A stretch of 40,368 nt of DNA, taken from the NCBI GenBank assembly GCA_029246865.1, contig JAQWMI010000034.1, positions 1-40,368 on the forward strand. The letters are read 5' to 3'. This DNA is from Alphaproteobacteria bacterium. Its GTDB lineage: Bacteria > Pseudomonadota > Alphaproteobacteria > HIMB59. Positions 1-40,368 of this stretch are shown here, piece after piece. Numbering within the stretch: the first letter of the stretch is position 1; every line of letters starts with the position of its first letter. A model generated the notes under the pieces. It had not been told where the DNA came from. It was given only the letters and a program-made list of their open reading frames with translations, and made no database searches. Position numbers and translations under genes: made by a program.

Positions 1-245
1 TAAGGATTTCTATACCACCAATCGTCAATACTTCCATAGGCTTATTTAAGGATACCTCATTAGTTCTCATAATAGGACTATTCGACTTACTTGGCATTGG
101 AAGAGCCGCATTAGCGGATATGACTTGGACAAAGCTTTATTATGAGGTTTATGTTTTTGTAGCAATTGTTTTCTTTATCTTTTGTTTTGCAATGTCACGA
201 TATAGCTTATATCTTGAAAAGAAATTGAAAACGGACAATAGTTAA
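1..245 (+). CDS. aapM: Amino-acid ABC transporter permease, C-terminal fragment (AapM-like)
   Basis: An open frame runs in from the left edge (first full codon at 3) and stops with TAA at 243-245. The visible 80 residues hold the [17 protein letters not shown] stretch typical of the cytoplasmic coupling loop of polar amino-acid permeases of the HisM/AapM type. A last membrane helix ([20 protein letters not shown]) and a short charged tail follow. The ATPase gene starts 2 nt after the stop, so the two are cotranscribed and the product should be one of the two inner-membrane subunits of the same importer. The choice of AapM over AapQ rests on its position just before aapP and on the sequence of the tail. 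The N-terminal part lies outside the window. Confidence 0.85.
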
Positions 246-247
246 TT

Positions 248-988
248 ATGAGCGAAAAAGTTATAACATTAGATAAAGTTAATAAGTGGTATGATGATTT
301 TCACGTATTAAAAGATATAGACCTAGAAGTCATTAAAGGCCAAAAAATTGTTATATGTGGTCCTAGCGGTTCTGGTAAATCCACAATGATCAGATGTATC
401 AATCGTCTAGAAGCTCATCAAAAAGGAACAATTGTAGTGCACGGTACCGAGCTAACAAGTGATCTTAAAAATATTGATATTATTAGAAGAGAAGTTGGAA
501 TGGTTTTCCAGCAGTTTAATTTATTTCCACACTTATCTGTTTTAGATAACATAAGCCTAGCTCCAATTTGGGTTAAAAAAATGCCAAAAAAAGAGGCCGA
601 AGAAGTAGCTATGTCTTACCTTGAGAAAGTTAAAATACCAGAACAAGCTTTAAAGTTTCCCGGTCAACTATCTGGTGGTCAGCAGCAAAGAGTTGCTATA
701 GCTAGGTCATTAGCTATGAATCCAAAAATTATGCTTTTTGATGAGCCAACTTCCGCTCTAGACCCAGAGATGATCAAAGAAGTTTTAGACGTTATGATAC
801 AATTAGCAGAAGAAGGAATGACTATGCTTGTTGTTACTCATGAAATGGGTTTTGCAAAAACTGTTGCAGATCAAATGATATTTATGGATGAAGGGATTAT
901 AGTTGAGCAGGCCACTCCTAAGGATTTCTTTACAAGTCCAAAAAGTGATAGAACAAAATTATTTTTAAGTCAAATTCTCAACCATTAA
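248..988 (+). CDS. aapP: General L-amino-acid ABC transporter ATP-binding protein
   Basis: This 246-residue cytoplasmic ATPase energises an amino-acid importer. Walker A (GPSGSGKST) is at residues 38-46, the Q-loop is in [12 protein letters not shown], the ABC signature LSGGQQQR and Walker B IMLFDEP follow, and the switch histidine is in VVTHEMGF. The stretches [11 protein letters not shown] and KFPGQLSGG closely match what I remember of rhizobial AapP, so the substrate range is probably broad L-amino acids rather than a single one. It starts 2 nt after the permease stop, and the LysE-type exporter gene begins 11 nt downstream, which suggests one transcript. Length is normal for the family. 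The binding protein AapJ and permease AapQ would be expected left of the window. Confidence 0.93.
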
Positions 989-999
989 TTCCATAGCTT

Positions 1000-1629
1000 A
1001 TGGATTTACATTTCTGGTTTTCTCTAATTACTGCCTGGGGAATTTTTTGTCTAGCTGTATGGCTACCTGGCCCTAATACCTTTCTCGCTGCATCTATAGG
1101 AATTAAGGGTAGCATTCAAAAAGTATTTGTTACATCTTTAGGTATAGCGGTAGGTTCTTCTTTTTGGTGTTTTCTTGCTACTACTGGAATATCTATTTTA
1201 TTTTCCCAAAATATAGGTTTAGGGTTTGTATTTTTAAAAATCTTAGCATCTGTTTACATGATTTATTTAAGTTATCAGTCACTAAGGCAGTACCTTTATT
1301 CTCAAGATGATTTTATTAAAAATAGGGAATTTTCTTCTAATAAGGAGTATTTTTTAAAAGGTTTATTCATAACTATGACTAATCCTAAAGCTTTTGCTTT
1401 TTGGTCTGCACTAGGGGCCTTGAAGTTTCAAGACCCTTTGTCATTTAATCAAGCGGCTATATTTTCATTAGGGACATATATTTTGTCTGCCCTGAGTTAT
1501 ACGCTTATGGGTTATGTTTTTACAATTGGCAATATTTCTAGTTATTTAAATAAGCCAAAGAGCTTAGTTAATTTAATATTTGCCTTACTTTTTTTATTTG
1601 TTGGAATTGAAATCTGGATTTTAACTTAA
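1000..1629 (+). CDS. LysE/RhtB family amino-acid exporter
   Basis: A 209-residue integral membrane protein with about six hydrophobic segments. The family hallmark is near the N-terminus: WLPGPNTFLAASIGIKGS corresponds to the PGP(N/G) loop of RhtB exporters, and FITMTNPKAFAFWSALG matches the second conserved half-loop (NPK). RhtB-type proteins export amino acids or related metabolites in exchange for protons. It follows aapP by 11 nt on the same strand, placing import and export of amino acids in one transcription unit. The substrate cannot be read from sequence. It is one of three LysE-superfamily genes in the first 7.6 kb. Confidence 0.87.
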   Translation: MDLHFWFSLITAWGIFCLAVWLPGPNTFLAASIGIKGSIQKVFVTSLGIAVGSSFWCFLATTGISILFSQNIGLGFVFLKILASVYMIYLSYQSLRQYLYSQDDFIKNREFSSNKEYFLKGLFITMTNPKAFAFWSALGALKFQDPLSFNQAAIFSLGTYILSALSYTLMGYVFTIGNISSYLNKPKSLVNLIFALLFLFVGIEIWILT

Positions 1630-1674
1630 TTTCAGTTTTCTTATTAATTTTATAAAAGTAAATAAATCAGAGTG

Positions 1675-1700
1675 GATAAGGTTATTTATATAACCTTATC
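1675..1700. terminator. Perfect inverted repeat overlapping the end of the small DUF3563-like gene
   Basis: GATAAGGTTA (1675-1684) is exactly complementary to TAACCTTATC (1691-1700), with one further T-A pair inside, giving an 11-bp stem and a 4-nt loop. It lies between the plus-strand LysE gene (ends 1629) and the minus-strand small ORF whose stop codon (1698-1696) is inside the stem. The place, between converging genes, fits a bidirectional terminator. Neither side has a clean T-run, so intrinsic termination is uncertain; an mRNA 3'-end stabilising hairpin is an alternative. Confidence 0.45.
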
Positions 1701-1863
1701 TAAGTCTAATATTGAAGTTAGAAGTATTTTTATTATCTAGCTCTTTTTGTCTTCTTTCTAAATCATAAAGGTCAACAGACTTAGCTAAATATTGCTCGTC
1801 TAAGCTTAGGTTCTGTTTTTTAGTATCGATGATTTTTTGAAGATATTTAAATATAGGAGTCAT
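1696..1863 (-). CDS. Small DUF3563-like protein
   Basis: A 55-residue ORF starting with ATG at 1863, overlapping the stop of the preceding small gene by one base (TAATG), a typical translational-coupling arrangement. The middle reads DEQYLAKSVDLYDLERRQKEL. This resembles, from memory, the short DUF3563 family of proteobacteria, which carries a 'YLA.S.D..DLE.R...L' core. No membrane segment or signal peptide is visible. The N-terminus is basic and mildly amphipathic. The function of the family is not known to me. Codon use is like that of its neighbours and the frame contains no other explanation, so I consider it a real gene. Confidence 0.6.
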   Translation of the reverse strand: MTPIFKYLQKIIDTKKQNLSLDEQYLAKSVDLYDLERRQKELDNKNTSNFNIRLR

Positions 1864-2039
1864 TACGCTGCCTTCTTAAATTTTGGTAAACTCTTGTGCT
1901 CTTGAAAGTGGCTGTATGCCCACTGCCAATCGTTTCCATATTCAACTTTGCAGAAGTTAGCTATACTATCATTTTTAGGTGAAAATAGATTCAACCAAAA
2001 GTTCATAGATTTTTCAGTAAATGTAAAAATTGTTTTCAT
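1863..2039 (-). CDS. Small hypothetical protein upstream of the DUF3563-like gene
   Basis: A 58-residue ORF with ATG at 2039 and a good Shine-Dalgarno (AAAGGA, 5 nt before the start), one of the clearer ones in this window. The product has an aromatic-rich N-terminus (MNFWLNLFS) and a central FCKVEYGNDWQWAYSHFQ segment followed by a basic tail. The D-W-x-x-A-Y pattern is reminiscent of short uncharacterised marine alphaproteobacterial proteins, but I cannot name a family. It is directly coupled to the next small ORF by a TAATG overlap. A start at the internal ATG (residue 12) is possible. Upstream, 2086-2101 is a small inverted repeat (CCTTT-N6-AAAGG). Confidence 0.55.
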   Translation of the reverse strand: MKTIFTFTEKSMNFWLNLFSPKNDSIANFCKVEYGNDWQWAYSHFQEHKSLPKFKKAA

Positions 2040-2227
2040 TTTTATCCTTTCGATATAATTAATATAAAATTTTTTTTATAAATTACCTTTGTTATTAAAG
2101 GATTACAGATGTCTAAAAATAAGACAGCTTAAAGATTTAGGAGTAATTCTTTGATGATTTCTCTAGAGGCTAAATCAGCTTTTTTGTTATAGCCTATATA
2201 ATTTGCATCTTGTCTATCTGGCCACGG
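2040..2227. other. Intergenic stretch with an in-frame open continuation of the LysE gene
   Basis: No gene with its own start codon was found here. On the minus strand the frame of the LysE gene stays open after its TGA stop for another 32 codons (2227 down to a TAA at 2131-2129) and encodes a plausible-looking soluble peptide ending REIIKELLLNL. The rest is the AT-rich leader and promoter zone of the small ORF pair. Confidence 0.4.
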
Positions 2228-2836
2228 TCAACTAAGAAATAAAAAAATACCAACTAAAACCATCATCGACCCAGTTATTAAGTTTAGTCTTTTAGCATAA
2301 ATGGGATTTTCAACCATATTTCTTAATTGATTTCCACTCAAACACACTACAAAACATGCCAAAAATACGCTTAGATAAATTGTTACAATTAGCTGTATGC
2401 CTGTTGCAATATTTAAAGCAGTTAAATCAATAAATAGAGGAATAAAAGACAAATAAAATACAATTACTTTTGGGTTAGTTCCCCCGATTAAAAATCCTAC
2501 TAATAAAGTTTTGATTAAAGAATTTGTTGAATGTTTATTTTTTAAATTTAATCCCTTTAATTTAATTTGAGATATACCTAAGTATATTATGTAAGCAGCT
2601 CCAATCCATCGAACTGCTTGCATTGCGGGATCTAGCGCTTCGGCAAGGTACCCTAAAGATAGAATTGCAATAGTTAAGTACATTACATCCCCCATAGCTT
2701 CACCAGCACTGAGAATAATTCCAGGTTTAAATCCTTGAGATGTAGATACTGATAAAACAGCTAGAGTCCCAGGCCCAGGTGTAATGCCAAATATAAAAGC
2801 CGCAATTGAGATTGAAAGAAGAGTGTGAAGATCCAT
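2228..2836 (-). CDS. LysE/RhtB family exporter
   Basis: A 202-residue membrane protein with six hydrophobic segments. The signature loop ITPGPGTLAVLSVSTSQG near residues 18-35 and the second loop IGGTNPKVIVFYLSFIPLF near 118-136 identify the RhtB branch of the LysE superfamily, proton-driven exporters of amino acids such as homoserine or threonine. Length is typical. It is transcribed divergently from the M19 dipeptidase gene (ATG-to-ATG spacing 88 bp). Export next to a dipeptidase suggests, as inference only, handling of excess amino acids released from peptides. The stop is TGA, and the same frame remains open for 32 codons beyond it. Confidence 0.87.
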   Translation of the reverse strand: MDLHTLLSISIAAFIFGITPGPGTLAVLSVSTSQGFKPGIILSAGEAMGDVMYLTIAILSLGYLAEALDPAMQAVRWIGAAYIIYLGISQIKLKGLNLKNKHSTNSLIKTLLVGFLIGGTNPKVIVFYLSFIPLFIDLTALNIATGIQLIVTIYLSVFLACFVVCLSGNQLRNMVENPIYAKRLNLITGSMMVLVGIFLFLS

Positions 2837-2924
2837 TGAGGCTAGGTTTATGGATAAAAAAGTTATTAATCAAGAAATAAAAGAGTTGGAAATATATGAT
2901 AAATGAGCAGAATATTTCTTATCA

Positions 2925-4004
2925 ATGAAACAAGATTTAAAAATATTTGATGGTCATAACGATGTATTGTTTAGACTATATTTAAAAAATAAAAAAAATG
3001 TTCATGAAGACTTTCTTCTTGGCGATAATGAAGGACACCTAGATTTACCTAGAATGAACAAGGCAGGCTTCAGTGGTGGTTTTTTTGCAATATATGTTCC
3101 TTCCCAAGAGGAAAAAATTGAATCTGCAGATAAACCAATAAGGTACGATGATATGAAAAATGACTCATATGAATTACCTCTACCCGACTCAGTCGATGCA
3201 TCTGTAGCCTTACCAATAGTATTAAAAAAAATTCAAATTTTAAAAAATATAGAAATAGAGTCTAATGGTCATGTTAAGATTTGTGAAAATGCCAACGATT
3301 TAGAGCAATCAATCTCAAATAAGCAGTTATCTGTTATCATGCATATAGAAGGTGCCGAGGCAATTGGTAATAATCTAGACAATTTAGATACTCTTTATAA
3401 CTTAGGATTACGCTCAATAGGACCTGTATGGAGCAGACCAACATTGTTTGCCCATGGTGTTCCTTTTAAATTTCCTAGCACACCTGATATCGGCGAAGGT
3501 CTTACAAATTTAGGAAAAGATTTAATCAAGGAATGTAACCGTCTGAAGATGATTATTGATTTATCCCATTTAAATGAGAGAGGTTTTTGGGATACAGCAA
3601 AAATCTCAGAGTCTCCTTTAATTGCTACACATAGCAATGCTCATTCCATTTGTCCTCATACGAGAAATTTGACTGATAATCAACTGCACGCAATTAAGGA
3701 GACTGAAGGAATGGTTGGTGTTAACTTTGCTCCCGCCTTTTTAAGAACTGATGGTAAAATGATATCTGATACTAATCTTGATATTATTTTAAGACATTTT
3801 GATTATTTAATTGAAAAACTTGGTGAAGATAGAGTTGGTTTTGGTTCTGATTTTGATGGAGCTCTTATTCCATCTGAATTATCAGATGTTTTAGGATTAA
3901 TTAAAATAACAGATCTAATGAAAAAGCATGGTTATAATGACGACTTGATGCAAAAACTTTGTCATGATAATTGGACGAATACTATTAAAAGAATTTTTTC
4001 TTAA
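2925..4004 (+). CDS. Membrane dipeptidase (peptidase family M19)
   Basis: A 359-residue zinc dipeptidase of the renal-dipeptidase family, hydrolysing dipeptides including those with a D-residue at the C-terminus. Metal-binding features are in the expected order: DGHNDVL near the N-terminus (H11, D13), MHIEGAEAI with the bridging glutamate mid-protein, then IDLSHLNERGF and IATHSNAH with two further histidines, and the late RVGFGSDFDG with the conserved aspartate. No signal peptide is evident, so it is probably cytoplasmic. Its 3' end overlaps the converging PqiA-like gene by 4 bp. Length is typical for bacterial members. Confidence 0.92.
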   Translation: MKQDLKIFDGHNDVLFRLYLKNKKNVHEDFLLGDNEGHLDLPRMNKAGFSGGFFAIYVPSQEEKIESADKPIRYDDMKNDSYELPLPDSVDASVALPIVLKKIQILKNIEIESNGHVKICENANDLEQSISNKQLSVIMHIEGAEAIGNNLDNLDTLYNLGLRSIGPVWSRPTLFAHGVPFKFPSTPDIGEGLTNLGKDLIKECNRLKMIIDLSHLNERGFWDTAKISESPLIATHSNAHSICPHTRNLTDNQLHAIKETEGMVGVNFAPAFLRTDGKMISDTNLDIILRHFDYLIEKLGEDRVGFGSDFDGALIPSELSDVLGLIKITDLMKKHGYNDDLMQKLCHDNWTNTIKRIFS

Positions 4005-4462
4005 TCAATCAATTCTTGAAAAAAAATAGACAATATTACAAACCCGCATAAAAAATAACTACCAAGCTCAACTTTCATCTCTGTAAAGAAAGACAATTTA
4101 AAAATTGTAACTGCAATTGCAATCAATAATAAGTCTAACATTGACCATTTAGTAAAAAAATACAAAAATTTCTTAATAACTATAGTGTGAGGTTTAATAA
4201 ACACTAAAATGGAAAATAGAAACTTTAATGACGGAATTATAACTGTGCTAATTGCTAAAACTAGGAATAAAAATAACTCCTTATTAATATAAAGAGCTGT
4301 CAAAATATTGATAATGTTTTTCTTTTGAGTAAAGAAAAAGAAATTTTCGACAGAAAATAGAGGAAAGTACAAAAAACCAATAAATAAAACAAGTTGGATT
4401 GATAGGTAGGTGTAAATTAATATACGTTTTATTTTCATAATATTTTCAATCATTATTAACAT
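4001..4462 (-). CDS. PqiA-like (paraquat-inducible protein A domain) membrane protein
   Basis: A 153-residue protein with four predicted membrane helices (about residues 12-32, 58-80, 106-124, 133-150). The motif TKWSMLDLLLIAIAV matches the 'KWSM.D....' segment that marks PqiA/YebS-type domains. E. coli PqiA has two such domains and works with the MCE protein PqiB in envelope lipid transport. Here there is a single domain, with no MCE gene beside it in the window, and the zinc-ribbon cysteines of PqiA are absent. Start chosen at ATG 4462; ATG 4453 is also possible. It converges on and overlaps the dipeptidase gene by 4 bp and is divergent from the small ORF at 4510. Confidence 0.7.
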   Translation of the reverse strand: MLIMIENIMKIKRILIYTYLSIQLVLFIGFLYFPLFSVENFFFFTQKKNIINILTALYINKELFLFLVLAISTVIIPSLKFLFSILVFIKPHTIVIKKFLYFFTKWSMLDLLLIAIAVTIFKLSFFTEMKVELGSYFLCGFVILSIFFQELID

Positions 4463-4509
4463 TCATAGTTTTATTTCACCATTTAATAAAATTATGATAT
4501 GTTTTTTTA

Positions 4510-4698
4510 ATGGGATTGCACTTTGATCATAAATCTAAAGCTGGTGAAAGAGCTATGGAAAAAGAGAGAAAACGTCTTGAAAAGCTTGCAGAAAAAAAAG
4601 CTAAAAGAGAAGCCAAAAGAGAGGCAGATGAACTAGCTGAACTTGAAAGGCTCACTAACCCAAATGCTCCTGCTGATCCCAATACTGAGACTGAATAA
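4510..4698 (+). CDS. Small highly charged hypothetical protein
   Basis: A 62-residue protein, mostly one long Lys/Glu/Arg/Ala-rich helix (residues about 10-50, with AEKKAKREAKREADELAEL) and a short Pro/Asn/Thr tail. A coiled coil or nucleic-acid-associated helix is likely. I do not recognise a family. It has no Shine-Dalgarno; a TATGAT hexamer at 4493-4498 lies 11 nt before the ATG, consistent with a very short leader. It stands alone between divergent PqiA-like and convergent DUF3445 genes. Its length, its ATG and the tight 2-nt spacing to the converging stop codon at 4701 argue that it is real. Confidence 0.6.
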   Translation: MGLHFDHKSKAGERAMEKERKRLEKLAEKKAKREAKREADELAELERLTNPNAPADPNTETE

Positions 4699-4700
4699 TA

Positions 4701-5411
4701 TTAATTACCAATTTTATATTGCTTTTGCTCCTCTGACATTGATTTAATTTGATTTGCATACCATATTTGAAATTCTCTATCAGTGTCGAGAAAGGGTATA
4801 ACCTTTTTTCTAATCAAGAAAATTCCTAAATCATCTTCTGGCATTCCAATAAAAGTTTGCCTTTCCGTATGAATAATTTTTATACCTTCTTTAACAGGTT
4901 CTAAGGGAGAAAGTAAGTATCCAAAGTGCTCACCCCATACATACCTAATGATTGGTTTATCTGCATTAACCATCATATCTACATATTTCTGTTCATTTGC
5001 TAGAAATTTTTTCATTCCCGGCACAGGCTGGTGTATTGCAGAAAATGTCATACCAATTTTTTCTTTAGGTATCCATGTAGATGGAAAAGAAACATGAAGA
5101 GCAATTAATTTATTGGAGCGATGAAAAATTGCTACGTCTTCTTGAATTTTAAATCCCATTTCATTAAAGTCTTTAAAGTTAAAAAATTTATTTGGATACT
5201 CGGAATTTAGTATTTTTTCAATTTTTTTTGCAACCTTTTGATTAAGATTTTTTTTAAATAGAGGATCATAATAAATATTATTTGATGATTTTTTTTTTAG
5301 ATTTAGATATCTTTCCTCTTGATTGTCGAACTCTATAATTGGGAGATCTCCAAGTTTTTTTATACCAGGTGCAACTGTGTAAATAGGTCCGTATTGTTTC
5401 CAGTCAATCAT
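4701..5411 (-). CDS. DUF3445 / haem-dependent oxidative N-demethylase-like protein
   Basis: A 236-residue soluble protein. The segment with FPSTWIPKEKIG, then FSAIHQPVPG, and an arginine-tryptophan pair region (PIIRYVWGEHFGYLL) matches the core of the DUF3445 family. That family includes the haem subunit of dimethylamine monooxygenase (DmmA) and haem-dependent oxidative N-demethylases. QEDVAIF (near residue 90) and HTERQTFIGMP further support the fold. Partner subunits DmmB/C/D are not in the window, so substrate and electron source are unknown. The ATG overlaps the stop of the upstream TSUP permease gene by 4 bp (ATGA), so the two are translationally coupled and probably share a substrate or product. 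Confidence 0.8.
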   Translation of the reverse strand: MIDWKQYGPIYTVAPGIKKLGDLPIIEFDNQEERYLNLKKKSSNNIYYDPLFKKNLNQKVAKKIEKILNSEYPNKFFNFKDFNEMGFKIQEDVAIFHRSNKLIALHVSFPSTWIPKEKIGMTFSAIHQPVPGMKKFLANEQKYVDMMVNADKPIIRYVWGEHFGYLLSPLEPVKEGIKIIHTERQTFIGMPEDDLGIFLIRKKVIPFLDTDREFQIWYANQIKSMSEEQKQYKIGN

Positions 5412-6127
5412 AGATTTGTTTTAAGTAATATTAAGATACCAATTAAGGTAATACAAATCACTATAGCTTTTTTAAATATGTTTTCTGGAATCCTGGTATG
5501 TACAAAATACCCCAACCAAACACAAAAGATGACCATGACACTAGTTAAATAGTACTCATTGATAATTATAGATATATTATTACCAGATAAAAAATATTGA
5601 ATTATTCTTATTAAATTAATAATAAAAAAATATGCAGCCATTGTTGACCTTAATACTTGTTTTTTTAAAAAATTCTCTTTGTATCCCATGAGTACAAATG
5701 GACCTCCAATTGTAAAGAGACCTTGAATGAGACCTCCTAAATAAACAAATGCATCCTTGATTGATTGATGTGGATTGAAGTTGGGATTAATTAGGTTTAA
5801 AGACCCATAAATAATTAAAATAACAGCAAATATATTTAACAAAATATTTATCTGAAGATGATCAATCAAATATGTGCCTAAAATAGCACCAGGAATAGTC
5901 ATGAAGAGTATCTTTTTTAGGTCTTTGAAGGATACATGTTTGTAAGATTGAGCTAAGATGGCAAATCCAGAACATAGTCCAAGAAACATGGCAATTTTGA
6001 GTAACAGATCAAATTCAATAAAAAAACCAGCTAAACCTAAGAATATAATTGTTCCACCAAATCCAAAAATACTCTCAATAAAATAAGCAAAACCTGCAAT
6101 AGAAGTTATTATAATAAAACTAGACAT
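5408..6127 (-). CDS. TSUP (TauE/SafE) family permease
   Basis: A 239-residue membrane protein with about seven to eight hydrophobic segments. The N-terminal glycine-rich helix (ESIFGFGGTIIFLGLAGFF) and the second repeat (GGLIQGLFTIGGPFVLMGYK) are the paired TSUP signatures. The family moves sulfite, sulfoacetate, taurine-derived or other organic anions, often by export. The start is placed at ATG 6127; a TTG directly upstream at 6130 is in frame but less likely. It overlaps the DUF3445 gene by 4 bp, so it may export or import the small molecule handled by that enzyme (inference). It is divergent from the TAXI-like gene, with 44 bp between start codons. Confidence 0.83.
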   Translation of the reverse strand: MSSFIIITSIAGFAYFIESIFGFGGTIIFLGLAGFFIEFDLLLKIAMFLGLCSGFAILAQSYKHVSFKDLKKILFMTIPGAILGTYLIDHLQINILLNIFAVILIIYGSLNLINPNFNPHQSIKDAFVYLGGLIQGLFTIGGPFVLMGYKENFLKKQVLRSTMAAYFFIINLIRIIQYFLSGNNISIIINEYYLTSVMVIFCVWLGYFVHTRIPENIFKKAIVICITLIGILILLKTNL

Positions 6128-6171
6128 CAATACTCGATAAATTTTTAATTACTGTTAAAAATAACTCTAGA

Positions 6172-6765
6172 ATGTTTATATGTAAAAGTAACTCTATTTT
6201 TAAATACTTCTCATTGATAATTTTATTAAGTATTTCTAATTTATCGGCTTTAACTCAAGATATAGAATTGAATATAGGCAGTGGAAACCCTCTTAGTATA
6301 GAATACGTTCTTGCAAAAGGCATATGCAGAATGCTTTCTAGAGAACATGAAGTCAGTAAATTCATGGGCGGTATTAATTCTCTCAAGTGCGATACTAGTA
6401 TAACTGACGGGTCTTCGCAAAATTTAAAATATATCCAATCCCAAAAAATCAATTATGCGGTTATTGACTTATCAGAAACCCCAGTAGGTTCTAATTTAAG
6501 CTCCTTACGTTCTTTAGTTTTTTTTAAGGGAAAATCTACGGATTGGTTGTTAGTAACTTCCTCTAATACTGATCGACAAGAAACATGTGAAGTTACAGAA
6601 GCAATTTTTAAAAATGCATTAGAGCTAAAATATTTACATTCAGAATTTAAAGAATTCTCTCAAGATACTTTCTCTCATAAAAAAATACCTATTCATATGG
6701 GTTCCTTTAAATATTTTGAAGAGAAAGAGTGCAAATTTGGTAAGAAAAAATTTGGAGAGTTATAA
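6172..6765 (+). CDS. Shortened TAXI-family (TRAP-associated) solute-binding protein
   Basis: A 197-residue exported protein with a hydrophobic signal peptide (residues about 10-27, likely cleaved near ALT). The N-terminal half follows the TAXI pattern: a start like 'L.IGSGNPLSIEYVLAKGICRML', then a GS/NL segment with 'YIQSQKINYAVIDLS'. The C-terminal half matches the end of the domain: LLVTSSNT, an AIFKNALELKYLH helix and IPIHMGSFKYFEE, equivalent to the 'HPGA..YY' end. Typical members are about 320 residues. The central stretch (DL.GK.V...G...GT... through the second-lobe core) is missing, by my estimate about 110 residues. No TRAP permease is beside it. It may be a single-lobe binding or sensor protein, or a decaying gene, though its frame is intact. 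Confidence 0.62.
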   Translation: MFICKSNSIFKYFSLIILLSISNLSALTQDIELNIGSGNPLSIEYVLAKGICRMLSREHEVSKFMGGINSLKCDTSITDGSSQNLKYIQSQKINYAVIDLSETPVGSNLSSLRSLVFFKGKSTDWLLVTSSNTDRQETCEVTEAIFKNALELKYLHSEFKEFSQDTFSHKKIPIHMGSFKYFEEKECKFGKKKFGEL

Positions 6766-6849
6766 GGGTAGAGTTATTTTTTGAAAACCATCGGTTAAAA
6801 CATAAATAAATATAAAGCCAAACACTACAATTCCTATGTACATTCTCAT
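6760..6849 (-). CDS. Possible 29-residue single-helix membrane protein
   Basis: A short ORF with ATG at 6849 (a second in-frame ATG at 6843) and a weak purine-rich stretch (GTAAGAG) 6 nt upstream. The product is almost entirely one hydrophobic helix (YIGIVVFGFIFIYVL) followed by a polar tail. Its stop lies inside the last codons of the TAXI-like gene. Size and composition resemble small membrane accessory proteins, but no family can be named and chance cannot be excluded in such AT-rich DNA. Confidence 0.3.
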   Translation of the reverse strand: MRMYIGIVVFGFIFIYVLTDGFQKITLPL

Positions 6850-6940
6850 AATTAACTCTTACCTAATGATTTAATGAGAGTAAAGTATTATTTAATGAAT
6901 TCGAAACTTTCTTTATAAAAACAGACGGTAGTATCAAGAT

Positions 6941-7561
6941 ATGGATATATTTATATTTGGTTTTATTACAGGATTAAGTTTAATCTTAGCCATAGGGGCA
7001 CAAAATATTTTTGTTATCGAACAAGGATTAAAAAAAAATAATGTATTTATAGTTTGCTTATTATGCTCACTTTTTGATGCATTTTTAATAGCATTAGGAG
7101 TATTTATTTTCCATTATTTTCTATTTTTTTCTAATACTCTAGTCATACTAATATTAAATATTTTACTAATATTTTTTTTAATTTTCTTTATTTACCAAAA
7201 AGCTTTACTGACAAATAATCAATACACATATACTAAGAAATCGAAGGATACAGTTTTTCAATCCGTTATTAAAACTTTTGGTTTTACTTTTTTAAATCCG
7301 CATGTGTACTCTGACACAGTATTTTTTTTAGGTAATTTTTCTAAATCAATGGAAATCTCATCAAAAATTATTTTTGGATTAGGGGCATCGTCAGCCTCAT
7401 TAATCTTTTTTTTTATTTTAGGATATGGAGCAAAGGCTGTTAGTAAACACATAAACAATGCTTATGCATGGAAGTTAATAAATATATTTATCATTATTTT
7501 TATGACATTAGTTATACTTTTCATCATATATAAAGAGATTTACTTAGTATTTTTAAGATAA
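6941..7561 (+). CDS. argO: LysE/ArgO-type basic amino-acid exporter
   Basis: A 206-residue six-helix membrane protein. The start GLSLILAIGAQNIFVIEQGL is the LysE/ArgO signature (GAQN.FV...GL), and FTFLNPHVYSDTVFFLG matches the 'LLNPHVYLDT..LLG' second half-loop specific to this branch, which exports lysine and/or arginine. It is more similar to ArgO/LysE than the two RhtB-type genes nearer the left edge. No LysG/ArgP-type regulator lies beside it. There is no clear Shine-Dalgarno. The DNA downstream holds a strong inverted repeat (7568-7629). The symbol is by family resemblance; lysine or arginine preference cannot be decided. Confidence 0.85.
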   Translation: MDIFIFGFITGLSLILAIGAQNIFVIEQGLKKNNVFIVCLLCSLFDAFLIALGVFIFHYFLFFSNTLVILILNILLIFFLIFFIYQKALLTNNQYTYTKKSKDTVFQSVIKTFGFTFLNPHVYSDTVFFLGNFSKSMEISSKIIFGLGASSASLIFFFILGYGAKAVSKHINNAYAWKLINIFIIIFMTLVILFIIYKEIYLVFLR

Positions 7562-7567
7562 TTTTTT

Positions 7568-7629
7568 AGGTGCTAGAACGGAGGAATAACAGAAGATTGG
7601 AGTACTCTTTAGTTGCGTTCCTAGCACCT
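7568..7629. ncRNA. Strong 62-nt inverted-repeat structure, candidate small RNA or 3' element
   Basis: AGGTGCTAG (7568-7576) pairs exactly with CTAGCACCT (7621-7629). The next bases AACG (7577-7580) pair with CGTT (7616-7619) across a one-base bulge, giving a 13-bp stem. The 35-nt apical part carries an 8-bp palindrome (GAGTACTC). The stem is far more GC-rich than its surroundings. It begins 7 nt after the argO stop. It lacks a following T-run, and the large loop is unlike a simple terminator, so a processed 3' UTR RNA, a cis-regulatory element or an independent small RNA are all possible. I matched it to no known riboswitch or RNA class. Confidence 0.4.
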
Positions 7630-7919
7630 TATAACAAATTAAAAATAAACTTTTAAATACTTTTTAATAATGCAAATACATCATAATAATTATTAATTAA
7701 ATGCCATGTGTATTAGACATATTTATGATGATAAAAATACTTTGTTCTTAAGGCATGACTGCTAACTATTCTTAACAAAACTAAAAATAAAAAAATAATA
7801 TATTTTACAGAAATGAGCAATTTTTCACAAACAGAACTAAATCTTAATTACTGGTTAAATTTTTTTAAAAAAAACTAATAACAACTAATTAATTAATTTT
7901 TTAAGTACATATTATTACA
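7630..7919. other. AT-rich intergenic region, no convincing gene
   Basis: About 290 bp of very AT-rich DNA between the hairpin and the DUF2721 gene. It contains an imperfect inverted repeat (TTTGTT at 7741-7746 with AACAAA at 7774-7779) and a 21-codon ORF (ATG 7813, stop 7876-7878) that I do not count as a gene. TATTAT at 7910-7915 may be part of the promoter for the next gene. Nothing else is recognisable. Confidence 0.5.
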
Positions 7920-8342
7920 ATGAGTGATTTAAACTTTTGGTATCCGGCATTATTATTCCCCGCAATACCTCTTATGATGATTTCATTTGGTAATCGTTAT
8001 AGTACATTAGCCGCTCTTATTAGAGGTATTCATGACTCCATTATCTTAAATAATTCAACTTTATTATCAAAGTCTTACTTAGATCAACTAAGAATCTTAA
8101 CTACGCGGCTTCAAATGGTGAGGTTTATGCAAACCCTATCTGCTATTAGCTTTTTATTAAATTTATTAACCATATACTCAAGTTATTTAGGTTTTCAAGA
8201 TTGGGCTTTATTTATTTTTGGATTTGCTGTTTTGAGTTTTTTTCTAGCCATCATAGTTTTTATAATAGAAATACAATTTTCATTTAAGGCTCTATCTAGC
8301 CATTTAGCTGATTTGCATGATTTTAAAAATCCTAAAATTTAA
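7920..8342 (+). CDS. DUF2721 family membrane protein
   Basis: A 140-residue protein with three hydrophobic segments (about residues 7-22, 66-90 and 93-122) and a soluble loop between the first and second. The pattern PALLFPAIPLMMISFGNRY-xxLA-LIRGIHD followed by a basic helix (LRILTTRLQMVR) and a C-terminal IEIQFSFKAL segment fits DUF2721, an uncharacterised family of small bacterial membrane proteins. No function is known to me. It stands alone and its 3' end overlaps the converging nicotinamidase-like gene by 11 bp. There is no Shine-Dalgarno. Confidence 0.72.
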   Translation: MSDLNFWYPALLFPAIPLMMISFGNRYSTLAALIRGIHDSIILNNSTLLSKSYLDQLRILTTRLQMVRFMQTLSAISFLLNLLTIYSSYLGFQDWALFIFGFAVLSFFLAIIVFIIEIQFSFKALSSHLADLHDFKNPKI

Positions 8343-9051
8343 TTTTATTAGTAATAATCGCACCTCTCATTTGCATGATTTTTAATCCAATGTTGTGGTA
8401 AGTCTCTTGATCATGTATCATTGACTCATCAAGCTTTAATCGTTGTATGTCATTTGCGTCCATATGATATGTAGAGCAAGCTTCACTGAAGACAACAACT
8501 TTATTAAGAGGATTGATTATTTGATGATTGATTGCAGACATACATGTCAACACAAAATCTAAAACACAAATATCAGTGCAAATTCCGGTTACTATTAGAG
8601 TTTTAATCTGATGCTTTTTAATCCAAGTAATAAAAACATTTTCATTATTAATAGGATCTATTGAGCCAATAAATCCATTGATGCAATCTTTCTTAATTTT
8701 TAATGCATCACTATCAATTAACCACTCAAGTTCGGTTATAATTTTCTCTTCACCAGTACCTTTTATACAATGAGGTGGAAAGGGATGCTCAGGTCTATCA
8801 TCTTCGTGGTTATCTAGAAATAGAGCAATAGGCATAGATTTATCATTAAATAATTTAGCTAAGTTTGTTGTCTCCTTAATCATGTTTTCAACCTGCAAAT
8901 TTGCTTTGAGAGGGGCTAGATTGCCAGCACCAACTTTACAAAATCCATTAACTTCATCAATAATTAGCAAACCACATCTTTCATTAATTTCAAAAGATAC
9001 AGGATTAGTGGAAAAATCTATCGTATTACCCATATAATTAAAATAAATCAT
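8332..9051 (-). CDS. Nicotinamidase-like isochorismatase-family hydrolase (plant-NIC type)
   Basis: A 239-residue soluble cysteine hydrolase. The catalytic triad of the family is visible: D32 in LLIIDEVNGF, K121 (or K120) in KIKKDCINGF, and C162 in TGICTDICVLD, with the cis-peptide segment before the cysteine. The stretches NGFCKVGAGNLAP and HPFPPHCIKGTGEE resemble plant nicotinamidases more than E. coli PncA. The probable reaction is nicotinamide to nicotinate in NAD salvage. Metal-site residues of PncA-type enzymes are less clear, so another amidase substrate is possible. ATG 9051 was used; an in-frame ATG at 9033 exists. It overlaps the DUF2721 gene tail by 11 bp and is divergent from the helicase gene. 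Confidence 0.78.
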   Translation of the reverse strand: MIYFNYMGNTIDFSTNPVSFEINERCGLLIIDEVNGFCKVGAGNLAPLKANLQVENMIKETTNLAKLFNDKSMPIALFLDNHEDDRPEHPFPPHCIKGTGEEKIITELEWLIDSDALKIKKDCINGFIGSIDPINNENVFITWIKKHQIKTLIVTGICTDICVLDFVLTCMSAINHQIINPLNKVVVFSEACSTYHMDANDIQRLKLDESMIHDQETYHNIGLKIMQMRGAIITNKIKF

Positions 9052-9173
9052 AATTTCCTATCTTCAACTACATTTAAAACTTAGGTATTTGATGAAGAAT
9101 ATGATAGATCTACGAAAATAACTTATTGAGAAACCTTAAATCAAAATAAAATTCTTTTTAACTTAATAAAAAC

Positions 9174-10454
9174 ATGGATACATTTTCTTCTCTGAAACTT
9201 GATGAATCGATTAATTTATCATTAAAAAGATTAAAATTTGACTCAGCAACACCAATTCAAGCACAAACAATTCCTTTAGCTTTAAAGGGTCAAGATATTT
9301 TAGGTACAGCGCAAACCGGTACTGGAAAAACAATAGCCTTTTCAATACCTTTAATAACTCACCTTATTAAAAATCCAAAGAATAACGCTTTAATATTAAC
9401 CCCCACTAGAGAATTAGCAGCACAAGTTTTACAATCTATCAGAGATCTTTTAGATAGAAAAAACCCAATTCCTACCGCTCTACTTATTGGTGGTGATCCC
9501 ATGCCAAAACAACTCCAACAGTTAAAAAGAAAAGCAAGAATTGTTGTTGGTACGCCAGGAAGAACTATGGATCATCTACAAAGAAAAACACTTAAATTGG
9601 AAACAACAACATTTTTAGTTTTAGACGAAACAGATCGAATGCTAGATATGGGTTTTAGCGAAGATATTAATAAAATTCTTTCAAAGTTACCTAAACACCA
9701 AACTTTGCTTTTCTCTGCAACAATTCCAAAAAATATAATGTCTCTAGCGGAAAAATTTCTTCATCAACCTGCAAGAATAGCTGTTGGAGGAGATAATAAG
9801 CCTATTGAAAATGTAAAACAAGAAACTCTTCAAGTCACTGAATCTAGTAAGTATGACCAATTAGTTTTAGAGTTAGATAAAAGAAAAGGCTCAATTATTG
9901 TTTTTGTAAAAACTAAAAGAGGAGCTGAAAGATTAGCTAAAAAACTTAGAGGGGAAGATTATAGTGCAGACACTATTCATGGTGATTTGCGTCAGAGTAA
10001 AAGAGATAGAGTTATTCTCAATTACCGTAAATTAAAATTCAGAATATTAGTAGCTACAGATGTGGCAGCTAGAGGATTAGATATTCCTCACATTGAACAC
10101 GTTATTAATTATGACATCACACAAAGTCCTGAAGATTATGTTCACCGCATTGGCAGAACAGCCAGAGCGGGTGCTAAAGGTTTTGCTCTAACCTTCCTTA
10201 CAAACTCAGATAGAGGAAAATGGGATGCTATTCAAAAACTCATTAACCCTAGTTATAAATCACAATCAGGTGGTTCTAGATCTAGGACATCAAAATCATA
10301 CAAAGGTAAGCCTAGAAAAGGTCCTAGAGGCGGAGCTAAGTTTGGTTCTCCTAAAACTTCTGGAGGCAAAGGCAGCAAACAATTTACTTTTAAGAGCAAG
10401 AAGAAAAAAACTTTTTCAAAAAAGAAAAAAACTTTTAGTAAAAAGCCTGCTTAA
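9174..10454 (+). CDS. rhlE: DEAD-box RNA helicase, RhlE-like, with DETD motif II
   Basis: A 426-residue ATP-dependent RNA helicase. The Q-motif region (FDSATPIQAQTIP) precedes motif I AQTGTGKT (46-53), Ia PTRELA (79-83), TPGR (128-131), motif II DETD (152-155) in place of the usual DEAD, motif III SAT (182-184) and motif VI HRIGRTARAG near 321. The RhlE-like tail is Lys/Arg/Gly/Ser-rich and ends in two near-identical heptads, KKKKTFS, encoded by a tandem 21-bp repeat (10398-10439). The likely role is rRNA or mRNA structure remodelling, for example in ribosome assembly or cold adaptation. It overlaps the converging MATE gene by 4 bp. Specific paralogue identity (RhlE versus another group) is by resemblance only. 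Confidence 0.88.
   Translation: MDTFSSLKLDESINLSLKRLKFDSATPIQAQTIPLALKGQDILGTAQTGTGKTIAFSIPLITHLIKNPKNNALILTPTRELAAQVLQSIRDLLDRKNPIPTALLIGGDPMPKQLQQLKRKARIVVGTPGRTMDHLQRKTLKLETTTFLVLDETDRMLDMGFSEDINKILSKLPKHQTLLFSATIPKNIMSLAEKFLHQPARIAVGGDNKPIENVKQETLQVTESSKYDQLVLELDKRKGSIIVFVKTKRGAERLAKKLRGEDYSADTIHGDLRQSKRDRVILNYRKLKFRILVATDVAARGLDIPHIEHVINYDITQSPEDYVHRIGRTARAGAKGFALTFLTNSDRGKWDAIQKLINPSYKSQSGGSRSRTSKSYKGKPRKGPRGGAKFGSPKTSGGKGSKQFTFKSKKKKTFSKKKKTFSKKPA
10398..10439 (+). repeat. Tandem 21-bp repeat in the helicase tail
   Basis: Two consecutive 21-bp units (10398-10418 and 10419-10439) differ at only a few positions, and each encodes KKKKTFS. They form the basic C-terminal tail that probably binds RNA. 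The A-runs make this a likely slippage site. Confidence 0.7.
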
Positions 10455-11797
10455 ATTTTAGATTTTTTTTCTATCAAAAATAAAATTCTTCTTAGATGAG
10501 CAAAGATTATAATTGAGGCCAAAACATTAATTCCAAGAATGCCAAACCAAATTCCTGATATTCCTAGATCCAAATAGTTTTCAATAGAATATAAAACTAT
10601 AATTGGCAATAATCCCAGTCTAAAAAAGGCATAAAATGTTGTATATAACGGCTTCTTAATTCCTTGAAAGATTGAGCCACTCATATGAATAATGACAAAA
10701 AAGAAAGTTGAAAATGCAAAAATAAATAAATAATTTTTTGATATAAATATAACCTCTAAATCCTTAGTAAATAATGAAGATAAAAATTCTCCTAAAAATA
10801 TTAAAACTAAAAATCCACCCGCCATCATAGTTAAACCAATTCCAACAGCCTTCATATAAGCTTTTCTAATTCTATTAAATGCTTCTGCGCCATAACTTTG
10901 TCCGACAATAGACAAAAGAGCAGTATTTAATCCTATTGTTGGTAATAAGATTAATTCTTCTATTCTACAAGCAATACCAAATGCTGCTGCTGCTGAAGGC
11001 CCATAAGAAGTAACAAATTTAGTAATTACAAAAAATCCAAAGGCTATCATGAGGTAACTAACACTAGTCGGTAATGATTGAGCAATGAAAATGTTCAAAT
11101 ACCTAAAATCAAATTTTATCATTGTTATAGAAAAATGTTTTAAAATGTCGGTTTTGATGACATGAAAAAATAAATATGTTGATGCAATAATTTGCACAAT
11201 AACAGTAGACAATGCTATTCCTCCAATTCCTAAACTTGGAATAAATAAAAAACCAAAACATAGCAGTGGATTAAGTCCAATATTAAGAAAGAATCCAAAC
11301 ACCATTACATTTCTATTTTTTTTTGTATCACCAATAGCATTTAGCATTGCATTCACAACTAGACTTAAGATCATAAAAGGTGAGCCGATTGCTATCACAC
11401 TTATATAATCAATTGCTTTATCTAAAAAAGTATCCTCGGCTCCAAAATATTTAAATATACTTTCTGAAGTATTAAAAATAATTATCCCAACAAAAATTGA
11501 AAAAATAGTTGAATATATAAGGGATTGTATATAGATCTCACAAGCACTCTTTTTATCATTGGCTCCAATAAAATTTGATATTAAGGCAGTTGTTCCTTGA
11601 GAAAAACCAATAGCTAGTGCAAGAAGAATAAAAAAAACGGGAAAAGTTATTGCCATTGCGGCTATTGCTTCAGATCCAATTAATCCGGCATAAAATGTGT
11701 CGGTGATGTTATAGAAAGTGTGAAACATCATGCCTATTCCTGCTGGAACAGCAATTTTAATAAGTTGAGATTTGATGTCCCCTTGAGCTAAATTCAT
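10451..11797 (-). CDS. MATE family multidrug/organic-cation exporter
   Basis: A 448-residue protein with about twelve membrane helices. The first part (KIAVPAGIGMMFHTFYNITDTFYAGLIGSEAIAAMAITFP) is the MATE/NorM start, with a second, related half after about residue 225. Function: sodium- or proton-coupled export of drugs or metabolites. The gene is last in the minus-strand direction of the haem operon, starting 19 bp after hemJ, so it may be read from the same transcript. That makes a porphyrin or redox metabolite an imaginable but unproven substrate. The 3' end overlaps the helicase gene by 4 bp. Confidence 0.88.
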   Translation of the reverse strand: MNLAQGDIKSQLIKIAVPAGIGMMFHTFYNITDTFYAGLIGSEAIAAMAITFPVFFILLALAIGFSQGTTALISNFIGANDKKSACEIYIQSLIYSTIFSIFVGIIIFNTSESIFKYFGAEDTFLDKAIDYISVIAIGSPFMILSLVVNAMLNAIGDTKKNRNVMVFGFFLNIGLNPLLCFGFLFIPSLGIGGIALSTVIVQIIASTYLFFHVIKTDILKHFSITMIKFDFRYLNIFIAQSLPTSVSYLMIAFGFFVITKFVTSYGPSAAAAFGIACRIEELILLPTIGLNTALLSIVGQSYGAEAFNRIRKAYMKAVGIGLTMMAGGFLVLIFLGEFLSSLFTKDLEVIFISKNYLFIFAFSTFFFVIIHMSGSIFQGIKKPLYTTFYAFFRLGLLPIIVLYSIENYLDLGISGIWFGILGINVLASIIIFAHLRRILFLIEKKSKI

Positions 11798-11815
11798 CGC
11801 TCATTGTTATTATAA

Positions 11816-12232
11816 CTAGAAAGGCTTGATTACAACTAAAATTACAATAATGATTAAAAGAATAGTAGGAACTTCATTTAAATATCTTAAAAACTTGGAT
11901 GAGTATTTATTAATTCCAGACTCTAGATTTTTTCTAATTCTAGACAAGTACATATGATAAATAGATAGCAGAACAACAAAAAATATTTTTAATATTAACC
12001 ATTTTGAAAGACCAACATAGTGCACAAGGCTTAATCCAAATATCCACGTGGCTATCATGGCGGGATTCATAATAACTTTTAAAAGCTTATGCTCCATTTT
12101 TTTAAAAATTTCTACTGACTCATCCTTATTTATATTTTCTACATGATATACAAACAGTCTTGGTAGATAGAAAAGGCCAGCAAACCAAGAAATTAATGAA
12201 ATAATATGAAGTACTTTTAACCACTCATACAT
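11816..12232 (-). CDS. hemJ: Protoporphyrinogen IX oxidase HemJ
   Basis: A 138-residue, four-helix membrane protein oxidising protoporphyrinogen IX to protoporphyrin IX. The N-terminus WLKVLHIISLISWFAGLFYLPRLFVYH is the family hallmark. H9 and K82 (in KWLILKIFF) match the conserved His/Lys pair reported as essential for haem-b-binding HemJ. Genes hemF (1 bp upstream) and hemH complete the last three steps of haem synthesis in one unit. No HemG or HemY gene is seen here, so HemJ probably fills this step. Length is normal for the family. Confidence 0.9.
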   Translation of the reverse strand: MYEWLKVLHIISLISWFAGLFYLPRLFVYHVENINKDESVEIFKKMEHKLLKVIMNPAMIATWIFGLSLVHYVGLSKWLILKIFFVVLLSIYHMYLSRIRKNLESGINKYSSKFLRYLNEVPTILLIIIVILVVIKPF

Positions 12233-12233
12233 T

Positions 12234-13067
12234 TTACAGCCACTTTGCTTCTGGCGGCATAGACATCAATATTGCATCTATATTACCTCCAGTTTTTAAT
12301 CCAAATAAAGTGCCTCTATCATGTAATAAATTAAATTCAACATACCGTGACCTCTTATGAGAGAGTTTTTCAAGGTCGTTATCATCATAATTTAAGTCTT
12401 TTTTTCTAATAGTATTTAAGTTTATAAAGTTAGAAAAAAACTGACCTACATCTTTTATAAAATTTAAATCTTGTTGAAAATTACTTGTGTTTAAGTAGTC
12501 AAAAAATATACCACCAATACCTCTTGGCTCTTTTCTGTGCTTTAAGTAAAAATAATCATCACAGTCTTTTTTAAATTCAGGATAATATTTTTTATCATGT
12601 AGATCTAAAGTTCTTTTGAGTCCTATATGAAAATTTTCAGTCTCTGTCTTTTCTGGTATTGCGGGAGTTAAATCACAGCCACCACCAAACCAACTTTTTG
12701 ATGAAGTTACGATATAGCGCGTATTAAAATGAGCAGCAGCTATTTTTGGATTTTTCATATGAGCAACAACTGAAATTCCACTTGCCCAAAATGACGGGTC
12801 TTTTTCAGTACCAGGCATTTTTTTTCTAAATTCTTCAGAGAATTCGCCATGAACAGTAGAAATATTTACCCCAACTTTTTCAAATATATTTCCCTTTAAA
12901 ATAGACATTAAACCACCACCGCCCTGATCTCTATCCCATTGTTTTTCTTTAAAATTAGAGTTATCTATTTTTTCAATTGAACCGACCATTTGGTTTCTCA
13001 GTTCTTTGAACCATTTTGAACTAGATTGTTTCTTATTTTCTAAGCTTATTTCCAAATCACCATCCAT
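12234..13067 (-). CDS. hemF: Oxygen-dependent coproporphyrinogen III oxidase
   Basis: A 277-residue soluble enzyme converting coproporphyrinogen III to protoporphyrinogen IX with O2. Typical family stretches are all present: WDRDQGGGGLMSIL, NVSTVHGEFS-like segment (ISTVHGEFSEEF), HFNTRYIV, WFGGGCDLTPA, HRKEPRGIGGIFFDYL and RSRYVEFNLLHDRGTLFGL. It starts inside hemH (11-bp overlap) and its stop is one base before hemJ, so all three are coupled. Choice of the aerobic enzyme implies haem synthesis in oxic water; no hemN is in the window. Slightly shorter than E. coli HemF (about 299) at the N-terminus. Confidence 0.95.
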   Translation of the reverse strand: MDGDLEISLENKKQSSSKWFKELRNQMVGSIEKIDNSNFKEKQWDRDQGGGGLMSILKGNIFEKVGVNISTVHGEFSEEFRKKMPGTEKDPSFWASGISVVAHMKNPKIAAAHFNTRYIVTSSKSWFGGGCDLTPAIPEKTETENFHIGLKRTLDLHDKKYYPEFKKDCDDYFYLKHRKEPRGIGGIFFDYLNTSNFQQDLNFIKDVGQFFSNFINLNTIRKKDLNYDDNDLEKLSHKRSRYVEFNLLHDRGTLFGLKTGGNIDAILMSMPPEAKWL

Positions 13068-14076
13068 TTATTTCTGATTTAATTAAAGTTTCAATCATAT
13101 CTATGTGATCTTTTTGATCATTTAAACATGGAATATAGCCAAACTTTTTTCCACCATTATCCATAAAGATTTCTCTATTCTCTCCATTAAGTTCCTCTAT
13201 CGTTTCTAAACAATCTGATGAAAAAGCAGGACTGATTATTTGAATATTGTCTACTCCATCTTTTGCAAATTTTTCAATGGTCTTGTCTGTATAAGGTTGC
13301 AGCCACTCAGCAGGACCAAATCGAGATTGAAATGTGGTCAGGCAGAGATCTTCATCCAAATTCATTTTTTCTCTTACCAATCTAGTAGTCCTATGACAGA
13401 AGCAATGATAAGGATCACCTTTATCTAAATATTTTTTAGGCACACCATGATAGCTAAAAATTAATTTCTTTGGTTTAGAATTTTTTTCCCAATACTCTTT
13501 AATGCTATTACACAGAGCATTTATATATTGATCATTGGTATGATAATTGGATATAAATCTGAGCGAAGGAACCCATCTCCAGTTTAAAAATTCTTTTGCT
13601 ACTGCATCAAATGTAGAGCCAGTAGTTGCAGCACAATACTGAGGATATAAAGGAAAAATAATTATTTTATCACAGTTTTGTTTTCTTAAATTATTGAGCG
13701 CATTTTTGATGCTAGGATTACCATAGCGCATGCCCAAATCAAAGACTAAGTGGGGATGACTATCTTTGAATCTTTTTTCTGTAAGTTGTAATTGCTTTCT
13801 TGCATTAACCATTAGAGGTGATCCTCCCTCTGCCCAAATTGATTTATAGAGCTTTGCTGATTTTGCCGGTCTAATGTTTAGTATAATACCATTTAAAATT
13901 AACCACCATATCCACTTAGGAGTCTCTATGACTCTTGTGTCTGATAAGAATTCTTTTAAGTAAACTTTTAATGATTTTGCTGTTGGTTCATCTGGCGTCC
14001 CAAGGTTAGTTAAGAGAATTCCTATTTTGGGCTTTGTCCCGTGAACATAATCTTTATTTCCTATAAATAATGCCAT
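13057..14076 (-). CDS. hemH: Ferrochelatase
   Basis: A 339-residue enzyme inserting Fe2+ into protoporphyrin IX. It begins with KIGILLTNLGTPDEPTAKSLKVYL and has the active-site histidine in LIFSYHGVPKKYL, and the conserved acidic/serine segment ISPAFSSDCLETIEEL that carries the catalytic glutamate. A cysteine-rich loop (YHCFCHRT) follows the histidine segment; it is too incomplete to call a 2Fe-2S site, since only isolated Cys residues are seen. It lies 16 bp after hemE and overlaps hemF by 11 bp. It is probably membrane-associated. Confidence 0.95.
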   Translation of the reverse strand: MALFIGNKDYVHGTKPKIGILLTNLGTPDEPTAKSLKVYLKEFLSDTRVIETPKWIWWLILNGIILNIRPAKSAKLYKSIWAEGGSPLMVNARKQLQLTEKRFKDSHPHLVFDLGMRYGNPSIKNALNNLRKQNCDKIIIFPLYPQYCAATTGSTFDAVAKEFLNWRWVPSLRFISNYHTNDQYINALCNSIKEYWEKNSKPKKLIFSYHGVPKKYLDKGDPYHCFCHRTTRLVREKMNLDEDLCLTTFQSRFGPAEWLQPYTDKTIEKFAKDGVDNIQIISPAFSSDCLETIEELNGENREIFMDNGGKKFGYIPCLNDQKDHIDMIETLIKSEINGW

Positions 14077-14092
14077 ATCGAATTTACGTATC

Positions 14093-15109
14093 TTATACTA
14101 GTTTAGTTCTTATTTGGTCAATGAACATATGTACATTAGCCTCTGGTGTTGTTTTTTGAACTCCGTGATCAAGACTAGATATCCATCCTGCTCTTTGAGA
14201 GCTGTCAAAATCGTTGATATAATGGATAAATTCTCCTAAAACACTCTTAAATTTATTTTTATCCTCTATGTTAAATAGCTCATTTGAAAAATTGCCTTGA
14301 AGGGAGAGGTGAGTCTTATCTAATTCATTCAGAATATCTATATTAGATCCTAAGACTGTTAATTTTAAATCTTCCAGTTCCTTGAGCATTTCGTACTTAC
14401 TTGTAGTAATATTTTTTGTGAAGTAGCCAATTTTATTAGGATGTCTCTCAGACTGCTTTTTTATAAAAGGAATAACCTTAGATTTAAACTCATCGTCGGT
14501 TAATTTATTAGCCTCTGTATCAAATATCATCAGTAAATCTAAATCAGATTTAAGTTGGATATCTATATTTAAAGTTAAAATATTATCTATTGTTTTAAGA
14601 AATAGACCAAGCAACAAAGGATCATTATCATTGTATCTCGTAGCAAAATGATAAAGAGTAATAGGACCACCCACAAAACCAATTAGAGATTTATTCTTTG
14701 GAAGATTTTTTCTTATTAAATTTAGAGAGTCTGCTTGAAATTTTATATAATCCTCAAAACTTTCCTCCTCAATATTTTGTAACTGTTTAACATCCAATTG
14801 ATTTTTAAATTGAGGTCCGGGGTTAAATGTTAAGCCCATTCCTAGAAAATCTAATGGAAATAAAATATCACTAAACAAAATAGCCGCATCAAAATCAAAA
14901 TCTTGAATGGGTCCAAGTGTAACTTCACAGGCTAGTTCTGGCTGTCTACATAATTCTTCAAAAGAATACTTTTTTTTAAGATTCTGATAGTGGCTATGAT
15001 ACCTGCCTGCTTGCCTCATGAGCCAAATAGGAGGCACAGACTGCTCTATTCTATGGAGAGCGTTGTGGAAAGGTAGATTATAGATGACTGACAATATCTC
15101 GAGCCCCAT
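14093..15109 (-). CDS. hemE: Uroporphyrinogen decarboxylase
   Basis: About 338 residues; it decarboxylates uroporphyrinogen III to coproporphyrinogen III. The signature PPIWLMRQAGRYHSHYQNL, the catalytic Asp segment DAAILFSDILFPLDFLGMG and GFVGGPITLYHF are clear. The frame is open up to 15184, but a start there would lie far inside hemB. Alignment of WLMRQAGRY with family N-termini puts the start near 15109 (ATG) or 15094 (TTG, with GGGG about 9 nt upstream). Either still overlaps hemB (32 or 17 bp), so translation is probably coupled to hemB termination. I chose the ATG. Confidence 0.93.
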   Translation of the reverse strand: MGLEILSVIYNLPFHNALHRIEQSVPPIWLMRQAGRYHSHYQNLKKKYSFEELCRQPELACEVTLGPIQDFDFDAAILFSDILFPLDFLGMGLTFNPGPQFKNQLDVKQLQNIEEESFEDYIKFQADSLNLIRKNLPKNKSLIGFVGGPITLYHFATRYNDNDPLLLGLFLKTIDNILTLNIDIQLKSDLDLLMIFDTEANKLTDDEFKSKVIPFIKKQSERHPNKIGYFTKNITTSKYEMLKELEDLKLTVLGSNIDILNELDKTHLSLQGNFSNELFNIEDKNKFKSVLGEFIHYINDFDSSQRAGWISSLDHGVQKTTPEANVHMFIDQIRTKLV

Positions 15110-15998
15110 AGGTAATAATAAAATCTGCTTTTGCTCTTTTGAACACAAGTAAGCTTTCATGCAACAGATTAATATAATCCCCAAGCTTTTCTTTATTCAA
15201 TAAAGTCATACTTGCGTACTCTCCACTAACTTGATAGACGCCAGTTGGCAGTAAAGTATTACTTTTAATATCTGCAATTAGGTCAATAGAAGTCATGCCA
15301 GGCTTTACCATAAGATAATCTGCACCTTGAGCTGCATTATTAATAGAGCTTTTTATGGCTCTTTCTCGATCATTGACTGGGAGCTGATAAGATGACCTAT
15401 CAAATCCTTTGGGTGAAGATTTAGCAGCTTCACGAAATGGACCGTAGAGATTACTTTTAAACTTTGAAGAATAGCTCATAATTGGTGCATCTATAAAACC
15501 ATTGATGCCAATAGTTTTTTTTAAATATTTAGTAGTATTTTTCATCATATCGCTTGGAGCGATAATGTCAGCACCAGCTTCTAAGTATGTATTCGCTGCA
15601 ACTCCAAGTGAATAATGAGTATCCTTAAGATTAATCGTTTTATGGTTTGTGACACCGCAATGTCCATTGGGTGTAATTGAGCATAAACAAGTATCTATTA
15701 GTAAAACAATATCTTTTCCAAATTGTTTCTTAATATTTTCTATAACATCGAAGTGGTAGCTAAAATCTTCAGGTAGTTTTTGTTTACTAATAGGCACTAT
15801 AAAAAGAAGAAAATTTTTAATACCTTTTTTTAAGTCTTTTTCTATAGCTTTATTAATTTTATTAGCGGGCCAGCTATAATTATTTCCAAGTCCTTTAATG
15901 GGTTTTTTGTCTATAACTTTTTGATCAATAAAAAGGGGTTGTATGAGCATACTTTTTGTTAGCGCATTGGTCTGTATAATTGGGAAAAATTTTTTCAT
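15078..15998 (-). CDS. hemB: Delta-aminolevulinic acid dehydratase (porphobilinogen synthase)
   Basis: A 306-residue enzyme condensing two ALA to porphobilinogen. The two active-site lysines are K179 (IMSYSSKF) and K232 (YLMVKPGM). The metal loop DTCLCSITPNGHCG keeps three cysteines (C104, C106, C114), which indicates the zinc-dependent type. The N-terminal arm is short: the usual RxRRxR start is reduced to MKKFFPIIQTNALTKSMLIQPLF, so total length is about 20 residues less than usual. Its ATG overlaps hemC by 4 bp (ATGA), and its 3' end overlaps hemE. Confidence 0.95.
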   Translation of the reverse strand: MKKFFPIIQTNALTKSMLIQPLFIDQKVIDKKPIKGLGNNYSWPANKINKAIEKDLKKGIKNFLLFIVPISKQKLPEDFSYHFDVIENIKKQFGKDIVLLIDTCLCSITPNGHCGVTNHKTINLKDTHYSLGVAANTYLEAGADIIAPSDMMKNTTKYLKKTIGINGFIDAPIMSYSSKFKSNLYGPFREAAKSSPKGFDRSSYQLPVNDRERAIKSSINNAAQGADYLMVKPGMTSIDLIADIKSNTLLPTGVYQVSGEYASMTLLNKEKLGDYINLLHESLLVFKRAKADFIITYGARDIVSHL

Positions 15999-17479
15999 AT
16001 CTTTAGTTCATTTTTTCTAAAATCTTCATAACTAAGATACACATTTAATTGTTCCTTAGGAATAATTATTGAAATTTGTTTATATGTATTGCCAGGCCCA
16101 CAAGCATTTCTCTTATTTAGTATTTCCGGTCTTAATTTTAGTGCTAATTGAAAAGCTGAAAAGCTCATCCAATAAAAACTTTCTGCTGTAAATAAGTTGT
16201 CGATAGTATCCCTGCTAACTGAAGGAGAAAGGGAATAATGCGGAATTTTTTTAAAATGAGACTCAAATTTATTTTCTTGATAAGTTAATTTGGAAGGTTT
16301 TTGAAGCGATTGTGTGTAGGTATAGTTAGGCAACCGGTATTCCTCGCCAAAATTATCTAAACTAGCATTAACCAAAATACCTAATTTATTGAGTTTTTTC
16401 CAGGTGCTATCTCCAGAAGCTATAATGTATGAGTCTTTTTTAAACATATTTTTATTAATAAAATTAGCACGAGAAACTATGACCACATCTTTATTTAAAA
16501 TTTTTTTCAATACTAAGGGCTGTCTATAAAACATTTGATATTTTTTCAGATCATTAGGAAAAATATTTTTTACTTTTTTAGCTTTAATTTTTTCTAAGTA
16601 TTTCTTATTATGAAAATATAAATTTGTTTTATTATCTCTTCCTCTCGAAAATAAAATTTTTTGATACACATTCTGCTCAATCGTAGCACCTATATCTAAT
16701 GAACAGCCACCACCCCAATGAGCTAAAAACTCTCTCTCCTGAACACAGTTTTGATAGCTTTCATGATGATTAATTTTTTCTAAAATTTTTTTAAGGTTTT
16801 TATTATTGCTTCTATACTCTAAAGCAATACATCCTTGAGCTGCAGCAGCAGGAAATTGAGATAATGGCATAATAACGGATGCAAATTTTTTAAAGTCTTT
16901 TTTAAATTGTTTAAATATTGTGTTATCTATTTTATGGCCTAATAGAAAGGCTCTATCTATTGCAGCTTTAGACATGAAGACTCCGTCTTCAGAGCTATTA
17001 TTAACAATTTTTGATAACCTTGTTTGTATATTACCTCTTATTTTTTTCGACTTAAGGGAACTATAAGGAACATAGTTTTTCAAAAGTTTTAGATAGTAGG
17101 CTCTTCTAGGTGAGGAAGTTCCAATAACAAGAGATTTTTTCTTTAAAGATGTTTTTTTAATTAACAATACATCTCTTGGATCATCTCTTTCTAATGCTAC
17201 AAATGATGTCTTAAGTTTATTTTTTACTGGGAGGTCTTTAAATGAATGAACTATTAGATCGACATTTTTTTTGACTAATTGTTGAGATAGTGAATTTGTA
17301 AATATACCAAAACCATGCTTTTCCCAAGCATGAGATGACATATCTTGATCTCCTATAGTATCTGAGTAGACAACTTCTATTTTAGTGTTTTTATTTTTAT
17401 TGCTAATGGCATTAATGGCCATTTGAGTTTGAATTTTAGCTAAAAAACTAGAGCGAGATAGGATTTTAATTTTGAGCAT
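15995..17479 (-). CDS. hemC: Porphobilinogen deaminase fused to a uroporphyrinogen-III synthase-like domain
   Basis: 494 residues against about 310 for ordinary HemC. Residues about 1-300 are hydroxymethylbilane synthase: the catalytic aspartate D82 in VHSFKDLP, GTSSPRRAYYL (120-130), GVFMSKAAIDR, QFPAAAAQGCIALE and the dipyrromethane-cofactor cysteine C259 in WGGGCSLDIGA. Residues about 320-494 are a second domain with VVIVSRANF, SVSRDTIDNLFTAESFYWMSFSAFQLAL and NACGPGNTYKQIS. This has the logic of HemD (a 'SSxxAV' helix, then a GxxT turn) but is divergent. No separate hemD is visible in the operon, so this domain most likely closes the tetrapyrrole ring. The first haem gene of the minus-strand operon, it starts 39 bp after the HxlR gene. 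Confidence 0.9.
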   Translation of the reverse strand: MLKIKILSRSSFLAKIQTQMAINAISNKNKNTKIEVVYSDTIGDQDMSSHAWEKHGFGIFTNSLSQQLVKKNVDLIVHSFKDLPVKNKLKTSFVALERDDPRDVLLIKKTSLKKKSLVIGTSSPRRAYYLKLLKNYVPYSSLKSKKIRGNIQTRLSKIVNNSSEDGVFMSKAAIDRAFLLGHKIDNTIFKQFKKDFKKFASVIMPLSQFPAAAAQGCIALEYRSNNKNLKKILEKINHHESYQNCVQEREFLAHWGGGCSLDIGATIEQNVYQKILFSRGRDNKTNLYFHNKKYLEKIKAKKVKNIFPNDLKKYQMFYRQPLVLKKILNKDVVIVSRANFINKNMFKKDSYIIASGDSTWKKLNKLGILVNASLDNFGEEYRLPNYTYTQSLQKPSKLTYQENKFESHFKKIPHYSLSPSVSRDTIDNLFTAESFYWMSFSAFQLALKLRPEILNKRNACGPGNTYKQISIIIPKEQLNVYLSYEDFRKNELKI

Positions 17480-17518
17480 CTTAAGTCATTATTGCAAAAA
17501 ATTTAAAAAATACTTTAT

Positions 17519-17887
17519 TTAAATTGTTATGTGACTATCTATCTTTTTTATATTTTTCTTAACAATTTTAATAATTTGATCATCTTTGCTCTTACTCCAA
17601 TTATTAATTGATTTTAATACTGGAAGAGCAGACTTCCCAAATTCACTTAGAGAGTATTCAACGCTAGGAGGCATAACACTTAAAACTTTCCTAATAACAA
17701 GACCGTCTCTTTCCATCTCTTTCAATTGCTTTGATAGCATTTGCGTTGTTATCGTCGAAAGCTTATTTCTTAATATACCGAACCTATGGGGTTTTTTACT
17801 TAAGTTAAAAATTATTGGTATTTTCCACTTACCACCAATAATACTTAAAGCTCTTTCAACAGGACAGTCAATTTTAAATTTAGACAT
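17519..17887 (-). CDS. HxlR-family winged-helix regulator
   Basis: About 122 residues from ATG 17887; the frame is open to an earlier ATG at 17938, but family members begin 7-12 residues before the CPVE motif, which favours the later start. Hallmarks: CPVERALSIIGGKWKIPIIFNL, RFGILRNKLSTITTQMLSKQLKEMERDGLV (recognition helix region) and PPSVEYSLSEFGKSALPVL. The N-terminal cysteine is the one used for thiol-redox sensing in YodB/HypR-type relatives. It sits between the haem operon (same strand, 39 bp downstream) and the divergent cytochrome b561-FMN reductase-LLM genes. A palindrome at 17885-17911 covers its start, which suggests autoregulation and control of the divergent unit (inference). Confidence 0.88.
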   Translation of the reverse strand: MSKFKIDCPVERALSIIGGKWKIPIIFNLSKKPHRFGILRNKLSTITTQMLSKQLKEMERDGLVIRKVLSVMPPSVEYSLSEFGKSALPVLKSINNWSKSKDDQIIKIVKKNIKKIDSHITI

Positions 17888-17911
17888 AGTATGATTTCTT
17901 ATACTACTATG
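17885..17911. promoter_or_regulatory. Palindrome at the HxlR start, probable operator and promoter
   Basis: CATAGTA (17885-17891) is mirrored by TACTATG (17905-17911) with a 13-bp spacer. On the minus strand it contains TATAAG (17903-17898), 10 nt before the HxlR ATG, with a TAGACA-like -35 at 17924-17919 and a short 15-bp spacer. Dyad symmetry over a promoter core fits binding of a dimeric winged-helix repressor such as HxlR proteins. Confidence 0.45.
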
Positions 17912-17917
17912 TTTATA

Positions 17918-17946
17918 TTGTCTACTTGTAATAATCATATTATAAG
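17918..17946 (+). promoter_or_regulatory. Possible promoter of the cytochrome b561 unit
   Basis: TTGTCT (17918-17923), a 17-bp spacer and TATAAG (17941-17946). It lies just beside the palindrome and would give a leader of about 50 nt. A second, perfect TATAAT at 17991-17996 is only 8 nt before the ATG at 18005 and would give an almost leaderless mRNA; which is used cannot be decided here. Confidence 0.35.
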
Positions 17947-18004
17947 TTAAATCATTATGTATGAATAATAAAATTATAATTATAAAAGGATATAATATTT
18001 AGAT

Positions 18005-18550
18005 ATGTACAAAGGAACAGAAAATTCATGGGGGCTAGTAGCTAAACTATTCCATTGGATAATCGCCATACTAGTTTTTATTCAAATCGCTGCTGGTATT
18101 AATTTGCATTTTATGGAATTTTCTATGCAAAAATCATCCTTCATAGATATACATAAAATCATTGGATCTTTGATACTGATTTTAGTTTTTTTGAGGCTTG
18201 TTTGGAGATTTTATAATTCTCAGCCCTCTAATGATAATGTGCCATTTATGCATGTTGTTGTATCTAAATTTGTACATGTAATCCTTTATATTTTAATGAT
18301 TTGGATACCAATTCAAGGAATGTTATTGACTTGGACTGGTGGATACGATGTTTCTATTTTAGGTCTATTCAACTTACCAAGATTAGTAGAGGAAAATTTA
18401 ATGATGTATGATCAATTTAAGAACTTTCATTATTATTTTGCGTTATTACTAACTTTTACTTTCACAATCCATTTATCAGCAGGACTTTATCATCGCTTTA
18501 TTGCAGGTGATAAATACGGTATATGGAAAAGAATGAGTTTTAAAAAATAA
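18005..18550 (+). CDS. Cytochrome b561-family membrane protein
   Basis: A 181-residue, four-helix di-haem protein. H17 (KLFHWIIAILVF), H50 (DIHKIIGSLILI) and histidines in FKNFHYYFALLL and TIHLSAGLYHRF provide the expected pairs of haem ligands. The C-terminus DKYGIWKRM is typical of E. coli CybB-like proteins. It is a quinone-linked electron carrier and, in some members, a superoxide:ubiquinone oxidoreductase. It leads a unit with an FMN reductase and a flavin monooxygenase. Position opposite the redox-type HxlR regulator supports a stress or electron-disposal role. Confidence 0.9.
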   Translation: MYKGTENSWGLVAKLFHWIIAILVFIQIAAGINLHFMEFSMQKSSFIDIHKIIGSLILILVFLRLVWRFYNSQPSNDNVPFMHVVVSKFVHVILYILMIWIPIQGMLLTWTGGYDVSILGLFNLPRLVEENLMMYDQFKNFHYYFALLLTFTFTIHLSAGLYHRFIAGDKYGIWKRMSFKK

Positions 18551-18593
18551 ATTGATTCATCTTAAAATTTTTTTACCACGTATGTAAGATCTT

Positions 18594-19190
18594 ATGAACA
18601 TTAATTCTAAACACATTACTCTAATATCAGGTAGTTTAAGAAAAGAGTCTTTTAATACCAAAGTTCTTAAAAATATAGAAAAAGAAATTATCAGTCAGGG
18701 CTACACTACTACTTTTGTTGATTTAAATGATTTTCCAATTCCATTTTACAATGAAGACATTGAGTTAAAGGGCATACCCTCAAATGTATTTATATTAAAA
18801 AATATAATTGTAAATTCATCAGGTCTAATCATATCAAGTCCTGAATATAATGGCGAAATTTCGGCAGTTCTTAAGAATACATTAGATTGGCTTTCAAGAA
18901 AAATTGTCAATGATACACCCAAGCAAAACTTTTTAGGTTTGAAAACTATAGCAGTTGGGGCTTCAACTGGAAAAAATGGTGCAAGTAGATCAATTGAAAG
19001 ACTCCAAGTTCTGCTTGAAAGGCTAGGAGTAGATAAAAATATTTTAAACTTTAGTTTAGCTAAATGCTCTAGTGAAACCTTTGATAATAATAATAATTTT
19101 TTGGCTAATGAGCAAAAAGATATTATTAAAAATTTAATTTTCAATTACTTGGGTTCATTTGATTTTAATAAAGAGGCTTTAACAAATTAA
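18594..19190 (+). CDS. NADPH-dependent FMN/quinone reductase (flavodoxin-like)
   Basis: A 198-residue soluble flavoprotein. The phosphate-binding loop ISGSLRKESFNTKVL is at residues 11-25. The second flavin-binding motif SPEYNGEISAVLKNTLDWLSR and the ASTGKNGASRSIERLQVLLERLG stretch match the SsuE/ChrR/ArsH-type NADPH-dependent FMN reductase family. The next gene's ATG overlaps its TAA by one base, so reductase and LLM monooxygenase are made together and the reductase probably supplies FMNH2. Quinone or azo reduction is an alternative activity of the family. The start ATG 18594 has a weak leader. Confidence 0.88.
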   Translation: MNINSKHITLISGSLRKESFNTKVLKNIEKEIISQGYTTTFVDLNDFPIPFYNEDIELKGIPSNVFILKNIIVNSSGLIISSPEYNGEISAVLKNTLDWLSRKIVNDTPKQNFLGLKTIAVGASTGKNGASRSIERLQVLLERLGVDKNILNFSLAKCSSETFDNNNNFLANEQKDIIKNLIFNYLGSFDFNKEALTN

Positions 19191-20197
19191 TGGAAATAGG
19201 AATAGATAGCTTTGCGGATAAAAGAGAAGGTGATGACAGTGTAAAGGCTATTAAAAATGTTATAGATAGAATTGTTTATGCAGACGAAGTAGGACTGCAT
19301 GTTTTTGGAATTGGTGAGCACCACAGAAAAGAATTCCTAGATTCATCTCCTTTTATGATTTTATCTGCCGCAGCAGCACGAACAAAAAATATCAGACTGA
19401 CGAGTGCTGTCACGGTCTTAAGTGCTGCAGATCCCGTAAGAGTTTTTCAAAATCTAGCAACACTTGATTTAATTTCTGGCGGTAGAGCAGAGATGGTGGC
19501 GGGTAGAGGTTCGTTCTCAGAATCTTTCCCTCTATTTGGTTTTAATTTTCAAGATTATGATGCATTGTTTGCTGAAAAGTTAAAACTTCTTCTTCAAATT
19601 CGAGATAACGAAGTCGTGAACTGGAAAGGTCAATTTCGTGCTCCGTTAGAAAACCAAACTATATATCCAAGGCCAATTCAAAAACCTTTGCCCATAGCTC
19701 TTGGTGTCGGAGGCACTCCCGAGTCCTTTGCGAGAGCTGGTACTTTAGGTTTACCCTTAATGTTAGCCATAATTGGTGGACAGACTCATCGTTTTCGTCC
19801 ACTTGTAGATCTTTACAGAGAATCTTGGGAACTTGCAGGTCATCCCAAAGATAAATGCTCCGTAGGCATACATTCTCTTGGTTATGTGGCTAATACTAAG
19901 GAAGAAGCCATTGAGCTTTATTATGAAGGTTACGCCAAAATGTTTAATAAAATAGGTAAAGAAAGAGGCTGGGCACCAGTTACAATGCAAGGTTTTCTCG
20001 ACCAAATAGGGCCCAAAGGTGCAATTGTTTTAGGTGGTCCTGAAGAGGTTGCTGAAAAAATTCTGCGTCATAGTGAGGCTTTGGGCGGTATTTCGCGCTT
20101 CCAATTTCAAATGGATATTGCAGATATAACACATGAAAATCTATTAAAATCTATTGAATTAATTGGAAAAAAAGTAATCCCACTTGTTAACAATTAA
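19190..20197 (+). CDS. LLM-class (luciferase-like) flavin-dependent oxidoreductase
   Basis: A 335-residue TIM-barrel flavoprotein. Conserved segments: GLHVFGIGEHHRKEFLDSSP, ARTKNIRLTSAVTVLSAADPVRVFQNLATLDLISGGRAEMVAGRG and PIALGVGGTPESFARAG. These match the group of luciferase-like monooxygenases without F420 hallmarks. The substrate is unknown; reduced flavin should come from the overlapping FMN reductase. Its base composition looks higher in G+C than the neighbours (by eye near 40% against roughly 30%), which could reflect recent acquisition or high expression. Length is normal. Confidence 0.88.
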   Translation: MEIGIDSFADKREGDDSVKAIKNVIDRIVYADEVGLHVFGIGEHHRKEFLDSSPFMILSAAAARTKNIRLTSAVTVLSAADPVRVFQNLATLDLISGGRAEMVAGRGSFSESFPLFGFNFQDYDALFAEKLKLLLQIRDNEVVNWKGQFRAPLENQTIYPRPIQKPLPIALGVGGTPESFARAGTLGLPLMLAIIGGQTHRFRPLVDLYRESWELAGHPKDKCSVGIHSLGYVANTKEEAIELYYEGYAKMFNKIGKERGWAPVTMQGFLDQIGPKGAIVLGGPEEVAEKILRHSEALGGISRFQFQMDIADITHENLLKSIELIGKKVIPLVNN

Positions 20198-20273
20198 ATT
20201 GAAAGTAATTACAAAAAACCTAAGAATGCGTCTAAAATACTATTTAAATTTCAGGATTGAGTATTAAGTTAAA

Positions 20274-21542
20274 ATGGTGAAAGATCATAATTGGAAATCA
20301 AGCTATTTAAATAAGTTTCAAACTGAAATAGATAAAATCAAAGACGAAGGTCACTATAGAACCTTTAACAGTATAGAGCGTAAAGCTGGAAATTATCCAA
20401 AAGCTACAAGACACCACGAAGGCCAAACTCACGAAATCGATGTTTGGTGCTCAAATGATTATCTTGGAATGAGTCAAAATCCTGAAGTAATTCAGGCAAT
20501 GATTAAAGCAGCTGAAAAACTTGGCGCTGGAAGTGGTGGCACAAGAAACATATCTGGAACAACTCAAAATCATATTCTATTAGAACAGGAAATAGCTAAG
20601 CTTCATCAAAAAGAAAGAGGTCTGGCTTTTAATTCTGGATACAGTGCAAATGAATCCGCTCTAAAGTCGATTATTTCAGCTTTTGATAATTGCTTGGTGT
20701 TAAGTGACGAATTAAATCACGCATCATTAATTGAGGGGATTAGATCTAGTAAAAAAGAAAAAGCTATTTTCAAACATAACGATGTCAGTCATTTAAAAAA
20801 TGTATTAAAAGGTATTCCCTTTGAAAGACCAAAAATAATTGTTCTAGAATCTGTTTACTCTATGGAGTCTGATTTTGCGCCCCTAGAGGATGTTGTTGAA
20901 ATCGCTCAAGAAAATGGCGCACTCATTTATCTTGATGAAGTGCATGCGGTTGGACTCTATGGACCAAATGGTGGTGGAGTTGCCGAGTCTAAAGGTATAG
21001 CCCAGCATATTGACATTATTAATGGAACTTTAGCTAAAGCATTTGGTTTAGCTGGAGGTTATATCGCTTCAACTGAAATTATAATTGATTACGTTAGAAG
21101 TTTTTCTAAGGGTTTTATTTTTACTACTTCAATGTGTCCCGCAGTAGCTGCAGGTAGTCTAGAGAGTATGAAACAAGTTCAAAAAAAACCTGAATTAAGA
21201 AACGAATTTTTTCAAAATGTGAACTTTGTCAAAAATGAACTTACTAACGCTGGTATCCCTTTTTTAGACTCAGGGTCACATATAGTTCCTGTAATTGTTG
21301 GAGATAGTAAACTTTGTAAGGAAATCAGTGATTACTTGTTAAATACTCATAACGTTTATGTCCAACCCATCAATTATCCAACAGTTCCAAAAGGAACAGA
21401 AAGATTACGAATTACTCCCACACCCTGTCATTCTCGAGAGGTAACACAAAATTTTGTTGAAGCTCTTAAAGACGCCTGGTTTAAATTTATGCCAAGACTT
21501 TCAATGGTTTTGGAGCAAAAAAAAGCTCAAAAAAATCTCTAG
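20274..21542 (+). CDS. hemA: 5-aminolevulinate synthase
   Basis: A 422-residue PLP enzyme making ALA from glycine and succinyl-CoA, the first step of the alphaproteobacterial (C4) haem pathway. Seen: DVWCSNDYLGMSQNPEVI, AGSGGTRNISGT, the Asp of the PLP site in YLDEVHAVGLYG (221-230) and the Schiff-base lysine K255 in GTLAKAFG. The C-terminal RLRITPTPCHS segment is also typical of ALAS rather than KBL or BioF. It lies 76 bp after the LLM gene, so it could be cotranscribed with it or have its own promoter (TATTAA at 20262-20267, 6 nt before the ATG). Together with the minus-strand operon it completes the pathway. Confidence 0.96.
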   Translation: MVKDHNWKSSYLNKFQTEIDKIKDEGHYRTFNSIERKAGNYPKATRHHEGQTHEIDVWCSNDYLGMSQNPEVIQAMIKAAEKLGAGSGGTRNISGTTQNHILLEQEIAKLHQKERGLAFNSGYSANESALKSIISAFDNCLVLSDELNHASLIEGIRSSKKEKAIFKHNDVSHLKNVLKGIPFERPKIIVLESVYSMESDFAPLEDVVEIAQENGALIYLDEVHAVGLYGPNGGGVAESKGIAQHIDIINGTLAKAFGLAGGYIASTEIIIDYVRSFSKGFIFTTSMCPAVAAGSLESMKQVQKKPELRNEFFQNVNFVKNELTNAGIPFLDSGSHIVPVIVGDSKLCKEISDYLLNTHNVYVQPINYPTVPKGTERLRITPTPCHSREVTQNFVEALKDAWFKFMPRLSMVLEQKKAQKNL

Positions 21543-21584
21543 CATTTTAAAAAACAACAATATTTGATAAGAAAATTATTTTAC

Positions 21585-21590
21585 TATAAA
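21585..21590 (+). promoter_or_regulatory. Possible -10 element of trhO
   Basis: TATAAA 10 nt before the ATG at 21601, with TTGATA at 21564-21569 (15-bp spacer) as a possible -35. It would give a leader of only a few bases, and no Shine-Dalgarno is present. Confidence 0.35.
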
Positions 21591-21600
21591 ACTAAGACCT

Positions 21601-22470
21601 ATGAGAGTTTTATGTTTTTATAGCTTTTTTGAGATAACTCATCCCATAAAAATTAAAGAGTCTATAAATCATCATATATCTAAGCTTGGAATTGAAGGAT
21701 CGATCATTCTAAGTTCTGAAGGAATCAATGGAACTATTTTAGTACCAGATGAACATGAAAATTTTATTCAAGAGTATTTATTAGGATTAGGAGTAGACAA
21801 ACAAAATATTAAAGTTTCAAACTTTGACAAAAAAAAAATATTTTCTAAACTTGATGTAAAAATCAAAAAAGAAATAGTAACTTCAGATTTTGATTTAACA
21901 ATTAATGAAATTCATAATGGCCAATTTATTGAACCTGATCAATGGGATGATTTTATTAAAGAAGAGAATGTGACAATTATAGATACGAGAAATGAGTATG
22001 AATATCGAATTGGTCATTTTCAAAATGCTGTTGATCCCAATATTTCAACTTTCAAAGAATTTAAAAAATATATTCAAAAAAATAAAGATATTCTTAAGAA
22101 AAAAAAAATTGCAATTTATTGCACTGGTGGAATTAGATGTGAGAAAGCAGGACCGCTTATGCAAAAATATGGAATTGATACCTATCAGTTAAAAGGAGGT
22201 ATTTTAAAATACCTAGAGTCATCTTCAGCAAAAAGTTGGGATGGTGAATGCTTTGTCTTTGATAAAAGAGTGGCTTTAAATAAAAAACTCAAGCCTGGCA
22301 CTACTTTATTATGCCATGGTTGTAATATGCCTCTAAAATTAGAAGAGACAAAATCCCCTCATTATAGAGAAGGATTTAGCTGTCAAAGGTGTTATCATGA
22401 GCTAAATCAAAAAAAAATTCGATCACTCACGGATAAAAGAAAGCATTGGAAAAGGGTTATGGCTGATTAA
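21601..22470 (+). CDS. trhO: tRNA uridine(34) hydroxylase TrhO (rhodanese domain)
   Basis: 289 residues, cytoplasmic. Order of parts: an N-terminal acylphosphatase-like domain (residues 1-95), a rhodanese domain with catalytic cysteine in IYCTGGIRCEKAGPLM (near 175-190), and a C-terminal zinc-ribbon-like end with two CxxC pairs (LLCHGCN and SCQRCYHE). This is the architecture of YceA/TrhO, which hydroxylates U34 of certain tRNAs with O2 to give 5-hydroxyuridine. It is slightly shorter than E. coli TrhO. Found alone between hemA and rpmG. Confidence 0.92.
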   Translation: MRVLCFYSFFEITHPIKIKESINHHISKLGIEGSIILSSEGINGTILVPDEHENFIQEYLLGLGVDKQNIKVSNFDKKKIFSKLDVKIKKEIVTSDFDLTINEIHNGQFIEPDQWDDFIKEENVTIIDTRNEYEYRIGHFQNAVDPNISTFKEFKKYIQKNKDILKKKKIAIYCTGGIRCEKAGPLMQKYGIDTYQLKGGILKYLESSSAKSWDGECFVFDKRVALNKKLKPGTTLLCHGCNMPLKLEETKSPHYREGFSCQRCYHELNQKKIRSLTDKRKHWKRVMAD

Positions 22471-22486
22471 TTTCTTTAAATCAACC

Positions 22487-22514
22487 TTGACCTGATTACA
22501 AATTAGTTTATTTT
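22487..22514 (+). promoter_or_regulatory. Possible promoter of rpmG, leaderless type
   Basis: TTGACC (22487-22492), a 16-bp spacer and TATTTT (22509-22514), 6 nt before the ATG at 22521. Transcription would start at or beside the start codon. Confidence 0.4.
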
Positions 22515-22520
22515 ACGCCC

Positions 22521-22715
22521 ATGGCAAAAAAGTCTACATATCAACTTAAACAATTACTTCCTGAGGAAAAGCCTGAAACAGGTACTAAATATATCGTAAG
22601 AAAGCCAACAAAAGGCTTAAAGGTATCTGACAAGTTAAGACAAAAAAAATATGATCCTGTTCTAAAACAACATGTTTGGTTTGTTGAAAAAAAAATGCCT
22701 CCTCATAGTAAATAA
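22521..22715 (+). CDS. rpmG: Ribosomal protein bL33, extended form
   Basis: A 64-residue basic protein beginning MAKKSTYQLKQLL. The segments TGTKYIVRKPT and KLRQKKYDPVLKQHVWFVEKK align with the bL33 pattern ('TG..Y...KN..T..KL.L.KYDP..RKHV.F.E.K'). There are no zinc-binding cysteines, as in most alphaproteobacterial bL33. It is longer than the usual 50-55 residues because of an extra stretch after the first strand (EEKPE) and a short C-terminal tail. No Shine-Dalgarno; the leader appears very short. I am fairly sure of the family, less sure that no second copy exists elsewhere. Confidence 0.75.
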   Translation: MAKKSTYQLKQLLPEEKPETGTKYIVRKPTKGLKVSDKLRQKKYDPVLKQHVWFVEKKMPPHSK

Positions 22716-22721
22716 TTTCAT

Positions 22722-22727
22722 TATAAT
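22722..22727 (+). promoter_or_regulatory. Perfect TATAAT just before the photolyase reading frame
   Basis: Consensus -10 hexamer 7 nt after the rpmG stop and 6 nt before the ATC codon at 22734 where the conserved photolyase N-terminus begins. If used, the transcript would begin at that codon. No good -35 is obvious because the upstream bases are in rpmG. Confidence 0.4.
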
Positions 22728-22733
22728 ACTAAA

Positions 22734-24149
22734 ATCGCACACAACACTTTATATTGGTTAAGAAGAGACCTTAGGATTGTTGATAATCCATGCTTAGCCC
22801 ATCTTCAGTATAATAAGTCCCCAGTTCTTGCTGTCTACATCTTGGATGATGTTGAAAAAAACTCTCTAGGAAAAGCATCTTCTTGGTGGTTGCAAAAATC
22901 ACTAGAAAAACTAGTACAGGAATATAAAAAAAAATTTAACGTAGACCTTTTAGTTTGCGAAGGTGATGCTTTAAAAATTTTAGAGCGTTTTATCAAAAAA
23001 TATCAAATTAAAGAAGTGATATGGAATAGGCTCTATTCTAAACAAACCATTCAAAGAGATTCATCTTTGAAAAAAAAATTAGAATTAGAAAATATAATAG
23101 TTTCTAGTTTCAATTCTCATCTCTTAAACGAACCTTGGGAAATTAAAAATAATTCAGGTGAGTTTTTTAAAGTCTTTACTCCTTATTGGAGAAAATCATA
23201 CCCATTTTTTTTAGAAAAGAATTATAGTTATCAGGAAATAAAAAAAATTTTACCAATTAAGCACGATGAAAAAAAAGAACAATTTTATTTTCTTCCTAAT
23301 AAGAAATGGTATGAAAAATTTGAGCAGTACTGGATACCCGGAGAGAAAAATGCTTTACAAAAAATTGATCAATATATAGAGCAGAATATAAATCATTATA
23401 AAATTAACAGGGATAGACCTGATATTGACCAAACATCTAGAATTTCACCTCACCTTAAGTTTGGCGAAATTTCTCCAAGAGTGATAGTAGATAAAATAGT
23501 AAAAAATACAGTTACTAATGAGTCTATATTAACATATCTATCAGAAATAGGCTGGAGAGAATTCTCTTACACACTATTGTATTATGCTGATGATTTGAAA
23601 TATAAGCCTATTAATAAGAAATTTGAAAAATTTAATTGGGTTAAAAATAAAATTCAATTTAATTCTTGGAAAAAGGGAGAAACTGGTTTTCCTATTGTCG
23701 ATGCTGCTATGTTACAGCTATATGAGGAGGGTTGGATGCATAATAGATTAAGAATGATTGTAGGAAGCTTTTTAGTCAAAAATCTTAGAATTCATTGGCA
23801 TGAGGGTGAGAATTATTTTCAAGATTGTTTGCTTGACTATGATGAAGCTAGTAATCCCGCAGGTTGGCAATGGGTCTCTGGATGTGGGGCTGATGCTGCC
23901 CCTTATTTTCGAATTTTCAATCCAATCTTGCAAAGTGAAAGATTTGACCCCCAAGCAAAATTTATTCTTAAATTTCTTCCTCAATTAAAATTACTCGAAA
24001 AAGTAAAATTTATTTTTCAACCTTGGTTAAACCAGCCTGTTCTTAATGAACTAATTAAATCTAATAAATATATATCGCCCATAGTTGACCTGAGTGTATC
24101 TCGTAATAAAGCGCTTGATGCATTTAAAGAAATAAACCAAAAAATATAA
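22734..24149 (+). CDS. phr: Deoxyribodipyrimidine photolyase with an unusual start codon
   Basis: Repairs cyclobutane pyrimidine dimers with blue light. The frame is open from directly after the rpmG stop (22716) and its N-terminus TLYWLRRDLRIVDNPCLAHL is the conserved first strand of the antenna domain. No ATG, GTG or TTG precedes it in frame: the first usual start, TTG 22842, would remove this strand. The best fit is ATC at 22734, giving 471 residues (E. coli PhrB has 472). The FAD domain is complete: TSRISPHLKFGEISP, EIGWREFSY, WKKGETGFPIVDAAMLQL, WMHNRLRMI and DEASNPAGWQWVSGCGADAAPYFRIFNP. Start-codon mutation, AUC initiation or a sequence error are the alternatives. It heads the FAD-DUF1365-Cfa cluster (2-bp gap). 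Confidence 0.87.
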   Translation: MAHNTLYWLRRDLRIVDNPCLAHLQYNKSPVLAVYILDDVEKNSLGKASSWWLQKSLEKLVQEYKKKFNVDLLVCEGDALKILERFIKKYQIKEVIWNRLYSKQTIQRDSSLKKKLELENIIVSSFNSHLLNEPWEIKNNSGEFFKVFTPYWRKSYPFFLEKNYSYQEIKKILPIKHDEKKEQFYFLPNKKWYEKFEQYWIPGEKNALQKIDQYIEQNINHYKINRDRPDIDQTSRISPHLKFGEISPRVIVDKIVKNTVTNESILTYLSEIGWREFSYTLLYYADDLKYKPINKKFEKFNWVKNKIQFNSWKKGETGFPIVDAAMLQLYEEGWMHNRLRMIVGSFLVKNLRIHWHEGENYFQDCLLDYDEASNPAGWQWVSGCGADAAPYFRIFNPILQSERFDPQAKFILKFLPQLKLLEKVKFIFQPWLNQPVLNELIKSNKYISPIVDLSVSRNKALDAFKEINQKI

Positions 24150-24151
24150 CT

Positions 24152-25426
24152 ATGAGAGAAAAAATTGCTGTTATTGGCTCTGGTATTGCTGGGCTTAGTA
24201 CGGCGTATTTAGCTCAGCATCAATATGATATTACTTTATTTGAAAAAAATGACTATTTAGGTGGCCATGCTAATACAAGATCAGTTAAAATAGATAACAT
24301 TCAGATACCTGTAGACACAGGATTCATTGTTTTTAATAACCACACATATCCCAATTTAATAAAATTATTCTCAGAATTAGAAGTTGAAACTCACGAAAGC
24401 GATATGTCATTTAGTTTTTATAACCCCTATAAATCCTTTGAATATGGAGGAGGCAGTTTATTGTCGCTGATAGGAGATAAATCTAATTTAGTAAAATTAA
24501 CTTTTTATAGGATGATTATTGATATAATTAGATTTTATAAAAAATTTCAAAAAACAACTACAAATGTACCTAAAATGACAATTGAAGATTATTGTTTAAA
24601 GAATAATTATTCAAAAGCATTTATAAATTTTCATCTATTACCACTAATTTCAAGCATTTGGTCAACACCTAATAAATTATCGATGAAACAGCCTTTATCT
24701 AATATCGTATCTTTTTTCCAAAATCATAAGCTTTTTAATTTTATAGATAGGCCACAATGGAAAACTGTTAAAGGAGGTTCAAAAAATTATATCCAAAAAA
24801 TGGTAAACAATACAAAAATGGATATCAGGCTATCAACTAAAATTAAGAATATAAAAGTTAAAAAAAAAGGTTTTGATATTTTCATCAATGGTGCTTTCGA
24901 ACATTTTGATAAGGTGGTTTTTGCAGCTCCTCCTAACCACTTTTCCAAACTTATAACTTCATGGACTGAGAGCCAAAGAGAAATATTGTCCAAATTTCAG
25001 TTTCAAAAAAACCATGTTCAATTACATCAAAACCACTCAACAATGCCTAAATATAAAAAAACCTGGTCTAGTTGGAATTTCTATACAAACCAAAACCAAA
25101 ACTTTTCTCTTACATACTGGATGAATAGGCTTCAAGACCTAAAAACAAAAAAAAATATTTTTGTTTCATTAAATCAAAATTTTAAAGAAAATGTTTCATA
25201 TGAAGCTTTCTATGATCATCCTGTGATGTCTGATGAGGTTTCATTAGCCCAAAAAAATATAGGAATTATCCAAGGCGTTAATAATATATATTACGTTGGT
25301 AGTTATTTAGGATTTGGTTTCCATGAAGATGGTCTTCAATCAGCAATCAAAGTTTGTGAAAAAATGAATATAAAATTTACTAAAAATTTTATGAATAATG
25401 ATACTTCTAGAATACCATGGAAGTAG
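24152..25426 (+). CDS. FAD-dependent amine-oxidase-like protein (COG2907 type)
   Basis: A 424-residue flavoprotein. The dinucleotide-binding motif GSGIAGLSTAYL is at residues 8-19, followed by LFEKNDYLGGHANT and PVDTGFIVFNNHTYPNL, which are typical of COG2907 proteins. A C-terminal flavin-closing motif YVGSYLGFGFHEDGLQSAI is present. Members always travel with DUF1365 and a Cfa-like methyltransferase in what I know of these clusters, and probably act on membrane fatty acids, for example as a desaturase- or oxidase-like enzyme. It starts 2 bp after the photolyase stop and overlaps DUF1365 by 10 bp. Cytoplasmic, perhaps membrane-bound. Confidence 0.87.
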   Translation: MREKIAVIGSGIAGLSTAYLAQHQYDITLFEKNDYLGGHANTRSVKIDNIQIPVDTGFIVFNNHTYPNLIKLFSELEVETHESDMSFSFYNPYKSFEYGGGSLLSLIGDKSNLVKLTFYRMIIDIIRFYKKFQKTTTNVPKMTIEDYCLKNNYSKAFINFHLLPLISSIWSTPNKLSMKQPLSNIVSFFQNHKLFNFIDRPQWKTVKGGSKNYIQKMVNNTKMDIRLSTKIKNIKVKKKGFDIFINGAFEHFDKVVFAAPPNHFSKLITSWTESQREILSKFQFQKNHVQLHQNHSTMPKYKKTWSSWNFYTNQNQNFSLTYWMNRLQDLKTKKNIFVSLNQNFKENVSYEAFYDHPVMSDEVSLAQKNIGIIQGVNNIYYVGSYLGFGFHEDGLQSAIKVCEKMNIKFTKNFMNNDTSRIPWK

Positions 25427-26169
25427 TAATTGAAAATTCATTTGGTAATGGAAAGATTGCCCATGCAAGAAATAAGGATACTAATAATAGATTTTCATAT
25501 TCAGCACCATATTTGCTATTAAATTTAAAAAAATTACCACTTAACCAAAAAATTTTTTCATTAAATCATTTTAATTTATTTTCAGTTTCTAATATGAATC
25601 ATGGCTATAGAGTAAAAGAAAAATCTATTATTCAATTTTGTAATGATATTGCTATGAAGCATAAAATTAAATTTGAACATGTCATGCTTTTAAGTATACC
25701 AAAAATGTTAGGTTACGCTTTTAACCCAATTAGTTTTTATTTATATCTAGATAAAAGTCAAAAATTAATTGCTGCAATCTATGAAGTAAAGAACACTCAT
25801 GGAGATCAGATACATTATCTAGATTTTAATGATTTTAAGAATAAAAAATTTAAAAAAAATATGTATGTATCTCCTTTTATTGAAATGGAGTCTCATTATG
25901 AAATTTCTTTAAATATAAAAAATTGTAATTATTTCAAATGTAATATTCACCAGTTTGATTTGAATCTTAAAAATATTTTTTTTGCATCACTTGAAGTGCA
26001 ATTAAATTCAATGAAAGAAAAAAGTCTATTGAGTTTTTTTATCAAAAATATTTTTTCTACTTTTAAAGTGATTTTATTGATACATTATCAATCTATGAAA
26101 TTATTCTTGAAAAAATCCAAATTTTTCAGTCACGTTAAAAATCTAAATAACAGAGTAAACGTAGAATAA
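25417..26169 (+). CDS. DUF1365 (COG3496) protein
   Basis: A 250-residue protein whose central part carries the family signature MLLSIPKMLGYAFNPISFYLYL and YEVKNTHGDQIHYL. The N-terminus (AHARNKDTNNRFSYSAPYLLLNL) fits the 'H.R..P....F.Y......L' start. Function is unproven; in Rhodobacter sphaeroides a homologue in a similar gene neighbourhood was linked to the singlet-oxygen response and membrane-lipid modification. It overlaps the FAD gene by 10 bp and is followed 4 bp later by the Cfa-like gene. No membrane segment apart from a weak hydrophobic stretch near the C-terminus. Confidence 0.87.
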   Translation: MEVVIENSFGNGKIAHARNKDTNNRFSYSAPYLLLNLKKLPLNQKIFSLNHFNLFSVSNMNHGYRVKEKSIIQFCNDIAMKHKIKFEHVMLLSIPKMLGYAFNPISFYLYLDKSQKLIAAIYEVKNTHGDQIHYLDFNDFKNKKFKKNMYVSPFIEMESHYEISLNIKNCNYFKCNIHQFDLNLKNIFFASLEVQLNSMKEKSLLSFFIKNIFSTFKVILLIHYQSMKLFLKKSKFFSHVKNLNNRVNVE

Positions 26170-26173
26170 TCAT

Positions 26174-27352
26174 ATGTTTAATAGGTTTGTAAGTAACTAT
26201 ATCAATAAAATATGTTCTAAAATTGAATATGGAACTCTTAAATTAAGATTTAAAAATAAAGATTATTTTTTTCAGGGACAGTATGACGGCCCACAGATTG
26301 ATATGCAAATTTATAACTTATCGATGTTTTGGGACTTAAACTTTAGAGGATCTATTGGTTTGGGAGAGGCATACATTAAAAAGAAATTTCATGTGAACAA
26401 TTTAAGTGAATTTCTTGAATTTGGTGCTCTTAACGGATCTGCTTTCGACGATGAAATGGATGGCTCATCATTTTTTCGTTTCATATCTAAATTCTATAAA
26501 CGGAAAACAAAAAATTCTATTAAACAAAGTAAAAAGAATATTCACTCCCATTATGATCTTGGTAATCAATTTTATACAACTTGGTTAGATGATACTCTAA
26601 CTTACTCGTCTGGTTTTTTCCAAAATGGTGATGAGACCCTCTCAGAAGCTCAAATCAAAAAGTTTGAAAGTCTTATCACTAATAACCTACCAATGTCTGG
26701 TGACAAGGTACTCGAGATTGGATCAGGATGGGGTAGCTTTGCCTTTTACTTATTAAATAAATTTCCCGACATACAAGTAGATACTTTAACTATATCTAAA
26801 AAACAATTTGATTATGTGTCAGAAAAATCCAAAACATATGGTTTTGAAAAAAGATTAAATGTTATTTATAGGGATTATAGGGAGCACTTAGGTCAGTACA
26901 ACAGAGTTTATTCAATTGAGATGTTTGAGGCTGTTGGAATGGAATTTTGGAACGATTATTTTTCAAAAATCCGAGATTTATTAATTCCTAAAGGAGTTTT
27001 TTCAATGCAAACTATTGTAATTGATAATAAGTACTTCAAAAATTATATTAAAAAAATTGATTTTATTCAGAAATATATCTTTCCTGGAGGAATGTTACCT
27101 TGCATGAATGAACTTGATAAAATAGCTAAAAATTTGAATTTTACTTTTAAATTAAATAGAAAAATGGCTGATAGTTACTCTAAAACTCTTTTAATTTGGA
27201 GTCAAAATTTTAACAAAAAATGGACTAATCTTAATTCTTTGGGCTTTCCAGATGAGTTTAAAAGAACTTGGAATTTCTACCTTTCCTATTGTTATGGTGG
27301 TTTTAAGGCAAAAACTATCGATGTTTATCAAATTGATTTTACTAAGTCGTAG
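26174..27352 (+). CDS. Cyclopropane-fatty-acid-synthase-like SAM methyltransferase
   Basis: 392 residues. The Cfa core is clear: IHSHYDLGNQFYTTWLDDTLTYSSGFF, the SAM-binding VLEIGSGWGSFAFYL, TLTISKKQFDYV, YRDYREHLGQYNRVYSIEMFEAVG and IFPGGMLP. Cfa enzymes methylate or cyclopropanate double bonds of membrane phospholipid acyl chains. In this neighbourhood the relative may be UfaM-like (methylation on the way to furan fatty acids) rather than a plain cyclopropane synthase; sequence alone cannot decide. Follows DUF1365 by 4 bp and precedes the DUF3833 lipoprotein. Confidence 0.9.
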   Translation: MFNRFVSNYINKICSKIEYGTLKLRFKNKDYFFQGQYDGPQIDMQIYNLSMFWDLNFRGSIGLGEAYIKKKFHVNNLSEFLEFGALNGSAFDDEMDGSSFFRFISKFYKRKTKNSIKQSKKNIHSHYDLGNQFYTTWLDDTLTYSSGFFQNGDETLSEAQIKKFESLITNNLPMSGDKVLEIGSGWGSFAFYLLNKFPDIQVDTLTISKKQFDYVSEKSKTYGFEKRLNVIYRDYREHLGQYNRVYSIEMFEAVGMEFWNDYFSKIRDLLIPKGVFSMQTIVIDNKYFKNYIKKIDFIQKYIFPGGMLPCMNELDKIAKNLNFTFKLNRKMADSYSKTLLIWSQNFNKKWTNLNSLGFPDEFKRTWNFYLSYCYGGFKAKTIDVYQIDFTKS

Positions 27353-27384
27353 GTCTAAAAAAATCGTTACGTCGTAAAAAAAAT

Positions 27385-27918
27385 ATGTTATTCATGAAGA
27401 AGATTATATTTATTCTTACTTCTATGACTTTGATAGGATGTGGCAACATGAAATTAGATAATTTTTCAGACAACAAACCAGTTTTAAAAATTGAAGAATA
27501 CTTTTTGGGGAAAACCTCAGCTTCAGGTTTATTTATTGACAGATTTGGCAACGTTAAAAGACAATTCACTGTTGATATGGAAGGCATTCAGGAAAAGGAT
27601 GCTTTTATTTTAAATGAGACTTTTTTATATGATGATGGTGAAGAAGAGTTTCGTAAATGGATAATCACAAAAACATCTGAGACAACCTACAGAGGAGAGT
27701 CATCAGATATAAAAGGCTTCGCTGAAGGTAAAAGATCTGGCAATGCTATTAACTGGCATTACACGCTAAAATTAAAATACAAAGATGGTATTATGAATGT
27801 TAAGTTTGATGATTGGCTAATCATGCAAGATTCAAAAAGGGTCTTTAATAAAGCTGCGATGAAAAAGTTTGGAATTAGATTAGGCGACGTGTATTTATTT
27901 TTTACAAAGACGGAATAG
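27385..27918 (+). CDS. DUF3833 lipoprotein
   Basis: A 177-residue predicted lipoprotein: a short signal peptide ends in the lipobox LIGC, with the lipidated cysteine at residue 19 (16 if translation begins at the second ATG, 27394, which gives a more usual signal). The mature part matches DUF3833: ASGLFIDRFGNVKRQFTVDMEG, DDGEEEFRKW, GKRSGNAINWHY and KFDDWLIMQDSKRVFNKA...KFGIRLGDVYLFF. A lipocalin/calycin-like beta-barrel is plausible. It is the last gene of the photolyase-Cfa cluster, so a role in binding an oxidised or modified lipid is an inference. Its end overlaps the converging trcR by 17 bp. Confidence 0.88.
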   Translation: MLFMKKIIFILTSMTLIGCGNMKLDNFSDNKPVLKIEEYFLGKTSASGLFIDRFGNVKRQFTVDMEGIQEKDAFILNETFLYDDGEEEFRKWIITKTSETTYRGESSDIKGFAEGKRSGNAINWHYTLKLKYKDGIMNVKFDDWLIMQDSKRVFNKAAMKKFGIRLGDVYLFFTKTE

Positions 27919-28480
27919 TATTTTTAGCTTTTTCTTTTGCCTTTAGATCTCTCTCAGCTTTTCGCTGACCTTTTTCTATGATTTTTTCTAGCTCCTCGTA
28001 AGTACAAAGTCCAAGATCGGTAGGGCTTCTAAACTCAGTAATTGGTTGTGCTTGATTGCCTGCACGAATATTTGCTACAGTTGGTTTTGTTGAACTAGTT
28101 AACTTAGCAATTTGAATATCAGTTAATATTTTTCCATACTCTCTCACTAACCATGCAATTGCTTTTGGTCTTTCTGATCTAACAGAGAGAGGTAGATATT
28201 TCTTTGTATTGGATCTGATATGAATTTTTTGACTTTTATGAGTCTGCAACGTTAATTCTGCGTTTGAATCATCTTCACATCTTTTAATTTCATCTTTTGT
28301 AAGTTGTCCACTTGCAATGGGATTCAAGCCTTTCATATTGTAGGCTTCTTCTCCATCAGCAATACTTTGAATTTCTAGTTCGTGAAGCTGACAAAATTGA
28401 GATATTTGTGCAAAACTTAGGGAGGTATTATCAACAAGCCATACAGCTGTTGCGAGAGGCATTAAGGGTTTATTTTCCAT
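27902..28480 (-). CDS. trcR: Cell-cycle transcriptional regulator TrcR (DUF1013)
   Basis: A 192-residue protein. LMPLATAVWLVDNTSLSFAQISQFCQLHELEIQSIADGE is the strongly conserved DUF1013 start, with a helix-turn-helix-like element, and a second DNA-binding-like part is at KAIAWLVREYGKILTDIQIAKLTSSTKPTV. The C-terminus is a charged helix (RKAERDLKAKEKAKN). The family is restricted mostly to alphaproteobacteria, where TrcR is annotated as a cell-cycle regulator. It follows rpmE by 12 bp on the minus strand and may be cotranscribed with it. Confidence 0.9.
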   Translation of the reverse strand: MENKPLMPLATAVWLVDNTSLSFAQISQFCQLHELEIQSIADGEEAYNMKGLNPIASGQLTKDEIKRCEDDSNAELTLQTHKSQKIHIRSNTKKYLPLSVRSERPKAIAWLVREYGKILTDIQIAKLTSSTKPTVANIRAGNQAQPITEFRSPTDLGLCTYEELEKIIEKGQRKAERDLKAKEKAKNTIPSL

Positions 28481-28492
28481 TATTTATATTCT

Positions 28493-28714
28493 TTAAATCT
28501 TAAAGGATTTATATTTCTTTTCAAAACGAGCAACTCTTCCACCTGAATCAATCATTTTTCCAGAACCCTTATTCCAAACTGGATGAGAGAGCGGGTCAAT
28601 TTCAAGTTTCATAGTATCTCCGGCTTTACCCCATGTAGAACGAGTTTTGTATGTGGAGCCATCAGTCCTTTGAACTGTAATTTCGTGGTAATCTGGGTGT
28701 AATTTTTCTTTCAT
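28493..28714 (-). CDS. rpmE: Ribosomal protein bL31
   Basis: A 73-residue protein matching bL31: [17 protein letters not shown] near the N-terminus, then a beta region and [26 protein letters not shown]. There are no cysteines, so this is the zinc-free type usual in alphaproteobacteria. A promoter is plausible just upstream (TATTTT 28729-28724, TTGATT 28751-28746). Followed by trcR. Confidence 0.95.
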
Positions 28715-28723
28715 TGTGTAAGG

Positions 28724-28751
28724 AAAATAGATTTTAGAGAGAAAAAATCAA
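28724..28751 (-). promoter_or_regulatory. Possible promoter of rpmE-trcR
   Basis: On the minus strand, TTGATT (28751-28746), a 16-bp spacer and TATTTT (28729-28724), ending 9 nt before the rpmE ATG. A leader of only about 2-3 nt is implied, and no Shine-Dalgarno is present. Confidence 0.4.
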
Positions 28752-28759
28752 GTAAATAG

Positions 28760-29554
28760 TTATAAATTATTAGCTAATTCTTGATAAATACTGGGATTGC
28801 TTGCAATAAGGCTCAAATCACTTGATAAATCAAAACTTTGACCTTTATCATTTACGACTATTCCTCCAGCCTCTTGAACTAAAATAATGCCAGCAGCTAT
28901 GTCCCACATATGGAGATTGTGCTCCCAAAAGCCATCAAATTTTCCGTTTGCAACATATGCTAAGTCCATTGCGGCTGAACCTAATCTGCGAATACCAGAT
29001 TTTGATCCGATTGATTCAAATTCTTTAAAATAACTTGGAAGTGAACTTTGATTTTTAATTTGAAATCCAGTTGCAATCATACAATCTTCTAAGTGTCTTC
29101 TATTAGATACTCTAATTCTAGTCCCATTTAACCAAGTACCCATTCCCTTATGCGCCCAAAAAAATTCATTCAAGATAGGATTATAAATTACTCCAGCTAT
29201 AATTTCTTTTTTAACTACTAGACCTATTGAGATCGCAAAAAAAGGAATACCGTGCATAAAGTTTAAAGTCCCATCCAATGGATCTATAATAAATATAGGC
29301 GTATCTAAATTTAATTTTTCTTTATCAGATATTTTAAAAGTTTCTTCATCGATTTGTAAAAAATCAGGTTTATCTTTGTTAAGACTATATTCGATAGACT
29401 TAGAAGATTTAATATCGGCAGAAGATACAAAATCATTCATATCTTTTCTCGAGATCTGAAGTTTTTCAAGTTCTCCAAAATCTCTAATCAGAGATTTAGA
29501 AGCATTTTTACAAGCCTTTTCCATTACTGTAACAATAGGAGGGATTAATGCCAT
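28760..29554 (-). CDS. suhB: Inositol-monophosphatase family phosphatase (SuhB-like)
   Basis: A 264-residue Mg-dependent phosphatase. The metal-site motifs are present: the Glu pair of DEETF, the IIDPLDGTLNFMHGIPFFAISIGL stretch and the second aspartate in HLHMWDIAAGIILVQEAGG. The substrate is likely myo-inositol-1-phosphate or a related sugar phosphate; SuhB members also act as RNA-associated factors in ribosome synthesis. It follows efp by 8 bp in the carbon-metabolism run, a neighbour order known from many alphaproteobacteria. Confidence 0.9.
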   Translation of the reverse strand: MALIPPIVTVMEKACKNASKSLIRDFGELEKLQISRKDMNDFVSSADIKSSKSIEYSLNKDKPDFLQIDEETFKISDKEKLNLDTPIFIIDPLDGTLNFMHGIPFFAISIGLVVKKEIIAGVIYNPILNEFFWAHKGMGTWLNGTRIRVSNRRHLEDCMIATGFQIKNQSSLPSYFKEFESIGSKSGIRRLGSAAMDLAYVANGKFDGFWEHNLHMWDIAAGIILVQEAGGIVVNDKGQSFDLSSDLSLIASNPSIYQELANNL

Positions 29555-29562
29555 TAAAGCTA

Positions 29563-30129
29563 TTATTTAGATTTTTCTATGTAAGTAAAATCTTTAGTAT
29601 TTAATTTAATTTTATCACCCACTTCAACATGGCCAGGTACAGTGGTTCTGATATTTTTTTCTAAGAGAGCTGGCTTGTAAGATGAAGATACTGTTTGACC
29701 TTTAATAACTGCTTCAGTTTCAACAATCTCCAATATGATTTGATCGGGAGGATTAACATTCATGGGTTTTTCGTCAAAAAATTCTATAATAACCGTCATC
29801 CCATCTTCTAAAATATTAGCAGTATTTTCATCAATAATTTCTTTATTAAGAATAGTTTGCTCATAGTTGACACTATTCATAAAAGTAAATTCGTCACCAC
29901 TTCTAAATAAAAACTGATGCTCTATTTGTTCTGATCTAACTCTTTCAATTGACTCAGAACTTCTAAATCTTTCATTCAACTTAGATTGATTAGAAATATT
30001 TTTTAACTCCGCTTGTACGTAAGCACCTCCTTTACCAGGCTGTGTGTGAGAAAGTTTTCCTACTTTCCAAAGTGAGTTGTTGTGTTGAATAATATTACCA
30101 ACCTTTAGTTCGTTCGCACCTATTTTCAT
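29563..30129 (-). CDS. efp: Translation elongation factor P
   Basis: A 188-residue, three-domain factor that relieves ribosome stalling at proline stretches. The modified lysine site is K33 in HTQPGKGGAYVQAEL. ERVRSEQIEHQFLFRSGDEFTFMN and the domain III part (IRTTVPGHVEVGDKIKLNTKDFTYIEK) are standard. The gene overlaps fba by 4 bp (ATGA). No epmA-like, epmB or earP gene is seen in this window, so the modification route is unknown. Confidence 0.95.
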   Translation of the reverse strand: MKIGANELKVGNIIQHNNSLWKVGKLSHTQPGKGGAYVQAELKNISNQSKLNERFRSSESIERVRSEQIEHQFLFRSGDEFTFMNSVNYEQTILNKEIIDENTANILEDGMTVIIEFFDEKPMNVNPPDQIILEIVETEAVIKGQTVSSSYKPALLEKNIRTTVPGHVEVGDKIKLNTKDFTYIEKSK

Positions 30130-31043
30130 TTAGATTTATATATATCAATCATCTGATTAAGCAACTTTAGCGAGTCTTCTCTTTTTCTTTGAAAGCAATT
30201 TCTACCAATAATGGAACCGTTACCGCCGCCGTGATGAATGGCTTTAATTTCATCCATTAGGGCATTATCATCTTTTGTATCTCCACCAGAAAAAACAACT
30301 ATACGCTTACCTGCAAAAGCAACTTTTTTGATATGCGCCACTCTATCTTTCAGAGATCCTATCTCGATTAATTTTTTCTCGAAAGCAACTTTAGTTGGAT
30401 CATCTTCAATAAAGTCAGTAGGAAGTTTTACTTTAATAATATTAGCTCCTAATAACGCAGACATATGAGCTGCATATGAAATTATATTCATTGCAGTTTC
30501 ACCTTGTTTAGAAATTTCTTTACCGCGAGCATAGGCCCATAAAACAACTGCCAAACCTTTATCTTTTGCTTCTTTGGATAGTTCTCTAAATTCTTCCATC
30601 AAATCAAAATTATGATCTGATCCTGGGTAGATAGTAAAACCAATAGCGCTACAGCCCATTTTAATAGCATCATCAACAGAACCTGTAACAGCTTGATCCA
30701 TAGATTGTGCTAAAGTATTAGAGCTATTAATCTTTAAAATTGTTGGAATTTGTCCATAAAAACTCTCTACTCCCGCTTGAAGCATTCCTAATGGTGCTGC
30801 GTAAGCACTTAGACCAGCGTCGATTGCCAATTGGCAATGATATAAAGGGTCGTAAGCTGGTGTATTAACAGCGAAACTTCTATCAGGGCCGTGCTCAAAA
30901 CCTTGATCAACAGGAAGTATAATTAATCTCCCTGTGCCAGCAAGTTTACCTTGCATTAATATTCTTGAGAGATTTGTTTTAACGCCATAATTTTCGCTAT
31001 CATAAGATGATAATATTTTCTTTACTGTTGATGTAACTTTCAT
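30126..31043 (-). CDS. fbaB: Class I fructose-bisphosphate aldolase, DhnA/FbaB type
   Basis: A 305-residue Schiff-base aldolase. LIILPVDQGFEHGPDRSF at the N-terminus, AVVLWAYARGKEI and the catalytic-lysine region ANIIKVKLPTDF identify the archaeal-type DhnA family, different from the class II zinc enzyme usual in this gene position. GGGNGSIIGRNCFQR near the C-terminus forms the phosphate site. It cleaves or makes fructose-1,6-bisphosphate. The order tkt-gap-fba is the Calvin/glycolysis cluster, and its start is 2 bp after the gap stop. Confidence 0.92.
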   Translation of the reverse strand: MKVTSTVKKILSSYDSENYGVKTNLSRILMQGKLAGTGRLIILPVDQGFEHGPDRSFAVNTPAYDPLYHCQLAIDAGLSAYAAPLGMLQAGVESFYGQIPTILKINSSNTLAQSMDQAVTGSVDDAIKMGCSAIGFTIYPGSDHNFDLMEEFRELSKEAKDKGLAVVLWAYARGKEISKQGETAMNIISYAAHMSALLGANIIKVKLPTDFIEDDPTKVAFEKKLIEIGSLKDRVAHIKKVAFAGKRIVVFSGGDTKDDNALMDEIKAIHHGGGNGSIIGRNCFQRKREDSLKLLNQMIDIYKSK

Positions 31044-31045
31044 GA

Positions 31046-32065
31046 TTATAATTTACACAGTTGTTTTGTAGTCTCAAGCATTCTATTTGAAAAACCCCAC
31101 TCATTATCATACCAAGTCATTATTCTCCCAAAAGTTGGAGAAATGACAGTCGTTTCAGTAAGATCTAGAATAGAACTTCTAGGATCATGATTGTAATCTG
31201 ATGAAACTTTTGGGTCACTGTCTAAGCCTAAGATATTCTTTAGTGAAGAACTTTCATATTCTTTAAATTTTTCATTAAGCGCGTTAACAGTAATTTCTTT
31301 TTTTGTGTTAAATTTAAAGTCCACAAGTGAAACATTGGCAGTAGGGACTCTAATGGCAGTGCCATCTAATTTCCCTTTCAAATTTGGTAATACTAGACCA
31401 ACTGCTTTAGCAGCACCTGTGCTCGTGGGTATAATATTTTGAGAAGCACCTCTAGCTCTTCTTAAATCCTTATGAAATGTATCGACAGTACTTTGGTCTC
31501 CAGTAAAAGAGTGAATCGTAGTCATATATCCCGACTCAATGCCAAACTCTTTGTCTATAACATGAGCTACTGGCGCTAGGCAATTTGTGGTGCAGGAGGC
31601 GTTAGATATTACTTGATGGTCAGATGATAAGAGATCATCATTAACTCCTTGAACAATTGTTATATCAGCATCTGTGCAAGGTGCAGAAACTAATACTTTA
31701 GAAGCTCCACTATTAATGTGAAAAAATGATTTTTCTTTGGAAGCAAATATTCCCGTGCACTCCAATACAATATCTATATCTTTTTCTGACCACTTTAAAT
31801 TTTTAGGATCTCTCTCTGCAGATACACTAATATTTTTTCCGGCAATGTTGAATTGGTTATCATTAACTTTTGATATTTCATATGGCATTTTGCCATGTGA
31901 GGAGTCGTACTTGAGTAAGTGGATATTAGAGTCTATATCAGCTAAATCATTAATGTGAGTTATTTCATATTCATCTTGAAACTCTTTATGTCTTTCAATA
32001 AATGCTCTAAATACTAATCTTCCTATTCTCCCAAAGCCATTAATAGCTACTCTTTTTTTTGTCAT
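31046..32065 (-). CDS. gap: Glyceraldehyde-3-phosphate dehydrogenase
   Basis: 339 residues. NAD-binding start VAINGFGRIGRLVFRAF, the catalytic cysteine in SNASCTTNCLAPV, and TIHSFTGDQ, RRARGASQNIIPTSTGAAKAVG and WYDNEWGFSNRM. It starts inside the 3' end of tkt (4-bp overlap). No pgk follows, unlike most alphaproteobacterial clusters. Whether it uses NAD or NADP cannot be read with confidence. Confidence 0.97.
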   Translation of the reverse strand: MTKKRVAINGFGRIGRLVFRAFIERHKEFQDEYEITHINDLADIDSNIHLLKYDSSHGKMPYEISKVNDNQFNIAGKNISVSAERDPKNLKWSEKDIDIVLECTGIFASKEKSFFHINSGASKVLVSAPCTDADITIVQGVNDDLLSSDHQVISNASCTTNCLAPVAHVIDKEFGIESGYMTTIHSFTGDQSTVDTFHKDLRRARGASQNIIPTSTGAAKAVGLVLPNLKGKLDGTAIRVPTANVSLVDFKFNTKKEITVNALNEKFKEYESSSLKNILGLDSDPKVSSDYNHDPRSSILDLTETTVISPTFGRIMTWYDNEWGFSNRMLETTKQLCKL

Positions 32066-34002
32066 TTTTTTTTAATACCTTTCATAATTTTCTTCGATAT
32101 GGTTTTGGAATCCAATCCAAATTTTTTATAGACTTGATCTGCAGGAGCACTCGCTCCAAAATCATCAATGCCAAAAATGTTTTCTTCTTCGGTAAATTTA
32201 TTCCAATATATTGTAGATCCAGCCTCAATAACAAATATTTGCCCTAAAGATGACTTAAGTAAATTTTTCTGAAATGAAGTGGGCTGCTTTTCAAACAATG
32301 ATGTAGATGGCATTGAGACAACCTTAGAAGAAATATTATTTTCTTTTAATAATCTTGCTGTTTCAAGAGCTAAGGACACCTCTGAACCAGTTGCTATGAT
32401 TGTTATTTGATTATTTTTATCATTTTGATCAATTACATAAGCCCCATGAAATTTTTTTGTATTTGCAATTTTATTTGAGATTTGTGGTAAGTTTTGTCTT
32501 GATAAGCATAAAAACGAAGGGCCATTTTTAATATTAATTGCGGCTTCCCAACATAATGCTGTTTCAAATAAGTCCGCGGGTCGAAATACATTACCATTTG
32601 GAATAGATCTAAGCATATTAATTTGCTCAATTGGTTGGTGTGTAGGTCCGTCTTCGCCTAAACCAATTGAGTCATGTGTAAATACGAGGATGGGGTCAAT
32701 TTGCATCAATGCTGCTAATCTTAAACTTGGTTTCATGTAGTCAGCAAAACTTAGAAAAGTACCTGAAAAAATTTTAAAGAAATTTGTTGATGCAATGCCA
32801 TTCATAATTCCAGCCATACCGTGTTCTCTAACCCCAAAATGAATATATTGGCCACCAAAATTTTTACTATCAATAATACTTGTTATGTTTCCTTTTGTAA
32901 GATTTGATCCGGTTAAGTCTGCCGAACCACCAATGATTGCTTTTGATTTACTTAAATAGTTAATGATAACTTCTGATGATTTTCTGGTGGCTTGATTATC
33001 CTGAAATTTAATAACATCTTTTTTTATTGAAACAAATAATTTACTTAAGTTATTTTCTGACTTAAATTTTTTAATCTTTAATTCATATTTTTTTGTAGTG
33101 TTGTAATGAGACATACATCTTTTATGACTCCCTCTCCAAATTTTTAGAAGAGACTTGGGAATAATAAATTCCCCATGATTCCATTTTAATTGTGCTCTTG
33201 TTTTTACAATTTCTTCATCGCCAAGTGGAGATCCATGAGAGGATGCTTTAGAAGATTTATTAGGAGATCCAAAACCTATAGTTGTTTTAAAGTTTATTAA
33301 TGTTGGCTTTTTTGATTTGAGACTCTTATCAATATTTTTTTTAATATTTGAAAAATTATGTCCATCTCCATTGAGGACATTCCAATTAACTGATTCAAAT
33401 CTTAAGTTTGTATTATCGGAAAAGGATAAATCGGTTGATCCATCAATACTAATTTTATTATTATCATAAATAAGAATTAAATTGTCTAATTTTAGATGAC
33501 CTGCAAGACTTATAGCTTCTTGACTTATTCCTTCTTGCAAGCAACCATCGCCACAGAAGACATAAACTTTAGGGCAAAATTTTAGTTTAAGTTTAGAGGC
33601 TAGATTTTTTTGTGCTATAGCCATACCAACAGCATTGGCAATTCCTTGTCCTAATGGACCTGTTGTAATTTCAATTCCAGCTTCTGGCTCATATTCGGGA
33701 TGTCCTGCAGTTATAGAACCTAACTGTCTAAAGTTTTTGATCTGCTCTAAAGTCATTTTTCTATATCCAGTTAAATGTAGCAATGAATAAAGCAACATAG
33801 ATCCATGACCATTCGATAAAACGAATCTATCTCTAAAAGACCATTCAGGATCTGTTGGATTAAAATTTATATAATCTTGAAATAAGACAGTGGCAATATC
33901 TGCCATACCCATTGGCATACCTGGGTGTCCCGATTTTGCTCTTTGAACAGCGTCTATAGATAAAAATCTTATGCAATTAGAAAGTTCTAAATAATTTTTC
34001 AA
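32062..34002 (-). CDS. tkt: Transketolase
   Basis: 646 residues, TPP-dependent, linking glycolysis and the pentose phosphate pathway. Seen: the substrate-site stretch SGHPGMPMGMADI, RFVLSNGHGSMLLYSLLHL, the ThDP motif GDGCLQEGISQEA...YDNN, and later GLGEDGPTHQPIEQ, LRSIPNGNVFRPAD and the C-terminal domain IIATGSEVSLAL. The start is TTG at 34002, chosen because it lies about 7 nt after AAGGA and gives the usual N-terminal length before the SGHPG motif; no ATG fits. It is divergent from the coiled-coil gene at 34038 with only 35 bp between. Confidence 0.95.
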   Translation of the reverse strand: MKNYLELSNCIRFLSIDAVQRAKSGHPGMPMGMADIATVLFQDYINFNPTDPEWSFRDRFVLSNGHGSMLLYSLLHLTGYRKMTLEQIKNFRQLGSITAGHPEYEPEAGIEITTGPLGQGIANAVGMAIAQKNLASKLKLKFCPKVYVFCGDGCLQEGISQEAISLAGHLKLDNLILIYDNNKISIDGSTDLSFSDNTNLRFESVNWNVLNGDGHNFSNIKKNIDKSLKSKKPTLINFKTTIGFGSPNKSSKASSHGSPLGDEEIVKTRAQLKWNHGEFIIPKSLLKIWRGSHKRCMSHYNTTKKYELKIKKFKSENNLSKLFVSIKKDVIKFQDNQATRKSSEVIINYLSKSKAIIGGSADLTGSNLTKGNITSIIDSKNFGGQYIHFGVREHGMAGIMNGIASTNFFKIFSGTFLSFADYMKPSLRLAALMQIDPILVFTHDSIGLGEDGPTHQPIEQINMLRSIPNGNVFRPADLFETALCWEAAINIKNGPSFLCLSRQNLPQISNKIANTKKFHGAYVIDQNDKNNQITIIATGSEVSLALETARLLKENNISSKVVSMPSTSLFEKQPTSFQKNLLKSSLGQIFVIEAGSTIYWNKFTEEENIFGIDDFGASAPADQVYKKFGLDSKTISKKIMKGIKKK

Positions 34003-34037
34003 TGGAATATCCTTCCGATATATTTATAAATTAAAGA
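34003..34037. promoter_or_regulatory. 35-bp divergent promoter between tkt and the coiled-coil gene
   Basis: All regulatory signals for both strands must lie in or near this gap. The palindromic TTTATAAA (34023-34030) can serve as -10 in either direction: TATAAA at 34025-34030 is 7 nt before the ATG at 34038, a leaderless layout, while tkt retains AAGGA ahead of its TTG. Confidence 0.45.
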
Positions 34038-34298
34038 ATGGATGAAATTAAACAACAAATCACAAACAAAATAGACCAATTAGTTGATAAACTCAAATAT
34101 TTTAAAAATTTATCTCAAGAAATTGAACAAAAATTTTCTGAGAGTAAATTAAAAGTGGAGTACCTAGAAAAAAGAGAATTAGAGTTAGAAGAAGAGCTCT
34201 CAGCAAGTAAAAGGGAAATAGAACAAAAGAATTTATTAATTGAAGAAGCAACTAATAAGATAGAGGAAGTATTAGTCAATATAGATAATGATGCCTAG
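34038..34298 (+). CDS. DUF4164-like coiled-coil protein
   Basis: An 86-residue, nearly all-helical protein (Lys/Glu/Leu heptads over residues about 5-80). Position, directly before zapA and divergent from tkt, is that of the DUF4164/ZapA-partner coiled-coil gene of alphaproteobacteria. Its TAG overlaps the ATGATG of zapA by 11 bp. The role is presumably with the divisome, by context only. No Shine-Dalgarno is seen. Confidence 0.65.
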   Translation: MDEIKQQITNKIDQLVDKLKYFKNLSQEIEQKFSESKLKVEYLEKRELELEEELSASKREIEQKNLLIEEATNKIEEVLVNIDNDA

Positions 34299-34623
34299 TC
34301 TAGAGCTTAATATAGCAGGACGACCTTTGAAGATACAGTGTTCAGATGAAAATATTGATTTGGTAAAGGGAGTAGCTAGTAAAATTAGTCAGCTTATAGA
34401 TATTGAAAAAAAAGAAAATGTTCCTTTCTTGACATCAACGTTTATAGCTTTTTTAAAATCTATGGAAGAAAATTTAAATAAAGAAAAAATTCTTAAAGAG
34501 TCTCTTAATAAAAAATTACTTTATGAAAATACTATTGATCAACTAAAAGAAGAAGTTGTAAACTTAAAAAAAATTATCAATTCCATTGATCACAAACTTG
34601 ATAATGAGTTACCAATTGAATAA
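34288..34623 (+). CDS. zapA: Cell division protein ZapA-like
   Basis: A 111-residue protein: LELNIAGRPLKIQCSDENIDLVKGVASKISQLI is the ZapA N-terminal domain, followed by a long coiled-coil helix to the C-terminus. ZapA bundles FtsZ at mid-cell. It begins with two ATG codons overlapping the preceding gene. Its end overlaps the next gene's likely start by 20 bp, leaving no gap for the 6S RNA that often lies here. Confidence 0.82.
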   Translation: MMPSLELNIAGRPLKIQCSDENIDLVKGVASKISQLIDIEKKENVPFLTSTFIAFLKSMEENLNKEKILKESLNKKLLYENTIDQLKEEVVNLKKIINSIDHKLDNELPIE

Positions 34624-35176
34624 ATCAGATATTAGAAAAACGTTTCTTTCAAAAAGAAAAGAAATGACAGAGGATGTTATAAATCTTAAGTCAGAAAAAA
34701 TTAATAAAAAAATATTAGAAATTATAAATGAATATCCAGACGTTAAATCAGTGGGTCTTTTTTATCCATTTGATAATGAGGTTAAGGTATTGGGACTTTG
34801 CGAAAGCTTAGAGGCTAAGAAAATACATATTACCTTGCCGGTAGTAAAAAAAAATTCAATGCCGTTAGATTATAAAATATATAGCTATCAGGCCGATAAC
34901 GTTGCTAGTGGCTATAAGGGAATATTAGAACCGATACATTCACTGTCTCTAGAGCCTGACGCGATTGTTGTTTCCTGTGCAGCATTTAATATAAATAAAT
35001 ACAGAGTGGGATATGGTGGTGGTTTTTTTGATAGAACTATTGAAAAATTGAAAGAAAAAAATAAAAATTTTTTCACTATTCTTGCTGCCTTTGATATGCA
35101 AGAATGTGAAATTGATTTTCAAGAAAAATTCGATCAAAAAATAGATTTTATTTGCACTGAAAACCGTAAAATATAA
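34604..35176 (+). CDS. fthC: 5-formyltetrahydrofolate cyclo-ligase
   Basis: About 190 residues from ATG 34604; the frame opens earlier at a TTG (34586), but the ATG gives the usual MxxxLNKSDIRKTFLSKRK start. The ATP-binding and substrate motifs VGLFYPFDNEVKV, LPVVKKNSMPLDYKIY and the conserved end VGYGGGFFDRTIEKL are visible. It converts 5-formyl-THF to 5,10-methenyl-THF. Linkage to zapA is conserved across proteobacteria. Confidence 0.92.
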   Translation: MSYQLNKSDIRKTFLSKRKEMTEDVINLKSEKINKKILEIINEYPDVKSVGLFYPFDNEVKVLGLCESLEAKKIHITLPVVKKNSMPLDYKIYSYQADNVASGYKGILEPIHSLSLEPDAIVVSCAAFNINKYRVGYGGGFFDRTIEKLKEKNKNFFTILAAFDMQECEIDFQEKFDQKIDFICTENRKI

Positions 35177-35178
35177 TT

Positions 35179-35994
35179 ATGAATTTCTTAATGATAGGCG
35201 ACGTTGTTGGAAGAACTGGTAGAAATGCTCTTAAATCCCATCTTTCAGAAATAAAAAGAAAATTTGAAATTGATTTTACAATTGTGAATGCTGAAAACTC
35301 AGCTGCAGGATTTGGTATTACTCCTAAAATCTATGAAGAATTCATATCAATGGGAGTTGATGCGGTGACATTAGGAAATCATTCCTGGGATAAAAACGAA
35401 ATAATTGATTACATGGAATTGAACCCTAATCACTCTATAATAAGACCCCTTAATTTCTTAAATAACTCTCCGGGCAGGGGCTATAAAATTTTTGATCATT
35501 CTAACGGAAAAAAAATATTAGTTTGTCAAATTCATACAAAGTTATTTATTAATTTACCTTTAAATGATCCTTTTCAATGTTTGGATACAGAAATTATTTC
35601 TCTTTTAGAAGCAGGTAAAGCCGATTACTCTTTTTTAGAAGTTCATGGTGAGGCTACTTCCGAAAAAAATGGTATAGGACAGCACTATGACGGTAAATTT
35701 ACAGGTATTTATGGAACTCATACTCATATACCAACAGCTGATGCTAGAGTCCTTGCCAAAGGTACTGCATTTCAAACAGATATAGGTATGACTGGTGATT
35801 ATGAATCGATAATTGGTATGAAAAAAGAAAGTGCTATAAAAAGGATGCGTACAGGGATGAATTCTAATAGACTTGAACCAGCTGATGGTGAGGCCACTAT
35901 TTCTGGAATAATTATAAAAAGAGATATTGAAAATAGCAGTACGACAATTCAATCAATTTTAATAGGAGGAATTCTCAATAGAGAAGTGTTTTAA
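35179..35994 (+). CDS. TIGR00282-type metallophosphoesterase (YmdB-like)
   Basis: A 271-residue metal-dependent phosphoesterase. Motifs: LMIGDVVGRTGR at the N-terminus, NAENSAAGFGIT, TLGNHSWDKNEI, VEVHGEATSE and GTHTHIPTADARVL with metal-binding histidines. Bacillus YmdB hydrolyses 2',3'-cyclic nucleotides; the alphaproteobacterial role is unknown. It starts 2 bp after the ligase stop and ends 1 bp before yebC. Confidence 0.9.
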   Translation: MNFLMIGDVVGRTGRNALKSHLSEIKRKFEIDFTIVNAENSAAGFGITPKIYEEFISMGVDAVTLGNHSWDKNEIIDYMELNPNHSIIRPLNFLNNSPGRGYKIFDHSNGKKILVCQIHTKLFINLPLNDPFQCLDTEIISLLEAGKADYSFLEVHGEATSEKNGIGQHYDGKFTGIYGTHTHIPTADARVLAKGTAFQTDIGMTGDYESIIGMKKESAIKRMRTGMNSNRLEPADGEATISGIIIKRDIENSSTTIQSILIGGILNREVF

Positions 35995-35995
35995 A

Positions 35996-36736
35996 ATGGC
36001 AGGTCATTCAAAATTTAAAAATATTCAATTTCGTAAAGGAGCTCAAGATAAAAAAAGGGCAAAGCAATTTGGAAAAATAGGAAGAGAAATTCAAATTGCC
36101 TCTAAACTTGGTGGTCCTGATCCAGAAACAAATCCAAGATTAAGACTTGCTATTAATAATGGGCGCAGTGTTAATATGCCAAAAGATAATATTGAAAGAG
36201 CAATTAACAAAAATAATACTGACACTGCTGATTACTCAGAAATAAGATACGAGGGATACGGTCCGTACGGTACAGCATTTATTGTTGAAGCCCTAACTGA
36301 CAATAAAAATAGAACAGCAACAGAAATCAGGACAATTTTTTCAAGAAATGGAGGTAACTTAGGTGAAACAGGAAGTGTGAGTTACAATTTTGATAAAGTT
36401 GGAGAAGTTGTAATCAAAAGTATATTAGAAGATGATATGATTGAAAATTTAATTGAAATAGGTGTGGAAGATTACTCTTTGGAACGAGAGGAGACCTATC
36501 TTTATTGTAAATTTGAGGACTTATTTTCAATTGAAAAATTTGTTCGAGAAAAAGAGTTGTCTGTAGAGGCCGCTAAATTAATATGGAAACCTAATATTAG
36601 CGTTGAAATTACTAGCAAAGAGGATTTAGAAAAACTTTTAAAGCTGTCCGACGACTTAGAGGATAATGATGACGTCCAAAACTGTTTCTCTAATTTAGAT
36701 TTTGATAGTAGATTGATTGAAGAATCAGATGCCTGA
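35996..36736 (+). CDS. yebC: YebC/PmpR-family protein
   Basis: 246 residues. MAGHSKFKNIQFRKGAQDKKRAKQF is the YebC start. It has IYEVEGYGP-like segment IRYEGYGPYGTAFIVEALTDNKNRT and a helix-rich acidic C-terminus. The family is thought to act at the ribosome or as a transcription factor. In relatives it is followed by ruvCAB; here the next gene is a small unknown nuclease-like protein overlapping by 8 bp. Confidence 0.95.
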   Translation: MAGHSKFKNIQFRKGAQDKKRAKQFGKIGREIQIASKLGGPDPETNPRLRLAINNGRSVNMPKDNIERAINKNNTDTADYSEIRYEGYGPYGTAFIVEALTDNKNRTATEIRTIFSRNGGNLGETGSVSYNFDKVGEVVIKSILEDDMIENLIEIGVEDYSLEREETYLYCKFEDLFSIEKFVREKELSVEAAKLIWKPNISVEITSKEDLEKLLKLSDDLEDNDDVQNCFSNLDFDSRLIEESDA

Positions 36737-37049
36737 TAAAGCTTGGAAAAATAGAGAGCGTTTAGTGTCAAAGTTTTTTGGCGGAATTAGAAATGCCCTA
36801 AGTGGAATAAATTCAAAAGTTACTCATGCAGACGTAATTCATGACGAGCTTTTTATTGAATGTAAATTAAGAGCTAAGCACTCAGCTGTAAAGCTTTGGG
36901 ACGATACCAAAGTTTATGCCGATAAAGAAAAAAAAATACCTGTGATAGCTTTATGTGAAAAAAATAGACCTGGCTTTTGGGTGATGGTTCATTCTGATGA
37001 TTTAGAAGCAGTTTCAAAAATAACGAACGGTTTAAAGGAGATAAAATAA
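36729..37049 (+). CDS. Putative PDDEXK-type nuclease in the ruvC position
   Basis: A 106-residue soluble protein from ATG 36729 (a TTG at 36717 is in frame but less likely). Pattern: WKNRERLVSKFFGG (E10), ALSGINSKVTHADVIHDELFIECK with D35 and E44-x-K46, then a basic helix, and KIPVIALCEKNRPGFWVMVHSDDL. This order, Glu, Asp, Glu-x-Lys and a following helix, is the PDDEXK nuclease core as seen in small Holliday-junction or phage-type resolvases. The gene is overlapped by yebC (8 bp) and followed immediately by tolQ. It might replace RuvC (inference). I do not recognise a named family with certainty. Confidence 0.55.
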   Translation: MPDKAWKNRERLVSKFFGGIRNALSGINSKVTHADVIHDELFIECKLRAKHSAVKLWDDTKVYADKEKKIPVIALCEKNRPGFWVMVHSDDLEAVSKITNGLKEIK

Positions 37050-37751
37050 ATGGAAAACGAAGTAGTTAATTTAGCATCTATGAAAGGTTCAGTTGATTTC
37101 TCAATGTTCTCTATGTTCTTTAAATCAGATTGGATTGTTAAGTTTGTTATACTCCTTCTTGTAGTGTTTTCTATTCAATCATGGAAAATTATCATACAAA
37201 AAATTCTGACAATCAGTAAAATGAGAAGAACTTCAAAAAAATTTGAAAATCACTTTTGGTCTGGTGTTACTTTAGATGAACTTCATGAGCAAATTGAAGA
37301 TTTTGAAGAAGAAAGTTTTTCAACAGTTTTCAAAAATATTATGGATGAATATGATAAGTCAATAAAATCTAAAGCCAAAATGGATAGTTTTTTAGTCCAA
37401 AGATTAGAAACTGTTTTAGAATTAAGTGTAAGCAACGAAGATTCAAAATTAAATGGAGGTTTATCTTTTCTCGCTTCATCAGGTTCTGTCGCTCCATTTA
37501 TAGGATTATTTGGAACTGTTTGGGGAATAATGCATAGCTTTCAAGCAATAGCTATTGCGCAAAATACTAATCTAGCAGTGGTAGCTCCTGGCATAGCTGA
37601 AGCCCTATTTGTAACTGCCCTTGGCCTGTTTGTTGCCATTCCATCAACTGCTTTTTATAATTTAATCACAGCACGAATTGATAGCTATTTATCCGAAGTA
37701 GAAAACTTTGGGAAAGATTTGGTAAATATTATCTCTAGACAAATGAGCTAA
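37050..37751 (+). CDS. tolQ: Tol-Pal system protein TolQ
   Basis: A 233-residue inner-membrane proton-channel subunit with three membrane helices (about 28-48, 142-165, 178-200). GLSFLASSGSVAPFIGLFGTVWGIMHSFQ and ALFVTALGLFVAIPSTAFYN match the MotA/TolQ/ExbB core. It starts immediately after the nuclease-like gene, and its TAA overlaps the tolR ATG by one base. YbgC, common before tolQ, is absent. Confidence 0.95.
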   Translation: MENEVVNLASMKGSVDFSMFSMFFKSDWIVKFVILLLVVFSIQSWKIIIQKILTISKMRRTSKKFENHFWSGVTLDELHEQIEDFEEESFSTVFKNIMDEYDKSIKSKAKMDSFLVQRLETVLELSVSNEDSKLNGGLSFLASSGSVAPFIGLFGTVWGIMHSFQAIAIAQNTNLAVVAPGIAEALFVTALGLFVAIPSTAFYNLITARIDSYLSEVENFGKDLVNIISRQMS

Positions 37752-38146
37752 TGAGAAGAAAGAATCGACCAGTATCAGCAATTAATGTTACTCCCATGGT
37801 CGATGTTATGCTTGTTTTACTAATTGTTTTTATGGTAACAGCGCCTCTACTCACAGTAGGAGTACCCATTAATCTTCCTAAAGTTGAGTCACAATCTTTA
37901 GACGCCCAAAGAGAGCCTCTCGAAATTACTCTGAATGATAGTAATGAAATTTATATTGGTGATGAAATAATAATATTTGATGAATTGATATCTAAAGTTC
38001 GTGCGGTTGCTGGCAACAATAGTGATATTAGAATTTTTTTAAGAGCTGACTCAAATATCAATTATGGAGAAGTCATGAAAGTACTTGGAGCTTTAAATAC
38101 TTCTGGTTTTTTAAAAATAGCTCTTGTTACAAAAAAACCTGATTAG
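37751..38146 (+). CDS. tolR: Tol-Pal system protein TolR
   Basis: 131 residues: an N-terminal membrane helix with the proton-path aspartate (INVTPMVDVMLVLLIVFMVT) and a periplasmic domain with GVPINLPKVES and IFLRADSNINYGEVMKVLGAL. ExbD/TolR family. Overlaps tolQ by one base. Confidence 0.95.
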   Translation: MRRKNRPVSAINVTPMVDVMLVLLIVFMVTAPLLTVGVPINLPKVESQSLDAQREPLEITLNDSNEIYIGDEIIIFDELISKVRAVAGNNSDIRIFLRADSNINYGEVMKVLGALNTSGFLKIALVTKKPD

Positions 38147-38152
38147 ATAATC

Positions 38153-39121
38153 TTGTATATTCAAAATATTTTTAATCCTCTTTATCAAATAAAGTCTTAT
38201 CTTGAGGATTTTCTTTATAATAAAAGAGATAAGACTTTTACAATTATATCAGTTTTAGCTCATATACTTTTTTTGATACCGATGATTAGTTTTACCTTCA
38301 ATGAAAATCAAATCACTGATGTGCCGCTTATACTCCCTGTTGAAATGTTTATTGTTGAAGAAAAAACTGCAGCACCAGAATTTGAACAGAAGGTAAATGA
38401 AATTATTCCAGATATGATTGAGGAAGTTCAGGAAATGAAAGAAGAAGTAGTTGAAGAAGTTGAACAAATAGAAGTAAAGGAAGAAATACTAGCTACGGAG
38501 TCCATAGAAGAAGAAAATGATTTTGTGATTGACCAAAAAGTTAAACCAGAAGAAATTATTGAACAAAAACCTGAAGAGGTTAAAAATGATTTCGAAATCA
38601 AATTAAAAAATAAACCTGAGCCAAAAGAAATTATAGAAGAACCTGAAGTTGAAATCGTTTTAAAAACAAAGCCTAAGAAAAAAACTTTTAACGTAAGTAA
38701 AGTATTAAAAGATATTGAACAAGAAAGTGAAGACTTTAAAAAAGAACAAGAGACTACAGAAGAAAAGCAATCAGAAGTATTTACTGATGAAGTTGGTGAA
38801 AAAATGACAATTTCTGAATTGGAAATGTTAAAACAACAACTTTACTCATGCTATACTGTTCCAGCTGGAGCTATGGAATTTCAAGATATGAAAGTTCAGG
38901 TGAAAATTATTGTCAATCCTGACAGAACTGTGAAGGAGGCAATTATTAAAAATACTGCTAAAATGACATCAGATCCTTTTTTTAGAACCGCAGGAGAAGC
39001 AGCGCTTAGAGCCTTTAATCACCCTAATTGCTCAGTTTTAATGCTACCAGAGAATAAATATGATGAATGGAACGAGATTAACTTTACGTTTGATTTTAGT
39101 TGGATGTTTGACAAAGTTTAA
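38153..39121 (+). CDS. tolA: TolA-like inner-membrane anchor protein
   Basis: 322 residues beginning at TTG 38153 (no ATG lies before the membrane helix, residues about 27-46). Domain II is a long Glu/Lys/Val-rich region (about 65-220), not the Ala/Lys helix of E. coli TolA. Domain III (about 228-322), with LKQQLYSCYTVPAGA, IIVNPDRTVKEAII, AALRAFNHPNC and KYDEWNEINFTF, has the TolA/TonB-like C-terminal fold with two cysteines. It joins the inner-membrane motor to TolB-Pal. Separated from tolR by 6 bp. Confidence 0.85.
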   Translation: MYIQNIFNPLYQIKSYLEDFLYNKRDKTFTIISVLAHILFLIPMISFTFNENQITDVPLILPVEMFIVEEKTAAPEFEQKVNEIIPDMIEEVQEMKEEVVEEVEQIEVKEEILATESIEEENDFVIDQKVKPEEIIEQKPEEVKNDFEIKLKNKPEPKEIIEEPEVEIVLKTKPKKKTFNVSKVLKDIEQESEDFKKEQETTEEKQSEVFTDEVGEKMTISELEMLKQQLYSCYTVPAGAMEFQDMKVQVKIIVNPDRTVKEAIIKNTAKMTSDPFFRTAGEAALRAFNHPNCSVLMLPENKYDEWNEINFTFDFSWMFDKV

Positions 39122-39149
39122 ATTTTAAAAATATCATATATATGTATGT

Positions 39150-39155
39150 TATAAT
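39150..39155 (+). promoter_or_regulatory. TATAAT element before tolB
   Basis: Perfect -10 hexamer 11 nt before the tolB ATG in the 45-bp gap after tolA. It could drive tolB alone with a leader of about 5 nt; no clear -35. Confidence 0.35.
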
Positions 39156-39166
39156 GCTTTCTTAAA

Positions 39167-40368
39167 ATGAAAAAAATCTCTTACCTTATTACTCTATTTA
39201 TATTTTTAATCTCAAATTCTTATGCAGCTTTGGATGTAACGATTTCCCAAGGTAAAGTTGAACCAACTCCTATTGCCATAACAAGTTTTTTTGGCAATAG
39301 TGATAAAACAGTTAAAGGTGGAGAAGTACTAAGAGAAATTATCTCTAATAATCTCACAAATTCTGGACTTTTTTATACAGTTGATGATGATCTATATATT
39401 CAGTCGGATAATTTAGTTGATAAAGTTCCAAGGTTCGAAGATTGGAAAATTATTAAAGCACAATTCTTACTCAGCGGAGACATAAAATTCATAGATAACA
39501 AATATTCAGTAAGAATAAGACTCTATGATGTTTTTGCAGGTCAAGAAATCAAAGCTGTAAAAATGTCTATTCCCAATAAGGAACTTCTAAGACGATTAGG
39601 TCATAAAATTAGTGATCTAGTATATGAGCGTATAACTGGTGAGAGTGGATATTTTGATACTAGAGTTGTTTATATTTCAGAAGTTGGTCCTTTAAATCAG
39701 AGAGTAAAGAGATTAGCAATTATGGATCAGGATGGTCACTCAGACAGTCATCAGTTTTTAACAAATGGTAAAAATTTAGTTTTAACTCCAAGATTTGCTC
39801 CTAACAATCAAACAATTACATATATGGAATATGAAAATAATACTCCAAGAGTTTATATATATAATCTCAAAAATGGCGTCAGAGAAATAGTTGGTGACTT
39901 TCCAGGTATGACTTTCGCGCCTAGATTTTCTCCTGATAGTCAGAAAATTGTAATGTCTTTTTCAGATCCTAAAACGGCTAATACAGAAATCTATCTTATG
40001 GATCTAAATACAAGAACTATTGATAGATTAACTAATGATCCTGGAATAGATACTTCCCCCTCATTTTCACCAGATGGTAAAAAAATTGTATTTAATTCTG
40101 ATAGAGCTGGTTATCCTCAGTTGTATGTTATGGATTCCAACGGAAAAAATATTAAAAGAATAAGCAGAGGAAAGGGTGTTTATGGAAATCCTGTTTGGTC
40201 TCCTAGAGGAGATCAAATAGCTTTTACAAAACTAACTCAAGGACTATTTCACATTGGATTAATGGATACAAATGGCAGAAATGAAAGGGTTGTTGTTAAA
40301 GATTTCTCTTTAGAATCTCCTGCATGGTCACCAAATGGCAGGTATTTAATCTATCACAGACAGCAGAG
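39167..40368 (+). CDS. tolB: Tol-Pal system protein TolB, 3' end outside window
   Basis: The first 400 codons of TolB; the frame is open to the right edge. Signal peptide MKKISYLITLFIFLISNSYA with cleavage after SYA. The N-terminal TolB domain includes IAITSFFG, NNLTNSGLFYTV and SGDIKFIDNKYSVRIRLYDV. The beta-propeller then shows repeated FSPDGKKIVF-type blades (PRFSPDSQKIVMSF, PSFSPDGKKIVFNSDRAG, PVWSPRGDQIAFT). It is a periplasmic partner of Pal and TolA. The order tolQRAB is standard; pal should follow. Confidence 0.96.
   Translation, partial: MKKISYLITLFIFLISNSYAALDVTISQGKVEPTPIAITSFFGNSDKTVKGGEVLREIISNNLTNSGLFYTVDDDLYIQSDNLVDKVPRFEDWKIIKAQFLLSGDIKFIDNKYSVRIRLYDVFAGQEIKAVKMSIPNKELLRRLGHKISDLVYERITGESGYFDTRVVYISEVGPLNQRVKRLAIMDQDGHSDSHQFLTNGKNLVLTPRFAPNNQTITYMEYENNTPRVYIYNLKNGVREIVGDFPGMTFAPRFSPDSQKIVMSFSDPKTANTEIYLMDLNTRTIDRLTNDPGIDTSPSFSPDGKKIVFNSDRAGYPQLYVMDSNGKNIKRISRGKGVYGNPVWSPRGDQIAFTKLTQGLFHIGLMDTNGRNERVVVKDFSLESPAWSPNGRYLIYHRQQ

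Follow-up and report, generated by a model that had tools for sequence, protein, structure and literature searches.

How does a bacterium process Holliday junctions when the genes for RuvC, RuvA and RuvB are missing from the place where they are expected? The question is raised by one locus of an alphaproteobacterium of order HIMB59, contained in the window (the whole 40,368-nucleotide stretch of contig JAQWMI010000034.1 that was analysed). A preliminary description, made without database searches, had pointed to a single small PDDEXK-like nuclease gene in the position usually held by ruvCAB. It proposed that the product may be a substitute junction resolvase or a phage-derived nuclease taken over by the host. 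Our results support both proposals, which hold together, although junction cleavage itself has not been shown. We think it likely that the gene product is a small PDDEXK nuclease, metal-dependent and captured from a phage, that resolves Holliday junctions and has replaced the whole of RuvABC between yebC and tolQ, acting with RecG. Cleavage is inferred, and there is no biochemical proof of it.

The nuclease gene and its conservation in order HIMB59

The locus contains the following features, given in coordinates of the window:

35179..35994, + strand: ymdB-like phosphoesterase gene, the conserved left-hand neighbour of yebC
35996..36736, + strand: yebC, whose 3′ end overlaps the start of the nuclease gene by 8 nt
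36729..36736, + strand: the 8-nt overlap between the end of yebC and the start of the nuclease gene, ATGCCTGA
36729..37049, + strand: phage-type PDDEXK nuclease gene, a putative Holliday junction resolvase of 106 aa with E10, D35, E44 and K46
37050..37751, + strand: tolQ, the conserved right-hand neighbour, directly downstream of the nuclease gene

The tolR, tolA and tolB genes are also found in the window after tolQ, and everything from ymdB through tolB lies on the + strand. The nuclease reading frame begins with an ATG at 36729 and its stop codon ends at 37049, abutting the tolQ ATG at 37050. The preliminary description had given the coordinates, the length and the position between yebC and tolQ exactly, and its numbering of E10, D35, E44-x-K46 and the segment GFWVMVHSDDL (residues 82-92) is correct. 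The same 8-nt spacing between yebC and the nuclease gene occurs in nearly all loci of the bacterium's own family, and the overlap makes translational coupling of the two genes probable. We regard the reading frame as a real gene because it overlaps yebC, abuts tolQ, is retained across the order and is under purifying selection.

The gene is present in 135 of the 162 genomes of the order, as a rule in one copy per genome, and in all 20 genomes that are at least 90% complete with low contamination. Every cellular locus that was fetched (110/110, a set that includes repeats of the same genome) has yebC upstream and tolQ downstream. Within the family dN/dS is ~0.04-0.11, which indicates purifying selection. 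The order comprises the families HIMB59 and GCA002718135 (PMC10734472), a make-up matched by the two families, f1 and f2, into which our genomes fall. Between f1 and f2 the nuclease proteins are 72-74% identical, compared with ~49-54% for YebC, 45-47% for TolQ and 44-49% for YmdB from the same loci. Either constraint or subsequent exchange with phages could account for the higher conservation of the nuclease.

Contig C14 of genome G073 carries two copies of the gene, at 2118-2405 and 22926-23216, one of them inside a 305-aa open frame; a fusion, a phage copy or an assembly artefact are possible explanations. Separately, a contig titled Gammaproteobacteria bacterium TMED225 (L073) carries a typical HIMB59-order locus and is probably a misnamed bin.

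Loss of RuvABC and retention of other recombination genes

Other sampled Alphaproteobacteria (G168 and G369) have the same gene order, yebC-ruvC-ruvA-ruvB-...-tolQ, as the preliminary description anticipated for this interval. The nuclease therefore occupies the ruvCAB position. So far as searched, the ruv genes are missing not only from the locus but throughout the genome and the order. A search for all three had been suggested in the preliminary description. It found RuvC (PF02075) and RuvA_N (PF01330) in none of the 44 order genomes that are at least 85% complete, with positive controls detected in both cases, and no true ruvB in the genomes of the order. The RuvB_N model matches in all genomes, archaeal controls included, and within the order it detects no more than weak AAA+ similarity, in frames of different lengths. 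These frames (~420, 540-580, 790-815 and 640-660 aa) were rejected as RuvB on the basis of lengths that fit other AAA+ proteins, and from their size we infer that they are proteins such as ClpX, DnaX, Lon and FtsH.

A closed genome from the same genus (G111; 1,410,127 bp, 32.3% G+C) was searched directly. RuvA and RuvC queries, taken from other Alphaproteobacteria and from E. coli, found nothing there, nor did an E. coli K-12 RusA query. Genuine RuvB queries reached only E 0.001, over short AAA+ stretches; in relatives that bear ruvB, the E. coli RuvB query gives E 1e-105 and 1e-132.

Carriage of the nuclease and absence of ruvC go together outside the order as well. Among 386 Alphaproteobacteria genomes the nuclease family was found in 7, six of the order and one (G182) belonging to another order, in which the gene also lies in a yebC-X-tolQ arrangement. 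The ruvC gene is present in 361 of the 386 genomes and in 0 of the 7 carriers. The naive chance of all carriers lacking ruvC is 2e-9, a figure that overstates the evidence because only two lineages are involved. Across 397 genomes sampled from the phylum, the nuclease family appeared only in the genome studied here.

Other parts of the recombination machinery are retained. All 16 genomes tested for RecG, among them the one studied here (G000) and G111, encode it at full length. G111 also encodes a RecA 65% identical to that of E. coli and a homologue of YqgF. A tblastn search of G111 with E. coli RadA did not find RadA; the sole match, a weak one, lies in a Lon-sized frame. Because no RadA was found in G111, helicase-driven branch migration may now fall mainly to RecG.

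The YqgF homologue deserves consideration, as YqgF (RuvX) could itself be the real junction resolvase, with the small nuclease merely assisting it or dispensable. Rocha et al. 2005 raise YqgF as a possible substitute in bacteria without RuvC or RecU, but in most bacteria YqgF is found together with RuvC, and at that time no resolvase activity had been demonstrated for it (PMC1193525). The small nuclease, for its part, occurs universally in the order and shows strong conservation. We consider it very unlikely that YqgF is the resolvase of these cells.

Protein family, predicted fold and phage relatives

The only significant sequence-family match of the 106-aa protein is to PHROG 2002 (E 2.2e-6, residues 3-97 on positions 16-115 of a 130-position profile), and the homologue in lineage f23 matches the same family (E 3.3e-8). 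PHROG 2002 is named "Holliday junction resolvase", a name that is an annotation. Pfam, NCBIfam and PDB sequence searches with the protein gave no usable match. The RuvC (PF02075), RusA (PF05866) and RecU (PF03838) models do not match it, and PDDEXK_15 (PF24608) matches neither the protein nor its aligned homologues. Matches such as that to TPR_ZFYVE26 at E 0.07 were dismissed as chance.

The motif residues E10, D35, E44 and K46 are invariant in every one of the 45 homologues aligned, which come from host as well as viral loci. W6, K7, R11, R21, G26, T32, H38 and other positions are invariant as well. AlphaFold2, run on the 45-homologue alignment, predicts helix 2-17, strand 41-46, helix 53-66, strands 70-75 and 84-86, and helix 89-105 (pLDDT 86.4, pTM 0.82), a PDDEXK-type order of helices and strands. 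In a Foldseek search of the PDB, archaeal Hjc-type resolvases take all of the first 17 places (best E 9e-3, probability 0.96), and the best VIA-align match is the Hjc structure 1gef (Z 7.8, 90 residues). Several matches in a viral structure library are annotated as Holliday junction resolvases. The fold prediction thus agrees with the PDDEXK-like nuclease of the preliminary description, with Hjc as its best solved match. A fold other than PDDEXK would have refuted that description, as would a normal ruvCAB locus together with unconserved acidic residues, and neither was encountered.

The resemblance to archaeal Hjc (e.g. 1gef) lies in the predicted fold and in the order of catalytic residues, where we take E9, D33 and E46-x-K48 of Hjc to correspond to E10, D35 and E44-x-K46 of the nuclease. 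The nuclease differs from archaeal Hjc in being shorter and of bacterial or phage origin, and it fails the Pfam Hjc model (PF01870), with no match for the 106-aa protein at E up to 5 and a best E of 0.15 in 1 of the 45 homologues. Profile comparison of the homologue alignment with P. furiosus Hjc gave E 0.053 and left the catalytic Glu10 uncovered, and a plain global alignment with Hjc also failed. Because these comparisons by sequence alone failed, the link to Hjc rests on fold and motif order only. The predicted PDDEXK fold class is well supported. Membership in Hjc is unsupported, as the fold scores are moderate (Foldseek E >0.001; Z <8), falling slightly short of what would carry the case alone, and Pfam Hjc is unmatched.

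Many unrelated nucleases have a PDDEXK fold, and the Foldseek and VIA-align fold matches also include endonucleases of tRNA splicing and of viral cap-snatching. With no curated Pfam family matched, the protein might be a PDDEXK nuclease with another job, such as nicking during repair, trimming of branched or flap DNA, or defence, its position at the lost ruv locus being coincidental. However, the top structural block consists of Hjc only, and the PHROG family matched is one of junction resolvases. Carriage of the gene and loss of ruvC coincide in two lineages, and different resolvase-family genes stand in the same position of other ruv-less lineages (below). We judge another job to be unlikely, without dismissing it.

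The preliminary description had suggested looking for the gene in marine phage genomes, and close homologues are indeed found beside terminase genes in marine phage contigs. More than 140 stretches in IMG/VR encode homologues; the best 80 are 65-77% identical over ~90-100 residues, and the most distant homologue of the first viral scan is 58% identical. Of the 91 viral loci, a set with some contigs fetched twice, 87 encode the large terminase subunit downstream, within 700 bp, usually together with the small terminase subunit and portal. None of the viral loci examined encodes yebC or tolQ. INPHARED yielded only two homologue records, from a Bacteroides phage and a fecal phage, at 41-43% identity, so we have no cultured marine phage with a close copy. 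In Bacteroides phage BS162P1 (L128 5323-6315) a gene of 330 aa with the annotation I-HmuI-like endonuclease has the homologue, at 41%, as its C-terminal portion, so that two nucleases appear to have been fused.

In maximum-likelihood trees the host genes are nested inside viral diversity, and family f2 groups with two viral sequences (support 97/95). Topology tests do not reject a single host clade of f1 and f2 (AU p 0.40) and are borderline for f1, f2 and f23 together (p 0.09), so that neither a single capture nor two captures can be taken as proven. The simpler interpretation is a transfer from phage to host; its direction is an inference, which a tree cannot prove. Like the PHROG 2002 phage resolvases, the HIMB59-order gene has a near-full-length sequence match to that family, a PDDEXK motif and phage homologues that mostly lie beside terminase genes. 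It differs from them as a chromosomal housekeeping gene that overlaps yebC and is fixed in a bacterial order.

The terminase genes that adjoin close homologues in phage contigs could also suggest a prophage or gene-transfer-agent remnant, kept for phage purposes rather than for the host. A prophage remnant was rejected, as phage genes flank the nuclease in no host locus; yebC comes before it and tolQ after. Furthermore, the gene is present in all near-complete genomes and is better conserved than its housekeeping neighbours yebC and ymdB. There is very little room left for this explanation, and we give it almost no credence.

In the reading that we prefer, a phage-captured resolvase standing in for RuvABC, the source would be a tailed phage in which the family, beside the terminase genes, probably rids the DNA of branches before it is packaged. 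Such a clearing role ahead of packaging is ascribed to phage junction resolvases (PMC3864405). Between yebC and tolQ the captured gene would have supplanted ruvC-ruvA-ruvB, with fixation in the ancestor of the order. RecA would make joint molecules and RecG would migrate the four-way junction. A dimer of the nuclease would then bind the crossover and nick two opposite strands, with E10, D35, E44 and K46 holding the metal ions. Junction binding, dimerisation, cleavage and the partnership with RecG are all inferred. Counting against this reading are the lack of biochemical proof, the moderate Hjc fold matches, the many nucleases that share a PDDEXK fold, the absence of a Pfam or NCBIfam family and the retention of YqgF.

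Resolvase genes after yebC in other streamlined lineages

Three further groups of loci bear on how general this arrangement may be:

L252, 4405-4899, - strand: PHROG 1770 resolvase gene of family f89, also in L253, L254 and L369-L372
L380, ~4170-4570, - strand: PDDEXK gene of f230 (genome G894), between yebC and tolQ
L242, 1745-2251, + strand: PDDEXK_15 gene of f44, also in L243

Family f89, probably Pelagibacterales to judge by its genome size and gene order, encodes a 164-165-aa phage RuvC-like resolvase between yebC and tolQ (PHROG 1770, E 5e-37) that has no Pfam RuvC match. PHROG 1770 matches 124 of ~130 genomes of this family. The f89 case resembles that of the HIMB59 order in its yebC-tolQ locus, in the loss of ruvC and ruvA and in its phage-type, single-gene substitute. 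It differs in that the resolvase is of a RuvC-like family and not PDDEXK, which makes it a separate replacement.

PHROG 1770 was not found in f230, the sister family of f89 in the same order. In G894, the only f230 genome read, the gene between yebC and tolQ encodes a PDDEXK protein of 126 aa (PF24608 E 4e-8, PHROG 244 E 2e-20). In f44 (2 of 3 genomes seen) a 168-aa PDDEXK_15 protein is encoded directly after yebC (PF24608 E 3e-21). There the gene is followed by tilS-, ftsH- and glmM-like genes. These PF24608 PDDEXK_15/PHROG 244 endonucleases share the post-yebC position, the PDDEXK class and occurrence in streamlined lineages with the HIMB59-order nuclease, but are a different family; the f230 protein is a distant relative (hhalign E 6e-5). 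Neither RuvC nor RuvA occurs in f44, f89 or f23; f230 was outside the genome-wide search.

Taken with the loci of the HIMB59 order and of f23, these genes amount to three resolvase families in the slot, in up to five lineages. On balance we favour, with reservations, the view that the complete RuvABC was lost several times independently in streamlined marine Alphaproteobacteria. Each time a junction resolvase of phage type would have replaced it in situ, directly after yebC: PHROG 2002 in the HIMB59 order and f23, PHROG 1770 in f89, and PDDEXK_15/PHROG 244 in f230 and f44. The post-yebC slot would then be a site of repeated capture, and RecG together with a single nuclease of phage type would suffice for recombination. 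That the swap recurs in place suggests a preference, under genome streamlining, for a 0.3-kb gene over a three-gene machine.

The substitution of RecU for RuvC in Firmicutes, in which RuvAB stays, is the textbook analogous replacement (PMC1193525). Both RecU and the HIMB59-order nuclease are nucleases unrelated to RuvC that do, or in our case would do, its job in a bacterial clade. RecU, however, replaces RuvC only, with RuvAB kept and recU rarely adjoining it, whereas the HIMB59 order is also without RuvAB. In a survey of 117 species, RuvAB and a RuvC/RecU resolvase belonged to the core genes and showed little horizontal transfer; only 10 of the 117 genomes lacked both RuvC and RecU, and prophage-encoded proteins were suggested as possible substitutes (PMC1193525). 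Our literature search, restricted to open-licence papers, found no paper describing a replacement of RuvABC like that of the HIMB59 order. The full loss of RuvABC across an order, its in-place replacement by a phage-type gene and the recurrence at one locus appear to be new.

RuvABC is regarded as near-universal in bacteria, and here a whole order of abundant ocean bacteria is without all three proteins. How a cell recombines without RuvAB becomes directly testable, as does the question whether streamlined marine bacteria rely for recombination on a possibly promiscuous phage-type nuclease. If the recurrent-capture reading is true, RecG and one phage-type nuclease suffice in some of the most abundant cells of the sea.
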